From positions 1-64,000 of the forward strand of contig JAPKCC010000003.1 of assembly GCA_028823105.1 (NCBI GenBank): a stretch of DNA of 64,000 nt, read 5' to 3'. This DNA is from Phycisphaerales bacterium (GTDB lineage Bacteria > Planctomycetota > Phycisphaerae > Phycisphaerales > SM1A02). The position numbers were made by a program, and so were the translations under genes. Below the pieces are notes generated by a model. It had not been told where the DNA came from, ran no database searches, and saw only the letters and a list, made by a program, of their open reading frames with translations. Below are positions 1-64,000 of the stretch, piece by piece (position 1 is the first letter of the stretch; each line of letters opens with the position of its first letter).

Positions 1-236
1 TTCGACCGATTGACCAGTCGATTGTTCGCGAGCGGCCGGACGACGAGGAAACGAAAACCGAAATGCAGGATCCAGAGGAGCAGCAACAGGCCCACCGAGA
101 CCACGCCCACGTAGAGGAGCGGCGTGGTTTCGAGCGGCTTGAGCCACTCGCTCAACGTATCGGAGACGGCCTTGGAGGATTCGCCCACCACAACTTCGAC
201 CTTGCCCGGAATCGTCTTTGCGTCTTCGAATGTCAT
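1..236 (-). CDS. Hypothetical membrane protein, 3' end beyond window edge
   Basis: Reverse-strand ATG at 236 opens MTFEDAKTIPGKVEVVVGESSKAVSDTLSEWLKPLETTPLLYVGVVSVGLLLLLWILHFGFRFL..., with one hydrophobic helix and no stop before the window edge. Confidence 0.5.
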   Translation of the reverse strand, partial: MTFEDAKTIPGKVEVVVGESSKAVSDTLSEWLKPLETTPLLYVGVVSVGLLLLLWILHFGFRFLVVRPLANNRLVNRS

Positions 237-373
237 CGTTTTTCCTGGAGACCGACGTGAGCACCGTGAGAAGATATCGCCTTGACCATCACGGGGCCCG
301 CTCGGATCGCTCTGAAACGGGCGGATTCAGGAAGGACGGTCGACTCCCGCATGCCCATCTGTGCAAAGGGCCG

Positions 374-1978
374 CTACTGAAGTTCGTAGGACGCAGGCCA
401 CCAGTCGGGCCTTCCCAGACCGAACTTCGACCGAAGCACCGACTCCGTCGTCTCGATCGTCTCCATCACCCACCCCTGAATCGTGCTGGTGGCCTCTCCG
501 ACGCAGTACACCTCGCGTCCGGGGATCGGTTGTCGCGCCGCAGGAGCGATCTTCCAGGGCTCGACGCCCGGCCGCCACATGTTCCAGCCGTATCCGACCT
601 TGCCACCATCGAAGCTACGGAAGAGAATTTCCGAGGGCTTCGGGATGTCGATCCCGTGCATCTCTGCGAGCTGCTTCCGAATGGTGACCGCGGCCAAGCA
701 ATCACCGTCGGCCCGATGCCCCGTACTTGGGAGGAGCGGGCTCCAGAACCCCGAATCAAGAACGCCGGCGGCGTACGGGCTGAGCGACAGGCCACGCCCG
801 CTCGGATCGTCGAGATAGAAAACCTGCCGGATGGGAATATCCGTGATCGACCGACCCGATTTGATTCCCATCCCGTTCCACCACTGGTTCGGGAAGTTCA
901 CATAGATCTTGGTGGCGGGCACCGGAAGCATTTCTGATTCCATCGCCGTGAGGCCATTGGAACCACGAAGCGGGCACTGGTCAGGAAGATATTGATAGGC
1001 CGACATCGGGAGCGTGGTGACGACTTTCTTGGCCTTTCGAATCAATGTCTCACCGTCGGAAGTGCGGAAGGTGACGACCGTCAAATCGCCTTCAAATCGA
1101 AGGTCGTTCATCTCGTGACCGAAGTGGATATCCACACCCTGTTGACGCGCACGATCCGCCAGCTTCAACGGGACCTGCTGGTATCCACCTCGAACATGGC
1201 TGTAGCCATGCACAAAGAGATCGAGCATCGCCTCCTTCATGAAGACTGCGGCGTTGGTGTTCGGACGTCCGTAGCCCATCCCGGCGAAGAGCATGGCCGC
1301 TCCCTCGTGGCCCAGAATGTCGTTGAAGACCCATTCGTAGGGGAGATCGTGTAGCAGACGACCCCGATACCTGACACTGGCGACCGCTTCGCGCATCTCG
1401 TCCCGGGCCCAGGTCTCCTGACCCGTCGCAGTCTTCACGACGAATCGAAAAAGCTCGTGGAGCGTTTTTCCTCGCAGGTCTTCGCGAACTCGGTACCCGA
1501 ATTCCGGTGACGCGACGAGCTTCGAGGCCCGGGTCCGGATTCCCCGCAGGAAGTAAAGGTCCTGCGGGGTGGTCGCGGGATATGGATCGACGGTGAGTCC
1601 GAGCTCTGACACGAGGTTCAGGAGGGGCGTCTGGTTGTTCGCGATCCGCATGCCCCCGAGTTCGGCGACCTGCCGGGTCATTCCTTCGGGCTTGATCGAC
1701 CAGAGCCGACCTCCGATTCGATCACTGCGTTCATGAAGTTCGATCCGACTCCCTGGCGACTTCTGGGACAGTCGGCATGCCGCGTAGCAGCCGGAAACAC
1801 CCGCTCCGACGAGAAGTACATCAACGACCTCGGCATCCTCTCGGACGCCGCGTCGCATCCCCGCGGCAATCGCCGACGGAAGCACACTCATCGAGAGCGC
1901 ACCGGCGAGGAGCGAGCGTCGACTCCAATCCGTTCGAACGGGATCTGGTGCACCGGATGGGGAATCACTGTGGTTCAT
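374..1978 (-). CDS. FAD-dependent flavin monoamine oxidase-type oxidoreductase, Tat-exported
   Basis: Twin-arginine signal WSRRSLLAGALSMSVLPSAIAA; dinucleotide-binding VLLVGAGVSGCYAACRLSQ and ELHERSDRIGGRLWS; C-terminal YCVGEATS.IQGWVMETIETTESVL. Start set at MNHSDSP. Confidence 0.8.
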   Translation of the reverse strand: MNHSDSPSGAPDPVRTDWSRRSLLAGALSMSVLPSAIAAGMRRGVREDAEVVDVLLVGAGVSGCYAACRLSQKSPGSRIELHERSDRIGGRLWSIKPEGMTRQVAELGGMRIANNQTPLLNLVSELGLTVDPYPATTPQDLYFLRGIRTRASKLVASPEFGYRVREDLRGKTLHELFRFVVKTATGQETWARDEMREAVASVRYRGRLLHDLPYEWVFNDILGHEGAAMLFAGMGYGRPNTNAAVFMKEAMLDLFVHGYSHVRGGYQQVPLKLADRARQQGVDIHFGHEMNDLRFEGDLTVVTFRTSDGETLIRKAKKVVTTLPMSAYQYLPDQCPLRGSNGLTAMESEMLPVPATKIYVNFPNQWWNGMGIKSGRSITDIPIRQVFYLDDPSGRGLSLSPYAAGVLDSGFWSPLLPSTGHRADGDCLAAVTIRKQLAEMHGIDIPKPSEILFRSFDGGKVGYGWNMWRPGVEPWKIAPAARQPIPGREVYCVGEATSTIQGWVMETIETTESVLRSKFGLGRPDWWPASYELQ

Positions 1979-2181
1979 CGTCGACGTCTCCTGAAAATTG
2001 ATTCTGGACTTCAACGATACCGCGGCGGTGCCGCGAGAGAGGCTCTTCGCTCCGATCCCCTCTGAATAATATTCATACAACCCTCGTTCCCGGTCCTCTT
2101 GAGGCCCCGATGATCGAGCAGATGAGCCGAGCGCCCTGTGGTGCTTGGTCTGTGGTGAGGAAGGGACCGAACCTGTCCATC

Positions 2182-2217
2182 AGACGCATGACACGCATGA
2201 GACGCATGAGACGCAAT
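2182..2217. repeat. 9-bp tandem repeat, about 4 units of AGACGCATG
   Basis: agacgcatg acacgcatg agacgcatg agacgcaat. Confidence 0.9.
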
Positions 2218-2231
2218 CGCTTTAGAGGAGC

Positions 2232-2540
2232 ATGGGAGAGGCCACGCCACTGCACGGTATTCTGAGCCCCATGGGATTCCGATCCGTCATCCTCCGCTGG
2301 CTGCCCCGAAGACTCGCCGAGTCGATCGAGCTGGATTCGCGTCGATGGATCTTCGATTGCCCGCATTGCAACCAGACGTCGTCCATCTGGGACGTCGGTG
2401 GCGTCCGATGGAAAGCCGCTGGGAATCCGCGATGCCGCGTCCGCTGCCCCCTCTGCGGTGCGAAGTTGATCGCCCGGATTCGATGGGAGAATGACCAATG
2501 TCCATCGAGCGAAGAAGAGGCCTCCACGGATGATGCCTGA
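2232..2540 (+). CDS. Small zinc-ribbon protein
   Basis: 102 aa with two CxxC pairs (CPHC...CPLC). Confidence 0.55.
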   Translation: MGEATPLHGILSPMGFRSVILRWLPRRLAESIELDSRRWIFDCPHCNQTSSIWDVGGVRWKAAGNPRCRVRCPLCGAKLIARIRWENDQCPSSEEEASTDDA

Positions 2541-2543
2541 TTC

Positions 2544-5500
2544 TCAGTCGCCATCGAGCTCGTCCTTGGAAGCCGACGCCTCGTCGATCGACCCGACGAC
2601 CTTCTCCGCCTGCGGGCGCAGTCTTCGCAGGAGCACCGTGGCGAGATTTCCCGGCTCGAGGAACGCTTCGGGAGGCCGGAAGTAGACCTCGACCTCGGTC
2701 CCCTCGGTCGCTTCGATCGCGCCGCCAGCACCATCCGGCGCAATCATCCGGACCGTGCCCTGAACGCCGTCGAGTGCCTCCTGAAGTTTGCCGGGAGAGG
2801 TCGTCCGGAAGATGACGTCTCGATCCTTGACGAAGAGCGTCACCACCCCCAGCAGGGCGGCCGCGAGCCTGATCTCTGCCAGGTCGACGAGTCGTCGGGT
2901 CGCGCTCGGAGGGTCGCCGTACGCACTCTCAAGATCACGAACGGCGCCATCGAGGTCCTCGAAACGGTCCGCCTCACCAATTCGTCGGTATGCATCGATC
3001 CGTCGCTGATCGTTCGGGATATATCCCTTGGGAATCCAACCCTCGAGCCCGATCTCGATCGTGGTGTCCCCGGCCACGACCCGCCGCTCCCGCTTGATGT
3101 TCCGCACCGCCTCCTCGAGCAGTCGACAGTACATGTCGTAACCGACCGACGCAATGTGCCCGCTCTGTTCCGAACCGAGCAGGTTGCCGGCTCCCCGGAT
3201 CTCGAGGTCACGCATTGCGATCCGGAACCCCGCCCCAAGCATTGAGTAATCCTCGATCGCCTTCAATCGCCGAAGCGCGTCCTCGGTCATCCGGCGTTCT
3301 TCGGGGAGAAGAAGGTAGCAATAGGCACGGTGGCGACTCCGACCGACCCGACCTCTGAGTTGATGAAGTTGCGCCAGTCCGAACCGGTGGGCGTCATGCA
3401 CGAACATGGTGTTCGCGGTCGGAATGTCCATGCCGCTCTCGATAATCGTGGTGCTCACCAGGATGTCCGCCTCACGCCGGATAAAGGTGAGCATCACCTT
3501 CTCCAGGTCGCCATCGGACATTTGACCGTGACCGATGACGACCCGAGCGTCCGGGGCGAGTTTCTGGACCTCGTCGGCGAACGACTCGATGTCGTGCACG
3601 CGGTTGTGCACAAAGAAGATCTGCCCTTCTCGCGCGAGTTCCCGTCGGATGGCCTGCGCCAGGCGACGATCGTTCCACGGAATGACCTCGGTGACGATGG
3701 CCCGTCGATCGAGCGGTGGCGTGGTGAGGCTCGAAATGTCCCGCAAACCCAGCATCGCCATGTGCAGCGTCCGAGGGATCGGGGTGGCGCTGAGCGTCAT
3801 CACATCCGCGACGGTTCGGGCGGCCAGCAGTCGCTGCTTGTGTTCGACGCCGAATCGCTGCTCTTCGTCGATCACGATCAACCCGAGGTCCTTGAACCAC
3901 ACGTCCTTGGACAGAATGCGGTGGGTGCCGATCACGATGTCGACGCGACCTTCCTTCAAGTCCAGAAGGATCTTCTTTTCTTCTGCACCCGACTTGAAGC
4001 GGCTGATCGACTCGATCCGGAACGGATACGCCTTGAAACGGCTTCGAAAGGTCCGCTCGTGCTGCTCCGCGAGGACCGTGGTGGGCACGAGCACCGCGAC
4101 CTGCCGACCGGATTCCACCGCTTTGAATGCGGCGCGGATCGCGATCTCTGTTTTTCCGAATCCGACGTCTCCGCAGATCAGACGGTCCATCGGCATGCTC
4201 GAGGCCATGTCACGTTTCACCGCCGCGATCGCGGTCACCTGATCCTCGGTCTCTTCGTACGGGAACGCCGCCTCGAACTCACGCTGCCAAGTCGTGTCGG
4301 CTGGAAAGCGGATCCCGGGGGTCGCCGATCGAGCCGCCTGCACGCGGAGCATCTCGTCGGCAAGCCCGCGTACCGCCTCCTCGACCTGCGCCTTCTGCCG
4401 TTTCCATCGTTTGCCGCCGAGCAGCGAAAGCTTGGGGTTTGTCGAACTCCCCGCCCCGATGTACTTCTGAACCAGTTCGATGCGACTGAGCGGCAGGTGC
4501 AGATGCGATCGCCCGTCGAATTCGAGCGTGATCACTTCCTGATCGGGTCCGCCGTCCTTCGGAAGTGAACCGAGACCCACGAATCGCGCGATGCCGTGAT
4601 CACGATGCACCACCAGATCGCCCGGATCGAATCGAAGAAAATCCTGCCGGGCAGCCCCCGTCCTAATCCGGTTCCCCCGCCTCCGCACACCCCAGCGATT
4701 GAGCATCTCATGAAACGGCACGACTGCGAATCCACGTTCACCATCCACTTCGGAGGCCCAGGCGAATCCTCGATGGACATGACGCCGCTCCACTCGGACC
4801 CGGTCCGCGTTCGGGGCGTCGTCCTTTCGTCGACGTTCGAGAATCTCTTCCGCTCGCTCATGTTCCCCCGTCGTGGAACAAGCCAGCGCCACATCGAATT
4901 CCGCGGCGAACTCAAGAAGTTCGTCGACCGCTCCAGCGATCTCCTCCGGAAACGGCGGAAGCGACGATGTCCCGAGACCAATCATCCGATCTGCCGCGTT
5001 GCTGGCGGAGAACTCATTGACGTCCAGAAGGCACCGAGCGTGCTCCCGCAACGCCTTCATGGTGGCCGGCGGCCCTTCGACGCCCCCGGAATCTCGCACT
5101 CGCTCCCAGTACCCTCGTCCCTGCTCGATGATCTCCCCGAGTTCGGCGAGGACGACGGTGGTGGTCTTGGGGAGAAAACCGACGAAGGGCACTGTGTCGG
5201 CACCGAGGAGACCTTCGGTCCGGCCGATCAGTTCGACTTCAGAAACCCTCCGATCGATCGCCTGGGATCCGGGATCGATCTCGTGAATACGCTCGATCTC
5301 GTCACCGAAGAGGTCGACCCGGACCGGCATGCCGCCGCCAAGTGGAAACAGATCGATCAAGCCACCACGGACCGCGAACTCCCCCGGCGTCTCGACCGCA
5401 TCGGTCCGCGCCCAGCCCGCGTTGGTCAACCACCCCGCGAATTCTGTCAGATCGAGGGTTCCGCCCTCGCGCACCACCCGGAGCCGCTCACCCAGGTCCA

Positions 5501-5918
5501 CCGCCACCGGAACGCCCTGCATCAGCCCAGGAAACGGTGCGACAATCACGGCCGGGAGTTCACCGTCGATGGCCCGTCTCAGAAGTCCCAGGCGCGCCGC
5601 AACGAGATCGAGTGAGGGGTTGCTCTCACCCGGCATCACTTCGAGGGCCGGGAATGACGCGGCCTCGATTCCAAGATCTGTGAGTTCATCGACCGCCTCG
5701 TCGGCATCGTCCAGATGAGGGACGACCAAGAGGACAAGACCGGGTGCGTCTCGCGCGAGCAGTCCGGCAATCAGAATCGTGCTGCTGCCTGACGCACCTC
5801 GCGCGGAGACATCACCGCCGAGGGCGACGAGTTCCGTCAACGAGATGATGGACGGGGCTGCGGCGAGACGATCGAGCCACCACGATGACGTGACTGTGGA
5901 TTTTTCGTCAGCGGTCAT
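2544..5918 (-). CDS. mfd: Transcription-repair coupling factor Mfd
   Basis: RNAP-interacting segment (DLVVHRDHGIARFVGL), helicase motifs GDVGFGKTEIAIRAAFK, DEEQRFGVEHKQRL, TLSATPIPRTLHMAMLGLRDIS and QLRGRVGRS. Start set at MTADEKSTV (5918), not the ORF-track start. Confidence 0.96.
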   Translation of the reverse strand: MTADEKSTVTSSWWLDRLAAAPSIISLTELVALGGDVSARGASGSSTILIAGLLARDAPGLVLLVVPHLDDADEAVDELTDLGIEAASFPALEVMPGESNPSLDLVAARLGLLRRAIDGELPAVIVAPFPGLMQGVPVAVDLGERLRVVREGGTLDLTEFAGWLTNAGWARTDAVETPGEFAVRGGLIDLFPLGGGMPVRVDLFGDEIERIHEIDPGSQAIDRRVSEVELIGRTEGLLGADTVPFVGFLPKTTTVVLAELGEIIEQGRGYWERVRDSGGVEGPPATMKALREHARCLLDVNEFSASNAADRMIGLGTSSLPPFPEEIAGAVDELLEFAAEFDVALACSTTGEHERAEEILERRRKDDAPNADRVRVERRHVHRGFAWASEVDGERGFAVVPFHEMLNRWGVRRRGNRIRTGAARQDFLRFDPGDLVVHRDHGIARFVGLGSLPKDGGPDQEVITLEFDGRSHLHLPLSRIELVQKYIGAGSSTNPKLSLLGGKRWKRQKAQVEEAVRGLADEMLRVQAARSATPGIRFPADTTWQREFEAAFPYEETEDQVTAIAAVKRDMASSMPMDRLICGDVGFGKTEIAIRAAFKAVESGRQVAVLVPTTVLAEQHERTFRSRFKAYPFRIESISRFKSGAEEKKILLDLKEGRVDIVIGTHRILSKDVWFKDLGLIVIDEEQRFGVEHKQRLLAARTVADVMTLSATPIPRTLHMAMLGLRDISSLTTPPLDRRAIVTEVIPWNDRRLAQAIRRELAREGQIFFVHNRVHDIESFADEVQKLAPDARVVIGHGQMSDGDLEKVMLTFIRREADILVSTTIIESGMDIPTANTMFVHDAHRFGLAQLHQLRGRVGRSRHRAYCYLLLPEERRMTEDALRRLKAIEDYSMLGAGFRIAMRDLEIRGAGNLLGSEQSGHIASVGYDMYCRLLEEAVRNIKRERRVVAGDTTIEIGLEGWIPKGYIPNDQRRIDAYRRIGEADRFEDLDGAVRDLESAYGDPPSATRRLVDLAEIRLAAALLGVVTLFVKDRDVIFRTTSPGKLQEALDGVQGTVRMIAPDGAGGAIEATEGTEVEVYFRPPEAFLEPGNLATVLLRRLRPQAEKVVGSIDEASASKDELDGD

Positions 5919-6337
5919 GGAATCGACGTTCCCCGGATCACGCCGGAGCGCCCCGACAAGGCCGGGTGAACCAGAAACGGTGCTGCTCGACGAGCCGCGA
6001 TCGGACCGATTCCTGAAACTGCCTGAAGATCCCAGGTTCGATGCCGGTCCTCCGGGGCGCCGACGGTCGATACATCGAACCCCCCCCGGGAGCGATGTCG
6101 TTCGAGTCGACGGGCCATGGCGGGACCGATCCCGGGCACCAGCGTCCATTCCGCGGCGAGCGCGTTCGCCGGATCGATTCGATAGGTCGGCCAGGGTGAT
6201 GCCACCGCCATCGAGACCCGATCGAGTTCTTGTGGCGCGTCTAGGACCGTCATCGCGAGCATCGCCAGCCCGACGAAGGACATGAATCGAATGGCCGGGA
6301 TGGGGTCGGTCGCGGAAGGTGCGACGGACTCAACCAT
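5915..6337 (-). CDS. ComEA-like helix-hairpin-helix protein
   Basis: N-terminal hydrophobic segment, then two HhH motifs (LVPGIGPAMARRLERHR, AVSGIGPIAARRAAPFL). Start at MVESVAPS. Confidence 0.65.
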   Translation of the reverse strand: MVESVAPSATDPIPAIRFMSFVGLAMLAMTVLDAPQELDRVSMAVASPWPTYRIDPANALAAEWTLVPGIGPAMARRLERHRSRGGFDVSTVGAPEDRHRTWDLQAVSGIGPIAARRAAPFLVHPALSGRSGVIRGTSIP

Positions 6338-8180
6338 CCGACGCGTCCGACGCGTCCGACGCGTTCGACCCATCCGAAACATCCGATTCCTTCGACTTGT
6401 GCGACCCGTGCAACTCGTGGCCCTCGTGCGGCCTGGCCGGTGCGTGCCCACCGGGCGGAACCCACGGGCCCAGTGGACGTCGGAGACGGCGTCGCATCGA
6501 CACCAGTCGTTCATACGCCGGCCGTGGCGTCCCGTCTTCTTCAACGATGCCGAAGCCGGCTTCCCCGCCGGGATCTGGCGTGGCGTTGTCAGTGTGGGCC
6601 GACCAGCAGATCGCCTCGACATAGGGCTTGGAGAGCGCCATTGGGATGACCTTCGCCGCCCACGATGCCTGACGGTCCGGCGTCCACGCCTCACCCCAGT
6701 TTCCCGCGCCGACGCCGAGATTCCGGCACGGTGCACCGCATGCGGACAGCAGGAGTGGATGTTCGTCGCCGAAGAATCGATCGAGCGTGTCGCTCAGCGT
6801 CATCAGGTCCCGGCTCCGAGTGCCGGGCTCCGTTCCCCCCACGATCAGTCTCGCGCCGATACTGTCGAACCGGAGCCCTTCGGCGCCGAGGCGCTCGAGG
6901 AACTCGAAGGCGCCGATCGATCCGTTGACCCGCGCCGTGGTGTCACCGAAGAGATCATGCACTTCGATCATGCGTCGGGCCGTCTTCTTGTGCCGTCGGA
7001 TCAGCAGTTCGGCGGTGCGAGTCGCGTCGATGACTTCGCTGATCGGCCGCGGACCGCCACGACAGAGGTGCATGCCCGCGCTGATCTTCCACATGCCGAC
7101 GTGCTTGACGTACCGAGCCACCACCTGTTCGAGATAGTCGTAGAGCGGATCTCGAAGCGAGGCGTAGTCGAAGCGGTACACCTCCGCCCAGTCCGGGAGG
7201 GCGCCCGGAGAGAAGTCCACGATCGGGCCCGCGATGGTCGGCTTGCCGTTTTCCTGCGCCCAGGTCATCCACCGATCGCTGGTCGAGAAGTCGTACTTGC
7301 CTCGCTTGGACTCGATATCACGCCATCTCATCGGAACCGTGATGAGATCGAAGGCTTCGAGGGTCGGCCCGATCTTCTTCGGGTCCGTCCGGGGGTCGAT
7401 GATGGTTCCGAGGGTGGTCGATGAGGCCGTCTTCCGCCCGTACCGACGGTGGAGCAAGATGTCGGCGTGGGCCATGGCCAGTTCATCGGTCGCCTGCATC
7501 CCAAGGTCGATGGCCACCGCCGCCAGCAGTCCTTCGGCATTGAGATCCGGTGCCACCAGCGCGTCCGTGAAGGCGTCTCGAGCACGTTCGAAATGCTCCG
7601 CCGCAGACGGTGCAAGGCCCGGGTTGAACATAAGCCAGTCTTCGCACTTCTGAATGTAGGTCTTCACCCGGTGCCGAGCGAGCTCGAGGGCGAGGTCGTA
7701 GGGCTTCTCACGGGGGCGGAGCAGGCAGGTCTGGAGAATCAGATTCCCCGCCCGGCCGACGTCCGCCTGGATTCTGAAGGCGGCATCGGGCAATTCCTTG
7801 GTCCGGACGTGAAACGTCCCGCCATGCTCTTCCGGCTGGAAACGGATCTCCGCCCTCATGCTGGCATCGCTGGGGCCGAGCATCCGGGCGCCGATCGGTG
7901 GCCGACCCACGCGGATTCCCGTCCGCTCATCAAGCTTGAATCGGAATTCCGCCACGACAACTCCATCTGCTGGGGCCGGATTGCCACCGTCGAGAAAGTG
8001 TACCGGGCTGGTGGATGCCAGATCGAGAATCCGGCCGATCTGCCGCCTTGAATTCTGGAGAACTTCTGACGCCGGAGGGCTTTTCCTCGTGTGGGGTGGC
8101 TGTCCCACCCGATCCGAAGCCCGCTCCCGCTCAGGGATGCGCGGAATCGGGGAATCGCGCGTCAAGTCTTTACCGAACAC
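6330..8180 (-). CDS. Glycoside hydrolase family 10 (endo-1,4-beta-xylanase)-like protein with Ser/Asp-repeat tail
   Basis: TIM-barrel-like segments with GH10 character (ITVPMRWRDIESKRGKYDFSTSDRWMTWAQENGKPTIAGPIV, IEVHDLFGDTTARVNGSIGAFEFLERLGAEGLRFDSIGAR). Tail SDVSDGSNASDASDASDG. True start uncertain. Confidence 0.6.
   Translation of the reverse strand: MFGKDLTRDSPIPRIPERERASDRVGQPPHTRKSPPASEVLQNSRRQIGRILDLASTSPVHFLDGGNPAPADGVVVAEFRFKLDERTGIRVGRPPIGARMLGPSDASMRAEIRFQPEEHGGTFHVRTKELPDAAFRIQADVGRAGNLILQTCLLRPREKPYDLALELARHRVKTYIQKCEDWLMFNPGLAPSAAEHFERARDAFTDALVAPDLNAEGLLAAVAIDLGMQATDELAMAHADILLHRRYGRKTASSTTLGTIIDPRTDPKKIGPTLEAFDLITVPMRWRDIESKRGKYDFSTSDRWMTWAQENGKPTIAGPIVDFSPGALPDWAEVYRFDYASLRDPLYDYLEQVVARYVKHVGMWKISAGMHLCRGGPRPISEVIDATRTAELLIRRHKKTARRMIEVHDLFGDTTARVNGSIGAFEFLERLGAEGLRFDSIGARLIVGGTEPGTRSRDLMTLSDTLDRFFGDEHPLLLSACGAPCRNLGVGAGNWGEAWTPDRQASWAAKVIPMALSKPYVEAICWSAHTDNATPDPGGEAGFGIVEEDGTPRPAYERLVSMRRRLRRPLGPWVPPGGHAPARPHEGHELHGSHKSKESDVSDGSNASDASDASDG
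6336..6398. repeat. Degenerate 9-bp tandem repeat, about 7 units (GTCCGACGC-like)
   Basis: atccgacgc gtccgacgc gtccgacgc gttcgaccc atccgaaac atccgattc ...; encodes the Ser/Asp tail of the GH10-like protein. Confidence 0.85.
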
Positions 8181-8204
8181 CTTCTCAGGACCTAGAATTC
8201 AACC

Positions 8205-9152
8205 ATGACCGAGGCCACCGCCGCTGTATTTGAAACCGACCTCTCCCTGCCGGATCGACGGCAGGGCAAGGTGCGTGATGTCTACCGGGTCCCGGTCGCT
8301 ACCGGCCCCGATCAGGTCTTGATCGTCGCCACCGATCGCCTGAGCGCCTATGACGTCGTGATGCCGACTCCGATTCCCGGAAAGGGTCGACTCCTGACCG
8401 AGACCAGCCTCGGCTGGTTTCACTTCATCCGCGATCTCGAACTGGTCGGCGATCATCTCATTTCGACCGAACCCGCGGATGTCCCCGGACTCACCGCGAA
8501 CGAACGATCCATGCTGGATGGTCGAATGATGTTGTGCCGAGCCGTCGAAGTCGTCCCAATTGAATGCGTCGCCCGCGGCTACCTCGCGGGGAGCGGTTGG
8601 AACGAATACCAGCACGACGGTTCGGTCTGCGGGATCCAACTACCCGAAGGGCTGCACCGCAGCGGTCGTCTCCCCCATCCGATCTTCACGCCGGCCACGA
8701 AGGCGACCGAAGGACACGACGAGAACATCGACTTCGAACGGGCCTGCGAAATCGCCGGCGAGCCTCTGATGGACCGCCTTCGAGATCTCACCATCACGAT
8801 CTACGATGCGGCCGCCGACTATTCCGCAGCGCGAGGCCTCATTCTCGCGGACACCAAGTTCGAGTTCGGACACGCCATCGACTTCGACGGCGAGCCGAAC
8901 GGCGAGCTGCTGATCTGCGACGAAGTCCTCACGTCGGATTCCAGTCGGTACTGGCCCGCCGAAGACTACGAGTCGGGTCGCGAGCAGGATTCCTTCGACA
9001 AGCAGTTCGTTCGGAACTACCTGCTCGAGCTCGTCGATCGCGGCGAGTGGAAGAAGGAACCGCCAGGCCCGGAGCTTCCCCCGAAAATCGTCGAGCGGAC
9101 CATGGAACGGTACCGCGAGGCTGCCCAAAGATTGTTCGAACAGACGCTCTGA
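8205..9152 (+). CDS. purC: Phosphoribosylaminoimidazole-succinocarboxamide synthase (SAICAR synthetase)
   Basis: RQGKVRDVYRV, ATDRLSAYDVVMPTPIPGKG, VVPIECVARGYLAGSGWNEYQ, ADTKFEFG and DEVLTSDSSRYWPAEDYESG motifs. Confidence 0.96.
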   Translation: MTEATAAVFETDLSLPDRRQGKVRDVYRVPVATGPDQVLIVATDRLSAYDVVMPTPIPGKGRLLTETSLGWFHFIRDLELVGDHLISTEPADVPGLTANERSMLDGRMMLCRAVEVVPIECVARGYLAGSGWNEYQHDGSVCGIQLPEGLHRSGRLPHPIFTPATKATEGHDENIDFERACEIAGEPLMDRLRDLTITIYDAAADYSAARGLILADTKFEFGHAIDFDGEPNGELLICDEVLTSDSSRYWPAEDYESGREQDSFDKQFVRNYLLELVDRGEWKKEPPGPELPPKIVERTMERYREAAQRLFEQTL

Positions 9153-9238
9153 ACGACCGGTGGCCCAAACTCCCCGCGAGCGGCGGGACGAGGCGACATG
9201 TCCTCATGTTCACATGTTCATCTGTCCATCAAGAAGAA

Positions 9239-9273
9239 CGCCCCGCCCGGTTTTCCCGGGCGAGGCGATTTTT
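9239..9273 (+). terminator. Intrinsic terminator downstream of purC
   Basis: CGCCCCGCCCGG-TTTTC-CCGGGCGAGGCG followed by ATTTTT. Confidence 0.8.
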
Positions 9274-9809
9274 GATCACCGAAGTCGTGAAAGGCACTCC
9301 CTGGAAGGGGTCAAGGTCATGATCATCATGATCATCACTTCTGCGGTTGAAAATTCACTTGGCACCGGAATCTTCGAATCGACGACCCTTCATCGCTCCT
9401 AATCAACCATCGAGCATCAACGAACGATCACTACGCTCGACTCCATAAGAAAAATCAGACGTTCGCCATTCGCGTATTCGGATGGACACGCCGATTCACC
9501 GCACCGAGAACGAACACACCCACCCGGCGTGAAGCCGGATGGGCGCACTCTTTGATACCCATTCGTTCGAAGTCAATCTCTCTCGATAATGACGTCTTAC
9601 GAACCGTATCTCGTGGATTGGCGCACACCCGCTGATCCGAGAAGTAGACCAGCGAGCGGGCTTCTCAACTTCACATGCGGGAAGACCGATCGCTCGTCGT
9701 CAAACCTCTCTTTTTTTCAAAAATGGCGTTCGCGAGTCACCAAGTGCTGGACATTTTGAAGACACGTGCGCACCCGAGAGGCGTCCTCTTTGATTGTTCC
9801 GCCACAAAC

Positions 9810-9837
9810 CGCCACCCGCGCGCACGAGCGGGTGGCG
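9810..9837 (-). terminator. Hairpin, probable terminator for the 9909-12104 gene
   Basis: Perfect 10-bp arms CGCCACCCGC...GCGGGTGGCG; only a weak T-run on the minus strand. Confidence 0.45.
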
Positions 9838-9908
9838 TCACGAGCCAACCCCACGGCGCCGATGCTTCAATCGACAAGGCGCTCCGCACACCAACCCGAA
9901 CGCGAGGG

Positions 9909-12104
9909 TCACCGGCCGCGACCACCGCCTCGGCGAGCGCCGCCACCGCCACCGCGGTTGAATCCGCCGGATGGCCGGGAGATGTTGCGACTCCCACCCG
10001 AGTAGTTTGACCGGTTATACGTGTTGCGATTCGCCGATCGATCCCGCGCTTGGTAGTTCGAGTTCAGCCCGCCCTGGATGTTCTGGAATCGTTCGCGATC
10101 CGCGGAACTGCCGGTCGCGGGTACCCAATTGCCATCGTCGTACCGGCTCCAGCCGTCGTCATCGCGACGATAGACCTTGCCGTCGTTGCCGACGTAGCGA
10201 TTGCCGTCGTGTTTCGCAGTGGCTGTCCAACCGTTGCCCCGGCGATCGCTCGCCACGCCCTGATTGCCGTTGGTGGACTGACCCGCGACCACCGTGCCTC
10301 GCGAATTGGTCACGTGCCCGGTTCGAACCCAGGTGCTGCCGTTGGTGGCGACGTTGCGGCCCCACTGGGCGTAAGGATTTGACGCTTGGTATCCGCGGCC
10401 CGCCCATCCCGTCGAAGGATTCGACCAGCCGTACCCGACCGCCCGGCCATTCGGACCGTAGTAGTTGCGACTGGCGACGTAGCGACCGGTGTTGGGGTTG
10501 TACCACCGGTTGTACCCCCAGACCGGCGGCCGGCCCCAGTACCAGCGGGGCCAGTAGTAGTACGGGTAGTAGTACCCGGTGCCGTAGACGACCACGGAAC
10601 CCGAGACGTAGACACCGGAGTACCCCGAGGTGTAACCGGTGACCACGATGTTGTCGTCGACGTTGTAGATCCGGACGAATGTGACGTAGTAGAGCGGACT
10701 GTCGGGCGGGATCGTATAGATGAGTGACGGCACACTCGACGCGACCGCCCACGGCCCGGTCGCCTTCGACGATTCGAACCACACCGCCTTCTCCAACGCA
10801 AAGTACTGACCCTGTACGCGAATCACCGCGGTCGCCGTATTGATGGCGTACTGCATGGGCGTGCCCGTGATGGGCTGGAACTTCGGCGCCCCGTCGTACA
10901 CCACGGTCAGCTCAGCGGTATTGCGATCGATCGCGGCGATCTCCGGCACTTGGGCCATCGCGAGTGCTTCTTTCGATTCGATGGTGCCGGGAACCGATGC
11001 CACTACGCGATACGCCTCGACGTCGTCGGGAATCGACGCGAAGGTCTTGGGCACGTCCGCGGCATCAATCATCGTCCAGTCGCCAGGCAGACTCGAAGCC
11101 TGGAACCACCGACCCGAGACCAGCAGGTAGTAGAACTTGTCACCAGTGTCGAGAAAGAGATCCGAGCCGGTGTTGCTCGCCCGCAGCAGCGGAGTCTCGC
11201 CGACCCGCGTCCACTCCGGTGTTCCATCCACCACCACCAGTTCCGCAGGCACGCTGCTGCGGATGACTTCTGGAACCACACCCGCGTCCCCTTCCGTTTT
11301 TGAGGCCGATCCGTTGTCGAGGCTCGCGACCGCTTCCTTGATGTGCGAAAACTGCGGATCATCCGGGATGCCGGCGAACGCCTTCGGGAGCGTCCGACAA
11401 TCCGCCCAAGTGGTCGCATCGAGCGAATCAGCGGACAACCAGCCGACACCGTCGAAGAGGTAGTAGGTTCCATTCGCTTCGAAGAGCGGGTGATCCGCAT
11501 CCGCCACCATGGTGATCCCCGACGAAAATGGTCGGCGCTTCTCGCGTTCTGGAAGCATCAGGAGGACTGCCGGCTTCTGCCGGTAATAGATGACCGGTGC
11601 GGTCTTCGCCAACGGCACATCCTCGACGTCGATCACCGTCTGGTCCGTGATGAGCCCGGTGAGTCGAACCAGCGGCATGATGATCGGTTCGGTGGGAACC
11701 GACGCCTGCATCAGCAAGTCGATCCGCTCGGCGAGAAGTTCGTCGTCAAAATCGGCGTGGTCTAACTCGAAGTTATAGAGCGTGGCTTCGCCGGTATCGG
11801 TGTTGGCCAGGACGTTCATGTGTAGCACGACGCGGCCCACAACCTCCGCCTGCCCGAGGCCAGGGTCGACGCTTGTCGCGATCGACGTGGTGAGCCGATC
11901 GCCCTTCCAGAGGTCCAGCTGCGGACGCTGCAACACGATGGTCGCGTCACCCTTTTGGATCTCTCGAGGCCATTCCTTCGGCGCCGTCGCTTCCGCGGCC
12001 GGCGGGAGGTCGGTCTGTCCAACGGCGAAAGGAGCCGAGACCGTCATGATGATCATGATCATCATGACGCTTCCAAAGACACTCTGGCGAAGTTGATTCA
12101 GCAT
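9909..12104 (-). CDS. Secreted Trp/Tyr-rich repeat protein (type often annotated as carbohydrate-binding family V/XII or autotransporter-like) with Gly/Arg-rich tail
   Basis: Signal peptide MLNQLRQSVFGSVMMIMIIMTVSAPFAVGQ; three tandem modules (YYLFDGVGWLSADSLDATTWADCRTLPKAFAGIPDD / FYYLLVSGRWFQASSLPGDWTMIDAADVPKTFASIPDD / YFALEKAVWFESSKATGPWAVASSVPSLIYTIPPDSP); C-terminal GGGGGARRGGGRGR. Confidence 0.7.
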   Translation of the reverse strand: MLNQLRQSVFGSVMMIMIIMTVSAPFAVGQTDLPPAAEATAPKEWPREIQKGDATIVLQRPQLDLWKGDRLTTSIATSVDPGLGQAEVVGRVVLHMNVLANTDTGEATLYNFELDHADFDDELLAERIDLLMQASVPTEPIIMPLVRLTGLITDQTVIDVEDVPLAKTAPVIYYRQKPAVLLMLPEREKRRPFSSGITMVADADHPLFEANGTYYLFDGVGWLSADSLDATTWADCRTLPKAFAGIPDDPQFSHIKEAVASLDNGSASKTEGDAGVVPEVIRSSVPAELVVVDGTPEWTRVGETPLLRASNTGSDLFLDTGDKFYYLLVSGRWFQASSLPGDWTMIDAADVPKTFASIPDDVEAYRVVASVPGTIESKEALAMAQVPEIAAIDRNTAELTVVYDGAPKFQPITGTPMQYAINTATAVIRVQGQYFALEKAVWFESSKATGPWAVASSVPSLIYTIPPDSPLYYVTFVRIYNVDDNIVVTGYTSGYSGVYVSGSVVVYGTGYYYPYYYWPRWYWGRPPVWGYNRWYNPNTGRYVASRNYYGPNGRAVGYGWSNPSTGWAGRGYQASNPYAQWGRNVATNGSTWVRTGHVTNSRGTVVAGQSTNGNQGVASDRRGNGWTATAKHDGNRYVGNDGKVYRRDDDGWSRYDDGNWVPATGSSADRERFQNIQGGLNSNYQARDRSANRNTYNRSNYSGGSRNISRPSGGFNRGGGGGARRGGGRGR

Positions 12105-12272
12105 GGTTACTCCTGTGGCCCGGCGATCAATTTCCGGGCGGCGATCCTGAAGGTATGTCGGGATTGAAGTTATATCGAGCCTGAAGCCATGTCGGGCTTC
12201 AAGTGGCTTTGAGACTGGTGGTGGATCTTCAATCGACGGTCGTCCCCAGCCATCGTCAGAAGACGCGATCGT

Positions 12273-13148
12273 CTAGACGCCTGCCGCTTCGACGGTGTTT
12301 CGCAGCAGCATCGCGACGGTCATCGGGCCGACGCCGCCCGGTACCGGGCTGAGATGCCCCGCGACTTGGGCGACTTCCTCGAACGCGACATCGCCGACGG
12401 TTCGCCGCTTCCCATTCGCGTCCATGATTCGATTGATGCCCACGTCCACCACGACCGCACCAGGCTTGACCATGTCACGGGTGATCAAACCAGCAACACC
12501 CGCAGCACTGACCAGCACGTCGGCGGTTCTGGTGAGACTCGCGAGGTCCTCGGTGTACTTGTTGGTCGAGATCACCGTCGCCTCCGCCCGCATCAGGAGA
12601 ACGGCGATCGGCTTGCCCACGATGTTGCTCGCGCCGACGATCACGCACCGCTTGCCGCGAAGCTCAATGCCCGTCGACTCGATCATTTCGATCGACGCGA
12701 GCGCGGTGCAGGGAACCAGGCTTCGACGCCCGTAGACGATGTTGCCGATGTTCGCGGGATTGACGCCCTCGACGTCCTTGGCCTCGTCGATCAACGACTG
12801 GACCCGCTCCGCCTCGACGCCCTCGGGGAGCGGCAGATGGACCATGATCGCCGTGACGTCGTCGTCTTCGTTGAGGGCCCGGACCGCGTCTTCGACCTCG
12901 TCGATGGAGGCGGTCGCCGGAAGTCGATGAAGGTAGTACTCGATGCCCACGGCGGCACAGGTCTTCCGCTGGTTGTGCGCGTAGATGTCGGCACCCTTGT
13001 CCTCACCAGCGAGAACGGCATCAAGGCGGACCCGCCGCTTGCCTTCCGCGACCCGCCGTGCCACCGTCCGGCGGACCTGAAAGGCCAGATTCTTCCCGTC
13101 GATCGGCTCGGCGGATGGGCTGGCGGTGGGTTCTGAGGCGGCATCCAT
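12273..13148 (-). CDS. folD: Bifunctional methylenetetrahydrofolate dehydrogenase/cyclohydrolase
   Basis: VGASNIVGKPIAVLLMRAEATV, VDVGINR, HLSPVPGGVGPMTVAMLLRNTV. Start at MDAASEP. Confidence 0.96.
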   Translation of the reverse strand: MDAASEPTASPSAEPIDGKNLAFQVRRTVARRVAEGKRRVRLDAVLAGEDKGADIYAHNQRKTCAAVGIEYYLHRLPATASIDEVEDAVRALNEDDDVTAIMVHLPLPEGVEAERVQSLIDEAKDVEGVNPANIGNIVYGRRSLVPCTALASIEMIESTGIELRGKRCVIVGASNIVGKPIAVLLMRAEATVISTNKYTEDLASLTRTADVLVSAAGVAGLITRDMVKPGAVVVDVGINRIMDANGKRRTVGDVAFEEVAQVAGHLSPVPGGVGPMTVAMLLRNTVEAAGV

Positions 13149-13247
13149 GGGAGGAGGATACCGGCTGGCAGGTACCACCTCCCTACTTGAAGCACCATCC
13201 CCGAAAGGTCGACTCCGAGGGGTCCACTCGACTATCGTTCCTTCTAT

Positions 13248-14459
13248 ATGAGCCCATCTGGTCACCATCGTCTCGCCCCTTGGACCGCCGGCTTCGGCAT
13301 GGTTGGCAGTCTCCTCATCTCCATGGCAATCTTCGGCCAGACGCCCGTCTCGGGTCAGCCAGCCCCAACCTCGGTGACGCCGCCCCGCAACCAGATCGCA
13401 TCCTCTCGCTTCGCCCCGGATCCGAGCACGATCCGCGAACTCCGAATGATCGGCGAGCCAGCACCGCCTCCGCCCGCCGGGACCATGATCGAAGGCGACC
13501 GGATCACCGAATGGAATGCTGGAGGCCCCACGATCCTCCTTTTCTGGTCGCCATTTGTCGGTGGCACCGAAAGCCACCTCGCCCAACTCGGGGATATCGG
13601 CGCAAAGTCGAAAACGATCCAGACCCTCTCGATCGCCAGCGGCCCTCGGTCGCGGGTCGAGGGCACGCTCAAGGCCTTGCCCGGCCGAACGCCGATCGTC
13701 CCTCGAACCATCCTCGACGACACCGGCGGCTGGCGTCAGGCATTCATCGAACCACTTGGACTGACCACCCTTCCCGCCGTAGTGGCGCTCGACGAGGACG
13801 GAGAGGTCGTCTACCACGGACCGATGAACACGGCCTCGATGGCCCTCGCGAGAATCTCCAGCAACAACTGGTCGAGCGGCGGATACCGCGACTCGGTCAT
13901 GGAGTACATGTCCCGACAACAGGCTTCGGGCGCCCTCGTCGAAATCGTTGGCCGCGTTCGCCGCGGACAGGCCACCGCCGATGAGGCCGTCACGCTTGCC
14001 GAGGAGCTCATCGAACTGGACCCTGAAAACGGTGGTCGACAGATCGCGAAGTTCGACGTCCTCCTCACGGTCGCGAACCGACCAGATGACGCGTATGCCT
14101 ATGGCCGCGGAATCGCGGCGCGGTTCCCGAACAACTATCTGCTCCTCAACGATTTGGCTTGGAATACCGTGAGCCTTCCGGACGTCTCGCGGCGAGATCT
14201 AGAATTCGCGCTTGAGATGTCCCGTCGCGCCAACGCGATTCAGGGCTACGTCGATTACTCGGTGCTCGACACCTTGGCTCGTATCTGGTGGCTTCGAGGA
14301 AATGCGGACGAAGCAATTCGATGGCAACTCAAGGCCGTCGCGCGAGCCTTCGGAACTTGGCATGGTGACTCCACCCGAGCGAATCTCGATGCCTATACGA
14401 ACGGGTACCTCAAACCGGGCGAAATGCCCCCGCCGTATCGTTCCCCTCGCCGCCAATAG
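13248..14459 (+). CDS. Secreted thioredoxin-fold/TPR protein lacking the CxxC active site
   Basis: Signal peptide, thioredoxin-like LLFWSPFVGGTESHLAQLGD, VVALDEDGEVVYHG; C-terminal TPR-like repeats. Confidence 0.7.
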   Translation: MSPSGHHRLAPWTAGFGMVGSLLISMAIFGQTPVSGQPAPTSVTPPRNQIASSRFAPDPSTIRELRMIGEPAPPPPAGTMIEGDRITEWNAGGPTILLFWSPFVGGTESHLAQLGDIGAKSKTIQTLSIASGPRSRVEGTLKALPGRTPIVPRTILDDTGGWRQAFIEPLGLTTLPAVVALDEDGEVVYHGPMNTASMALARISSNNWSSGGYRDSVMEYMSRQQASGALVEIVGRVRRGQATADEAVTLAEELIELDPENGGRQIAKFDVLLTVANRPDDAYAYGRGIAARFPNNYLLLNDLAWNTVSLPDVSRRDLEFALEMSRRANAIQGYVDYSVLDTLARIWWLRGNADEAIRWQLKAVARAFGTWHGDSTRANLDAYTNGYLKPGEMPPPYRSPRRQ

Positions 14460-14621
14460 CGCGATGAACACGCGTGATGCAGGGGCAGATACCCCGTTTT
14501 CGCTCGAATTGAACGTTCGCGACAACCAACACGCCCATCGGCGGTACGATTTTGATCGTCACCACGAACGGCGACGGATCCAACCATTCTCCCTTTGACC
14601 GCCTGAGGAACCCGACGAATC

Positions 14622-15794
14622 ATGAAAATCTCCATGTACATCATCGCCGCGGCCAGTCTCACGTTGGCCGCCGCAGCCATCGCACAGCATGCGCCCGCCA
14701 TCGTCGGACAGGAAAAGCCGAATCGAGCCATCGAAGGTGAGCAGATCGCCGCGATGCCGCAGCCGGTTCCCGTTCTCCAGGACGCGAAGAAAGCTCGGTC
14801 CCTCACCATCGGTGACCAGGCTCCCAAGCCCAACTTGCAGAAGATTCTCAAGGGCAATACCGACTTTGAAGGATTCACGCCCGGCAAGGTCACGGTCATG
14901 GAATTCTGGGCGACCTGGTGTGGTCCCTGCAAGGCGGGCATGCCCCACCTCTCTGAACTCCAGAAGGAATACAAGGATCAGGGCGTCGACATCATCGGCG
15001 TCAGCAACGAGAAACTCGCACTGGTCGAGTCCTTCATCGCGAAGCCCCAGTGGGACAAGAAGACCAATTACACCATCGCGGTCGATCGTGACGGCGCCAC
15101 CAACAATGCGTACATGAAGGCGGCGAAGCGATCCGGTATCCCCTGCGCCTTCGTGGTCGACGGCGAGGGCAAGGTCGCCTGGATCGGTCATCCGATGTCC
15201 ATGGACGAACCGCTGAAGAAGATCGTCGCCGGCGACTGGGACCGCGACAAGTTCCGAACCGGATACGAGAAATCCCAGAAGGCCGGCCGCATGATGGGCG
15301 ATGTCCGACGGGCGATGAGAAACGCCCAGTCTTCGAAGAACTATGGCCCGGCGATGAAGATGCTCAACGCCGCCATCGCAGAGATGCCGGATGACGCCAA
15401 CCTCAAGATGATGAAGTTCGAGACCATGATCGGTCCGATGAACGACTCAGAGGGCTATCAGACCGGTTGGGAGATCCTCAAGGCCAACCGTGACAACGCC
15501 ATGATGATGAACGCGATCGCCTGGTACACCCTCGACGATGCCGCGGTCACCGATCGAGACTACGAATTCGCGATGGCCGCCGCCAAGGCCGCCGAAGCCG
15601 CCTCGGGTGGTACGAATCCTGCGATTCTCGACACCCTCGCCCGAGCCTACTACGAGATGGGTAATTTCGACATGGCCGTGAAGGTGCAGAAGAAGGCCGT
15701 CGAGAAGGCCGGCGACGACGCCATGGGCGAGAGCATTCGCACGCAGCTCAAAAAGTACGAGGCTGCCGCGAAGGCCGGACGCAAGACCGCCTGA
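14622..15794 (+). CDS. Secreted TlpA/ResA-like thioredoxin with TPR C-terminus
   Basis: VMEFWATWCGPCKAGMPHLSELQKEYKDQGVDIIGVS; CAFVVDGEGKVAWIGHP; TPR-like helices following. Confidence 0.85.
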   Translation: MKISMYIIAAASLTLAAAAIAQHAPAIVGQEKPNRAIEGEQIAAMPQPVPVLQDAKKARSLTIGDQAPKPNLQKILKGNTDFEGFTPGKVTVMEFWATWCGPCKAGMPHLSELQKEYKDQGVDIIGVSNEKLALVESFIAKPQWDKKTNYTIAVDRDGATNNAYMKAAKRSGIPCAFVVDGEGKVAWIGHPMSMDEPLKKIVAGDWDRDKFRTGYEKSQKAGRMMGDVRRAMRNAQSSKNYGPAMKMLNAAIAEMPDDANLKMMKFETMIGPMNDSEGYQTGWEILKANRDNAMMMNAIAWYTLDDAAVTDRDYEFAMAAAKAAEAASGGTNPAILDTLARAYYEMGNFDMAVKVQKKAVEKAGDDAMGESIRTQLKKYEAAAKAGRKTA

Positions 15795-15850
15795 TCCTTC
15801 GCCGGCGTCCTCCTCTGCTCGAGGAAGACTGCATTCCGATCCACAGCCCC

Positions 15851-15888
15851 AACGCGGGCGGCGCCGAGGCGCCGCCCGCGTTGTTTTT
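15851..15888 (+). terminator. Strong intrinsic terminator
   Basis: AACGCGGGCGGCGCC/GGCGCCGCCCGCGTT near-perfect palindrome followed by GTTTTT. Confidence 0.85.
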
Positions 15889-15945
15889 CATCCTCGCTTC
15901 CGAAACCTCTCCGATCGATCGGGTTCCTGACTACCATCCGTCCAC

Positions 15946-17214
15946 ATGGCCGGAACGGAAAAACCCGTCATCATCATCGGCGGAGGCATCATCGGACTCG
16001 CGAGTGCCTGGGCGTTGCATCGCCGTGGCGTCCCATGCCTCGTGCTCGATCAGGAGCCCATCCGCGACGGGGCCAGTTGCGGCAATGCCGGGCTCATCGT
16101 CTACGGGCATCCCCCGCTCACCCGCCCCGGCGTGAGCGTGCAGGGATTGAAGTGGATGTTTGATCGGAACAGCCCGCTCTACATCAAGCCTCGCTTCGAC
16201 GGCGATCTTGCCCGCTGGCTGCTCACCTTCCACCGGCATTGCAAGCAACCCCACTTTGAGGCGTGCCTCGCAGTGCTCGCCCACCTCGGTTGGGAAACCG
16301 CCCGCGGTTTCGACGAGATGCTCGCCGACGCCGCGATCGACTGCGACTGGCGACCGAGCGGGTGGCTCGACGTCTGCCTCCGACCCTCGAGCCTCGACGA
16401 TGCCGAACGGGAGATCAAACATCTCTCGCCTTTCGGGTACACCGCCGAACGCCTCGACGGTGATGCGCTCCGCCGCACCGACCCGGCATTCGGTGATTCG
16501 GTCGCCGGCGCCGTGCGTTTCGACCAGAGCGCCACGATGGACCCCGCCGCCTTCATGCAGTCCCTTCGAACATGGCTAAAAACCCGCGGCGTCGGAATTC
16601 GTGAAGGCGTCGCCGCCGGGGTCGAACGACTGCTGGTGACCGACGAACGGGTCACCGGCGTGGCACTCGCGTCCGGTGAGATCCTCGAGACCGATCGCGT
16701 GGTGCTCGCCGCCGGCACCTGGTCTGGTCCGCTCGCGGCGACGGTGGGATTGAACGTTCCCCTTCAACCTGCGCGGGGCTACCACCGTGAACTCACCGGC
16801 CTTCCTACGCTCCCGATGATTGGCGGCGTGCTTCGCGAGACCTTCATCGCGTTCACCCCGATGTTCGATCGCCTGCGACTCGCGGGGACCCTCGAGATCG
16901 CCGGCCACGGCCGACCGTGGACTCGTTCCCGACTCGAGAACCTCACCCTCGCGGCCCGGCCGTACCTTCGGGGCATTGACGAGGCGACGATCACCGCCGA
17001 GTGGGCGGGCTACCGCCCCTGCACCCCGGACGGCATGCCGATGATCGGCGAAGTGCCATGGGCGAAGGGTCTGGTGGTCGCGACCGGCCACGCCATGATG
17101 GGGATGACCCTCGGCCCGATCACCGGCCGGCTGGTGGCGGAGATCTTCTGTGACGGTCGACCGTCAATCGAATCGCCATTGCTCGATCCGGCTCGCTTCG
17201 GTCACGTGGGTTAA
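15946..17214 (+). CDS. D-amino-acid dehydrogenase-like FAD oxidoreductase (DadA family)
   Basis: VIIIGGGIIGLASAWALHRRGVPCLVLDQ; WAGYRPCTPDGMPMIGEV; VVATGHAMMGMTLGPITGRLVAE. Confidence 0.85.
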   Translation: MAGTEKPVIIIGGGIIGLASAWALHRRGVPCLVLDQEPIRDGASCGNAGLIVYGHPPLTRPGVSVQGLKWMFDRNSPLYIKPRFDGDLARWLLTFHRHCKQPHFEACLAVLAHLGWETARGFDEMLADAAIDCDWRPSGWLDVCLRPSSLDDAEREIKHLSPFGYTAERLDGDALRRTDPAFGDSVAGAVRFDQSATMDPAAFMQSLRTWLKTRGVGIREGVAAGVERLLVTDERVTGVALASGEILETDRVVLAAGTWSGPLAATVGLNVPLQPARGYHRELTGLPTLPMIGGVLRETFIAFTPMFDRLRLAGTLEIAGHGRPWTRSRLENLTLAARPYLRGIDEATITAEWAGYRPCTPDGMPMIGEVPWAKGLVVATGHAMMGMTLGPITGRLVAEIFCDGRPSIESPLLDPARFGHVG

Positions 17215-17233
17215 ACGTCCGACCCCGAAGCCC

Positions 17234-18151
17234 TTACGCGTCCGGCCAGAGCCACGCCGCCCCGCGGACCCCGCTTGAATCACCGTGGGCGTTCCGCAGG
17301 ATGGGCGTCGCCGCGCTGCCACCGAAGGCGCGAGCATGGACCAATTGCGGAACGACCTCGTAGATCGAGTCGAGATTACTCACGCCACCGCCCAAGACGA
17401 TCGCATTCGGATCGAGCAGGTCGACAACGGTCACGAGGCTCTCCGCGAGACGTTCGTGGAATCGGGTGATCACGGCTCGAGCATGTTCGTCTGCATCGAC
17501 CGACGCCGCAATCTCCGCGAGGGAACACGCCATCCCCGAGGCGGCGGCGTACTCGGCCTCGATCGCCGGTCCGCTCAAGTACTGCTCGAGACAATCCGAG
17601 CGCCCGCAATAGCACGGCCGCGGCGCGGTGTCGCGGGCGTCGCGATGCGGGAGACCGATGTGGCCCCACTCACCGCCGAGACCGTTACCGCCTTCATGCA
17701 CCACACCATCAAACACCACCCCGCCACCAACCCCGGTTCCCAGGATCACCCCGAAGACCACGTGATGGCCCGCGGCGGCGCCGTCCGCGGCTTCCGAGAG
17801 CGCAAAACAGTTGGCGTCGTTGGCGGTGCGAACCGAAAAGCGAACCGCGGCGTTCAGATCCGCTTCGAACGGTCGCCCGTTCAAGCAGGTCGAATTTGAA
17901 TTGCGATGAAGGCCGGTCGCTCGATCTACCGAGCCGGGCGTCCCCACCCCCACCGTGGTCGCCCCATCGGCGCCCGAGGCGCCAGATGCGGTCGCGATCC
18001 GATCTACCAGGCCTGCGATGGTGGCGAGCGTGCCGTGGTAGTCGCCTGGCGGCGTGGCCACTCGCTCCCGGGCGATGATCTCACCGCCCACCAAGGCGAT
18101 CGCCTCGATCTTGGTTCCGCCGAGATCGACGCCGATTCGAGTGGTCGTCAT
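17234..18151 (-). CDS. ROK-family sugar kinase
   Basis: IGVDLGGTKIEAIAL, GVGTPGSVD, LGTGVGGGVVFDG, zinc motif CYCGRSDCLEQYLSG. Start at MTTTRIG. Confidence 0.9.
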   Translation of the reverse strand: MTTTRIGVDLGGTKIEAIALVGGEIIARERVATPPGDYHGTLATIAGLVDRIATASGASGADGATTVGVGTPGSVDRATGLHRNSNSTCLNGRPFEADLNAAVRFSVRTANDANCFALSEAADGAAAGHHVVFGVILGTGVGGGVVFDGVVHEGGNGLGGEWGHIGLPHRDARDTAPRPCYCGRSDCLEQYLSGPAIEAEYAAASGMACSLAEIAASVDADEHARAVITRFHERLAESLVTVVDLLDPNAIVLGGGVSNLDSIYEVVPQLVHARAFGGSAATPILRNAHGDSSGVRGAAWLWPDA

Positions 18152-18152
18152 T

Positions 18153-19508
18153 TCAGGCCCCTCCTCGAGCGGCGTCCGGACCACCCCGCACCCAAGTGCC
18201 GCCAACACAAGTCCCGATGAGGCAGGCCGGGCCCGTGCCCATCACGATGGCGTCCGCAAGGTGTTCAGGATCAACCCCTTCCAGAGTACGGTGACCAAGG
18301 TCAATCGCCGCGAAGTCGGCAAGCCGTCCCACGGCGATCGAACCACTCTCGACCCCGAGACTCGCCGCCCCATTCGCGGTGGCGATCTCCAGCAGCGGCC
18401 GACCGGTCCGGCCCGCCTGATCGACGACGGCCCCTCGCTTCTGATGGCGAACCCGCTGGACATACTCGATCCAACGCAGATCCTCGGTTGGTGCTATTCG
18501 GCTGTTGAGGTCGGTCCCGATCGCGATCGGAATGCCGGCGTCGCGCATCGTCGCGAGGTCGCAGATTCCGTCCCCAAGATTCCCCTCGGTGTTCGGGCAG
18601 AGGCAGATTCGTGCCCCGGCGGCGGCGAAGTCTCGAAGGTCTTCGACGTTCGAATGCGTGCAATGGACCGCGGTAGTCCGCGCATCAATCACTCCGTAGT
18701 CAAGCGCCAACCGCATCGGAGTCCGACCGTGGAGGGCCTGACAATCTTCGATCTCCTTGACGACTTCTTCCAGATGAAGGTGGAAGACCGTTCCCCGTCG
18801 CGTCGCTTCGGCGTGGACGGCCGCGATCCGATCAATCGAAACTGCCCGGGTCGAATGAGACACTGCGGCAACGGATTGCAACGGCCCCTCCGCGATCTTC
18901 TCCGCACGGTCGAGGCTCGCGAGAAACGTCTCGAGCGTTCGGGTGTCGAAGCGGGCCTGTCCACCGGCGAGTGGGGAATCGTCAAATCCGCCGCGAACGT
19001 AATCGCAATGAAGCAGCACGATGCGGATGCCGGCATCCCGAGCCGCCCGAAGGACGGCATCATCGAGCATCCATCGAGCATCTTCTTCCTGGTCATCGGC
19101 GTGGTGGATGTAATGGAACTCGCCGACGGTGGTGATACCGGCGTCCAGCATCTCCTCGAAGGCAAGCCGGCTCGTGCGATAGGCCCGCTCGGCATCGAGT
19201 GACGCGACGAGCTCGTACATGGACGCTCGCCAGGTGAAGAAGGAGCCCTGACCGTCGAGGAAGGTCTCACCGCGGCCCCGCATCCCGCGCTGGAAGGCAT
19301 GACTGTGGGCATTGACGAATCCAGGCAGAAGCGCCGCCGACCAATCCGAGGGCCCGGTGGCTGGCCTGATCTCGGAGATTCGGTCGCCGGAAACGACGAT
19401 CTCATGGTCGGCCTTAAACACCCCCTCCGACCAGACGAGCGCGGGGCGAAGCAGGGTTTGCGAGACGCCAGACGCCTGGCTCCCGGCGGGTGAGAGTCGA
19501 TCTTTCAT
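18153..19508 (-). CDS. hutF: Formimidoylglutamate deiminase (amidohydrolase family)
   Basis: LLPGFVNAHSHAFQRGMRGR, VGEFHYIHH, HLHLEEVVKEIEDC, THSNVEDLRDFAAAGARICLCPNTEGNLGDGI. Start at MKDRLSP. Confidence 0.85.
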   Translation of the reverse strand: MKDRLSPAGSQASGVSQTLLRPALVWSEGVFKADHEIVVSGDRISEIRPATGPSDWSAALLPGFVNAHSHAFQRGMRGRGETFLDGQGSFFTWRASMYELVASLDAERAYRTSRLAFEEMLDAGITTVGEFHYIHHADDQEEDARWMLDDAVLRAARDAGIRIVLLHCDYVRGGFDDSPLAGGQARFDTRTLETFLASLDRAEKIAEGPLQSVAAVSHSTRAVSIDRIAAVHAEATRRGTVFHLHLEEVVKEIEDCQALHGRTPMRLALDYGVIDARTTAVHCTHSNVEDLRDFAAAGARICLCPNTEGNLGDGICDLATMRDAGIPIAIGTDLNSRIAPTEDLRWIEYVQRVRHQKRGAVVDQAGRTGRPLLEIATANGAASLGVESGSIAVGRLADFAAIDLGHRTLEGVDPEHLADAIVMGTGPACLIGTCVGGTWVRGGPDAARGGA

Positions 19509-19588
19509 AATCGCAATGCTACGGCACACGGGGCACCTTGGGAGCCTGCTAGAATGGCGAACCCGCACCCCGGAACCGGAGATCTTCC

Positions 19589-20206
19589 GTGCTCGAACCC
19601 AGACCGTACGCCGAATTCGACGCTGAAAGCGATGCCAGCATCGAGGCGATGGCCCACGTCAAATCCATCCTTGAATTCATTGGTGAAGACCCCGAGCGGG
19701 AAGGCCTTCTGGATACCCCAAAGCGGGTCGTCAAGGCGATGAACGAACACTATTGGGGATATCGAGCCGACCCGTTCGAACCGCTCCAACGGACCTTCAG
19801 CGAAGTCGAGAACTACGACGAACTGGTCCTGCTCCAGAACATGGACCTTCAGAGCCACTGCGAACACCACATGGTGCCGTTCGTCGGCAAGGCTCACGTG
19901 GCGTACATCCCGAACGGCCGCGTCGTGGGGCTTTCAAAGCTTGCCCGAGTCGTCGAGATCTTCTCGAAGCGACTCCAGGTGCAGGAGAAGCTCACCGCCC
20001 AGATCGCGAACACCATCCAGGAAGCGCTTCAGCCTCAGGGCGTCGCCGTGATCATCCAGGCTCGGCACTTCTGCATGTGCTATCGCGGTGTCCGACAGAG
20101 CAACGCTTGGACGACCACCAGCAAGCTCCACGGCGTGTTCCTCAACGACGCGGCGGCCCGGATGGAACTGCTGACCTTGATCGGTTCGAACCCCGGTCGC
20201 GACTGA
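19589..20206 (+). CDS. folE: GTP cyclohydrolase I
   Basis: EGLLDTPKRVVKAM, SHCEHHMVPFVGKAHVAYIP, GLSKLARVVEIFSKRLQVQE, HFCMCYRGVRQ. Confidence 0.96.
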   Translation: MLEPRPYAEFDAESDASIEAMAHVKSILEFIGEDPEREGLLDTPKRVVKAMNEHYWGYRADPFEPLQRTFSEVENYDELVLLQNMDLQSHCEHHMVPFVGKAHVAYIPNGRVVGLSKLARVVEIFSKRLQVQEKLTAQIANTIQEALQPQGVAVIIQARHFCMCYRGVRQSNAWTTTSKLHGVFLNDAAARMELLTLIGSNPGRD

Positions 20207-20242
20207 TCCTTCGCAACCCGCGAACGTCCGCCAGTAAAATCG

Positions 20243-20281
20243 ACCCTGTCTGTCTCACACGAGATGGCAGGGTGTTTTTTT
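20243..20281 (+). terminator. Intrinsic terminator after folE
   Basis: ACCCTG...CAGGGT arms followed by GTTTTTTT. Confidence 0.75.
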
Positions 20282-20551
20282 CTTCGCGGACCCCAGCCGC
20301 GAAGGCGGCGCCGCGTTGCATCCGGAACAATCCACCGCGTTGGTGCTGCGAGCGCCTTCCCGGGACCAGACCGCGTCCGTGACCGCAACTCTCTCATTCC
20401 CGATGTCGATGACCGCACCAAAATGAAGGCTGCGAACCAGACTCAGAAGTCGTCGATGTCGTCGTCACCTTCGCCTTCGACGCCCAATGTGCCCTCAAAA
20501 AACTAACCGCGTTGGCCCCGGGGTCGTCGAGGCCGACACCTCGAAGCCAGG

Positions 20552-21511
20552 TCACCGACAAGGCCCCCACTGCGCCACGAGGACGCCGATGTCCGACCCG
20601 CCAACCTCGCCATCGCCGTCAAGATCGTAGATCGAGTCGTCGGTCCCCCAGGCGCCGAGCAGTAAACCGAGATCGGCCGACCCAACGCCACCGTAGCAGT
20701 TGAAATCTGCCCGACACCCTTGGCAATAGGGGTCGATGACGTTATCTCCCTCGTCGATGAAGCTCCGAGGGGGCACGATGTCGCAGCACCCTTCGATTTC
20801 ACACCCCGCAAGCGCCGGCGCCGCGTCTACCTGGTTGTACATGCCTCGACCGTAGAGACCGACCTCGTTCCCGCTCCAGAGGCAGTCGCGGTAGATCGGT
20901 GATGAATTCGTACCATTCAGACATCCACCGCCCACGAGATCGGCCCGATTTTCGATGAACACACAAGACTCGAAGATGGGATTGCTGTCCGATCCGAAGA
21001 TCGCGACGCCGCCGCCGAAGACGGAGGCGACATTCCCGAGAAATCGAACCCCTCGCACCGTCGGACTGGAATCGACCACCAGCAGACCCGCGCCAAGATC
21101 AATATCGCCATCGATGACGTCGAGTGTCTCGATCCGAGTCTCCATCGATTCACCAGACCGACAGCTCAGAATCCCAGTGCGGCCCGACCCCACGAGCCGT
21201 GCGGTCGGCTGTCCGAGACGATCTCGCTCACCGCGAAGCGTGATGGGTCGACCGCGGAGGTCGATCGCAGTCTCTACAAGATATTCCCCGGCTCCCAGCA
21301 CGATCTCATCCCCGTCGGACACCACGTCGTCGATGAGGGCTTGGATACGCACCGCCGGCCCCGCTTCTAGCCGGAAGGTCTCCGCCATCAGCTCCGAGAC
21401 GCTCGCGGCAAGGATAACCGTCACGCACACCCACCGAATCAGGACGGGCGGATAGAGCGGGGGCATGGAGTTCGAGGGCATGGAGCACGTTTCGATGGAT
21501 GATGAAGACAT
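20552..21511 (-). CDS. Secreted beta-helix protein with dockerin-like C-terminal repeats
   Basis: Signal segment; beta-helix residues (GGGVAIFGSDSNPIFESCVFIENRADLVGGGCLNGTNSSPIYRDC); tail ADFNCYGGVGSADLGLLLGAWGTDDSIYDLDGDGEVGGSDIGVLVAQWGPC. Confidence 0.75.
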   Translation of the reverse strand: MSSSSIETCSMPSNSMPPLYPPVLIRWVCVTVILAASVSELMAETFRLEAGPAVRIQALIDDVVSDGDEIVLGAGEYLVETAIDLRGRPITLRGERDRLGQPTARLVGSGRTGILSCRSGESMETRIETLDVIDGDIDLGAGLLVVDSSPTVRGVRFLGNVASVFGGGVAIFGSDSNPIFESCVFIENRADLVGGGCLNGTNSSPIYRDCLWSGNEVGLYGRGMYNQVDAAPALAGCEIEGCCDIVPPRSFIDEGDNVIDPYCQGCRADFNCYGGVGSADLGLLLGAWGTDDSIYDLDGDGEVGGSDIGVLVAQWGPCR

Positions 21512-21573
21512 GGCAGATCCATGGCGAGGGTTCTAAAGAGCCGAAGCGTTTCGAGCATTCACGAAGGTCGGAT

Positions 21574-22017
21574 TCACCGCGAAAGGATGAGCCCAAGTCG
21601 AACCGAGATCTTCCAGCCAGAAAGCGACGCTTCTTGCTCACGGTGTCGTCGTAGAGTCGCAGGTGCCGCCGAAGTACCGAGGATATCGGAGCGGTCCGCC
21701 CCGTTCACCTTGCCGTCCTGGTTCATGTCCGCGTTCAGCACCGAACTCGCGCCCCACAGGGCCAGCAGGTCGCCGAGGTCGCCCGAATGAATCGCCCGGT
21801 CAAAGTTCACGTCGCCCGTATTGCCGTTCCGCAGCAGATGGTTCCCGCTGCTCGAGCCGTCGATCGCATCGCCATCGATGTTCTTGTTTCCCGACGTCGA
21901 CGTGTTGCCGCAGAAGTTCCAGTTGATCAGGTTCGGACTGCTGCTGGAGGAGTTGTACACCCCGCCGCCGCGGTTGATGTTGTAGCCATTCTGAATCACG
22001 AGGTTCTTGAAGACCAT
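21574..22017 (-). pseudogene. Truncated beta-helix/dockerin-like fragment
   Basis: Starts mid-domain (VFKNLVIQNGYNINRGGGVYNSSSSSPNLINWNFCGN); dockerin-like NADMNQDGKVNGAD then an abnormal Arg-rich tail. Confidence 0.5.
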
Positions 22018-22136
22018 CGCAGGTGAAGGTGCTCTTCGGGAACTTCGAACAAGCCGCTAGAGACCGGTGATCCCGTGACCTCGAGGCCGACGCGGACCAC
22101 CGCGAAGGCGACGACCTCGGCCGCGTGACCCGTTCG

Positions 22137-22628
22137 TCAAAACCCGAACACGCTCCATGCCCCGAGCAGCACACCGAGGTCGCGCGGTCCGACCCGCCCG
22201 TCCCGGTCGAGATCGGCGATGTGATACCCCCCGATCGACTCATGACCCCAGGCCCCGAGGATCACCGAAAGGTCCTCCGGCCCGATCATTCCGTCGCCAT
22301 CGAGATCACCCGCCGGGGTCGATTTGTAGGCCGCACCATGCACTTCGTGCTTCATCTGCTCGGTCGAACACGGATATCCCGTCCAGGTGGGCATCCATGG
22401 CCCGATGAATAACTGTGCCGGCGCCGAATTGAGGCCCGCGGCGAGGGCCGTGCCGGTGGGATCGACGCCGACAAATTCCGCGGGAGCGATCGGGACCGAG
22501 GTTCCAGTCTTGACGTCCCACCGCATGCTTGCCCGGGTGGATCCCGGATAGGCGCGTACGCAGACGACGCCATCGGGCGCCGAAGTGGCATCGTTGTAGA
22601 ACACGAGATGATCGTGGCAGATCGCCAA
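22137..22628 (-). pseudogene. Truncated ORF retaining dockerin-like C-terminal repeats
   Basis: GDLDGDGMIGPEDLSVILGAWG...ADLDRDGRVGPRDLGVLLGAW; no signal peptide; ORF begins 28 bp after the SDR stop. Confidence 0.5.
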
Positions 22629-22655
22629 GCGTCGAGGCGCCTGCGGACGAGCGTA

Positions 22656-23354
22656 CTAGGCCCTTCCGTAGACCGGTACCAGCGTGCCGGTGGTCAGGGC
22701 GTTCGCCGGACTCGCGAGCCAGACCATGGTCCTCGCAACTTCCTCGACCGTCGGCCACGCGTCGAAATCCGCGTCCGGCATGGCCGCGCGGTTGGCAGGC
22801 GTGTCCATGATCGAGGGGGCGACTGCGTTCACGAGGATGCCGTCGTCGAGGACCTCCTTCGCAAGGCACTGGGTCAGGCTCGCCACGGCCGCCTTGCTCG
22901 TCGAGTAGGCAAGCATTCCGCCGGTCGGTTCCATCGCGGGACGGGCAATCACGTTGACGATCCGACCACCGTCCTCCGCCGATCGCCCCGCGGCCCGCAT
23001 CGCCTTGACCGCCTCCCGGCAGCACAGGAAACACGTCCCGGCGTTGAGCCGCATCATGGATTCGAAGTCAGACTGGGTGACGTCCTGGATCGGCCCCATC
23101 GCAAAGCCGCCCGCCACGTGGATCGAGGCGTAGATCGGACCAGCCTTGGCGTACACCGCGGCCACCGATGCCTCGTCGCCGAGGTCGACCTCGTGCAGGG
23201 TGACGTGGTCCTTGAAGTCGATACGGTCGAGTTCACGAGCCTCCCGCCAGGTGACGTGGACGTCCGCCCCGTGTTCGAGGAGATCGCGGACGACCTCGGA
23301 GCCGAGGGCGCCGGTGCCGCCAGTGACGAGACAGGGTCGATTGGTAAAAGGCAT
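22656..23354 (-). CDS. Short-chain dehydrogenase/reductase
   Basis: CLVTGGTGALGSEVV, IHVAGGFAMG, AYSTSKAAVASLTQCLAKE. Confidence 0.9.
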   Translation of the reverse strand: MPFTNRPCLVTGGTGALGSEVVRDLLEHGADVHVTWREARELDRIDFKDHVTLHEVDLGDEASVAAVYAKAGPIYASIHVAGGFAMGPIQDVTQSDFESMMRLNAGTCFLCCREAVKAMRAAGRSAEDGGRIVNVIARPAMEPTGGMLAYSTSKAAVASLTQCLAKEVLDDGILVNAVAPSIMDTPANRAAMPDADFDAWPTVEEVARTMVWLASPANALTTGTLVPVYGRA

Positions 23355-23516
23355 GACCGATTCTCCGTCGTGGAGTGGTGGTGAACCGCCTCATCGGGGA
23401 GGGCGAATCCCTCCCTCCGGATGGCGAAGGCGGATGATCCTACCCGTTACCATGCACCGCTTCAGTCCCCCACCTTCCCGCCGCCCGGGCCACAACCCCC
23501 CCCAACCGGATTTCCG

Positions 23517-25064
23517 ATGAGCGAAACAACCACCAAACGCATGGAGGACATCGTCGCCCTCTGCCGACGACGAGGCTTCATCTTCCAGAGCTCCGAGATC
23601 TACGGAGGTATCAACGGTTTCTGGGACTACGGTCCCAACGGCGTCGAACTCAAGCGAAACCTCAAGGACGCTTGGTGGGGCGACATCGTGCACGGCGACG
23701 CCACCGGGCCGACCGGCGCGGACGTCAAAGTGGTGGGCGTTGACTGCACGATCATCATGAACCCCAAGACCTGGGTCGCCTCCGGCCACGTGGGTGGTTT
23801 TAACGATCCGATGGTCGACTGCAAGGAATCGAAGTCGCGTTACCGGGCCGACCATCTCGTGTGCCTTGGCGTCAAGGGTGACACCACCGGACGGATCTTC
23901 GTCTGCGTCGAAGGCGACGACGACAGCACGGCCAAGGCTCGGAAGAAGCTCGACAAGTACGTGAAACGGACGGTCGCGGACGAAGAAATCGATACCTGTC
24001 CGTTCGCCGATCTCTCGGCCGAGGAACGGGCGATCTCCGTGGGCCCCGATGCGAAGGAACAGGGCACGCTCACCGAGCCTCGGATGTTCAACCTGATGTT
24101 CGAGACGCACTGCGGTGCGATCCGCGACGAGAGTTCGAAGGCATACCTCCGACCCGAGACCGCCCAGGGAATCTTCACCAACTTCAACAACATCGTCGAC
24201 TCCAGCCGGGTCAAGATTCCATTCGGCATCGCGCAGATCGGCAAGGCGTTCCGCAACGAGGTCACCCCCCGGAACTTCACCTTCCGGAGTCGCGAGTTCG
24301 AGCAGATGGAACTGGAATTCTTCATCCATCCCAGCGAGGCCGAAGAGTGGTACGCCTGGTGGCGTGAACAGCGGTACGCGTGGTGGAAGTCGATCGGTCT
24401 CGCCGGCGACAACCTCATCCTTCGGGAGCACGATCGCGGCGAACTGGCGCACTACGCAAAGGAAGGCGCTGGCACCTGCGACATCGAGTATCGGTTCCCG
24501 TTCACCGCCCCGGGATTCGGCGAACTCGAAGGCGTCGCGCATCGATCCGACTATGACCTCCGCCAACACGCCGAACACTGCGGCAAGGGTGACAAGATGC
24601 GGTACTTCGACCAGCAGAGGAACGAACGGTATTTTCCCCACGTCATCGAACCCTCCGCCGGCGCCGATCGCGGCACGCTCGCACTTCTCTGCGAGGCCTA
24701 CACCCCCGACGAAAGTCGAGCGTCGAAGGTCTATATGAAGTTCCACCCGCGGGTGGCGCCCGTCAAGGCCGCGATCTTCCCCTTGGTCGCGAAAGACGGC
24801 ATGCCGGAGGTGGCCGAGAAACTTCACAAGGAACTTCGCCGGAAGTACACCGTCGACATGGACGTCAAGCAGTCGATCGGCAAGCGATACGCCCGCATGG
24901 ACGAAGCGGGTACCCCCTACTGCTTCACCATCGACGGTGATTCACTCACCGACCACGCCGTGACGGTACGAGAGCGCGACACCCAGGCGCAGGAACGCAT
25001 CGCCATCGATCAGGTCGCCAACTTCCTGGCCGACAAGATTGACGGGGCCCCCGCGGCGGAGTGA
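23517..25064 (+). CDS. glyS: Glycine--tRNA ligase (alpha2 type)
   Basis: GFIFQSSEIYGGINGFWDYGPNGVELK, RPETAQGIFTNFNNI, PFGIAQIGKAFRNEVTPRNFTFRSREFEQMELEFF. Start at MSETTTKRMEDIV. Confidence 0.95.
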   Translation: MSETTTKRMEDIVALCRRRGFIFQSSEIYGGINGFWDYGPNGVELKRNLKDAWWGDIVHGDATGPTGADVKVVGVDCTIIMNPKTWVASGHVGGFNDPMVDCKESKSRYRADHLVCLGVKGDTTGRIFVCVEGDDDSTAKARKKLDKYVKRTVADEEIDTCPFADLSAEERAISVGPDAKEQGTLTEPRMFNLMFETHCGAIRDESSKAYLRPETAQGIFTNFNNIVDSSRVKIPFGIAQIGKAFRNEVTPRNFTFRSREFEQMELEFFIHPSEAEEWYAWWREQRYAWWKSIGLAGDNLILREHDRGELAHYAKEGAGTCDIEYRFPFTAPGFGELEGVAHRSDYDLRQHAEHCGKGDKMRYFDQQRNERYFPHVIEPSAGADRGTLALLCEAYTPDESRASKVYMKFHPRVAPVKAAIFPLVAKDGMPEVAEKLHKELRRKYTVDMDVKQSIGKRYARMDEAGTPYCFTIDGDSLTDHAVTVRERDTQAQERIAIDQVANFLADKIDGAPAAE

Positions 25065-25074
25065 GCAAGCAGTA

Positions 25075-25278
25075 CATGACCGCGGAATCCCCCGACCCGA
25101 AGGGCCGCTTGGGACGACGCTTCGTGTCGGGACCATCCGGTCATGCCGGCTCAACGACGACGCCCGGCCGCCCGCCTACGTGCTGGAGATCGATCTCGGT
25201 CCGCGGATGATCGCTGGGGTCCGGAGCGACGTGTTGGTGCTGGGAACGGCGACCGAGGACCGCTCGCTCGTCCACTAG
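25075..25278 (+). pseudogene. Remnant of CsaA-like tRNA-binding/export chaperone
   Basis: LRVGTIRSCRLNDDARPPAYVLEIDLGP joined directly to RMIAGVRSDVLVLG, i.e. CsaA N- and C-terminal signatures without the central segment; no ATG start in this frame. Confidence 0.5.
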
Positions 25279-25303
25279 ACAAATACCGATCGTTGACGAC
25301 CAA

Positions 25304-25342
25304 CAAAAACACGCGACGCGGATCCGAAGATCCGCGCCGCGT
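25304..25342 (-). terminator. Strong minus-strand terminator with UUCG tetraloop
   Basis: Minus strand: ACGCGGCGCGGATC-TTCG-GATCCGCGTCGCGT followed by GTTTTTG; 14-bp stem with one G-U. Confidence 0.8.
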
Positions 25343-25682
25343 CGTCCCGTCCCATTCCCATTCGTCAACTTCGCTGCGGTCCTAGCCGACGTACTTCCCG
25401 ATTCGATCGCTGCCCCGCGATCGAAGTCTTGGCCTCAACGGAAGAAACGCCGGTCCCCAGAATGCCCGGAAGGGCTGTGCGTGCATCGAACGAAGACGAA
25501 CCTGTTCCATCCGTGTGAACGAACCAGATCTCGTTGACCCGACGATTCGCCCCCCGGGAGAAACCGTCGAATCGCGAGCTTGTGATCTCGGCCCGCTCAC
25601 ACGCATCGAACATGTAGGAAATATCGCCTCAAACCGACCCGGCAACCATGGGGCATCGACCCCAATCAGGGCTCGAAATTGA

Positions 25683-26414
25683 TCAGTGCGAATCGCGTTG
25701 GTACCAGAAGCGCAGTCTGGATCGATCACGCCAACGGCGGGGACCAGAAACGCCGATCGAGATCGTCTGCCAGAGAAGTCGCCACGGACCGACCGCGTTG
25801 GCCTTGCGTGGCGAGGTGTAGACCGGCGCTTTGATCCGCACCACTGGCCCGCGCCCGAGGGCGCGAATCGACTTCACCAACCAGAGTTCCTCGCTGGCGA
25901 ACCACTGTTCGTCGAAGCCGCCGACGGCGTCGAAAATCTCTCGCCGCATCGCCAGACAGCACCCGGGTAACACCCCGAAGTACGCCAGGGCCCGAAGCAA
26001 TATCCAGGTCCAGACTCGATTGAAGAAAGACCGCACCCCGGGCATCTCCACCCGGGGCCCTGCGATCGCCGCGCCATCCTCCACTGCCCGGAGCAACTCC
26101 CGAAGCGTCTCACTGGGCACGATGGTGTCGGCATCGACAAAAATCAGAAACCGCCCATCGGTCACCGCCGCCCCGGCATTGCGGACCGCGGCGATCTGTC
26201 GCTTCTTGACCGACAGCACCGTCGCCCCCGCGTTCGCAGCGAGTCGTGCGGTCGCGTCATCACTGGCATCATCTACCACCAACAATTCGCTCGGGCGGCC
26301 GAGCTCCGCGAGCGCGTCGCGAAGGGTGGAGACCGTCGCGTCGATGTCCGCGGCCTCGTTCCAGGCCGGCACCACCACGGTGATCTCGGTCGAGGATTCG
26401 CGTTCCATCGGCAT
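25683..26414 (-). CDS. Family 2 glycosyltransferase
   Basis: ITVVVPAWNEAADIDATVSTLRDAL, VVDDASDDATARLA, FLIFVDADTIVP, FDAVGGFDEQWFASEELWLVKSI. Confidence 0.88.
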   Translation of the reverse strand: MPMERESSTEITVVVPAWNEAADIDATVSTLRDALAELGRPSELLVVDDASDDATARLAANAGATVLSVKKRQIAAVRNAGAAVTDGRFLIFVDADTIVPSETLRELLRAVEDGAAIAGPRVEMPGVRSFFNRVWTWILLRALAYFGVLPGCCLAMRREIFDAVGGFDEQWFASEELWLVKSIRALGRGPVVRIKAPVYTSPRKANAVGPWRLLWQTISIGVSGPRRWRDRSRLRFWYQRDSH

Positions 26415-26416
26415 GG

Positions 26417-27955
26417 TCAGGATCGGGCGTTGAGCCAGGCGTCCTCGAGCAGCATGCCCGCAGGGACCGCGGTCGCACTCCCCCGTTCGACCATGCTCGC
26501 GACCGGATAGGCGCAGTAGTCGACGCTGAATGCGCCGGCTGGCCGATGGTTGCCGCTCTGCCCAAGACCGCCGAACGGCAGCATGCTGCTCGCCCCCGCG
26601 GTCCCAGTGTTTCGGTTGATGCATCCGGCGCGACACTCGCCGAAGAAACGATCCCATTCAGCATCGTCGTTGGTGAAGATCGACGCGGCGAGCCCGTATC
26701 GGGTCGCATTGGCCTGTTCGATGGCCGCGTCGAGCGAGTCGACGACGGCGATCTGAGCCATCGGCCCGAAACATTCGCGATCACGATCAATGCTAAAGCG
26801 GTCGACCAACACCACGCCAGGAGTCACGAAGTGTCCGGGCCGGTCGATTCGCGTTGCTTCTACGAGGATCTTCCCACCGGAGGCATGAAGCTCGGACTGG
26901 AACGAGAGGACATCGTCGACCGCAGCGCCGTTGACCAGTGGTCCCATGAACACCGGATCCGACGAATCGCCGGCCCCGACTTGAAGCGTGCTCGCGACCT
27001 TGCAGAACGCCTGAATGAATCGATCCGCCACGTCGGCGTGCACGATGATGCGACGAGTGCAGGTGCACCGCTGACCACTCGTGGCGTAGGCCGCGCGAGC
27101 GCACTCCACGACCGCCTGCCGAAGATCGGCGGATGGCATCACCACCGAGGGATTCGATCCCCCGAGTTCGAGGGCGACGATCCGACCTGGGTTGTCGAGG
27201 TTGGCCTCGAGAATGCGACGTCCGACCGGCCAGCTGCCAGTGAAAAGCACGCCGTCAACTCCGCGACTCGCGACCAGGGCGGCGGCCACCTTCGGGCCAC
27301 CCTGCACGAGATTGAAGATCCCGGCCGGAATCCCGGCTTCCATCGCCATCTCCGCCAGTGCCTGGCCGACGCCGGGCGTCTTTTCGCTGGGCTTGAGGAT
27401 GATCGCATTGCCCGCGAGCAACGCTGGAATGAAATGCCCATTGGGCAGATGGGCCGGGAAATTAAACGGTCCCAGGACCGCCATCACCCCATGCGGCTTG
27501 TATCGGCAGAGCCCTGACTTGGTCTCCCCCGCGGCCACTTCGTAATCGGTGATCCGCCCGGCGGAATGCTCTCCGAGCGTGATGTCCACCTTGCCCGCGA
27601 GGGCACCGGCCTCAAAACGACTCTCCGACAGCACCTTGCCCATCTCGAGCGTGATCAACGCCGCCATCCGCGGAGCGCGGGCCGCGGTGACTTCCTTCCA
27701 GCGAAGAAGCACCTCGATCCTCGCGTCCTTTCCCATGGCAAACCACGCGGGCTGCGCCCGACGGGCCGCCGCGACGGTGGCCTCGACGTCTTCAAGTCGC
27801 TCACCGGATTGGAATGCAATCTCTTCGGGCGCCGCCGGATTCCGCGAGATGATGACTTCACCCGCGGGCAGTGGCCGGAACACACCGTCAATCAGATTCG
27901 CGGGCGGGCCATCGAGAAAACCGCGTTCGAGGGCGGTGCCGTGATTCGACATCAT
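26417..27955 (-). CDS. astD: N-succinylglutamate 5-semialdehyde dehydrogenase-like aldehyde dehydrogenase
   Basis: AstD-like GRITDYEVAAGETKSGLCRYKPHGVMAVLGPFNFPAHLPNGHFIPALLAGNAIILKPSE; LELGGSNPSVV; SGQRCTCTRR. Confidence 0.85.
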   Translation of the reverse strand: MMSNHGTALERGFLDGPPANLIDGVFRPLPAGEVIISRNPAAPEEIAFQSGERLEDVEATVAAARRAQPAWFAMGKDARIEVLLRWKEVTAARAPRMAALITLEMGKVLSESRFEAGALAGKVDITLGEHSAGRITDYEVAAGETKSGLCRYKPHGVMAVLGPFNFPAHLPNGHFIPALLAGNAIILKPSEKTPGVGQALAEMAMEAGIPAGIFNLVQGGPKVAAALVASRGVDGVLFTGSWPVGRRILEANLDNPGRIVALELGGSNPSVVMPSADLRQAVVECARAAYATSGQRCTCTRRIIVHADVADRFIQAFCKVASTLQVGAGDSSDPVFMGPLVNGAAVDDVLSFQSELHASGGKILVEATRIDRPGHFVTPGVVLVDRFSIDRDRECFGPMAQIAVVDSLDAAIEQANATRYGLAASIFTNDDAEWDRFFGECRAGCINRNTGTAGASSMLPFGGLGQSGNHRPAGAFSVDYCAYPVASMVERGSATAVPAGMLLEDAWLNARS

Positions 27956-28104
27956 GCTTGGTCTCCGAGCGGCCCGAGCTCGAGCCGTGGTCATTCTAGA
28001 GTGATCTGGGACGCAACATCACCGACTTGACGGCCTGAATTTCGGACGGGATCTCTCGACGTTCTTCGTCGGCTCGATCCCCCGCGATGCAGTCTGGTCC
28101 CGAC

Positions 28105-29187
28105 CTAGGACTTTTTTGATTTTCCAGATTTTCCAGATTTCCCAGACTTGCTCGACTTGCTGGATGCCTTCTTCGGCAGCTCCGTCACACCGACGGCGGA
28201 ACCTCGGGTCGCACCGATCGCCTCCATCGCCTCCGCGGAGATGCGAATCCCCTCGCCTCGCATGGTGAAGGGAGTCTGTACCGATCGGAATCCTTGGTCT
28301 CCCTCGCAGGAGACGATCCCCATCGACTTTCCGGCGCCGGTCAGCGGACCGGTCAGGTCACATTGCTTCGTCGCGGCGACGAGCGGAATCTCATCGCGGA
28401 CCGCTTCGAGATACGGACCGCCGTCGAAAGGATCGATGTGTCCCTTGTACTCGAATCCCTGTCGCTCAAGCATCCGTCGGGCGGGGCCGGTCTCGTCGCT
28501 CTCCCGAGCGATGAGATTCCTCGCTTCGGGTGGGAGCAGGGAGGCGTAGATCGGCTCCCGCGGGAAGAGCGCCGTCATGAACTCCTTGGACTGCTGACAG
28601 AAAAGGTCGGCTTCCTTGTAGGAGAGATTGATGAACCGACGACCAAGATAGTCCCAGAGGAGGTTGTGACTGTCCGGCGTGATCGCGCCCATCATTTCGG
28701 CGATCACCCGCTTGTTGAACTGCCGACGGTGAAGGCCCATGAAGTGAAAGCGAACCATGGAGAGGAATCCGCCGAGTCTCTCGGCGTGACCCCGATATCC
28801 GGGTGCCAGGATGAGTCCGCCCATTTCGGTCGGACCCGAGATGTCCTCGCCAAGCGTGAGCATCACCTGAGTGTTGCCCTGCTGCAGATCATCACTCCAG
28901 AATTCCTTGCGAGTGACTTCGAGGTAGACGTGCGGATGGCCGGGCCAGGAGATGCAGGGAAGGACCGCGCTGGTGCCGATCACATTGCCGGTCTCGAGGT
29001 CCTCCAGCACGAACATGAAGTTTCGTTCCCGCGCGTCGCGAGCCTGCTTTCGGAAACTCCGGCGGCTGCGATCCACCTTCGACGCGATGATGTCGCGGTC
29101 GGGGGGAAGGTTGATGAAATGAACCATCTTCGCGAGTTTGAGCAGCGTCGTGACGTCCTCGGCCGCGACCTGACGGATGACAAACAT
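28105..29187 (-). CDS. astA: Arginine/ornithine N-succinyltransferase with Lys/Ser/Gly repeat tail
   Basis: FVIRQVAAEDVTTLLKLA, EMGGLILAPGYRGHAERLGGFLSMVRFHFMGLHR, EFMTALFPREPIY, GFEYKGHIDPFDGGPYLEA. Start at MFVIRQV. Confidence 0.9.
   Translation of the reverse strand: MFVIRQVAAEDVTTLLKLAKMVHFINLPPDRDIIASKVDRSRRSFRKQARDARERNFMFVLEDLETGNVIGTSAVLPCISWPGHPHVYLEVTRKEFWSDDLQQGNTQVMLTLGEDISGPTEMGGLILAPGYRGHAERLGGFLSMVRFHFMGLHRRQFNKRVIAEMMGAITPDSHNLLWDYLGRRFINLSYKEADLFCQQSKEFMTALFPREPIYASLLPPEARNLIARESDETGPARRMLERQGFEYKGHIDPFDGGPYLEAVRDEIPLVAATKQCDLTGPLTGAGKSMGIVSCEGDQGFRSVQTPFTMRGEGIRISAEAMEAIGATRGSAVGVTELPKKASSKSSKSGKSGKSGKSKKS
28118..28162. repeat. 9-bp tandem repeat, 5 units (GATTTTCCA to GACTTGCTG)
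   Basis: gattttcca gattttcca gatttccca gacttgctc gacttgctg; encodes the SKSGKSGKSGK tail of AstA. Confidence 0.85.
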
Positions 29188-29258
29188 GCCTGTGCCTCCT
29201 ACCAACCTTCGATCTGATCCCCGCGACGACCATCGTCGAGAGCCCGCCTGAATCCGAC

Positions 29259-30698
29259 TCAATCCGCGGCTTCAGCCTTCTCGAACGAGCGTTCGAGCAC
29301 TTCGAATACCGGCCCAAACTGAGCCGGCTCCATCACGCCGACCGGCGGGAGGAAGCGAAGGTGATATGGATCATGGCCGCAGATGAAGGCGATGAGCCCT
29401 TCCGCGAACATGATGTGCAACGCCTTCATGATCTTCGCCCGACTGCCGCCGAAGGGCGTCAATCGGCACATGCCACCGGTACCTGCGACCAGCTCGGTGA
29501 TCGGGCGTCCGAGGGTGTCAACCGCTGGCGGGAACCACTCCGGATGCGCGGCCACGAAGGCATTCGCATGTTCCCGGAAGGCCGCCTGCAATCCGGCGAT
29601 CCGCCCGTCCGGGCCGTAGTAACCACCGTCACGAAGTCGCCGAAGGGCCGCGAGCCCGACCTGCAACGCACTACTTGATCCGATGAAGGTGCCACTGAGC
29701 AGCCCCGGCTTCGGATTGAACTCATCGGTGTAAAGGCAGGCGCAGATCTGGCTCATCTTGCCCAGCGTCAATACGTCCACGTATTCGCCGAGCCCGAGCA
29801 CGTCGTAGTAGTACATCTCGGTATTGCGTCCGAACGTCTGGACCTCGTCATCCCACACCGGGACGCCGCGCTCGCGACACATTTCCATGAGCGGCACGAA
29901 GAACTCTCGCGGGGCGGTGCGGAATCCGCCTTCGCCCTGGACGAGTTCGAAGATGAAGCAACTGTGCTGTCCGGGATATCGCTTGAGACACTCGTCGAGA
30001 TGCCAGACCGCCATCTCGATGGATCGCTCCCCCATCGCGGGATCGTAGAACGGCATGTAATCGACGTGCGTGTTCAACGGGATGCCTACGCGACCCGCGG
30101 CGGAATCGCCGATCTGGGCCATGGTGGTCGACCGACCTAGGAAGCAGTCCTGGAACGCGATGACCCGCGGTGCACCGTTGGTCTTCTGTTGGCAGACTTT
30201 GAGGGCGCTCTCGTTGGCCATGGCGCCGGAATTGGTTGTGAAGCAGTTGCTGAGTCGAGATCCCTTGGCGGCTTCCTGCGAGAGGAACTCCGCGGTCTCG
30301 ATGCTCTCTGAGTTGTACTGGAGGTTTCCCTCCATTACCACGTCACCGAGCGCCGACTCCAACGCCACCCGTACCAGCCCAGGATCGCTGTGGCCGAACA
30401 TGTGCACGCCGATGCCGTTGATCATGTCCCATTTCACGGAGCCATCGACAAGTTCGACCAGCGGACCGTTTCCGATGCCGCTCCCGACGTAGGGGTAGAG
30501 CGCTCCCTTTCCGCGGGCTTCCGCAGAACGGGCAAGCCAACCTTCGAGGGTCTCGGTCCCGCCATCGACCGGCGGACGGGGTTCGGTGATCGAAGACTGG
30601 GAAGACTCAAGCCGCTGGATCACCGCATCGAGTGCCGCGACGACATCGGGGCTCTGGCGAAATGAATCGGCGACCGTGGCTGACTGGGACGTGCTCAC
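29259..30698 (-). CDS. Class-III PLP-dependent aminotransferase, candidate AstC-equivalent
   Basis: FTTNSGAMANESALKVC, IFELVQGEGGF, VPVWDDEVQTFGR, LTLGKMSQICACL. Probable GTG start at VSTSQSATV (30698) with AGGAGG upstream. Confidence 0.85.
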   Translation of the reverse strand: MSTSQSATVADSFRQSPDVVAALDAVIQRLESSQSSITEPRPPVDGGTETLEGWLARSAEARGKGALYPYVGSGIGNGPLVELVDGSVKWDMINGIGVHMFGHSDPGLVRVALESALGDVVMEGNLQYNSESIETAEFLSQEAAKGSRLSNCFTTNSGAMANESALKVCQQKTNGAPRVIAFQDCFLGRSTTMAQIGDSAAGRVGIPLNTHVDYMPFYDPAMGERSIEMAVWHLDECLKRYPGQHSCFIFELVQGEGGFRTAPREFFVPLMEMCRERGVPVWDDEVQTFGRNTEMYYYDVLGLGEYVDVLTLGKMSQICACLYTDEFNPKPGLLSGTFIGSSSALQVGLAALRRLRDGGYYGPDGRIAGLQAAFREHANAFVAAHPEWFPPAVDTLGRPITELVAGTGGMCRLTPFGGSRAKIMKALHIMFAEGLIAFICGHDPYHLRFLPPVGVMEPAQFGPVFEVLERSFEKAEAAD

Positions 30699-30849
30699 GC
30701 GACTGACCTCCTGAAAATTGATCCGAGGTTGATAAAAACTCACTCAAGGCGAGTCAAAGGACGAAAAACGTTCGAACGGACGGGAAATCGGGACTCTAGA
30801 GACGGCCAGAATGGGGCCACCCGGATAAAGGCCCTCCCGAATCAGATCC

Positions 30850-32157
30850 TCATGATATCGACCGTCCGGATCCTGACCTTCCCCCGAATCCGTCACGATC
30901 CAGCCGATGCAGCAGGATCGCGAACAACGTCGCCCGCTCCACGAGGCTCTCCAACTGGACATGCTCGTCAGGGCGGTGCATTCCACCGCCCCGGACCCCC
31001 AGGGTGTCGATGGTCGGCACGCCAGCCTGTTGAATCACATTGCCATCGCAGACCCCGCCGGTGGCGGCGAAAGGCATCGGATGACCAAGATCCTCGCTGG
31101 CCTTCCGGGCGGTCTCCGCGAGCGCCAGAACCTCCGGCGTCGAGGGTTTGGCAGCCCGGATGAACGCGGTGTGGGCCACGAGTCTCGGAGGATCCTCCGC
31201 CTCGGCCTTCATCGCCTCGTTCAGTTCGTCGACCACCCTTCGAATCGACCGATCGAGATCCTGTCGGGTCGCCTCGTCGCGGTACCGCACGTTGCCCCAG
31301 CAGCGAGCGTGGTGGGCGACGGCGTTGGTCACCTGCCCACCATGCATGGGACCAATGTTGACGATGCGTCCGGCGTCGGCATCGGCGAGGGCGGAGATCT
31401 CGATGATCGCCCGAGCGATCGCGAGCACCGCCGATCGCCCTTCCGCGAAAGCCCGGCCGACATGCGTTGCCCGGCCGTGAGCTTCGATCATGAAGGCTCC
31501 CGACCCCATTCGTTCTACGACCAGCGAGCCATCGGGAAGCGCGGGCTCGAGCACCAGTCCGACGTCGTGCCCTTCGGCGACTTCAAGCAACGCCTGCTCT
31601 GAAAAATAAGTGCCGGTCTCTTCGTCAGGTACCAGCGCCACCGTCCAGTCCAAGGGTCGCCCAAGTTCCTTGAGGATCTCCAGCGCGGTGATCGCGACCA
31701 GAAGACCGCCCTTCATGTCCATGACTCCAGGGCCGTGCGCCAAGCCGCCGACGTCCTCCGAGAGCACCTGAAACGGACCGTGCGGATCGTGCACCGTGTC
31801 GAGGTGGCCACAGATCATGAATCGGACGGCGTCCCGGCCGTCGCCGACGGCGTGACGAGCCACGAGCATCGGCGGGACGTCCTCCGCAGTCGCCGCGGCG
31901 TTCGGATCATCGGAGCCCGTCCGAATCTTGATCCAACCCGGACGAGGTTGACCCGGCATTGACTCCAGCGTCCCGCCGACCGCCTCCAGCCGGGTCGCCA
32001 GCAACGCCCGAAACGCGTCCAGTCCAGGCGTGTGATTGAATCCGGTGGGAATAGCCACGAATTCGGCGAGTTCCTGACGCATCCGGTCATCGCGCCGCTG
32101 CACTGCAGAGGCGATGCGTTGTTCGAATTCGTCGAGCCGATCAAGATCAATATTCAT
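30850..32157 (-). CDS. M20-family metallohydrolase (CPG2/ArgE/DapE-like)
   Basis: FMICGHLDTVHDPHGPFQ, GPGVMDMKGGLLVAITALEIL, VPDEETGTYFSE. Start overlaps dapF stop (ATGA). Confidence 0.88.
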   Translation of the reverse strand: MNIDLDRLDEFEQRIASAVQRRDDRMRQELAEFVAIPTGFNHTPGLDAFRALLATRLEAVGGTLESMPGQPRPGWIKIRTGSDDPNAAATAEDVPPMLVARHAVGDGRDAVRFMICGHLDTVHDPHGPFQVLSEDVGGLAHGPGVMDMKGGLLVAITALEILKELGRPLDWTVALVPDEETGTYFSEQALLEVAEGHDVGLVLEPALPDGSLVVERMGSGAFMIEAHGRATHVGRAFAEGRSAVLAIARAIIEISALADADAGRIVNIGPMHGGQVTNAVAHHARCWGNVRYRDEATRQDLDRSIRRVVDELNEAMKAEAEDPPRLVAHTAFIRAAKPSTPEVLALAETARKASEDLGHPMPFAATGGVCDGNVIQQAGVPTIDTLGVRGGGMHRPDEHVQLESLVERATLFAILLHRLDRDGFGGRSGSGRSIS

Positions 32158-33098
32158 GCTTTCAATTCCTGCCGGGCGTTCCCGGGGTCTTCGGCGGCCA
32201 GTGCCGCCGGATCGATCTCACCTTGGAAAACCTCCGTCGCAGGACCTGACATCGAGACCGAATCGCCGGAGACTCCCGACCAGTCCAACCGCAATCGGCC
32301 GCCGGGCAATGTCGCCTCCAACGGCGAAGTGATCCGCCCCTCGAGCATGCCGGCCACGCAGACGGCGCACGCCCCCGTCCCACAGGCCTGGGTCATGCCA
32401 CTCCCCCGTTCCCAGGTTCGCATGCGAACCGAGCCGGCCCCTGTCACCTGCACAAGATGAAGATTGATCCGATTCGGAAACCACGCATGATCTTCGAAGA
32501 TTGGCCCCACGCGATCGAGCGGCGCTGCCGCGACATCGCTGCAGAAAACGACGACGTGGGGATTCCCCATCGACACGAGGGTCAACTGTGGTTCCAGTCC
32601 GCAGGCCATCGCGTCATCTCGATTGATGCCGAATGCGCGTGGGTCGAATGAATGCGCGATCACCTGCGCGGTCGGCTCGATTCCGGGAACCTTCGCCGGA
32701 ATCGATGCGGCGGTGAGACCCGGGGCGCCCATGTCGACCTTGACAGACTCAACCTTTTCGGCGGACCCCCGGTCCCAGGTCAGGGATCGGACGCCCCCGG
32801 CGGTCTCGACTCGCAATGGCTGTGCGTCGGCGATCCCACGATCGACGAGAAACTTCGCGACGCATCGGATTCCGTTTCCGCACATCTCCCCATCACTGCC
32901 GTCCGCATTGAACATCCGCATCCGAGCGTGGTTGGCGGAATCCTCTGGGGGGTCAATGATGATCAGTCCATCGGCGCCGATGCCGCGATGCCGATCACTC
33001 ACCAGACGACTGACCGCGGATGGATCCGCGATCCGATCGTGGCGACCGTCGACAAACAGGTAGTCGTTTCCGATTCCGTGCATCTTTACGAAGTGCAT
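32154..33098 (-). CDS. dapF: Diaminopimelate epimerase
   Basis: MHFVKMHGIGNDYLFVDG, FNADGSDGEMCGNGIRCVAKF, MGNPHVVVF, ERGSGMTQACGTGACA. Confidence 0.96.
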   Translation of the reverse strand: MHFVKMHGIGNDYLFVDGRHDRIADPSAVSRLVSDRHRGIGADGLIIIDPPEDSANHARMRMFNADGSDGEMCGNGIRCVAKFLVDRGIADAQPLRVETAGGVRSLTWDRGSAEKVESVKVDMGAPGLTAASIPAKVPGIEPTAQVIAHSFDPRAFGINRDDAMACGLEPQLTLVSMGNPHVVVFCSDVAAAPLDRVGPIFEDHAWFPNRINLHLVQVTGAGSVRMRTWERGSGMTQACGTGACAVCVAGMLEGRITSPLEATLPGGRLRLDWSGVSGDSVSMSGPATEVFQGEIDPAALAAEDPGNARQELKA

Positions 33099-33102
33099 AC
33101 CG

Positions 33103-34596
33103 TCATTGTCCCTCGATCATGACCAGGGCGGGTGGATCTGATCCGGCTTCCTCAAAATTTGCCGGGGATTGAAGCCACCAGCGGAGAAGCGAGGCGACCA
33201 CGACGAGCACCGAGACGATCTCGATGACCCGGACCAGTCGATCGATCGGAAGTCGATCGATCGGACGGTCCAGCAGCGTCAGGAGATGACGCCGTCGGGA
33301 GGCGATCGACCCGTGTCGCCAAGTAAACCGACTCAACGCCACACCATTGACGCCCGCCACGGCCACCAGAGCCGATCGCATCGCATCCACGCCCGCGATG
33401 GAAACCTGAGGCAAGGGGCGATCGTCGGCATCGACGGACATGCGAACCGCGGCGAAGGCATCCGCCTGCCGCTCGAACCGGCGGGAGATCCATCCGAATC
33501 CCACCAACGTTCCGAGCAGCACGAGGGCAGTGGCGCCAATGTCGATCCACCAGAGTTGCTCGTTGATCGTCGAGGCGGCGCCGCCGGCGTCGATGCAGGC
33601 GTTGCGGAGAGCGATCATGAACGGCTCGGCGATTTCGGCACAGAGCATGGCCAGGGCAATCAGCGTCACTGCCATCCAGGGCATGTGATGGCGTCGAGCG
33701 TGGGCGAGTTCGTGGGCCATCACCGCCATGACCTGTTCGCGACGCAGCGTGTCGATGAGGCCATCGGTCAGGAGGACCCATCGCAGCGGGCCGATGAACC
33801 CCGTGACCCCCGCGTTGATCATGCTCCCGCCGGTCGGCCACAGGAGGATCTCGCGGACGGGGACCTTCGCTTGCTCGCACATCAGAAGGAGCGTCGAACG
33901 GATCTCCCCCTCCGGAAACGGTTTCGCTCCGAGCAATCGAACGACGAAACCCGGCGCCGCGAGCGCGATGGGAATGACCATCGCCGCCGAAGCGAGTGCG
34001 GGAACCCACTCGGGAACGTCGGCGTCACTGCCATCGATCGCCCGTCGAACCAGGTCACCCGTCATCGCCAGCAGACCGAGCGGCAGAAGGATGATCAACA
34101 TCTGGGTCCGAACCTGCATGGAAACCCAGGCCGCGCGGGACGGTGCCGGATGAACTGGAAGCCCGTCGTCCAGCCGCCGCAGAAGAGTGGCCTCTCGGGC
34201 TCGATGCTCGAAGGGATGGAAGATCCACCACGCGGCGGTGATCGCAAGCAGGGCGGGCGCCACAGTGATGACTTCGTCGAGGATGAGTACATCGCCGACC
34301 ATCGCCTGCACGGCCTCTCGGAATCCCAGTAGAAGTACGCCGGCGACGACGATTCCCACCGCGATCCACTGCACCAGACGCAGGCAGCGAGCCGCACGTT
34401 CGAACTGCGCCGCCGGATGACGACCCTCGAGACGCTTCTGGAAGACCTTCGCGGTCACCGTCGCCAAAAGGAGCAGCAGCACCGTCCCGAACACGACCAT
34501 GCCGATACTCGCGACGGCTGAAACACCTTCACCGATTCCGGATGACCCGCCGGGAAGCAGTACCACCGCGACAAGGATGATGAGCAGGACCTGCAA
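33103..34596 (-). CDS. M48-family membrane metallopeptidase (HtpX-like)
   Basis: MAVMAHELAHARRHHM zinc motif; multiple transmembrane segments; ERQADAFAAVRMS. Confidence 0.8.
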   Translation of the reverse strand: MQVLLIILVAVVLLPGGSSGIGEGVSAVASIGMVVFGTVLLLLLATVTAKVFQKRLEGRHPAAQFERAARCLRLVQWIAVGIVVAGVLLLGFREAVQAMVGDVLILDEVITVAPALLAITAAWWIFHPFEHRAREATLLRRLDDGLPVHPAPSRAAWVSMQVRTQMLIILLPLGLLAMTGDLVRRAIDGSDADVPEWVPALASAAMVIPIALAAPGFVVRLLGAKPFPEGEIRSTLLLMCEQAKVPVREILLWPTGGSMINAGVTGFIGPLRWVLLTDGLIDTLRREQVMAVMAHELAHARRHHMPWMAVTLIALAMLCAEIAEPFMIALRNACIDAGGAASTINEQLWWIDIGATALVLLGTLVGFGWISRRFERQADAFAAVRMSVDADDRPLPQVSIAGVDAMRSALVAVAGVNGVALSRFTWRHGSIASRRRHLLTLLDRPIDRLPIDRLVRVIEIVSVLVVVASLLRWWLQSPANFEEAGSDPPALVMIEGQ

Positions 34597-34695
34597 AGCG
34601 GAGTCTCTCCTGTACGGTCGTCACTCGTCTACCGAGGCAGCCGTCTCCTCGCGGAACCCGCCTCACCGAGGATCGGTCGGTGTCCTCATCGATGC

Positions 34696-36195
34696 TCAAT
34701 CAGGCCGGCGGAACGTGCCGAGATCGACCACGACGCCGCCATGTCGATAGTAGTCGGCATTGATCGTCCGACTGTCGATGAAGGTGAACACGAGGCAGTT
34801 GGCACGAGTCGATTCCGCATACGCGAAGTCACCCATGTGCGGTCCCGCATATTCGGCGTTGTCGAATTCCTGAGCGTGATTGTGGAAGTGGAAGACGCCG
34901 CTGTAAGCCGCGTCGAACAGATCCTGAGTTGCCTCGAATCGGTTGTCGCCTCTTCGAAGCCGAGGCGGAAACTCCAGGAGTTCGATCCGTCCTTTCTGGT
35001 CGACTGCGAGAACGCCTCCGAACTCAGTGTCGTCATCGAGTAAGTCACGCTCCGCGTAGTCGAATACATGACTTCGCAGCGCGTCGATCGAGAGCGATTC
35101 GATGGCGATGCGCATCGCCAATAGGTCGTTCCAGGAAAGTTTCTCACGCACATCACGAAGACGTTCGGTGTGCGATCTGTTCCAGCCCGTGAAGTTCGCG
35201 GCGTAGAGACGGCGTCCATCGACGTCGACGTCGCGTTGAAGTCCGGCGTAGAGCGACGCCTCATCCTGTTCGAGGAGCGAAGGGTCGATCCGCATGGCCG
35301 CCACGAGGATTCCCAGATCACGCAATTCGAGCCGGCTGCGACGATCCTCGGAAAGTCGTTGGCTCGCCTCCTCGGCGGCATCGAGGAAACCCGAATTCTC
35401 TGGCTGGCAGAGGGCGCGAGCCCAGATGATCTCTTCCCGGTTGCGCGGGATGATCCCCGTCCGGTCGGCAATCGTGCGCAGATCCGTAAACATGCCGTCC
35501 TTCGGAGAGATTTCACTGTCCTTGAGCAGCTCGACGACTCGTTCCCGCTGTCCCTCGGCAATGAGCAACTCCCAGCACCGAGCTCGAAGATTCGCCGACA
35601 CGATCGGATCGGCATCCAGCATCACCTGCACCAGCACGTCTGGCAGTTTTTGCTCGCCGTACATCTCGACCAGCGCGAGCCGCTCCGGTCGCTCCGCAGG
35701 CGTGTCGACCCAGTTGGGTATCGGCCGCGCCCAGGCTCGGATCAACGTCGGCGTCATGTCGATCCACGACTCTTCCGCAATCAGCTCGCAAAGCCGGGCA
35801 CGCCATTGCAGCGCATCGATCTTCGGCATCTGAATCTCTAGAAGCCGTTTCAAGCCTTCTCGATCGATCGCTTCCATACGACGATAGGCCATCTCCCGAA
35901 CATCGATGAAGTACCCATCGGCGACGATCACCCGCTTGAGTGTCTGGCTGGTCACCGACGGATCGCCCGTGGCTTCGAGCATCCGCATCGCCGCGTAGTG
36001 TCGGCCGGTGATCTCATTTGGATTCGAGAGCACTGTGACCGGATCCTCAATCGGCCTCGGTGCACAACCACCGCCGATCATGATCAGGGCGGCGAGACCA
36101 CAACTCCGAAACAAGGTCTTCGTTCGAGCGCGAAACGAAAGGTCGTTTCTCTTTGAGGTCGTCGCGGATGAGATCGAGAATCGTCTAAAAGTCAC
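34696..36195 (-). CDS. Lipoprotein with HEAT-like helical repeats and C-terminal JAMM/MPN-like segment
   Basis: Lipobox-like SCGLAALIMIGGGC; helical repeat region; TEFGGVLAVDQKGRIELLEF...GVFHFHNHAQEFDNAEYAGPHMGD. Start codon uncertain. Confidence 0.55.
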   Translation of the reverse strand: MTFRRFSISSATTSKRNDLSFRARTKTLFRSCGLAALIMIGGGCAPRPIEDPVTVLSNPNEITGRHYAAMRMLEATGDPSVTSQTLKRVIVADGYFIDVREMAYRRMEAIDREGLKRLLEIQMPKIDALQWRARLCELIAEESWIDMTPTLIRAWARPIPNWVDTPAERPERLALVEMYGEQKLPDVLVQVMLDADPIVSANLRARCWELLIAEGQRERVVELLKDSEISPKDGMFTDLRTIADRTGIIPRNREEIIWARALCQPENSGFLDAAEEASQRLSEDRRSRLELRDLGILVAAMRIDPSLLEQDEASLYAGLQRDVDVDGRRLYAANFTGWNRSHTERLRDVREKLSWNDLLAMRIAIESLSIDALRSHVFDYAERDLLDDDTEFGGVLAVDQKGRIELLEFPPRLRRGDNRFEATQDLFDAAYSGVFHFHNHAQEFDNAEYAGPHMGDFAYAESTRANCLVFTFIDSRTINADYYRHGGVVVDLGTFRRPD

Positions 36196-36366
36196 GGAAT
36201 GCTGGCCTCCATGCCGGCGTCGTCGCCTGGAGTCTCCAGCAAAAGGCCGGAGGTCCACCGTTGATCGGCGACAGACTGCATTTGACTCTATCATCGAGTT
36301 GATCGGAACTCCGGGCGCGACCGGCATCGGATCGGGCTCATTTCGACGGTTTCCAAGGAACGTACC

Positions 36367-36627
36367 ATGTCAGATCCCGCCCCAGATGCTTCGAATGAGT
36401 CACTCCAAGCGCGGGTGGAACGAGTTCTGGCCCTGATCCGGCCTGGGGTGCAGGAGGATGGCGGCGACTTTGAACTCGTCAAAATCTCCGAGTCGGGCGT
36501 GGTTCAGATCCGCTTCCTCGGGGCCTGCATCGGCTGCCCTTCCAGTGAAATGACCCTTCGCGACGGAATCGCGCGAAATCTGCGCGATCGAGTCCCCGAA
36601 GTCACTGAGGTCATTGCAGTCGATTAG
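36367..36627 (+). CDS. NifU C-terminal-domain Fe-S scaffold-like protein
   Basis: VQEDGGDFELVKI...VQIRFLGACIGCPSSEMTLRDGIARNLRDRVPEVTEV. Confidence 0.9.
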   Translation: MSDPAPDASNESLQARVERVLALIRPGVQEDGGDFELVKISESGVVQIRFLGACIGCPSSEMTLRDGIARNLRDRVPEVTEVIAVD

Positions 36628-36803
36628 GGTCTTTGACCTCCGAGACGCTTGAGGAATCCGGCGATCTTGACTTCTGTGATCGGCGTCATTCGGCTACCCT
36701 GTATGGAGCCGAATGATCTCGGCAGGCTGCTTTCCCGGGTTCAGAGCCAGACTGCTCCGAAACCTTTTCTTGGAAGAGTGGCCTCAGGCAGGAGGACCTG
36801 ATC

Positions 36804-37028
36804 ATGCTAGTAATCACCCGTCGCGAAGGCGAGGAAGTCATCATCGGAGACCCCTCGTCCCCACTCGGCGTCGTTCGAGTGGCGGTCATCAAAGGGGATC
36901 GAGTGCGACTTGCATTCGAGTTTCCCCGCGAGGTTGCGGTTCACCGGCGAGAGGTCGCCGAGCAGATCGTGGCAGACGAAGAAGCACCTTCCGTCGCCGG
37001 CAAGATCCGACCCGCATCCGAGGGTTGA
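36804..37028 (+). CDS. csrA: Carbon storage regulator CsrA
   Basis: MLVITRREGEEVIIGD...VIKGDRVRLAFEFPREVAVHRREVAEQI. Confidence 0.92.
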   Translation: MLVITRREGEEVIIGDPSSPLGVVRVAVIKGDRVRLAFEFPREVAVHRREVAEQIVADEEAPSVAGKIRPASEG

Positions 37029-37070
37029 ACGACCTTCCCCGGGCACTCGCTCTCGTAAGTAAATTTGGTG

Positions 37071-37105
37071 GAACGCACGCCCTTCCGGCGTGCGTTCTTT
37101 CTTTT
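37071..37105 (+). terminator. Intrinsic terminator after csrA
   Basis: GAACGCACGC-CCTTCCG-GCGTGCGTTC followed by TTTCTTTT. Confidence 0.85.
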
Positions 37106-37125
37106 AGTCACGTCTATAGACGGCA

Positions 37126-37170
37126 TCTCTCAAAAAATCGCCCACGCCGTCCGACGGACGGCGTGGGCGG
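37126..37170 (-). terminator. Minus-strand terminator downstream of mraZ
   Basis: CGCCCACGCCGTCCG/CGGACGGCGTGGGCG palindrome followed on the minus strand by ATTTTTTGAG. Confidence 0.8.
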
Positions 37171-37543
37171 CGAAGCGAAGCAGCCATCGAGCCCCCGCTC
37201 ATATGGCCGACACCCCTCGATCCGAAAGACGCGGATCGGCGAGCCGGGGTCTCACACCCCGAGGTGCTCCGGGATCATCCGTGACCCGCGAAGCATCGAA
37301 TGCCCGAGTCGTCCTTGACTCGGTCCGCGCGAACCAGGTGCCCCCCTGCTCGCGTTGCCCTGAAAAACAAGGCGTATACGGTCGAAGAACGTGCCGCGAC
37401 GATCATCCGTGACCGCCGCGACGCGGTACAACCGCGCCGTCGACTCGACCGCGTGCCGACGACGCCCTGGACGACCGATCCGTGGTCGTCTTGACTGCCT
37501 GCGGGACGATGCCCGCGTTGATTCTGAATGGAAGAGTGCAGGT

Positions 37544-38017
37544 TCATCGACCACCCTCCGTTTCCGAGCGTGCGGTGCGTGCTTGCCTCGCCCGACGCCA
37601 CACGTCTCGTTCCGAGGGCAACGACGCCTGCTCGCGTCGCCAGTCTTCTGGAAGGATCACTTCGAGGTGATCGCGAACGCCCATGACCATCACACTTCCG
37701 GAGAGTCCGTAGCGGGTCAGTAGTCGATCGGGCAGCCGGATCCGGCCGGCCGAATCGATCGGACACCGCGCTGATTGCGAGAAGATCACACGCTCGAAAT
37801 CGATCTGATCCTCGTCGCCGAGGAGCGAACCGCCGAGTTCCGATGCGAGCTCGGCAAAGGTCCGTTCCGGCCAGAGCCAGAGATTTCCGGTCGCCCCGGG
37901 AGCCGCGACGAATGCCGTTCCATGCGTCGCCTCGTCGAACACATCCCGAAGTTCGGCTGGGATTGCCAGTCGATTCTTCGTATCGATCGTGTGCTCGAAG
38001 TGGCCTAGAAAAAGCAC
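37544..38017 (-). CDS. mraZ: Transcriptional regulator MraZ
   Basis: MLFLGHFEHTIDTKNRLAIPAELRD...VIFSQSARCPIDSAGRIRLPDRLLTRYGLSGSVMVMGVRDHLEVI. Confidence 0.92.
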   Translation of the reverse strand: MLFLGHFEHTIDTKNRLAIPAELRDVFDEATHGTAFVAAPGATGNLWLWPERTFAELASELGGSLLGDEDQIDFERVIFSQSARCPIDSAGRIRLPDRLLTRYGLSGSVMVMGVRDHLEVILPEDWRREQASLPSERDVWRRARQARTARSETEGGR

Positions 38018-38312
38018 GCATCAGGTCTCCGGAGAGTCGTGGTCGGTCCGAGTCCAACAATGGAACCCACCGAGGTCTTCACGAACGGAGAATACTCCAC
38101 ATCGCCCCATTCTTCAACACAACTCACCATTTTTCAACAATTCAAGACTCTAATGCCCCCCAGGGCTCATCAGATCCCGCCATGGTTGCTCTCAAAGCGT
38201 TGCCTGACAAAGACTTATGGACATTCTCGAATAATAGCGCATCATTCCCACATTCCCCCCCCAAATTTCCGAAGACCGACCTCCCTTCGTGTCTTCGACC
38301 TCCGGAACGACC

Positions 38313-38909
38313 ATGCCCCTAGAGACCAAGGCCAAATCTGTATGCAAGGACGCCATGGCGAGGATGCCCTCCGGCCGCTTTCTGATGACCGCGGCCTTTG
38401 GTGAGGCTCGCAACGGAATGATCGTGACGCAGGTGCTGAAGTGTGCCGACGTACCACCGACGATCACGGTCTCGGTTCGCAAGGGTCACGCCCTCAGTCC
38501 ATTGATTCGAGACTCAGGATGCTTCGCACTCTGTGAAATCGCCGAGACCGATCTGATGCTCCCAAGGCTCTTTCAACGGCCCAGTGCCCTGCAAGGCGAA
38601 GACCCATTCCTCGGACATTGTCTGGTTCCCCATACGCGGGATATTCCCGTTCCAAAGTCCGCCGCATCGTGGGTGGTCTGCGACTTGCTCCGACATCTCG
38701 ATATCGAAGCGGATCACGAGATCTATATCGGTCGCGTGGTTCTAGGGGGAGTGCTCGAGGTCGTCGTCCAAACGTCCAAGAATGGCACACCGAAGGCCAT
38801 CAAGAATACGAAGGCCTCTCGGAGGCGCCCCGGGACCGACGGAAGGGCAAATCCTAAGATCGAGGTCGACGCACCCGCAGATCAGAAAAAGAGCGAAACC
38901 GCGACCTGA
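38313..38909 (+). CDS. Flavin reductase-like FMN-binding split-barrel protein
   Basis: MARMPSGRFLMTAAFGEARNGMIVTQVLKCADVPPTITVSVRKGHALSPLIRDSGCFALCEI; start taken at MPLETKAK. Confidence 0.7.
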   Translation: MPLETKAKSVCKDAMARMPSGRFLMTAAFGEARNGMIVTQVLKCADVPPTITVSVRKGHALSPLIRDSGCFALCEIAETDLMLPRLFQRPSALQGEDPFLGHCLVPHTRDIPVPKSAASWVVCDLLRHLDIEADHEIYIGRVVLGGVLEVVVQTSKNGTPKAIKNTKASRRRPGTDGRANPKIEVDAPADQKKSETAT

Positions 38910-38935
38910 TTCGAGTTCGACCACGGGCTACCATC

Positions 38936-40054
38936 GTGGGCATGATTCCCGACTCTCCTACCGCCGCCAATCGACTTCTCATGGACTACCGTCGCGAGGC
39001 GATGGATCTGGGAAGCCCCCCCGTTCCGATCATCGATGCCCATACGCATATCAACGGTTCCGAGGCCGCCACCTTGTTCGCCGAGGTGATGGACCTCTAC
39101 GGAATCGAAGCGGTCTGGTCGATGACCGCCCTGGACGAAGTCGAGTCGGTCCGCGAATCACTCGACGGGCGTTTTGAGCCGATCGCAGTTCCGGATTTCC
39201 GGGACCCCGACCGTCGGTCCGCCCACGGCGATGGATACCTCCGCCGGATCGAAGCGTATCGCGCGAAAGGCGCCCGCATCGTGAAGTTCTGGTCCGCACC
39301 GCGGATCGTCGACTTCGGCGAGGAAGCCGGTGATCCGGCGATGCTCCGACTCGACGGCCCGATTCGACGAGCCGGAATGCAGCTCGCCACCGATCTGGGC
39401 ATGGCGATCATGATCCACATCGCGGATCCGGATACGTGGTTCGCCACCAAGTATGCCGACCAAGCGAAGTACGGCGACAAGAGATCACAGTATGAGCCGC
39501 TTGAAGCCGTGGTCGCGGACTATCCGGTCCCGTTCATCGCAGCGCACATGGGTGGCTGGCCTGAGGACCTCGAGTTCCTCGACGGACTTCTCTCGCGGCA
39601 TCCGAATCTTCACCTCGATAGCAGCGCCACCAAGTGGATCATCCGCGAATTGTCCCGGCACGAACCCTCGGATCTCATCGCCTTCCTCAAGCGACATCGC
39701 GGTCGGATCCTCTTCGGTTCGGACATCGTCACGCTCGACGAACATCTCCGAACCGCGGATAAGGACACCGAGAACGTGATGGCCACGAAGGCAAGCAACC
39801 GCGAAGATGCGTTCGACCTGTACGCAAGTCGATACTGGTCGCTCCGAAGACTTTGGGAGAGTGACCATGACGGAGAGAGCCCGATTGCCGATCCCGATCT
39901 GGCGATGGTCGACCCCGAACGGCATGGCCCACTAGACGCCCCAAGACTTCGCGGCATGTCGCTCCCGCCGTCAGAGTTGAGGATGCTCTATCGCGAAGCC
40001 GCGATCGCATTCTCCGAATCCATCCCGGCGGATGGCCGACCTTCTCGCTCGTAA
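38936..40054 (+). CDS. Amidohydrolase-2 family metal-dependent hydrolase
   Basis: VPIIDAHTHINGSEA, FIAAHMGGWPEDLEFLDGLLSRHPNLHLDSSA, RILFGSDIVTLDEHL. Confidence 0.8.
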   Translation: MGMIPDSPTAANRLLMDYRREAMDLGSPPVPIIDAHTHINGSEAATLFAEVMDLYGIEAVWSMTALDEVESVRESLDGRFEPIAVPDFRDPDRRSAHGDGYLRRIEAYRAKGARIVKFWSAPRIVDFGEEAGDPAMLRLDGPIRRAGMQLATDLGMAIMIHIADPDTWFATKYADQAKYGDKRSQYEPLEAVVADYPVPFIAAHMGGWPEDLEFLDGLLSRHPNLHLDSSATKWIIRELSRHEPSDLIAFLKRHRGRILFGSDIVTLDEHLRTADKDTENVMATKASNREDAFDLYASRYWSLRRLWESDHDGESPIADPDLAMVDPERHGPLDAPRLRGMSLPPSELRMLYREAAIAFSESIPADGRPSRS

Positions 40055-41196
40055 TCAGAAATGCGAAACCAATCTGGGCGTCCCGAGATAAGCCCGCGCC
40101 CGTGCCGAGCCGCCGCAGCATGTCCCATGTCGACGACCAAAGACGGCTCGTCGACCATCCGCATCAAGACGTGGATCAACGCGTTGCGTTGTCCGGTCGG
40201 TATCAGCCGACCATCGACGCCATCTTCGACGAGTGAAGCGGCGTTGCGACGGTCCGACGCGATGAGCGGAACGCCGCAGGCCAGCCACGCCCGAAGGGCT
40301 AGGACCGACACGGGCGGATACGGCAGGTCGTCCGATCGATCGACGGTGACCACCACGTCGACGGCCGGAGCCACGAATCTCGGATCCCGAACCCGCTCAT
40401 CGAGCACCAGCCGAACGGGCTCGCCTCCGAGCCGCGATTCGCCATCGATCAACTGCCTCGATGCCGCCAGCGCCTGCCCCGATGCTGGATCCGCGATCAG
40501 GGTCATGCCCCGCCCGGCAACCCCAGCCGTCGCGGCTGCCGTCAAGGACATCGTGAGCGAGGTACTGGAAGGCGGGTCGGCGGAGATCGCGACCACCAGT
40601 TCTTCCGATCGTCGAACCCCCCATTGCCCACGAATCAGTGCGCGATCTGCACGTCGGCCACACCGATGCTCGACATCCTGCATCGGGAAGTCTGCCGCTG
40701 ATCGCGCCTCACCAGGTCGCCACCCTCGCCGGGCGAGAAGCGGTCCGATTTCGGGACCGATCGGATGCACGTGGGCCCGATCCCGACGCCACGGTTCGAT
40801 CCAGGGCGGTCGACCGGAGACCGCGGCGATCTGACCGACCACCGGCAGACCAAGATCGGTACCAAGGGTCGCGACCAGGGCGGATTCAGACCAAGCCATG
40901 ATCCGCCCGATGGGTCCGCACGCGGACGCCGGGCGAAGTTCTGGGTCGAGCGAGGTCGACTCCATGATCAACGTCTTCAAGGCGCGGCCGAGTCCTGGCG
41001 AAGCAAGCCGCGGAATCCCCAGAGGCATGGGAACGTTGGCATCGACGACGACCCTTCGCCGCCGCACGTTTTCGGCGTGGTCCCGTCCGCCGAGAATCAC
41101 CAGCGCATCATCCTCTTGCAGGATCGCCAGCGCATCGCAAAGCGCCATACCACAGCCGGGGGCGGCCGGATCGAGGACATGAACCGTTCTACTCAT
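39988..41196 (-). CDS. Probable glycosyltransferase (GT4-like)
   Basis: C-terminal ALRAWLACGVPLIASDRRNAASLVEDGVDGRLIPTGQRNALIHVLMRMVDEPSLVVDMGHAA; VLDPAAPGCGMAL N-terminus. Confidence 0.55.
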   Translation of the reverse strand: MSRTVHVLDPAAPGCGMALCDALAILQEDDALVILGGRDHAENVRRRRVVVDANVPMPLGIPRLASPGLGRALKTLIMESTSLDPELRPASACGPIGRIMAWSESALVATLGTDLGLPVVGQIAAVSGRPPWIEPWRRDRAHVHPIGPEIGPLLARRGWRPGEARSAADFPMQDVEHRCGRRADRALIRGQWGVRRSEELVVAISADPPSSTSLTMSLTAAATAGVAGRGMTLIADPASGQALAASRQLIDGESRLGGEPVRLVLDERVRDPRFVAPAVDVVVTVDRSDDLPYPPVSVLALRAWLACGVPLIASDRRNAASLVEDGVDGRLIPTGQRNALIHVLMRMVDEPSLVVDMGHAAAARHGRGLISGRPDWFRISDYEREGRPSAGMDSENAIAASR

Positions 41197-41232
41197 CGCA
41201 AGACGACTCCGAGACGACTGGGCCTCCGAGGA

Positions 41233-41940
41233 TCAGCGAACGCCGAGGTTCTCACCCAGATCCACTCGATCATGCTCGTAGAAGAGAAAGCCAACGTTCT
41301 TACCGAGATCATTCGCAAGATTATCTTCGACTTGACGCCGCTTCGCGAAGCTTTCAAAGTTGATCGGATCGACCTCGCGAATCTGCCCGATGACCTCCAA
41401 CCCACTGGGATCGGCGATCGGGAACACCCTGATACCGGATGCCAGATCGAGGACCTTGACGCTGCAGACCGCCGTGGGCCGTGGGGTGTACCCGTCGAGG
41501 GTCATGGCAAATCCATCGAGCGAGACGTAGATGATCTGCTCGACGCCGGCCTCACGACCGATCCGTTCGATGCTCACCCGGCTGGTACTGGTCTCCAACG
41601 CTCGAGCCAGCGCGAGCACATCACGCGAGTCCACCATCATGCTCGATGGAATCGTGCCACTGGAGATGAGATCCTCGGTGATCCGGACGCCGACCATCGA
41701 TCGGAGCGAAGTCCGCGGAAACGAGGTATCGGGGTCGTCGATGAACACCGCAGTGCTGGTCTTGCGGAGTTCGAACTGCGCCGGAATGGTGCCCGGACCT
41801 TCGAGAACGTAGGCCACGGGAACGATAATGTTGCAGCTGGCAAGAATGCCGCCGGCCACGATGATGAGCATCAGCGGCAGCAGGCCACGAATTGATCGTG
41901 TTGATCGTGTTGATCGTGTTGATCGTGCTGAATCAGGCAT
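41233..41940 (-). CDS. Lipoprotein of unknown function, paralogue of upstream gene
   Basis: MPDSARSTRSTRSTRSIRGLLPLMLIIVAGGILASC lipobox; start overlaps the upstream gene's 3' end. Confidence 0.7.
   Translation of the reverse strand: MPDSARSTRSTRSTRSIRGLLPLMLIIVAGGILASCNIIVPVAYVLEGPGTIPAQFELRKTSTAVFIDDPDTSFPRTSLRSMVGVRITEDLISSGTIPSSMMVDSRDVLALARALETSTSRVSIERIGREAGVEQIIYVSLDGFAMTLDGYTPRPTAVCSVKVLDLASGIRVFPIADPSGLEVIGQIREVDPINFESFAKRRQVEDNLANDLGKNVGFLFYEHDRVDLGENLGVR
41892..41927. repeat. Four perfect 9-bp tandem units (TTGATCGTG)4
   Basis: Read directly; encodes STR repeats in the lipoprotein N-region. Confidence 0.95.
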
Positions 41941-42649
41941 CAGGGTACTTGTCCTCAATGTGATCGAAGAAGAGCCACGCGGCTTCCTCGATGAAGGTCG
42001 CGAGCAGTCCCATCTCGATCCGCTCTTCCGTGGAACTCTCGCGTCCGAGTTCGGCGATCTTTGGGAACTCGCCGCTGACGTCGTAGGTTTCCGCGAAGGC
42101 GTCGGAATCGAATCCGTCAAGTTCGACGATGCCGATGGAGGCACCAGCCACGCCGTCCCACTGCCATCGATTGCCGGGCGGGTTGAGCCGGAATTCGAAG
42201 ACATCGATCCAGACCAGCCGTTCGACACCGAGCTCTTCGCAGACCTCGCCGTAGGGCATGGTCTCCCAGCCCGGCTGGTGATATGTCCAGTCGAGCACGA
42301 CCCGCGGATCGAGCACCTGAATCCCCTCGACGTTCTGGGCCAGGCGTCGGCTCATGTTGACGCAGACCTCGGCGACGAGTTTCGGGAACTGATAGAGCGT
42401 CGACATGTCGGTCTGGACGACGATGGCCACCGTCTGATTTCGAAGGCCGTCATATTCCGCGAGCACTTCGACCTTCTTCTCACGCTCGATGTTCTGCCCG
42501 ACCACGCTGGCGATGCCGAAGATCTGGCAACCTTCGAGGACCCCTACCGTCGCCAGCAGCGTGAGTGCAGCCAGCGCGAGAGGGGAGGTGGCTCGGTATC
42601 CACGTCGATTTTCATTCTTGTTCATCTTCATCATTTTGGTCGCCTTCAT
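41933..42649 (-). CDS. Lipoprotein of unknown function
   Basis: MKATKMMKMNKNENRRGYRATSPLALAALTLLATVGVLEGC lipobox; QVLDPRVVLDWTYHQPGWETMPYGEVCEELGVERLVWIDV. Confidence 0.7.
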   Translation of the reverse strand: MKATKMMKMNKNENRRGYRATSPLALAALTLLATVGVLEGCQIFGIASVVGQNIEREKKVEVLAEYDGLRNQTVAIVVQTDMSTLYQFPKLVAEVCVNMSRRLAQNVEGIQVLDPRVVLDWTYHQPGWETMPYGEVCEELGVERLVWIDVFEFRLNPPGNRWQWDGVAGASIGIVELDGFDSDAFAETYDVSGEFPKIAELGRESSTEERIEMGLLATFIEEAAWLFFDHIEDKYPDA

Positions 42650-42731
42650 TGCGATCGTCGGTGTGTGTCGGACGAGCGTTTCGATCCGGATTTTCACTCG
42701 ATCCTGCGCTGGATCCACCAGCCGAACCCGT

Positions 42732-43247
42732 TTAGAAATATTCCCGATGATCACCGATCTTGTAAATCCAAGCCACCAGGAGCATCGCTACCAACACCCA
42801 GAGAAGCCGTTTTCCGAACATCCCGGAGAAGAACGGAGCAATCATCGATCCCGAAACCGCGGTCCAACCTCCGATCAGCACCACCATCGCGGTTGCGACC
42901 GCCAGTAGTGCTCCAAGGGGTTGGGTGCGGAAGGATTCCAAGAGGTTTCCATGAGCCGCGAAACTGAACGCCGTGGTCATCCCACACGTCGGGCAAGGCA
43001 TGTTCGCTGCAACGATCCAGTTGCACGGCGGAAGCCCCATCTGCCGGTGCGTCCCGAGTCCGTCCTCGGAAGGCGTCAAGATCCAGGCGATCACCAGAAC
43101 CGTCGCGGCCGCCAGCGCCGCAAATCCCGAACCAAGACGGACTCCGCCGGAGGCTCGTTGAGGAATCGCGACACTCCTTCCCGCGGAAGCCCAATCAGGA
43201 GCCGCAGGAGGCGGTGACGAAGACCCCGGTGCATCTACCATCCCCAC
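42732..43247 (-). CDS. DUF2752-family membrane protein
   Basis: CNWIVAANMPCPTCGMTTAFSFAAHGNLLESFRTQPLGALLA. Confidence 0.85.
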   Translation of the reverse strand: MGMVDAPGSSSPPPAAPDWASAGRSVAIPQRASGGVRLGSGFAALAAATVLVIAWILTPSEDGLGTHRQMGLPPCNWIVAANMPCPTCGMTTAFSFAAHGNLLESFRTQPLGALLAVATAMVVLIGGWTAVSGSMIAPFFSGMFGKRLLWVLVAMLLVAWIYKIGDHREYF

Positions 43248-43371
43248 AGGCTACCGAGCCCTTCTTGGCGAGGCAATGAATTCGCCTGAAATCAACCCTC
43301 TCGGCGTCACCAACCGTCTTTCCGATCGTCCACAATCGAATCGTGCATCCACCGATCGCTAACATGCGTGC

Positions 43372-44355
43372 ATGACCAGAAACGCATGGCTCGACGCCCA
43401 TCTCGATCTTGCCTATCTCGCCGGGGAAGGCCGGGACTTCAGCCGCTCGGTGGCCGAACTTGAGGTCGATGGGGCCGTCACGTGGCCAGATCTCGCCGCC
43501 GCCCGCATCCAGACCATCTTCGCCACCATCTTCACCGAACGAGATGGTCCCGCCAATGAGCCCGCGGCGTATCCGGCGGATGACCCCGACGCGGCGGAAC
43601 GCGCCGGACGCCGGCAGTTGAGTTGGTACCTAGCCGAAGAAGAGGCGGGTCGCGTCACGATCGTTCGAGAACTCAAGGATCTCGATTCCAAAATCGTGCC
43701 GCGGCTGGTTCTTCTGATGGAATGCGCAGACCCGATCAAGACGCCCCAAGACACCGCCTGGTGGGTGGACCGCGGCGTCCGCGTCGTTGGCTTGAGCTGG
43801 GCGCGGGGCTCGCGGTACGCCGGTGGCAACGCACGGCCTGGCGGACTCAGCCCGGAGGGGGAAGCACTGGTCGACGCGCTCGAGACGCACGGCGTGGGGC
43901 ATGATGTCTCCCATCTCTCCCCCGCCGCCTTCGATGATCTCCTGGCAAGGACCTCCGGTCCGATCTGTGCCACACACTCCAACGCCGCGACGATCACCGG
44001 TCCCGATGACCGCCACCTTCGAGATGATCAGATCAAAGCGATCGCGGCCCGCGGTGGGGTCATTGGCCTCAATCTCTTCGGTCAATTCCTTCGTGGCGAC
44101 GGCATCACCGCGACCATCGACGACTGCCTCGACCACATCGAACACGTCGCCTCATTGGCCGGTCGCGATCGGGTGGGACTGGGGTCGGATGCCGATGGCG
44201 GCTTTGGAGCATCTTCCCTTCCGGAAGGGCTCCAAGATCTCCGCCGACTGGACCGACTCACGCTCGGCCTCGCGGATCGAGGATGGACTTCGGCAGAAAC
44301 CCAAGGGTTTCAATTCGACAATTGGAAGACATGGCTTGACAAGCTACTGACGTGA
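43372..44355 (+). CDS. Membrane dipeptidase (peptidase M19)
   Basis: WLDAHLDLAYLA, LVLLMECADPI, GHDVSHLSPAAFDDLL, ICATHSNAATI, GLGSDADGGFG. Confidence 0.85.
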   Translation: MTRNAWLDAHLDLAYLAGEGRDFSRSVAELEVDGAVTWPDLAAARIQTIFATIFTERDGPANEPAAYPADDPDAAERAGRRQLSWYLAEEEAGRVTIVRELKDLDSKIVPRLVLLMECADPIKTPQDTAWWVDRGVRVVGLSWARGSRYAGGNARPGGLSPEGEALVDALETHGVGHDVSHLSPAAFDDLLARTSGPICATHSNAATITGPDDRHLRDDQIKAIAARGGVIGLNLFGQFLRGDGITATIDDCLDHIEHVASLAGRDRVGLGSDADGGFGASSLPEGLQDLRRLDRLTLGLADRGWTSAETQGFQFDNWKTWLDKLLT

Positions 44356-44433
44356 AGACACTTCGGAGAGATTGCTCTCCGCCACGACCTCGCCTCAACA
44401 GCCTCGTATTAAAAAACCCATCGGAGAAGAAAT

Positions 44434-45363
44434 ATGACCCGAACCACCACACTGACCATTCTTACCTGCCTCGTGACCGGCCTCGTACCGAAGCCAACGA
44501 TCGCTGACACCTCCATCCGCCTCGATTTCGCGGCTGGAATTCTTGCCCTGCAGGAAGCGACCACCACCGACGAGTCCACCGCCGGCGACTCCACGACCGC
44601 CACCGCACCGACCGAGACGGCCGGAGACGGACCGAGTGCCGAGCAACTCGCCAAGGCGGCGCAGAACCCCGTCGCCGACATGATCAGCCTTCCATTCCAG
44701 AACAATTTTACGTTTCCGACCGGCCCTGGGAACAATGCCCAATGGGTGCTCAACATCCAACCGGTCATTCCGATCAAGGTCAATGACGACATCAATCTGA
44801 TCACCCGAACGATCCTCCCGGTGGTCTATGCACCATCGCCGGGCGCTGGTGTCTCAAGTGATTTCGGACTCGGCGATCTCCAGTTCACGGCGTTCTTCTC
44901 GCCCGCGAAGTCCGACGGCCTGATCTGGGGCGTGGGACCGGTGTTTCAATTTCCAACCGCGACCTCCGACCGACTTGGAACCGACAAGTGGTCGGCCGGC
45001 CCCAGCGTCGTCGCACTCACGATGCAAGGACCATGGGTGATCGGCGGACTGGTTCAGAATGTCTGGTCGTATGCCGGATCGGGTGGAACGGATGTGAACG
45101 CGCTTCTCGTTCAGCCGTTCATCAACTACAACCTCCCCGGTGGGTGGTACCTCACCACCGCGCCGGTGCTCACCGCCAACTGGAAGGCCGACTCCAGCAA
45201 CCGGTGGACGATTCCAATCGGCGGAGGCGTCGGAAGGGTGCTGCGAATCGGCTCTCGGCCGGTCAACATTCAATTGCAGACTTTCTACAACGTGGAACGT
45301 CCCGCCGGGGTCGGCGAGTGGAACATCCGATTCCAAGTCCAGTTGCTCTTCCCCACGAGGTGA
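44434..45363 (+). CDS. Outer-membrane beta-barrel (transporter-like) protein
   Basis: Signal peptide; NPVADMISLPFQNNFTFPTGPGNNAQWVLNIQPVIPIKVNDDINLITRTILPVVY; C-terminal WNIRFQVQLLFPTR. Confidence 0.7.
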   Translation: MTRTTTLTILTCLVTGLVPKPTIADTSIRLDFAAGILALQEATTTDESTAGDSTTATAPTETAGDGPSAEQLAKAAQNPVADMISLPFQNNFTFPTGPGNNAQWVLNIQPVIPIKVNDDINLITRTILPVVYAPSPGAGVSSDFGLGDLQFTAFFSPAKSDGLIWGVGPVFQFPTATSDRLGTDKWSAGPSVVALTMQGPWVIGGLVQNVWSYAGSGGTDVNALLVQPFINYNLPGGWYLTTAPVLTANWKADSSNRWTIPIGGGVGRVLRIGSRPVNIQLQTFYNVERPAGVGEWNIRFQVQLLFPTR

Positions 45364-45381
45364 GGATCGCGACCGACGGAT

Positions 45382-46944
45382 TCAACCGGGAATGATGGCA
45401 TTCTGCTCGCTATTGAGCGGGATGCTTCGGCGAGTACCGCCATCATCGATGATCAGATGAAGCCGCAATCCGGTGCGATGCAGGTCGGCGACCCGCGGCG
45501 GATTCGTCGTGAAGACATGGATCGTCGACACACCCGAGAACGCCATGGCGGTCGTGACCAGGTCCCGATTTCGGTGCAACCAGGCATCCGCAATTCTGGC
45601 GGACTCAAGGTCATCATCTAAGCAGCACACATGGACCCCGCCCTCGGCATCGGCGGCGAGTTCGATGCCCGGCGCGATCGGGCATCGAAAACCGGTCAGT
45701 TTCAGTTCGGGAAGAAAGCCTGCGAGTCCGGCGTCGGAAGATTCCGCCGTCGGAGAGGCATCGACGGTCGAGCCATCGATCGGACCGAGCCTCGACGCGG
45801 CCGCAGATTGACTGGTCTCCGGGCCATCGGCGCTCGAATCCGAGATTCCCACACTGGCGTCTTCTTCCGGCGAGAACGCGGGCTCGCCAGGCGCACCCAT
45901 GGGAGAAGGTTGGAGGCGAACGGAACGAAAGTTGTTTCTTGGCCGACCGGTCTCCGCTTCCGAATCGGCTCCCGAGTGGGCTTCAGAGGCGGCTTCGGAG
46001 CCTGGAAAGAGCGGCTGCATCGAACCAGCATCGGTTCGCCGGCGGTGCGAGGCCGATGACGAGTCTGTCTTCACGTCCTCCGGCGTCTCACTCGAATCCT
46101 CGAATCTCGCCAGACGAAGTCCTCCCAGATGCGGTCGCGGCTCCGGATTCGTTTCTCCAGCAATCTCTGGATGACCACCTGTCTCGGGTCGGAGTTCGGC
46201 AAGATCAAGCGACGCCCGGATGGCCGAGACCACCTCTTGAGGACTCCGCCGGACCGATTCATCAAAGACCAGACGCTGGGATCCTTCGACCACATCGAGC
46301 CGACGTACCGTCGCCACCACCGGCAACGGACGGTCGAGATGTCGGATCGCGGCCTCGGCCAGAACGTCGCCGGCGCTTTCTGCCCTTTCGGGATCAGCGC
46401 CGACCACCACCAGCCCCAGATCCAGCGAACTCTCTGCCGGCACTCTGGCGGCGGCGCTCTTCGCGAGTCGATACGCCTCGATCACTGCCGGCTGCTCGGC
46501 GGCGGTCAGAATGACCACTTCATCGGCGCCGGCACGAACGGCTTCGGCGGCATCTCGATCGTCCACACAGACGACCCAGCGATGCAGACGGTCGGCGATG
46601 ATCGCCGCCGACTTTGCGAGATCAGCGCCCTGAGGTCGGGCGATATTCGTATCCGAACGGAAGATCTCGATCGAACAGCGGCCACCTTCCAGCCGCACGA
46701 GGCCGGTCGAACCCGACTTCTCCGCGATCCGGTCCGCGTACTGGGTCACCCAGAGACCCGCCATCACCGGGAGGTGACCGCAGATCGCAATGGTGAGCCT
46801 TGGCTTGACCGCCTTGGGTTGTGATGGACGATCGGTGACTCGGTTCTGAGTACCCCCGATGCCACCGAGCGCCGCACCGGCAGGCGGTTCGTCGCTCAGG
46901 AAAAGGGCGGTGAGTTCGTCGAAAGGATCGCGGGCCGCATCCAT
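45382..46944 (-). CDS. MinD/FlhG-like protein lacking a recognisable P-loop, with disordered linker and C-terminal alpha/beta domain
   Basis: MinD-like VVILTAAEQPAVIEAYRLAKSAAAR...LGLVVVGADPERAESAGDVLAEAAIRHLDRPLPVVATVRRLD; P-loop position reads ICGHLPVMAGLWVTQYAD. Confidence 0.55.
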   Translation of the reverse strand: MDAARDPFDELTALFLSDEPPAGAALGGIGGTQNRVTDRPSQPKAVKPRLTIAICGHLPVMAGLWVTQYADRIAEKSGSTGLVRLEGGRCSIEIFRSDTNIARPQGADLAKSAAIIADRLHRWVVCVDDRDAAEAVRAGADEVVILTAAEQPAVIEAYRLAKSAAARVPAESSLDLGLVVVGADPERAESAGDVLAEAAIRHLDRPLPVVATVRRLDVVEGSQRLVFDESVRRSPQEVVSAIRASLDLAELRPETGGHPEIAGETNPEPRPHLGGLRLARFEDSSETPEDVKTDSSSASHRRRTDAGSMQPLFPGSEAASEAHSGADSEAETGRPRNNFRSVRLQPSPMGAPGEPAFSPEEDASVGISDSSADGPETSQSAAASRLGPIDGSTVDASPTAESSDAGLAGFLPELKLTGFRCPIAPGIELAADAEGGVHVCCLDDDLESARIADAWLHRNRDLVTTAMAFSGVSTIHVFTTNPPRVADLHRTGLRLHLIIDDGGTRRSIPLNSEQNAIIPG

Positions 46945-47014
46945 GCTTCACGCTCCGAAGTAGCGGACCGACGTGCTCGCCGATCCAGGAAGCCGGCATC
47001 CGCCGGCGGGAACA

Positions 47015-48355
47015 TCAGGTTGACTTCACGGCATCTGTCTTGACGACGCCGACTTCGCGGGCACGTCCGGTCGTCGCCCCCATCACACTCGCCGGCTTGC
47101 CGTCGGGGCCGTCGACCACTCGGGGATTCGAGGGGTCCAGCATGGCCTTTCCGTCGACCACCAGTCGATACCGCACTTCCGAATCGCCCGGGACTTCAAT
47201 TCCCACCCACTCCGAGCCCTCCGCCTGATTGGCGAGCGAACGGAGCGGAAGCCCGGCACCGTGCCATTGGTTGAAATCGCCGGTGACGGCGATGCAGTCG
47301 CCAAGGGCCGCGGGTTGGACGATGCGAATCCGCCCGGTGGCCGTCTTCTGCCCCGGAAGCCTGACGGTCACCGCCGGTTCGGATGAACGCCCGGGGCTCA
47401 ACCGCTGCACGAGTTCGGCGACTCGGGACGAGACTTCGACCTCACGAACTCCGGACGCATCACCGAGCTGAGATACCGAGGGCTCCGAAGGGCCGCTGCC
47501 GGTCAGGTCGACCGCATCCGACGATGGCGACGACGCTTCCGACTCCTCCGGGGATGGCGGCTCGATGATGGCGGCGGATTCGGTTTCCAGCCACGCTGCA
47601 AGACGCTGATAATCGCGTGTCGCCTCGGAATCGGGCGCATGTTCGATGACAGCGCGTCCGAATGCCGTGGCCTCCCTGATGTCGAGATGATCTCGAATTG
47701 GATGCGGCGAGACACCGGAACCGAAATGCGAGCGAAGCGCATCGAGCAGGTCTCGATCGAGCGAGCGTTCTTCATGAAGCAGATTGGGGACGATCCGCGC
47801 CCGAACCGGGCGATCGATCCGGGCCGCCATGGCACGGAGCGTCGCCCATTGCCGCTGCGCGCCGCGAGTCGCCAGAAAGCCCGTCTCGACCGGAACGAGG
47901 ACCTCGTCGGCGGCTCGGAGGGCGTTGAAGGTGAGCATGCCGATCGTGGGTGGACAGTCGATCAGGCAGTAGTCCATGGTCTCGGAGAACGCCTCGAGTC
48001 CTCGTTTGAGGCGTCGATCACGATCCCCCGCTTCCATCAAGCCACCACCCGGCGCCTCGGCTCGAGCCAGACGAACGGTGCTGGGAAGGAGCCGAAGTCC
48101 GTATGCGACCTCCCAGGTTCGGGAGCCGATCTGCGAGGCATTGAACTGACCCGATGGTGGGTCAAGGAGCAGATCGATGGTGCTGTATTCGATCTCATCC
48201 TCGGGGACACCAAGCGCCGCAGCGCAGTGAGACTGGGGGTCGAGGTCGACCAACAGCACGCGGCGTCCCTGGGCGGCAAGCACTGCAGCCAAGTTGACGG
48301 AGGTGGTGGTCTTCCCACATCCACCTTTCTGATTCACAATCGAGATGATCCGCAT
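47015..48355 (-). CDS. ParA-family ATPase fused to C-terminal CBM48/AMPK-beta-like module
   Basis: IISIVNQKGGCGKTTTSVNLAAVLAAQGRRVLLVDLDPQSH Walker A; DYCLIDCPPTIGMLTFNALRAADEVLVPVETG; C-terminal IAVTGDFNQWHGAGLPL...WVGIEVPGDSEVRYRLVVDGKAMLDPSNPRV. Confidence 0.88.
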   Translation of the reverse strand: MRIISIVNQKGGCGKTTTSVNLAAVLAAQGRRVLLVDLDPQSHCAAALGVPEDEIEYSTIDLLLDPPSGQFNASQIGSRTWEVAYGLRLLPSTVRLARAEAPGGGLMEAGDRDRRLKRGLEAFSETMDYCLIDCPPTIGMLTFNALRAADEVLVPVETGFLATRGAQRQWATLRAMAARIDRPVRARIVPNLLHEERSLDRDLLDALRSHFGSGVSPHPIRDHLDIREATAFGRAVIEHAPDSEATRDYQRLAAWLETESAAIIEPPSPEESEASSPSSDAVDLTGSGPSEPSVSQLGDASGVREVEVSSRVAELVQRLSPGRSSEPAVTVRLPGQKTATGRIRIVQPAALGDCIAVTGDFNQWHGAGLPLRSLANQAEGSEWVGIEVPGDSEVRYRLVVDGKAMLDPSNPRVVDGPDGKPASVMGATTGRAREVGVVKTDAVKST

Positions 48356-48490
48356 GGCGAGAGACGGTCCTTCATGGGGTACAGCGGACCAATCGCGACT
48401 TCCGCGAGCACGGCCCCTCGGGCTCTTCCAGAATCGGCCCCAAGGACGCTAGGGCTTCAAAGATGGCTGCAGACGCCATTCACCGCCGAA

Positions 48491-49624
48491 TCAGTCCGCC
48501 GTCAGAATCGCCGCCCAACCTGCATCGACGACGTCCTCGGAAACCTCGTCCACGACCTCGATCCGTCCGACGCCACGAGGAAGCACGAGTCGGATTCGGC
48601 CACCCCGCGACTTCTTATCGAGCCGCATCACGTCACGAAGTGCTCCGAGTTCGACCCGGACCCCGGCCGGAAGGCTCGAGGGGAGGCCACAACGGTCCAG
48701 AAGCCTTTTGACCCGATCTTCCAACTCGTGGTCGGGGAGCAACCCTGCGGCCCTCGCCGCCCTACAAGCCGCCACCAGTCCGAGCGCGACGGCTTCTCCG
48801 TGCAACAGTCCGAGATCGACCTTGCTTTCCAGCGCATGGGCGTAGGTATGACCAAGATTCAGGAGCGCTCGTTCACCCGACTCCCTCGGATCTCGTCGGA
48901 CGATGGAGGCCTTGACGCCGGCGGATCGGGCCACGAAGTCGGGCAATGCATCCGGATCTCGCTCCAGCACCGACGGAAGATCACGTTCGAAGGCACCCAG
49001 GGCCTCCTCACCGTCGATTAACGCATGCTTCAGACATTCCGCGAGCCCGGACCGGAATTCCCGTTGGCCGAGCGTGGCCAGTACATCGCAGTCACAGATC
49101 ACCAGTCTCGCGGGCCAGAACGCCCCGACCAGGTTCTTCCCGAGGCCACCATCCGCCAACGGGCGATTGACCCCAGTCTTCCCTCCGATGGCCGCGTCGA
49201 CCATGCACAGGAGCGTGGTTGGCACCAGGACCAGATCGATCCCTCGCATCCAGCCACTGGCGGCAAAGCCCGCGACATCACAGACGATCCCCCCACCCAT
49301 CGCCACCAGCAGACCGTGACGATCGACGCCCGCGTCGAGCAGGCCATCCCAGATTCGCTCGACCGTCTTCATGGATTTCGCGGATTCAACGGCGTCAAAT
49401 GTTCCTCGAGCCAGTCCCACCCGCTCCCCGAGCGCGGCCTCGAGCAATCGACCGTGACGGTCCGCCACGATTCCATCCGGCCCGGAATCGATCGCCAGAT
49501 AGACGCCCGTTTCAGGCGCAAGCCCGGCGTCAGCGGCCAGAAGGTCGTGCGCCCGACCGAGAAGTCCTCGACCGATCAGGATCGTCGTGCGGGTCTGCTC
49601 GAACTCAAGCTCTTGACGGTGCAT
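48491..49624 (-). CDS. aroB: 3-dehydroquinate synthase
   Basis: LLVAMGGGIVCDVAGFAASGWMRGIDLVLVPTTLLCMVDAAIGGKTGVN; LNLGHTYAHALE; LLHGEAVALGLVAA. Start at MHRQELE. Confidence 0.95.
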   Translation of the reverse strand: MHRQELEFEQTRTTILIGRGLLGRAHDLLAADAGLAPETGVYLAIDSGPDGIVADRHGRLLEAALGERVGLARGTFDAVESAKSMKTVERIWDGLLDAGVDRHGLLVAMGGGIVCDVAGFAASGWMRGIDLVLVPTTLLCMVDAAIGGKTGVNRPLADGGLGKNLVGAFWPARLVICDCDVLATLGQREFRSGLAECLKHALIDGEEALGAFERDLPSVLERDPDALPDFVARSAGVKASIVRRDPRESGERALLNLGHTYAHALESKVDLGLLHGEAVALGLVAACRAARAAGLLPDHELEDRVKRLLDRCGLPSSLPAGVRVELGALRDVMRLDKKSRGGRIRLVLPRGVGRIEVVDEVSEDVVDAGWAAILTAD

Positions 49625-49734
49625 GGAAGTCTGGTCTCCAGTCGACTCGGTCAAACAATCTCGCGCTCGGACCACTCAGGATCGGAACGCCTTCACGGGT
49701 GGGTCCAACGCCACGGCTGCAGGCCACGGACGGA

Positions 49735-50574
49735 TCATTCTGCATCCTCCGCGGGCCCGCGACGGGGCTCGGATTCCGCCTGTCTCGCCATCACTTCGAG
49801 CGCGTCTGCGGGGTCCACCGGGAGAGACATCGGCTCCGCGACGACTTCGACTCCCGTTCCAGCGTCGGCCGAGCCGGATCGACGCTCCCGATTGATCGGC
49901 GACGGGCCGCGCGCGGCCGCCGCGCGACGACGAAGGAAGACGACCACGCCACCCAGCAGTAGAACGAAGATCGGAAGCCCGATCCATCCACGCTCGGAAG
50001 AGACATGGCGGGCCCGGCCGATCAAGAGGGGCCATGATCGCGTCTGACCGTCGCGTGACTGGGTCTCGATCCGCCCGGAATACCGACCGAGGAATCGAAC
50101 TCGCCTTCCCACCATGGGGTCGGTCGAGGCCACGGTGGTGACGGCGATGGCGATCCGCCCATCCATCATCTCGATGGCCCATTCCTGAAGTGGCGCCTGA
50201 CCGGCCACCGAGCGTTCAGACTCCTGACGGATGATGCCGACGATCTCGACCAGTCGCCCCGCCTCGTCCGGCGAATCGAACCTAGAGAGGTCCACGATCT
50301 CACCTTCGGTCGCGTTCATTTTCTGGACCGGCCAGCGGCGGACCTCGTCGATGATCGGTTCCAGAGCGGAATCAGTCGCATCAACGAACGGCCCCTCGGC
50401 GATTCTCATCGACAACGCCGCGCCGATCGAGTCGATCGGACGAACTGGGATGACCCCGGGAGCGACGTCGTCAAGCACCTGCTGGTCCGCACCAAATGAA
50501 CAAAGCACGGCGAGGGAGAAGATCGCGAGCCAGAAGCGATTCGGGCTGATTCGAAGAGGAATCATGTCCACCAC
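49735..50574 (-). CDS. Hypothetical membrane protein
   Basis: Signal-like N-terminus, GWIGLPIFVLLLGGVVVFLRRRAAAARG transmembrane segment. Confidence 0.55.
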   Translation of the reverse strand: MVDMIPLRISPNRFWLAIFSLAVLCSFGADQQVLDDVAPGVIPVRPIDSIGAALSMRIAEGPFVDATDSALEPIIDEVRRWPVQKMNATEGEIVDLSRFDSPDEAGRLVEIVGIIRQESERSVAGQAPLQEWAIEMMDGRIAIAVTTVASTDPMVGRRVRFLGRYSGRIETQSRDGQTRSWPLLIGRARHVSSERGWIGLPIFVLLLGGVVVFLRRRAAAARGPSPINRERRSGSADAGTGVEVVAEPMSLPVDPADALEVMARQAESEPRRGPAEDAE

Positions 50575-50641
50575 TCTAGCCCGTCGAGTCCGCCCATCAG
50601 TGATGGAGGATTCAGACCTGGCGCTCGGACCGGAAGGTCGC

Positions 50642-52537
50642 TCAGAAGATCGACTGGCTCGCCGGCTCCGCCTGGATTTGTGAATCGGCTTCGGCGTGGA
50701 CCTTCAGGAACGGATCCATGAGTTCCTCCCCCATGTAGAACCGAAGAAGTCGCCGGTTCATCCGCAGCAGATCGACCAAGACCAGTCCATCGACCACGTT
50801 GCTGAAGTCGGGGTCGACGTTGAATCCGAGAAAGACCGCGTTAAGTTTCAGGTACTGCCTGACCAGAACGGGGACGGAACGTTCACCCCGCTCGATCTCG
50901 AGGACGAGCTCATCGATGTCGTCGAGACTTCGGACCGCGCGAAGCGATGTCGGATCCCAATCGCGATGCGTTTTCACTTGGAACGGATTCCGAGGGTGCA
51001 CGAGCCGCTCGAGCCGTGAGATTCGTTGGTTCGCATTCAGGAATGAAAGCAACAGTCTCGTCGACGTCGCGTGATAGTCGGCGCTGATCGACACCGGCCC
51101 GAAGAGCCTGCGGTACTTCGGAAACTTGCCGCAGTAACGGGTGATCCCCTTCCAGAGCAGCATCAACGGTTCCACACGCCGTTGATAATCCGGGTGAACG
51201 AACGAACGCCCCATCTCAAGCGAAGGTCCGAGCTCCTGAAACAGAGCCTCGTCGTAGCGAAAAAGCGTTCGCGTGTAGAGGCCGTCGATCCCGTGCTCTT
51301 CGATGAGCCGATCGGTCCGACCCAGTCGATATGCGCCGATGACCGCGCTGGACTTCTCATCCCAGAGGACCAGATGCAGGTAGGTGCGATCGTATTGATC
51401 GAGGTCCGAAGCGTTGCCGGTCCCTTCGCCCACGGCGCGGAAACTGAACTCACGCAGACGTCCCAGTTCCTGAACCACCCGCGGAATCTGATCTGCCTCC
51501 GCGTAGATCACCCGTTGATCACCTCGCTTCACGAGGATCTGCTCCGGCGGAAGGGCGAGGATCTCAGCCGCCAGATCGGAAGGCGAATCCGCAGGCGTCG
51601 TCGCCACGGGTTCCATTCGGACAGGCTCCGGCGTCCGACTTCGAGCCGGAATCGAACGGACGATCGAATGGAGGCGAGGACTCTCCTCGAAGCTCTCTCG
51701 CTCGAGCCGGGACCGCAGTACGAAGGTCCGGAGACGAAGAAACTCGATCAGGTCCTTCGGATCGGCGAACCGATCAAGTTGGTCGACCGGCAGCGGCGTC
51801 CCGATCGCCACCCTGACGCGACGCCCTTGGACCTTCAGGAGTTCCCGCCCCAGCAACACCGCTCGCAGATTGGGATGGATGAGCCCCGCAGCCTGGAACA
51901 TCCATGAGTTCCGTCCTTCGAAGAAGACCGGAATGACCGACGCGCCGGTCGACTTGATGAGTCGGCCGATGATCGGATTCCAAGGCGGATCGGTGACCGA
52001 GAGACGCCCCCAGTCCGAATGCGCCACCTCGCCCGCCGGGAAGACGGCCAGACTTCCGCCATTCTCAACCCATTCCTTCGCGCGACGGATCGAACCCGCA
52101 TTCCGGCGAGCCGCATCGCGACCACCGAACGGATCGACCGGAAAAATCCGGTCGCCGATCGCGGGGACCGCGGCGAGAATCGAATTGGCGATGAATCGAA
52201 CATCCGGTCGGACCTTGGTCACGAGGTCATCGAGGATCATTGCATCGAGACCGCCGAAGGCGTGGTTCGCGACCACCACCAACGGGCCTTCCTTCGGAAT
52301 CCGCGCCAGTTCCTCATCGCTGGTGAGGTACCCCGCGTTGAACCCCCGGAGAAAACGCTCACCGACCGGCAATGACTCGTCGGTGGCGAGAACCCGCTCG
52401 CGGTAGATCTTGTTGAGTTGCCTCAGGCCCAGCCCCGAGTCGATCGCCGGACGAAGCATCTCGAACAAGAACCGCTGGACGCGGCTGCGGCCGGGATTGG
52501 GAATCCGAACGGCGGGGATGGGTTCGTTCGAGGTCAA
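50642..52537 (-). CDS. Two-domain acyltransferase: PlsC-like N-terminus plus OlsB-like (GNAT) C-terminus
   Basis: N-terminal PlsC-type VVVANHAFGGLDAMIL, GSLAVFPAGEVAH; C-terminal AVIGAYRLGRTDRLIEEHGIDGLYTRTLFRYDEALFQELGPSLEMGRSFVHPDYQR...LLWKGITRY. Confidence 0.8.
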   Translation of the reverse strand: MTSNEPIPAVRIPNPGRSRVQRFLFEMLRPAIDSGLGLRQLNKIYRERVLATDESLPVGERFLRGFNAGYLTSDEELARIPKEGPLVVVANHAFGGLDAMILDDLVTKVRPDVRFIANSILAAVPAIGDRIFPVDPFGGRDAARRNAGSIRRAKEWVENGGSLAVFPAGEVAHSDWGRLSVTDPPWNPIIGRLIKSTGASVIPVFFEGRNSWMFQAAGLIHPNLRAVLLGRELLKVQGRRVRVAIGTPLPVDQLDRFADPKDLIEFLRLRTFVLRSRLERESFEESPRLHSIVRSIPARSRTPEPVRMEPVATTPADSPSDLAAEILALPPEQILVKRGDQRVIYAEADQIPRVVQELGRLREFSFRAVGEGTGNASDLDQYDRTYLHLVLWDEKSSAVIGAYRLGRTDRLIEEHGIDGLYTRTLFRYDEALFQELGPSLEMGRSFVHPDYQRRVEPLMLLWKGITRYCGKFPKYRRLFGPVSISADYHATSTRLLLSFLNANQRISRLERLVHPRNPFQVKTHRDWDPTSLRAVRSLDDIDELVLEIERGERSVPVLVRQYLKLNAVFLGFNVDPDFSNVVDGLVLVDLLRMNRRLLRFYMGEELMDPFLKVHAEADSQIQAEPASQSIF

Positions 52538-52716
52538 ACTGCGATTCCGATGAGAACCAAGGGAGCGTGGGACTCGCGAGCGGCGTTCACGGTCGAACCT
52601 CCGCCGGACTTCTTGGTCGACATCATGACAGGTCCAGCGGGGTCGGGGTAGAAAACGAGTTCGGATTCGGCCGTCAAATCATCACGAAATGAGGCAAATT
52701 CCAGACGTTCGAACCC

Positions 52717-53589
52717 TCAATCGATCCGGTCGAGAAGGCGACGCCTCTGAATCTCCATCGCGACCGGCATCAACGCCTCAAGGTCGCGAATTCGCGTCTC
52801 GCTGCTCGGATGGGTCGAAAGGAATTCAAGTGGCTCGCCGCCTCGGGCGGCCATCCGTTCCCAGAGCGCGACCGATTCGCGGGGATCGTACCCAGCGTCG
52901 GCGGCGAGGAAGAGCCCGAGTTCATCGGCCTCCGATTCCTGTCCACGGCTGAATGCGGGTTCGCCCAGCAGGCCATACGCCCCCGCTGCGGCCGCCACGA
53001 TCACGCGATCGTCGGGGTCGACCACGACCGTGGCCCCGATCGCAATCAGACTCACCAACGCCTGCCTGGTCATGTTTTCGCCGCCATGCCGTGCGATCGC
53101 GTGCGCGGCTTCGTGACCCATCACCGCAGCGAGCCCATCCTCGGTCTTCGTGAACGGAAGGATTCCCGTGTAGACCGCCATCTTTCCCCCGGGCAGCGCC
53201 CAGGCGTTCACGACGTCGTCATCATCGATGAGGATGACCTCCCACTCGAAACGCGACGCGATCTCCGGATGCAGTCGATCCGCGGCGGCCGCGATCCGGT
53301 CCGCGACCCGCACCACCATCTCGAAGTCCCGCCCCGCGTTGATCGCCTTGGCGCCAACCTGCATCTCCGCATAGGCCGCGTCGCCGAGCGCGATCTCCTG
53401 CTCGACCGAGTAGGCGTTCAGCTGCCGCCGATCGGTTCCCGTGACAGACTGGCATCCCGCGTGAAACAGAGAAACCGACACGATGCCGGCGAGAAGAACA
53501 TCACGACGCCACGATCCTGCGAACCGGAGACCCCGGACCAGCGAGGGATGCGAGGGACGCGGGGTCATCGAACGAGATAACTGGGCCAT
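52717..53589 (-). CDS. M48-family metalloprotease lipoprotein
   Basis: AGIVSVSLFHAGC lipobox; AAVMGHEAAHAIARHGGENM; SRGQESEADELGLFLAADAGYDP. Confidence 0.88.
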   Translation of the reverse strand: MAQLSRSMTPRPSHPSLVRGLRFAGSWRRDVLLAGIVSVSLFHAGCQSVTGTDRRQLNAYSVEQEIALGDAAYAEMQVGAKAINAGRDFEMVVRVADRIAAAADRLHPEIASRFEWEVILIDDDDVVNAWALPGGKMAVYTGILPFTKTEDGLAAVMGHEAAHAIARHGGENMTRQALVSLIAIGATVVVDPDDRVIVAAAAGAYGLLGEPAFSRGQESEADELGLFLAADAGYDPRESVALWERMAARGGEPLEFLSTHPSSETRIRDLEALMPVAMEIQRRRLLDRID

Positions 53590-53721
53590 GAATTCCTCCT
53601 GCGACCCGCCGTCCTCAGGTATCGAGTCGAGCGTCGAAACCGATCATCGCCGAAAAATTGAGCCGACGATCCGCACGTCGGATGGAACGATCAGCGAACG
53701 ACCGAAGAATGAATGCAAAAA

Positions 53722-53743
53722 CCCCGCCTATCACTAGGCGGGG
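53722..53743. terminator. Bidirectional terminator between tRNA-Glu and the M48 gene
   Basis: AAAA-CCCCGCCTA-TCAC-TAGGCGGGG-CTTTTGTT. Confidence 0.75.
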
Positions 53744-53834
53744 CTTTTGTTCTGTTGCTTGGCACGCCGTTTCACCGAACGTGCCAGGGCATTTCCTGAC
53801 TTTGTAAATCTTTGAAAAACAAGGACTTACATAA

Positions 53835-53909
53835 TGACCCCAAGGGGATTTGAACCCCTGTTCCCAGGATGAAAACCTGGTGTCCTGGACCTGACTAGAC
53901 GATGGGGCC
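53835..53909 (-). tRNA. tRNA-Glu (anticodon UUC)
   Basis: Minus strand GGCCCCATCGTCTAGTCAGGTCCAGGACACCAGGTTTTCATCCTGGGAACAGGGGTTCAAATCCCCTTGGGGTCA; anticodon stem CCAGG/CCTGG with loop TTTTCAT; T-arm GGTTCAAATCC. Confidence 0.95.
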
Positions 53910-54105
53910 AGTCAAGTAGCCGAGTGGGAAAACCCAGCTTGGGGGGCATGGTAGCGGGGATTTCCACCACGGCAACCAGTGACCAAGATTCCGAAGGCCG
54001 ATCTGAATTTTCGGCAGGTCCTCCAGACCGACTTTCAGGACCTCGGAAACGGCAAAAACCCGTCAATCATTGGTCACGAGTCAACGAGAAGTCGATGCCC
54101 TCCAC

Positions 54106-54456
54106 ATGACGAACTTCGATCACCTGTTGGCTGATTCTCGAATCCACAAGGCCATGCTCGGCTTTGGCGTGGTCGCACTCGCCTTGGTGGCCGTCTGGAC
54201 GACCGCTCCGAGCACCACGCTGGCGGAGACCGGCGTTGACCGGACGGCAGGTCCCATCGGTCTCGGAACGCTGCACGGCCAGGCGCTCTCGATCCGAGTA
54301 GTTCCCGGCCCCTTCGGTCCCGGATACGAGGTCCTCGACAATACCGGCTCGCTGGTCGGCACCTTCGAGAACGAATACCAGCTGATTGCAGCCTTTAGCG
54401 TTCCGGCGCCGAGCCGACAGATTGCCGACGTCCCCACCATCGACGAGATGGACTAG
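54106..54456 (+). CDS. Hypothetical exported/membrane-anchored small protein
   Basis: MTNFDHLLADSRIHKAMLGFGVVALALVAVWTTAPSTTLA hydrophobic N-terminus. Confidence 0.5.
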   Translation: MTNFDHLLADSRIHKAMLGFGVVALALVAVWTTAPSTTLAETGVDRTAGPIGLGTLHGQALSIRVVPGPFGPGYEVLDNTGSLVGTFENEYQLIAAFSVPAPSRQIADVPTIDEMD

Positions 54457-54501
54457 ATCACCGTTTGGGACGAATGGCCTCGGGGCGGGTAGCCTCTCGG
54501 C

Positions 54502-55911
54502 ATGACGATGCCTGAACCGCGGGTCTCGACAACCAATCCGATTTTTCTGACCCCGCTGGCGTACGAGCGGAAGATTCTCGCATCGACGGGAATTTCTGCC
54601 GATCGGCTGCAAGTTTGCGGCCCCGGTCGCGAGGGCATCTGTCGATGGGCGGACGCCAATAGTGAGCATTCCGGCCCCATCATCCTCGTCGGGATCGCCG
54701 GTGGACTCGAGCCGGATCTGGCGTCGGGCAGCGTCATCGTCGTTGACGAAGTCGTCGATCAGCGAGGCCGGATCACCACGCCTCCCGCCGCCCACCGCAT
54801 CGATCTCCCCGGCAGCCGACGAGGCCGGGTCACCACCACGGGAAGAGTCGTCGCCAGCTCCGAGGCGAAAGAGGCGCTTGGACGATCGACCGGCGCCGCC
54901 ATCGTCGATCTCGAGTCGGTTCACTTCGCCGAACTCGCCGACAGCCGGGAATGGGACTGGGGAATCGTCCGCGTGGTCGGAGATCCGATGGACGAAGCAG
55001 TGCCGGCTTCACTTGATCGCTTCGTCGACCATCTGGGGCGGACGCGGATCCTCGTGATTGCGATCGAGTTGTTCCAACGCCCCGCGTTGTTCAAGAGACT
55101 CCGAGCCCTTGCGCGACAGACACGGGCCGGGCTCCTCGCCCTTGGCGAAGCCCTCCGCGAACTGCGATTGCCTCCTTCGGACAGTCCGAAAACGAGCGGC
55201 AGCCGGGTTCGAACCGGTCGAAAGCCTGGCGGACGGTCCATTCTGATCTTCGGTGGTTCCTTCGATCCCCCGCATCGCGGCCATCTCACCCTTCCGTTCG
55301 AGGCCGCGGCGAGACTCGGTTGCGACGAAGTTGTCTTCGTGCCGGCTCGGGTCAATCCCCTCAAGCTGGAGACACCACCCGCGGATCCTGCAGATCGAAT
55401 CAAGATGCTTGAGGCAGCGATCGAACATCGCGTTGCCGATCCGCGATCGTCTTCGATCACCGCGCGAATCGACCGACGCGAGATTGATCGGGAGGGACCG
55501 AGTTTCACCATCGACACCCTGGAGTCGATCCAACGCGATCTTCTTGAGGATGCTGGACGAGCGGAGGTCGCGGTGCCCCACCTCCCCCGGCTTCGCCTTC
55601 TCATTGGAAGCGATCAAGCCCTCGAATTCGATCGTTGGCGCGACTGGCAGAAGATCATCGCCCTTGCACCGCCGGTCGTGATGCCGAGACCCCCCGAGAC
55701 GCGAACCTCGCTTGCCGCCAAATATCGAGCGTACTTCGATTCGAACCTCGCAAGCCGCTGGTCAACTTGGACACTTGATCTGACCGCTGAAGGGGTGAGT
55801 TCCACCGAGATCAGAAAACGACTGGCGGATGGAGAGGACGTCTCCGAGTTGCTCCCGAAAGGCGTCCTCGAAGTGATCGCGGATCGCGGCATTTATCGAA
55901 AAAAACGCTAA
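54502..55911 (+). CDS. nadD: Nucleoside phosphorylase/nucleosidase-like domain fused to NadD
   Basis: N-terminal IILVGIAGGLEPDLASGSVIVVDEVVD...AAIVDLESVHFAELA...IVRVVGDPMDEAVP; C-terminal ILIFGGSFDPPHRGHLTLPFEAAARLGCDEVVFVPARVNPLK...GPSFTIDTLE...LLIGSDQALEFDRWRDWQKI...GVSSTEIRKRLADGEDVSELLPKGVLEVI. Confidence 0.88.
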   Translation: MTMPEPRVSTTNPIFLTPLAYERKILASTGISADRLQVCGPGREGICRWADANSEHSGPIILVGIAGGLEPDLASGSVIVVDEVVDQRGRITTPPAAHRIDLPGSRRGRVTTTGRVVASSEAKEALGRSTGAAIVDLESVHFAELADSREWDWGIVRVVGDPMDEAVPASLDRFVDHLGRTRILVIAIELFQRPALFKRLRALARQTRAGLLALGEALRELRLPPSDSPKTSGSRVRTGRKPGGRSILIFGGSFDPPHRGHLTLPFEAAARLGCDEVVFVPARVNPLKLETPPADPADRIKMLEAAIEHRVADPRSSSITARIDRREIDREGPSFTIDTLESIQRDLLEDAGRAEVAVPHLPRLRLLIGSDQALEFDRWRDWQKIIALAPPVVMPRPPETRTSLAAKYRAYFDSNLASRWSTWTLDLTAEGVSSTEIRKRLADGEDVSELLPKGVLEVIADRGIYRKKR

Positions 55912-55940
55912 CCGAGCCATTCTCGTCGTACCATGCCCGC

Positions 55941-57503
55941 GTGACTTCAAGCAAGACTCCATCCACCGTTGCGTTCGTCAGCCTCGGCTGTCCCAAGAAC
56001 CTCGTCGATAGCGAGCAAATGCTCGGCTCCCTACAGGCCGCCGGCATCTCGATCGTTCCCAGTGACGAACCGGCGGATGCCATCGTCGTGAATACCTGTG
56101 GTTTCCTCGACGCCAGCCGCGAGGAATCACTGGCAGTGCTCCGAGACGCCATCGACCGGAAGTCCAAGGGCGAAATTGGCCGCGTGGTGGTCGCGGGTTG
56201 TCTGGTCCAACGCCACCGAGCGAAACTGCTGGATTGGGCACCGGGCATCGACGCGATGATCGGCGTCTTTGATCGGGACCGGATCGTCGAAGCAGTCTCG
56301 AGCGAACCGCCGACTCGTGAGCATCTCGACGCGGAAGGACCTCGGTACTGGATCGCGGGGAACGCGCTCCAAGCGGCGACTGAGCGAGGCAGAGACGTCG
56401 TCGGCCTCACCGTCGCAGGGGATGACGGCCGAGGCATCGGATACTTCGAGGACGATTCGAATCGATTCAGACTGACCCCTCGGCACTGGGCATACCTCCG
56501 CGTGAGCGAAGGCTGCAACCAGAAATGCGCCTTCTGCACGATCCCCTCGATCCGCGGAAAAATGCGATCCAAGCCGCTGGACACGCTTCTGGATGAGGCC
56601 CGTCGACTTCTCGATGACGGCTGCGTGGAATTGAATCTCATCGGCCAGGACACCACCAGCTGGGGACGGGACATCGGCGACGGACGAGGACTTGCGGGAC
56701 TGCTCGCCTCGATCAACGACCTTTGCGAATCCCACGGCGGCGCGGGGCGGGCGAGGCTCATGTATGCCTATCCCACCAGCTTCACCGACGAGATGATCGA
56801 CGCGATCCGCGACCTCCCGAGAATCGAGAAGTACATCGACATGCCGCTCCAGCATGCCAGCGATTCGATGCTCACCGCCATGCGACGAAACGTGACGGCC
56901 GAACAACAACGGACCCTCGCGCTGAAACTCCGATCGCGGATTCCGGGAATGGCCCTCCGGACGACGTTCATCACGGGGTTCCCCGGTGAGACCGAAGCGG
57001 ATCACCAGCAACTTCTCGAGTTCATCCGCGAAATCGGATTCGATGCGATGGGCGTGTTTCGATATTCCGCGGAAGCGGGCACGCCGGCCGGCACCATGGA
57101 AAAGGATGCCTCCCTTGCCGTCCCGGATGACATCAAGCGACGACGAGAGTCGGAATTGATGCTCTGCCAGCAGGAGATCGCCTTCGAGAATGCGGCCTAC
57201 CTCGCCGAGCAACGAGTCGAAATGGACGTTCTGGTGGATGGCGAGGCCCCGGCCGCGTCCGAGATCGTCCTCCCTCAAGACGATCCGGCCGTCAAAGCCG
57301 AGATTCCCCTGCACCTCTCCGTCGGCCGCTGCTACTTCCAAGCCCCGCAGGTCGACTCCCAGACCTGTGTCGCAAGCGTCGGTCGTCTGAGTCCTGGTGA
57401 ACTCGTTCGTTGCACGATCGTCGCGAGTGACGGATACGACCTCGTCGCTCGACCGACCGATGAGTTGGTGCGAAAAACATCGCTCCCAGTCATCGGAGCG
57501 TGA
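55941..57503 (+). CDS. rimO: Ribosomal protein S12 methylthiotransferase RimO
   Basis: VAFVSLGCPKNLVDSEQMLG; VSEGCNQKCAFCTIPSIRGKMRS; ELNLIGQDTTSWG; KYIDMPLQHASDSMLTAMRR; TRAM-like C-terminus. Confidence 0.96.
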   Translation: MTSSKTPSTVAFVSLGCPKNLVDSEQMLGSLQAAGISIVPSDEPADAIVVNTCGFLDASREESLAVLRDAIDRKSKGEIGRVVVAGCLVQRHRAKLLDWAPGIDAMIGVFDRDRIVEAVSSEPPTREHLDAEGPRYWIAGNALQAATERGRDVVGLTVAGDDGRGIGYFEDDSNRFRLTPRHWAYLRVSEGCNQKCAFCTIPSIRGKMRSKPLDTLLDEARRLLDDGCVELNLIGQDTTSWGRDIGDGRGLAGLLASINDLCESHGGAGRARLMYAYPTSFTDEMIDAIRDLPRIEKYIDMPLQHASDSMLTAMRRNVTAEQQRTLALKLRSRIPGMALRTTFITGFPGETEADHQQLLEFIREIGFDAMGVFRYSAEAGTPAGTMEKDASLAVPDDIKRRRESELMLCQQEIAFENAAYLAEQRVEMDVLVDGEAPAASEIVLPQDDPAVKAEIPLHLSVGRCYFQAPQVDSQTCVASVGRLSPGELVRCTIVASDGYDLVARPTDELVRKTSLPVIGA

Positions 57504-57782
57504 GCAGACTCGAAAATCCGGACGGGCTCGTGCTTTTTTTCACAATTTAGTCCACGTTCGCTTTCTTCGAACCGATGAAACCGCTAACCTCGTCGGATTA
57601 GGAGTCGCGGGCAGTTGTTCACGCCCGGGGTCGAGCCCTTGCTCGACCGGCATTCGAAGATCAGATTGCCTCATACGTGCAGGATTCAAACACCGTTTTT
57701 TAGCTTGAACTCCCCCCAGAGGCGCCCCAAAAATTTCCTCCCTGAATGTATTTTCAGGATCGACGTTCACTCACCATGAGAC

Positions 57783-58271
57783 ATGGCCAATGGGCCATTG
57801 TCTATCCTTCATTCGACCGATGATCGGAGCCCAAACGTGCACGCTCAGTTTCCCGAAGTCAGCCTGAAGTTTAGAGTCTCCCCGATTCTTGCCCTCGTCT
57901 TTCTGACCGCATTCTGGCCGTTCGGGATCGCGTACGGCGTCGTCGGAACGATCTTCGGAATGGGCCTGCTTGGCCTGTCCGCCGCCCTGGGCCTTCCGAA
58001 GTCGATCGACCCTATGTTCGGTCTCATTCTGGCCCTGATGGCATTCGGTGCCCAGTTCCTCGGAGCCGTCTTCCTCAGCATCGAGCTCGGTGGCGCCCAG
58101 GTGCCGATGGTCTTGACGACCGCCGCCCTCTGGTTCATCCAACTCGCGGCGTTCGGACTTGACCTCCACTTCTTCGCCGAGACTCATGTCCGACAGGTCG
58201 AGCGCTCGATGCCGAAGCGAGGCGGTCGACGATCCGCCTTCGCCGCTGAAGTCGAACGAACCGCCGCCTGA
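57783..58271 (+). CDS. Hypothetical integral membrane protein
   Basis: Several hydrophobic helices (ILALVFLTAFWPFGIAYGVVGTIFGMGLLGLSAALGL; MFGLILALMAFGAQFLGAVFLSI); followed by a terminator. Confidence 0.5.
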   Translation: MANGPLSILHSTDDRSPNVHAQFPEVSLKFRVSPILALVFLTAFWPFGIAYGVVGTIFGMGLLGLSAALGLPKSIDPMFGLILALMAFGAQFLGAVFLSIELGGAQVPMVLTTAALWFIQLAAFGLDLHFFAETHVRQVERSMPKRGGRRSAFAAEVERTAA

Positions 58272-58317
58272 CCCCACTCCCGGGACGGGAGCCACCGCAA
58301 ATTCAGTGATTTTCATG

Positions 58318-58346
58318 CCGCCCTCGAAGTCCGAGGGCGGTGTTTT
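58318..58346 (+). terminator. Intrinsic terminator
   Basis: CCGCCCTCG-AAGTC-CGAGGGCGG followed by TGTTTT. Confidence 0.75.
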
Positions 58347-58472
58347 ATCAACGGTTCTCGCTTTTTTTAGGAAATCAGGGTCCGGAAACCCGTATTCAAA
58401 GATACGTTCGTTGAAGAGTGATCCCGAGCTCAGGCGTCCCAGTCGTGCTCGCTCCGGTCAACGTCGACCGGC

Positions 58473-59042
58473 TTGGTGTTCGCTCTGACAGGCGTCAGCG
58501 CCGGAAAGGTCGAAGGCATGCGACGCATCCTCGACCCTGAACTCGCGCAGTGGCCCATTGAAGAAGACGACCGTCGTCGGATCAGGGATCGTCGCATCTC
58601 GATGTTCGGCCGGACGGACTGGTCGGGATACCCGCGAGGATTCCCGTCGTTTGGCCGCACGGGTTTCCTGATCTTTCTGACCGTCGTGCAACCCATCGCC
58701 TGTGTGCTGGTCATCGTCGGACTGCTCCTCGCAGGCAGCCCGAACTCCGCGTTCGCGTTCGGCATGACCTTCATCGCCCAGGCGTTGATTCTCGTCATCA
58801 TTCTCCGTGGACGACGCCGGAGTGTGCTCCGCGCCGCCGCTGCCGAACTCGGCCATCCGGTCTGCCTCATCTGCGGTTTCTACAATCAGGGCCACCGCCA
58901 GCAGATCCCCTGCAGCGAGTGCGGTGCGGTGATGCCGGATCTGCCCGACGAGTTCTTCCCTCCGGTGGAGGCCGATGAACGAGTCGCAGAGCTAAAGGCG
59001 CAGCGCCGCCGCAGCCCACCACTTCGATTCGGCAACGGCTGA
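58473..59042 (+). CDS. Membrane protein with C-terminal zinc ribbon
   Basis: Two hydrophobic helices, then CLICGFYNQGHRQQIPCSECG. Confidence 0.6.
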   Translation: MVFALTGVSAGKVEGMRRILDPELAQWPIEEDDRRRIRDRRISMFGRTDWSGYPRGFPSFGRTGFLIFLTVVQPIACVLVIVGLLLAGSPNSAFAFGMTFIAQALILVIILRGRRRSVLRAAAAELGHPVCLICGFYNQGHRQQIPCSECGAVMPDLPDEFFPPVEADERVAELKAQRRRSPPLRFGNG

Positions 59043-59196
59043 CCCCGTCGATCCAGTTTCCGGCAACCGCTCGGAACGATGCTTCGAATTTCTCAACCGG
59101 CGTCCCGCCACTTGCATACGCTCGTCTGAACGCCGCCGCCATCGCCACGTGGTGTCCGGTGACGAATACACAGACCCCCTCAAGAGGTGAATCCAC

Positions 59197-59985
59197 ATGT
59201 TCAACCTGATCATCAGCTTCGCCCTGATCACCTGCCTGCTCCCCGCATCGCCCCCTCCGGGGCCCGATGATGGTGTGACCACGCCGGAGCCTGTCATCGT
59301 GACCACCCTCCAGATGGACCCGGAGAAACCACGCTCGATCACGGGCTGGTGGGTGACCCCGACCGGGTTACTGGAAGTCTCCGAAAACGGGCGCTATCGC
59401 CGTTGGCGAGACCACGATCGGTTCGGACCTCCTTCAGAAATCGGTCGGTGGCACCGGCAGAACCACGCCGTCTTCTGGCTCGAGGCCTACACGCTCCCCC
59501 GCAAGAGCCGCCAACGCGCGGCGCTCTCGCTTCAGGACGACATCCTGCTGGCGGCCCTCACCGGTGAATCCAAGACGTTCTCAAAGGTCGCCGCGCCCCC
59601 CAGGATCAGCGAAGATCGCATGCTGGGACGCTGGGAAGGAACCGGTGGCGTGATCGAGTTTCGAGTCGATCAGAGTTACCAGTGGATAGCGCCCAAGAGC
59701 ACATCGATCGCCGAGTTGGCAGGCCAGCGTGGCCGTTGGTATCTGCTGGAGGATGATCGGCTCGTGATGGAACCGCTGGTTGCAACCCAGGTCCCCGTCA
59801 TCGAACAGGTCATTCTCGGCGAGGATGGCGGTATCGTCGAATTCCGAACCTCCAAGGGGCCTCTTCGACGGCCTCCGGTAAAGGCGGCTCGACCGATCGC
59901 GGAAGAAGGGGCGGCCAAGGCCTCGAATCCAATTCCGGCCTCCACCGAACCCGCCGCGGTGGCTCAACCCGCCACCGGCGAATAG
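59197..59985 (+). CDS. Secreted hypothetical protein
   Basis: Signal peptide MFNLIISFALITCLLPASPP; GWWVTPTGLLEVSENGRYRRW and GRWEGTGGVIEFRVDQSYQWI form two similar internal modules. Confidence 0.6.
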   Translation: MFNLIISFALITCLLPASPPPGPDDGVTTPEPVIVTTLQMDPEKPRSITGWWVTPTGLLEVSENGRYRRWRDHDRFGPPSEIGRWHRQNHAVFWLEAYTLPRKSRQRAALSLQDDILLAALTGESKTFSKVAAPPRISEDRMLGRWEGTGGVIEFRVDQSYQWIAPKSTSIAELAGQRGRWYLLEDDRLVMEPLVATQVPVIEQVILGEDGGIVEFRTSKGPLRRPPVKAARPIAEEGAAKASNPIPASTEPAAVAQPATGE

Positions 59986-60010
59986 CCCGCCTCAGGAGTC
60001 CCACCGACGA

Positions 60011-60808
60011 ATGCCCGAACTTCCCGAGGTCGAACGAGGCCGCCTCATTGCCGAAACGGTGGCCACGGGTCGGACGGTCCTGCGTGTCCGCTGCGCCAAT
60101 GATCGCATTGTCTTCTGCGACCAGACGCCGACCACGGTGTCACGACGCCTTCGAGGCAAGCGAGTGATTGGCGCCTGCCGACACGGGAAGCAACTCTGGT
60201 TGGAATTCGAAGACGCCCCGGCCCTGCTCCTGCACTTCGGCATGACCGGCGCCCTGCACGGGTACACCGACGAATCGGAGCGGCCGCGATTCTGGAAGAT
60301 CGAACTCGAGTTCGAGGATGGAAGACGGCTCGCCATGCCGGACCCCCGCCGATTCGGGCGCATCCGGCTTCGCGATGATCCTCGGAATGAACCGCCCGTC
60401 TCAAACCTCGGATTCGATCCGCTCCTGAACCTTCCCGGCCCCGCGACCTTTCGAACGCTCCTCGGGACTCGCAGCGTGACCACGAAAGGACTGCTTCTCG
60501 ATCAGTCCTTCGCCGCTGGCGTCGGGAACTGGATCGCAGACGAGGTCCTCTACCAGGCGGGCATCGCACCGCACCGACGGGTTCGCGAGCTCGAGACGGC
60601 GGAGATCGAGTCGATCCGCCGACGGCTTGGCTCGGTAATCCGCAAGGCGGTGGCGGTAAATGCAGCCTCGAGTCGCTTCCCGAAGAACTGGCTCTTCCAC
60701 CATCGATGGGGTCGACCGGAGGATGCCAGAACCCACCGAGGCGAACCGATCGAGATCACCACGGTTGCCGGTCGCACCACCGCATGGGTACCTTCGACGC
60801 AGCGATGA
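60011..60808 (+). CDS. mutM: Fpg/MutM-family DNA glycosylase with zincless finger
   Basis: MPELPEVERGR N-terminus; LLLHFGMTGAL; FAAGVGNWIADEVLYQAGIAPHR; C-terminal GEPIEITTVAGRTTAWVPSTQ with no cysteines at zinc-finger positions. Confidence 0.88.
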   Translation: MPELPEVERGRLIAETVATGRTVLRVRCANDRIVFCDQTPTTVSRRLRGKRVIGACRHGKQLWLEFEDAPALLLHFGMTGALHGYTDESERPRFWKIELEFEDGRRLAMPDPRRFGRIRLRDDPRNEPPVSNLGFDPLLNLPGPATFRTLLGTRSVTTKGLLLDQSFAAGVGNWIADEVLYQAGIAPHRRVRELETAEIESIRRRLGSVIRKAVAVNAASSRFPKNWLFHHRWGRPEDARTHRGEPIEITTVAGRTTAWVPSTQR

Positions 60809-61346
60809 ATCTGATCTGGCCCTGTTTTTATGATTCCGAGTATCGGCCGACTCAGCTCGAACGGCTCGTCATCCATTGGAAGGCCAACCTGCGGATGTTG
60901 CGATTTCCCCGCGACATCGGCCTGTTCACGCTGATCTCGCTCATCCCGATGATCTGCCTCCTTTCGTTCGCCGAGTGGCTTCCAGGACCGTTTAGAAGCG
61001 GCCCCGCGACCCCCGGGGCCCCACTGACCGAACTCCAGACGCTCGCGCCGGTACTGCTTCTGATCGCCGTGGGCTTCCTGGCACTTCAGCACCTGGCTTT
61101 CGTCGCGGCGATGAATCTGACCTACGTTCACCATGTCCGAGCGGTGCTTCGAGAACAAGGCGTTCCGGTCTGCGAACGCTGCGGCCAGCTCCTCTCCCCC
61201 GATCATCCTGAATCGGCGTGTCCAGAGTGCGGTCACCGGTCGCTGGCGACTACACTGGACAATCTTGACTCGCCAGAGAATGGCGAGCCCTCCGGTCACC
61301 CGTCGCAGGACGTGGCGGCAAAGCACGAACCGAACGGAATCCGTCG

Positions 61347-61350
<4 letters not shown>
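60805..61350 (+). CDS. Membrane protein with C-terminal zinc ribbon
   Basis: ATGA overlap with mutM stop; two hydrophobic helices; CERCGQLLSPDHPESACPECG. Confidence 0.6.
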
Positions 61351-63155
<1,805 letters not shown>

Positions 63156-63239
63156 AGCCGGCGGACTTTTCGCGTCGACCGGCATCGGAATCACGTCAGC
63201 ACCGGGAACATTCACACGAAAGAATCCGAGGGTAGAACT

Positions 63240-63959
63240 ATGCACCGATTCGAAAGACTCATCGTCCATTCCCTGCTCGCCATTCTCACCATCGCGGTGC
63301 TTGCAGACTTCGGCGGTCGAGGCTCCGTGGCGATCGGTGACGACGCCGAAGCGGCGAAGGAGACCCTCGGCCCCGCCGACGAACTGATCCTCCGGGGCAA
63401 GACGGGCGACCTCACGCTCCGGGACGACGACGGCGGACTCGCCTTCGGAGACGACCCGACCTCCAGAGTCTGGAGCATCGGCGCCGTCAATGTGCCCAAG
63501 CTCCTTGGTCTGTTGATGGAGAGCGATCGATTCGGCGAGGACCGCAAGGAAATCCAGGCGACGGCCGAAACGCAGAACGCGACCTTCGAAGCCCAGTTCC
63601 AAGCCTTCCAGGAAGAACACGCCGCGGTCACCCCCGAAAGTCCGGAGTTCCCGGAAGTTCAGGCCAGATTCCAAGCGATGATGCAGGAGTACCAGACCTG
63701 GCAGAAGGGAACGATGGCAATCCAGCAGCGGCTCGGCGCAGAGCAGATCGAGACCGCGTACCGAGAGTTGATCGAAGCCGTCGACATCGTCGCGGAGAAG
63801 CGACACATCGACATCGTGACTCGCTTCGTTCCGACCAGCGACCCGTTCAAGGCAGACAACATGGACCTCGCCAGCGAGCAAGTGCGACGGCGCCTGTTTC
63901 TCCGTTACCCGGACGCCATCGATATCACCGAAGCAGTCTCGGCCGAACTCGGCCTTTAG
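63240..63959 (+). CDS. OmpH/Skp-like periplasmic protein
   Basis: Signal peptide; long Gln/Glu-rich helical region; LIEAVDIVAEKRHIDIVTRF typical of OmpH C-termini. Confidence 0.6.
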   Translation: MHRFERLIVHSLLAILTIAVLADFGGRGSVAIGDDAEAAKETLGPADELILRGKTGDLTLRDDDGGLAFGDDPTSRVWSIGAVNVPKLLGLLMESDRFGEDRKEIQATAETQNATFEAQFQAFQEEHAAVTPESPEFPEVQARFQAMMQEYQTWQKGTMAIQQRLGAEQIETAYRELIEAVDIVAEKRHIDIVTRFVPTSDPFKADNMDLASEQVRRRLFLRYPDAIDITEAVSAELGL

Positions 63960-64000
63960 AACGACCGCGGGTCGATCGCTTCAATCATCAGCATCCATCC

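Follow-up and report, generated by a model that had tools for sequence, protein, structure and literature searches.

NadD, the nicotinate-nucleotide adenylyltransferase, converts NaMN and ATP to NaAD and PPi. HpnG (TIGR03468) is known from Methylobacterium, Burkholderia and Cupriavidus, where it is encoded by a stand-alone gene within hopanoid clusters; ribosylhopane has been named as its product, and the enzyme is called there a putative phosphorylase (PMC12583986). The window analysed here (a stretch of 64,000 nucleotides from a Phycisphaerales bacterium of an uncultured planctomycete lineage, whose genome is a 3.35 Mb draft, 97% complete) carries both activities, as predicted from their domains, in a single protein (Table 1). 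An earlier sequence-only reading had described one continuous frame of 469 codons with a nucleosidase-like domain followed by a complete NadD; translation, Pfam and NCBIfam bear this out, and the motifs quoted in that reading are present in the translation. PNP_UDP_1 is matched at 4.7e-14 (52.8 bits versus a cut-off of 25.1), CTP_transf_like at 2e-17 and the NadD model TIGR00482 at 128.7 bits (cut-off 112.45; aa 249-465). Both enzymes are of known kinds; what is new is the HpnG-NadD domain architecture together with a divergent HpnG clade. As far as could be checked the architecture is unreported: no publication treating hpnG together with nadD was found in the literature searched, where most subscription papers fall outside coverage, and pairing hopanoids with nadD returned only unrelated reviews mentioning nadD in passing.

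Table 1. Features of the fusion gene and its neighbours (positions in the window)
Feature	Position	Strand	Basis
128-aa ORF directly upstream of the fusion	54070..54456	+	relatives in 8/8 genomes of the genus
HpnG-NadD fusion ORF, 469 aa, ATG start	54502-55911	+	translation
N-terminal nucleosidase domain, HpnG-type, aa 1-226	54502..55179	+	PNP_UDP_1, TIGR03468, AlphaFold model, tree
Glu22, aligned with MTAN Glu12	54565..54567	+	33/34 HpnG-set rows, one gap
Glu138, aligned with MTAN Glu174	54913..54915	+	34/34 HpnG-set rows
Asp161, aligned with MTAN Asp197	54982..54984	+	Asp in 34/34 HpnG rows
Flexible linker, about aa 227-243	55180..55230	+	pLDDT <50 for aa 229-242, codon-like variation
NadD domain (nicotinate-nucleotide adenylyltransferase, predicted), aa 244-469 + stop	55231..55911	+	TIGR00482
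NadD nucleotide-binding motif GGSFDPPHRGH, aa 251-261	55252..55284	+	translation
NadD SSTEIR motif, aa 433-438	55798..55815	+	translation
rimO (ribosomal S12 methylthiotransferase), downstream neighbour	55941..57503	+	Pfam UPF0004, Radical_SAM, TRAM_2

The fusion is a single uninterrupted ORF, free of frameshifts and internal stops, in all eight genomes of the genus, and the proteins of the 7 congeneric relatives share 67-85% full-length identity with that of the window. An assembly artefact is excluded because the same single ORF occurs in all eight. The sequence-only reading had also considered that homologues might be split in two by a frameshift or an assembly join at this point; this does not apply to the fusion, since the split homologues belong to other genera and the fusion runs through the whole genus. 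Over the 27 codons of the linker, variation among five genomes falls in 14, 10 and 24 columns at codon positions 1, 2 and 3, respectively, i.e. with an excess at the third position. Where the NadD domain begins, no nearby ATG, GTG or TTG is common to the whole genus; an internal start yielding free NadD was therefore rejected, and NadD has to be made within the fusion. The domain provides the only TIGR00482 match in the host genome, for which reason it is predicted to be active, and S433, S434 and R438 of its SSTEIR motif are invariant in alignment A2. The small ORF upstream of the fusion has no Pfam match.

The sequence-only reading had proposed looking for this architecture in related genomes, and beyond the genus the single-ORF fusion was indeed found in at least five further genera from two families: g18 (L015), g29 (L016 and L096), g48 (L106-L109), g51 (L114 and L118) and, in another family, g46 (L017). 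A search with the full-length fused alignment, of which the best 80 loci were considered, added named-record fusions in Phycisphaerae (PKCT01000093.1, L138, 481 aa; VGXL01000010.1, L140, 490 aa); among these 80 loci none lay outside Planctomycetota except L143. At that locus, on a contig labelled Limnohabitans sp. MAG13 (JASGCF010000247.1), rimO comes after a partial HpnG-NadD fusion of planctomycete type; the contig is probably a planctomycete contaminant in the Limnohabitans MAG. Outside the class, the phylum search returned mostly frames of stand-alone length, plus three longer open frames (G540, G345 and G389).

In most of the remaining genomes of the order that bear HpnG, hpnG and nadD are separate genes lying next to each other in that order, often with a 4-bp overlap, and in such split pairs 8-124 nt separate the end of hpnG from the start of the NadD domain. 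The two genes are unlinked in some relatives. In four genomes of family f5 (G040, G048, G052 and G056) the HpnG-like gene and nadD are non-adjacent, ~7-19 kb apart on the same contig. The number of changes between the fused and split states is 7 by parsimony on the N-domain tree and 5 on the NadD tree; when only supported branches are counted, 3 or 4 are still required. Judged from these trees, the fusion changed state several times during evolution. As a rough control, a nadD-rimO fusion was never seen in the set, though rimO adjoins nadD in many of the same genomes.

Among nucleosidase models, the HpnG model TIGR03468 gave the N-domain its top score, 98.1 bits, which is below the curated cut-off of 187.1. 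None of 61 relatives reached this cut-off, and a planctomycete homologue adjacent to hpnH (L122) likewise remained under it with 113.8 bits. Because hpnH-adjacent planctomycete homologues also miss the cut-off, the model seems too narrow, and the low score seems to reflect this narrowness rather than to argue against HpnG; on its sequence, the N-domain is classed here as HpnG-type but divergent, falling outside what the curated model covers. TIGR03468 matches above 50 bits number at most one per relative, except for two in G036. In the sister families f9 and f11 the HpnG-like homologue adjoins hpnH divergently at eight loci (L122-L129), and at others as judged by coordinates. The host genome encodes HpnH on contig C140 (534 bits; cut-off 225) and, on C117, squalene-hopene cyclase (SHC; 562 bits; cut-off 431), the fusion being on C9 with no hopanoid cluster around it. 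When the N-domain was used as query, the nearest plasmid-borne homologues were those of Methylobacterium, Cupriavidus, Burkholderia (megaplasmids) and Azospirillum; the HpnG loci on plasmids of the first three adjoin SHC, and that of Methylobacterium also hpnH. All HpnG rows, the N-domain included, fell on one side of the tree, with MqnB and MTAN-like proteins on the other (support for the split, 65/85). Separate genes of the host genome encode a futalosine hydrolase (L001), which scores 162 bits with TIGR03664 (cut-off 124.7), as well as an MTAN-like protein (L002); AhcY is also present.

Co-occurrence with HpnH was scored over 277 genomes of the class, a protein being called HpnG-like at an A1 score of at least 77 bits, a line chosen after the scores had been seen; four f15 genomes were set aside as having other nucleosidases and one split match was accepted. 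Both proteins were found in 62 genomes and neither in 209, with HpnH alone in 2 and the HpnG-like protein alone in 4, i.e. 6 discordant genomes out of 277, and HpnH in 62 of the 66 that bear the domain. The association is strong when genomes are counted singly with kinship uncorrected (Fisher P about 1e-54); supported branches provide only 3 independent contrasts, all concordant (P = 0.25). Among 55 scorable relatives, 42 have both HpnH and HpnG, 11 neither, 2 HpnG only and 0 HpnH only. The two HpnH-only genomes also have no NadD match, so their assemblies may lack the linked locus. Exceptions that count against the HpnG reading are G023, G043, G145 and G162, in which the HpnG-like protein is present with no detected HpnH; since G043 has SHC, an assembly gap is possible there, but G023 is 95% complete. 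The locus of G023 (L048) is a split hpnG-nadD pair, with no HpnH match and a weak cyclase match (93 bits) in that genome.

For the N-domain, AlphaFold gives a model (mean pLDDT 90.7, pTM 0.88) with its best PDB matches among MTA/SAH nucleosidases (MTAN), and this fold, together with a PNP_UDP_1 match above cut-off, agrees with the superfamily that the sequence-only reading had named. The 34-row HpnG set was aligned with E. coli Mtn and DeoD from MG1655 (NC_000913). The catalytic Asp and Glu residues, which that reading had singled out for checking, are in place: MTAN Glu12, Glu174, Arg193 and Asp197 correspond to E22, E138, R157 and D161, each kept in at least 33 of the 34 rows. In MTAN, Glu12 activates water, Glu174 binds ribose and Asp197 is the catalytic acid; at the position of the last, MqnB rows have Asn (9/9). 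Arg24, Arg87 and Ser90, the phosphate ligands of the purine nucleoside phosphorylase DeoD, are not kept, Arg24 having no aligned residue in any row and Arg87 and Ser90 being replaced by L62 and I65 in the window. As the catalytic residues of MTAN are kept and the phosphate ligands of DeoD are missing, we infer hydrolysis, which suggests that HpnG, though named a phosphorylase, may be a hydrolase. The stretch that caps the 5'-substituent in MTAN has 31 residues here versus at least 44 in MTAN rows; the MTAN residues F105, Y107, P113, F151 and F207 are not conserved in the HpnG set, and the position of MTAN Ser196 is Gly or Ala in the genus, which counts against the HpnG reading. The N-domain is likely a hydrolase for a substrate with a bulky 5' substituent, and its shortened, non-conserved pocket loop would leave room for hopane. 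Hydrolysis would agree with the ribosylhopane product reported for HpnG (PMC12583986).

Taken with the co-occurrence with HpnH and SHC, the adjacency to hpnH, the subfamily tree and the assignment of other nucleosidase roles to other genes, the evidence points to conversion of adenosylhopane to ribosylhopane as the most likely reaction of the N-domain. We therefore regard it as very probable that the protein combines two enzymes, a planctomycete HpnG hydrolysing adenosylhopane and the only recognised NadD of the cell, that it was fixed from an operon, and that its domains work independently. In this scheme HpnH would link a 5'-deoxyadenosyl group to diploptene, giving adenosylhopane, from which the N-domain would strip adenine, most likely through an MTAN-like hydrolysis; the ribosylhopane so formed would be en route to C35 bacteriohopanepolyols, and the C-domain would supply NaAD by the usual NadD reaction. 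The source of the fusion would be a two-gene unit hpnG-nadD(-rimO) with abutting genes or a 4-bp overlap. The full-length model (pTM 0.54) has a disordered linker (pLDDT <50, aa 229-242) and no confident domain contact; two independent enzymes on one chain are favoured because no confident packing of the domains is seen, and the fusion would then set 1:1 co-expression with no passing of substrate. The simplest reason for HpnG to be carried on NadD would be that neighbours in an operon are co-expressed.

A nucleosidase of MTA, SAH or 5'-deoxyadenosine, serving to clear 5'-deoxyadenosine and SAH produced by RimO or, more generally, to recycle SAM, would also have the MTAN fold and catalytic residues seen here; rimO lies directly 3' of nadD in many genomes, and the by-products of this radical-SAM enzyme are MTAN-type substrates. 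We nevertheless consider this role unlikely. It was rejected as the main reading because genomes with nadD-rimO and no HpnH (G012 and G025) also lack the N-domain; moreover, the homologue often adjoins hpnH where it is not beside nadD, F105, Y107 and P113 of the MTAN 5'-pocket are not kept, MTAN models score far under cut-off (PRK05584, 25.8 versus 169 bits), AhcY is found in nearly all genomes and the host has its MTAN-like gene. Least probable is a part in NAD metabolism, i.e. a nucleosidase or phosphorylase acting on nicotinamide or nicotinate riboside or mononucleotide and coupled to NadD, as the fusion and the operon linkage might suggest: NadD occurs in 269 of the 277 class genomes and the N-domain in 66, and the domain co-occurs with HpnH, groups with HpnG in the tree and, in the sister families, has a homologue adjoining hpnH, not nadD. 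Of the options offered by the sequence-only reading, the one naming adenosylhopane thus stands on the HpnH co-occurrence, the hpnH adjacency and the tree, and those of nucleoside salvage or turnover of NAD intermediates are not supported, the domain being missing from many genomes with nadD and, in the class sample, often beside hpnH when away from it.

It is also conceivable, if improbable, that an HpnG of this kind has an added role in which the tether to NadD couples maturation of the hopanoid side chain to the supply of NAD(P), for instance if NadD were subject to feedback or if reductant were made close to where ribosylhopane is reduced. Such a role could account for at least 3-4 switches between the fused and split states on supported branches (parsimony gives 5-7) while nadD and rimO, often adjacent, never fused in the set, and the step from ribosylhopane to BHT is one with no established enzyme (PMC12583986). 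However, the product of NadD is NaAD, not NADPH, the genes are separate or unlinked in many relatives, and the full-length model, with its disordered linker and low pTM, predicts no confident contact between the domains.

Futalosine hydrolase was rejected as the identity of the N-domain: L001 is the MqnB of this genome, Asn takes the place of the catalytic Asp in MqnB rows, MqnA and MqnD do not track the presence of the domain, and TIGR03664 gives it 10.2 bits (cut-off 124.7). A separate observation concerns family f15, where a 473-aa ORF of G143 (L132:935-2356, minus strand) combines a nucleosidase domain at aa 4-205 with a UbiA prenyltransferase, which exceeds the TIGR01475 cut-off at 202.8 bits and scores 159-179 bits with MqnP models; G112 and G117 have open frames of about the same length. 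The ORF is thus a candidate menaquinone-synthesis protein in which MqnP is fused to a nucleosidase of futalosine type.

If the HpnG reading holds, an adenosylhopane-processing enzyme has been identified in a group whose HpnG escapes the curated model, which bears on the genome-based prediction of producers of C35 hopanoids, biomarker lipids; it would also be a lipid-pathway enzyme that was joined more than once to a central cofactor enzyme.

Compared with described systems, the N-domain resembles the HpnG of Methylobacterium, Burkholderia and Cupriavidus in fold, catalytic Glu/Glu/Asp, C-terminal extension, co-occurrence with HpnH and SHC and side of the tree; it differs from these stand-alone proteins in being fused to NadD, and plasmid-borne HpnG homologues are about 30% identical to it. 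MTA/SAH nucleosidases (E. coli Mtn, 1jys and relatives) share its overall fold and catalytic residues, but the N-domain has a short 5'-pocket loop, extra C-terminal helices and a hopanoid genomic context. MqnB belongs to the same superfamily, with one copy elsewhere in the host genome, but forms its own clade and has Asn in place of the catalytic Asp. The C-domain is like other NadD proteins in exceeding the TIGR00482 cut-off and in its GGSFDPPHxGH and SSTEIR motifs, to which the fusion adds an N-terminal nucleosidase domain and a linker; PRK07152, the other two-domain NadD model (361 positions), matches the fusion only in its NadD part.
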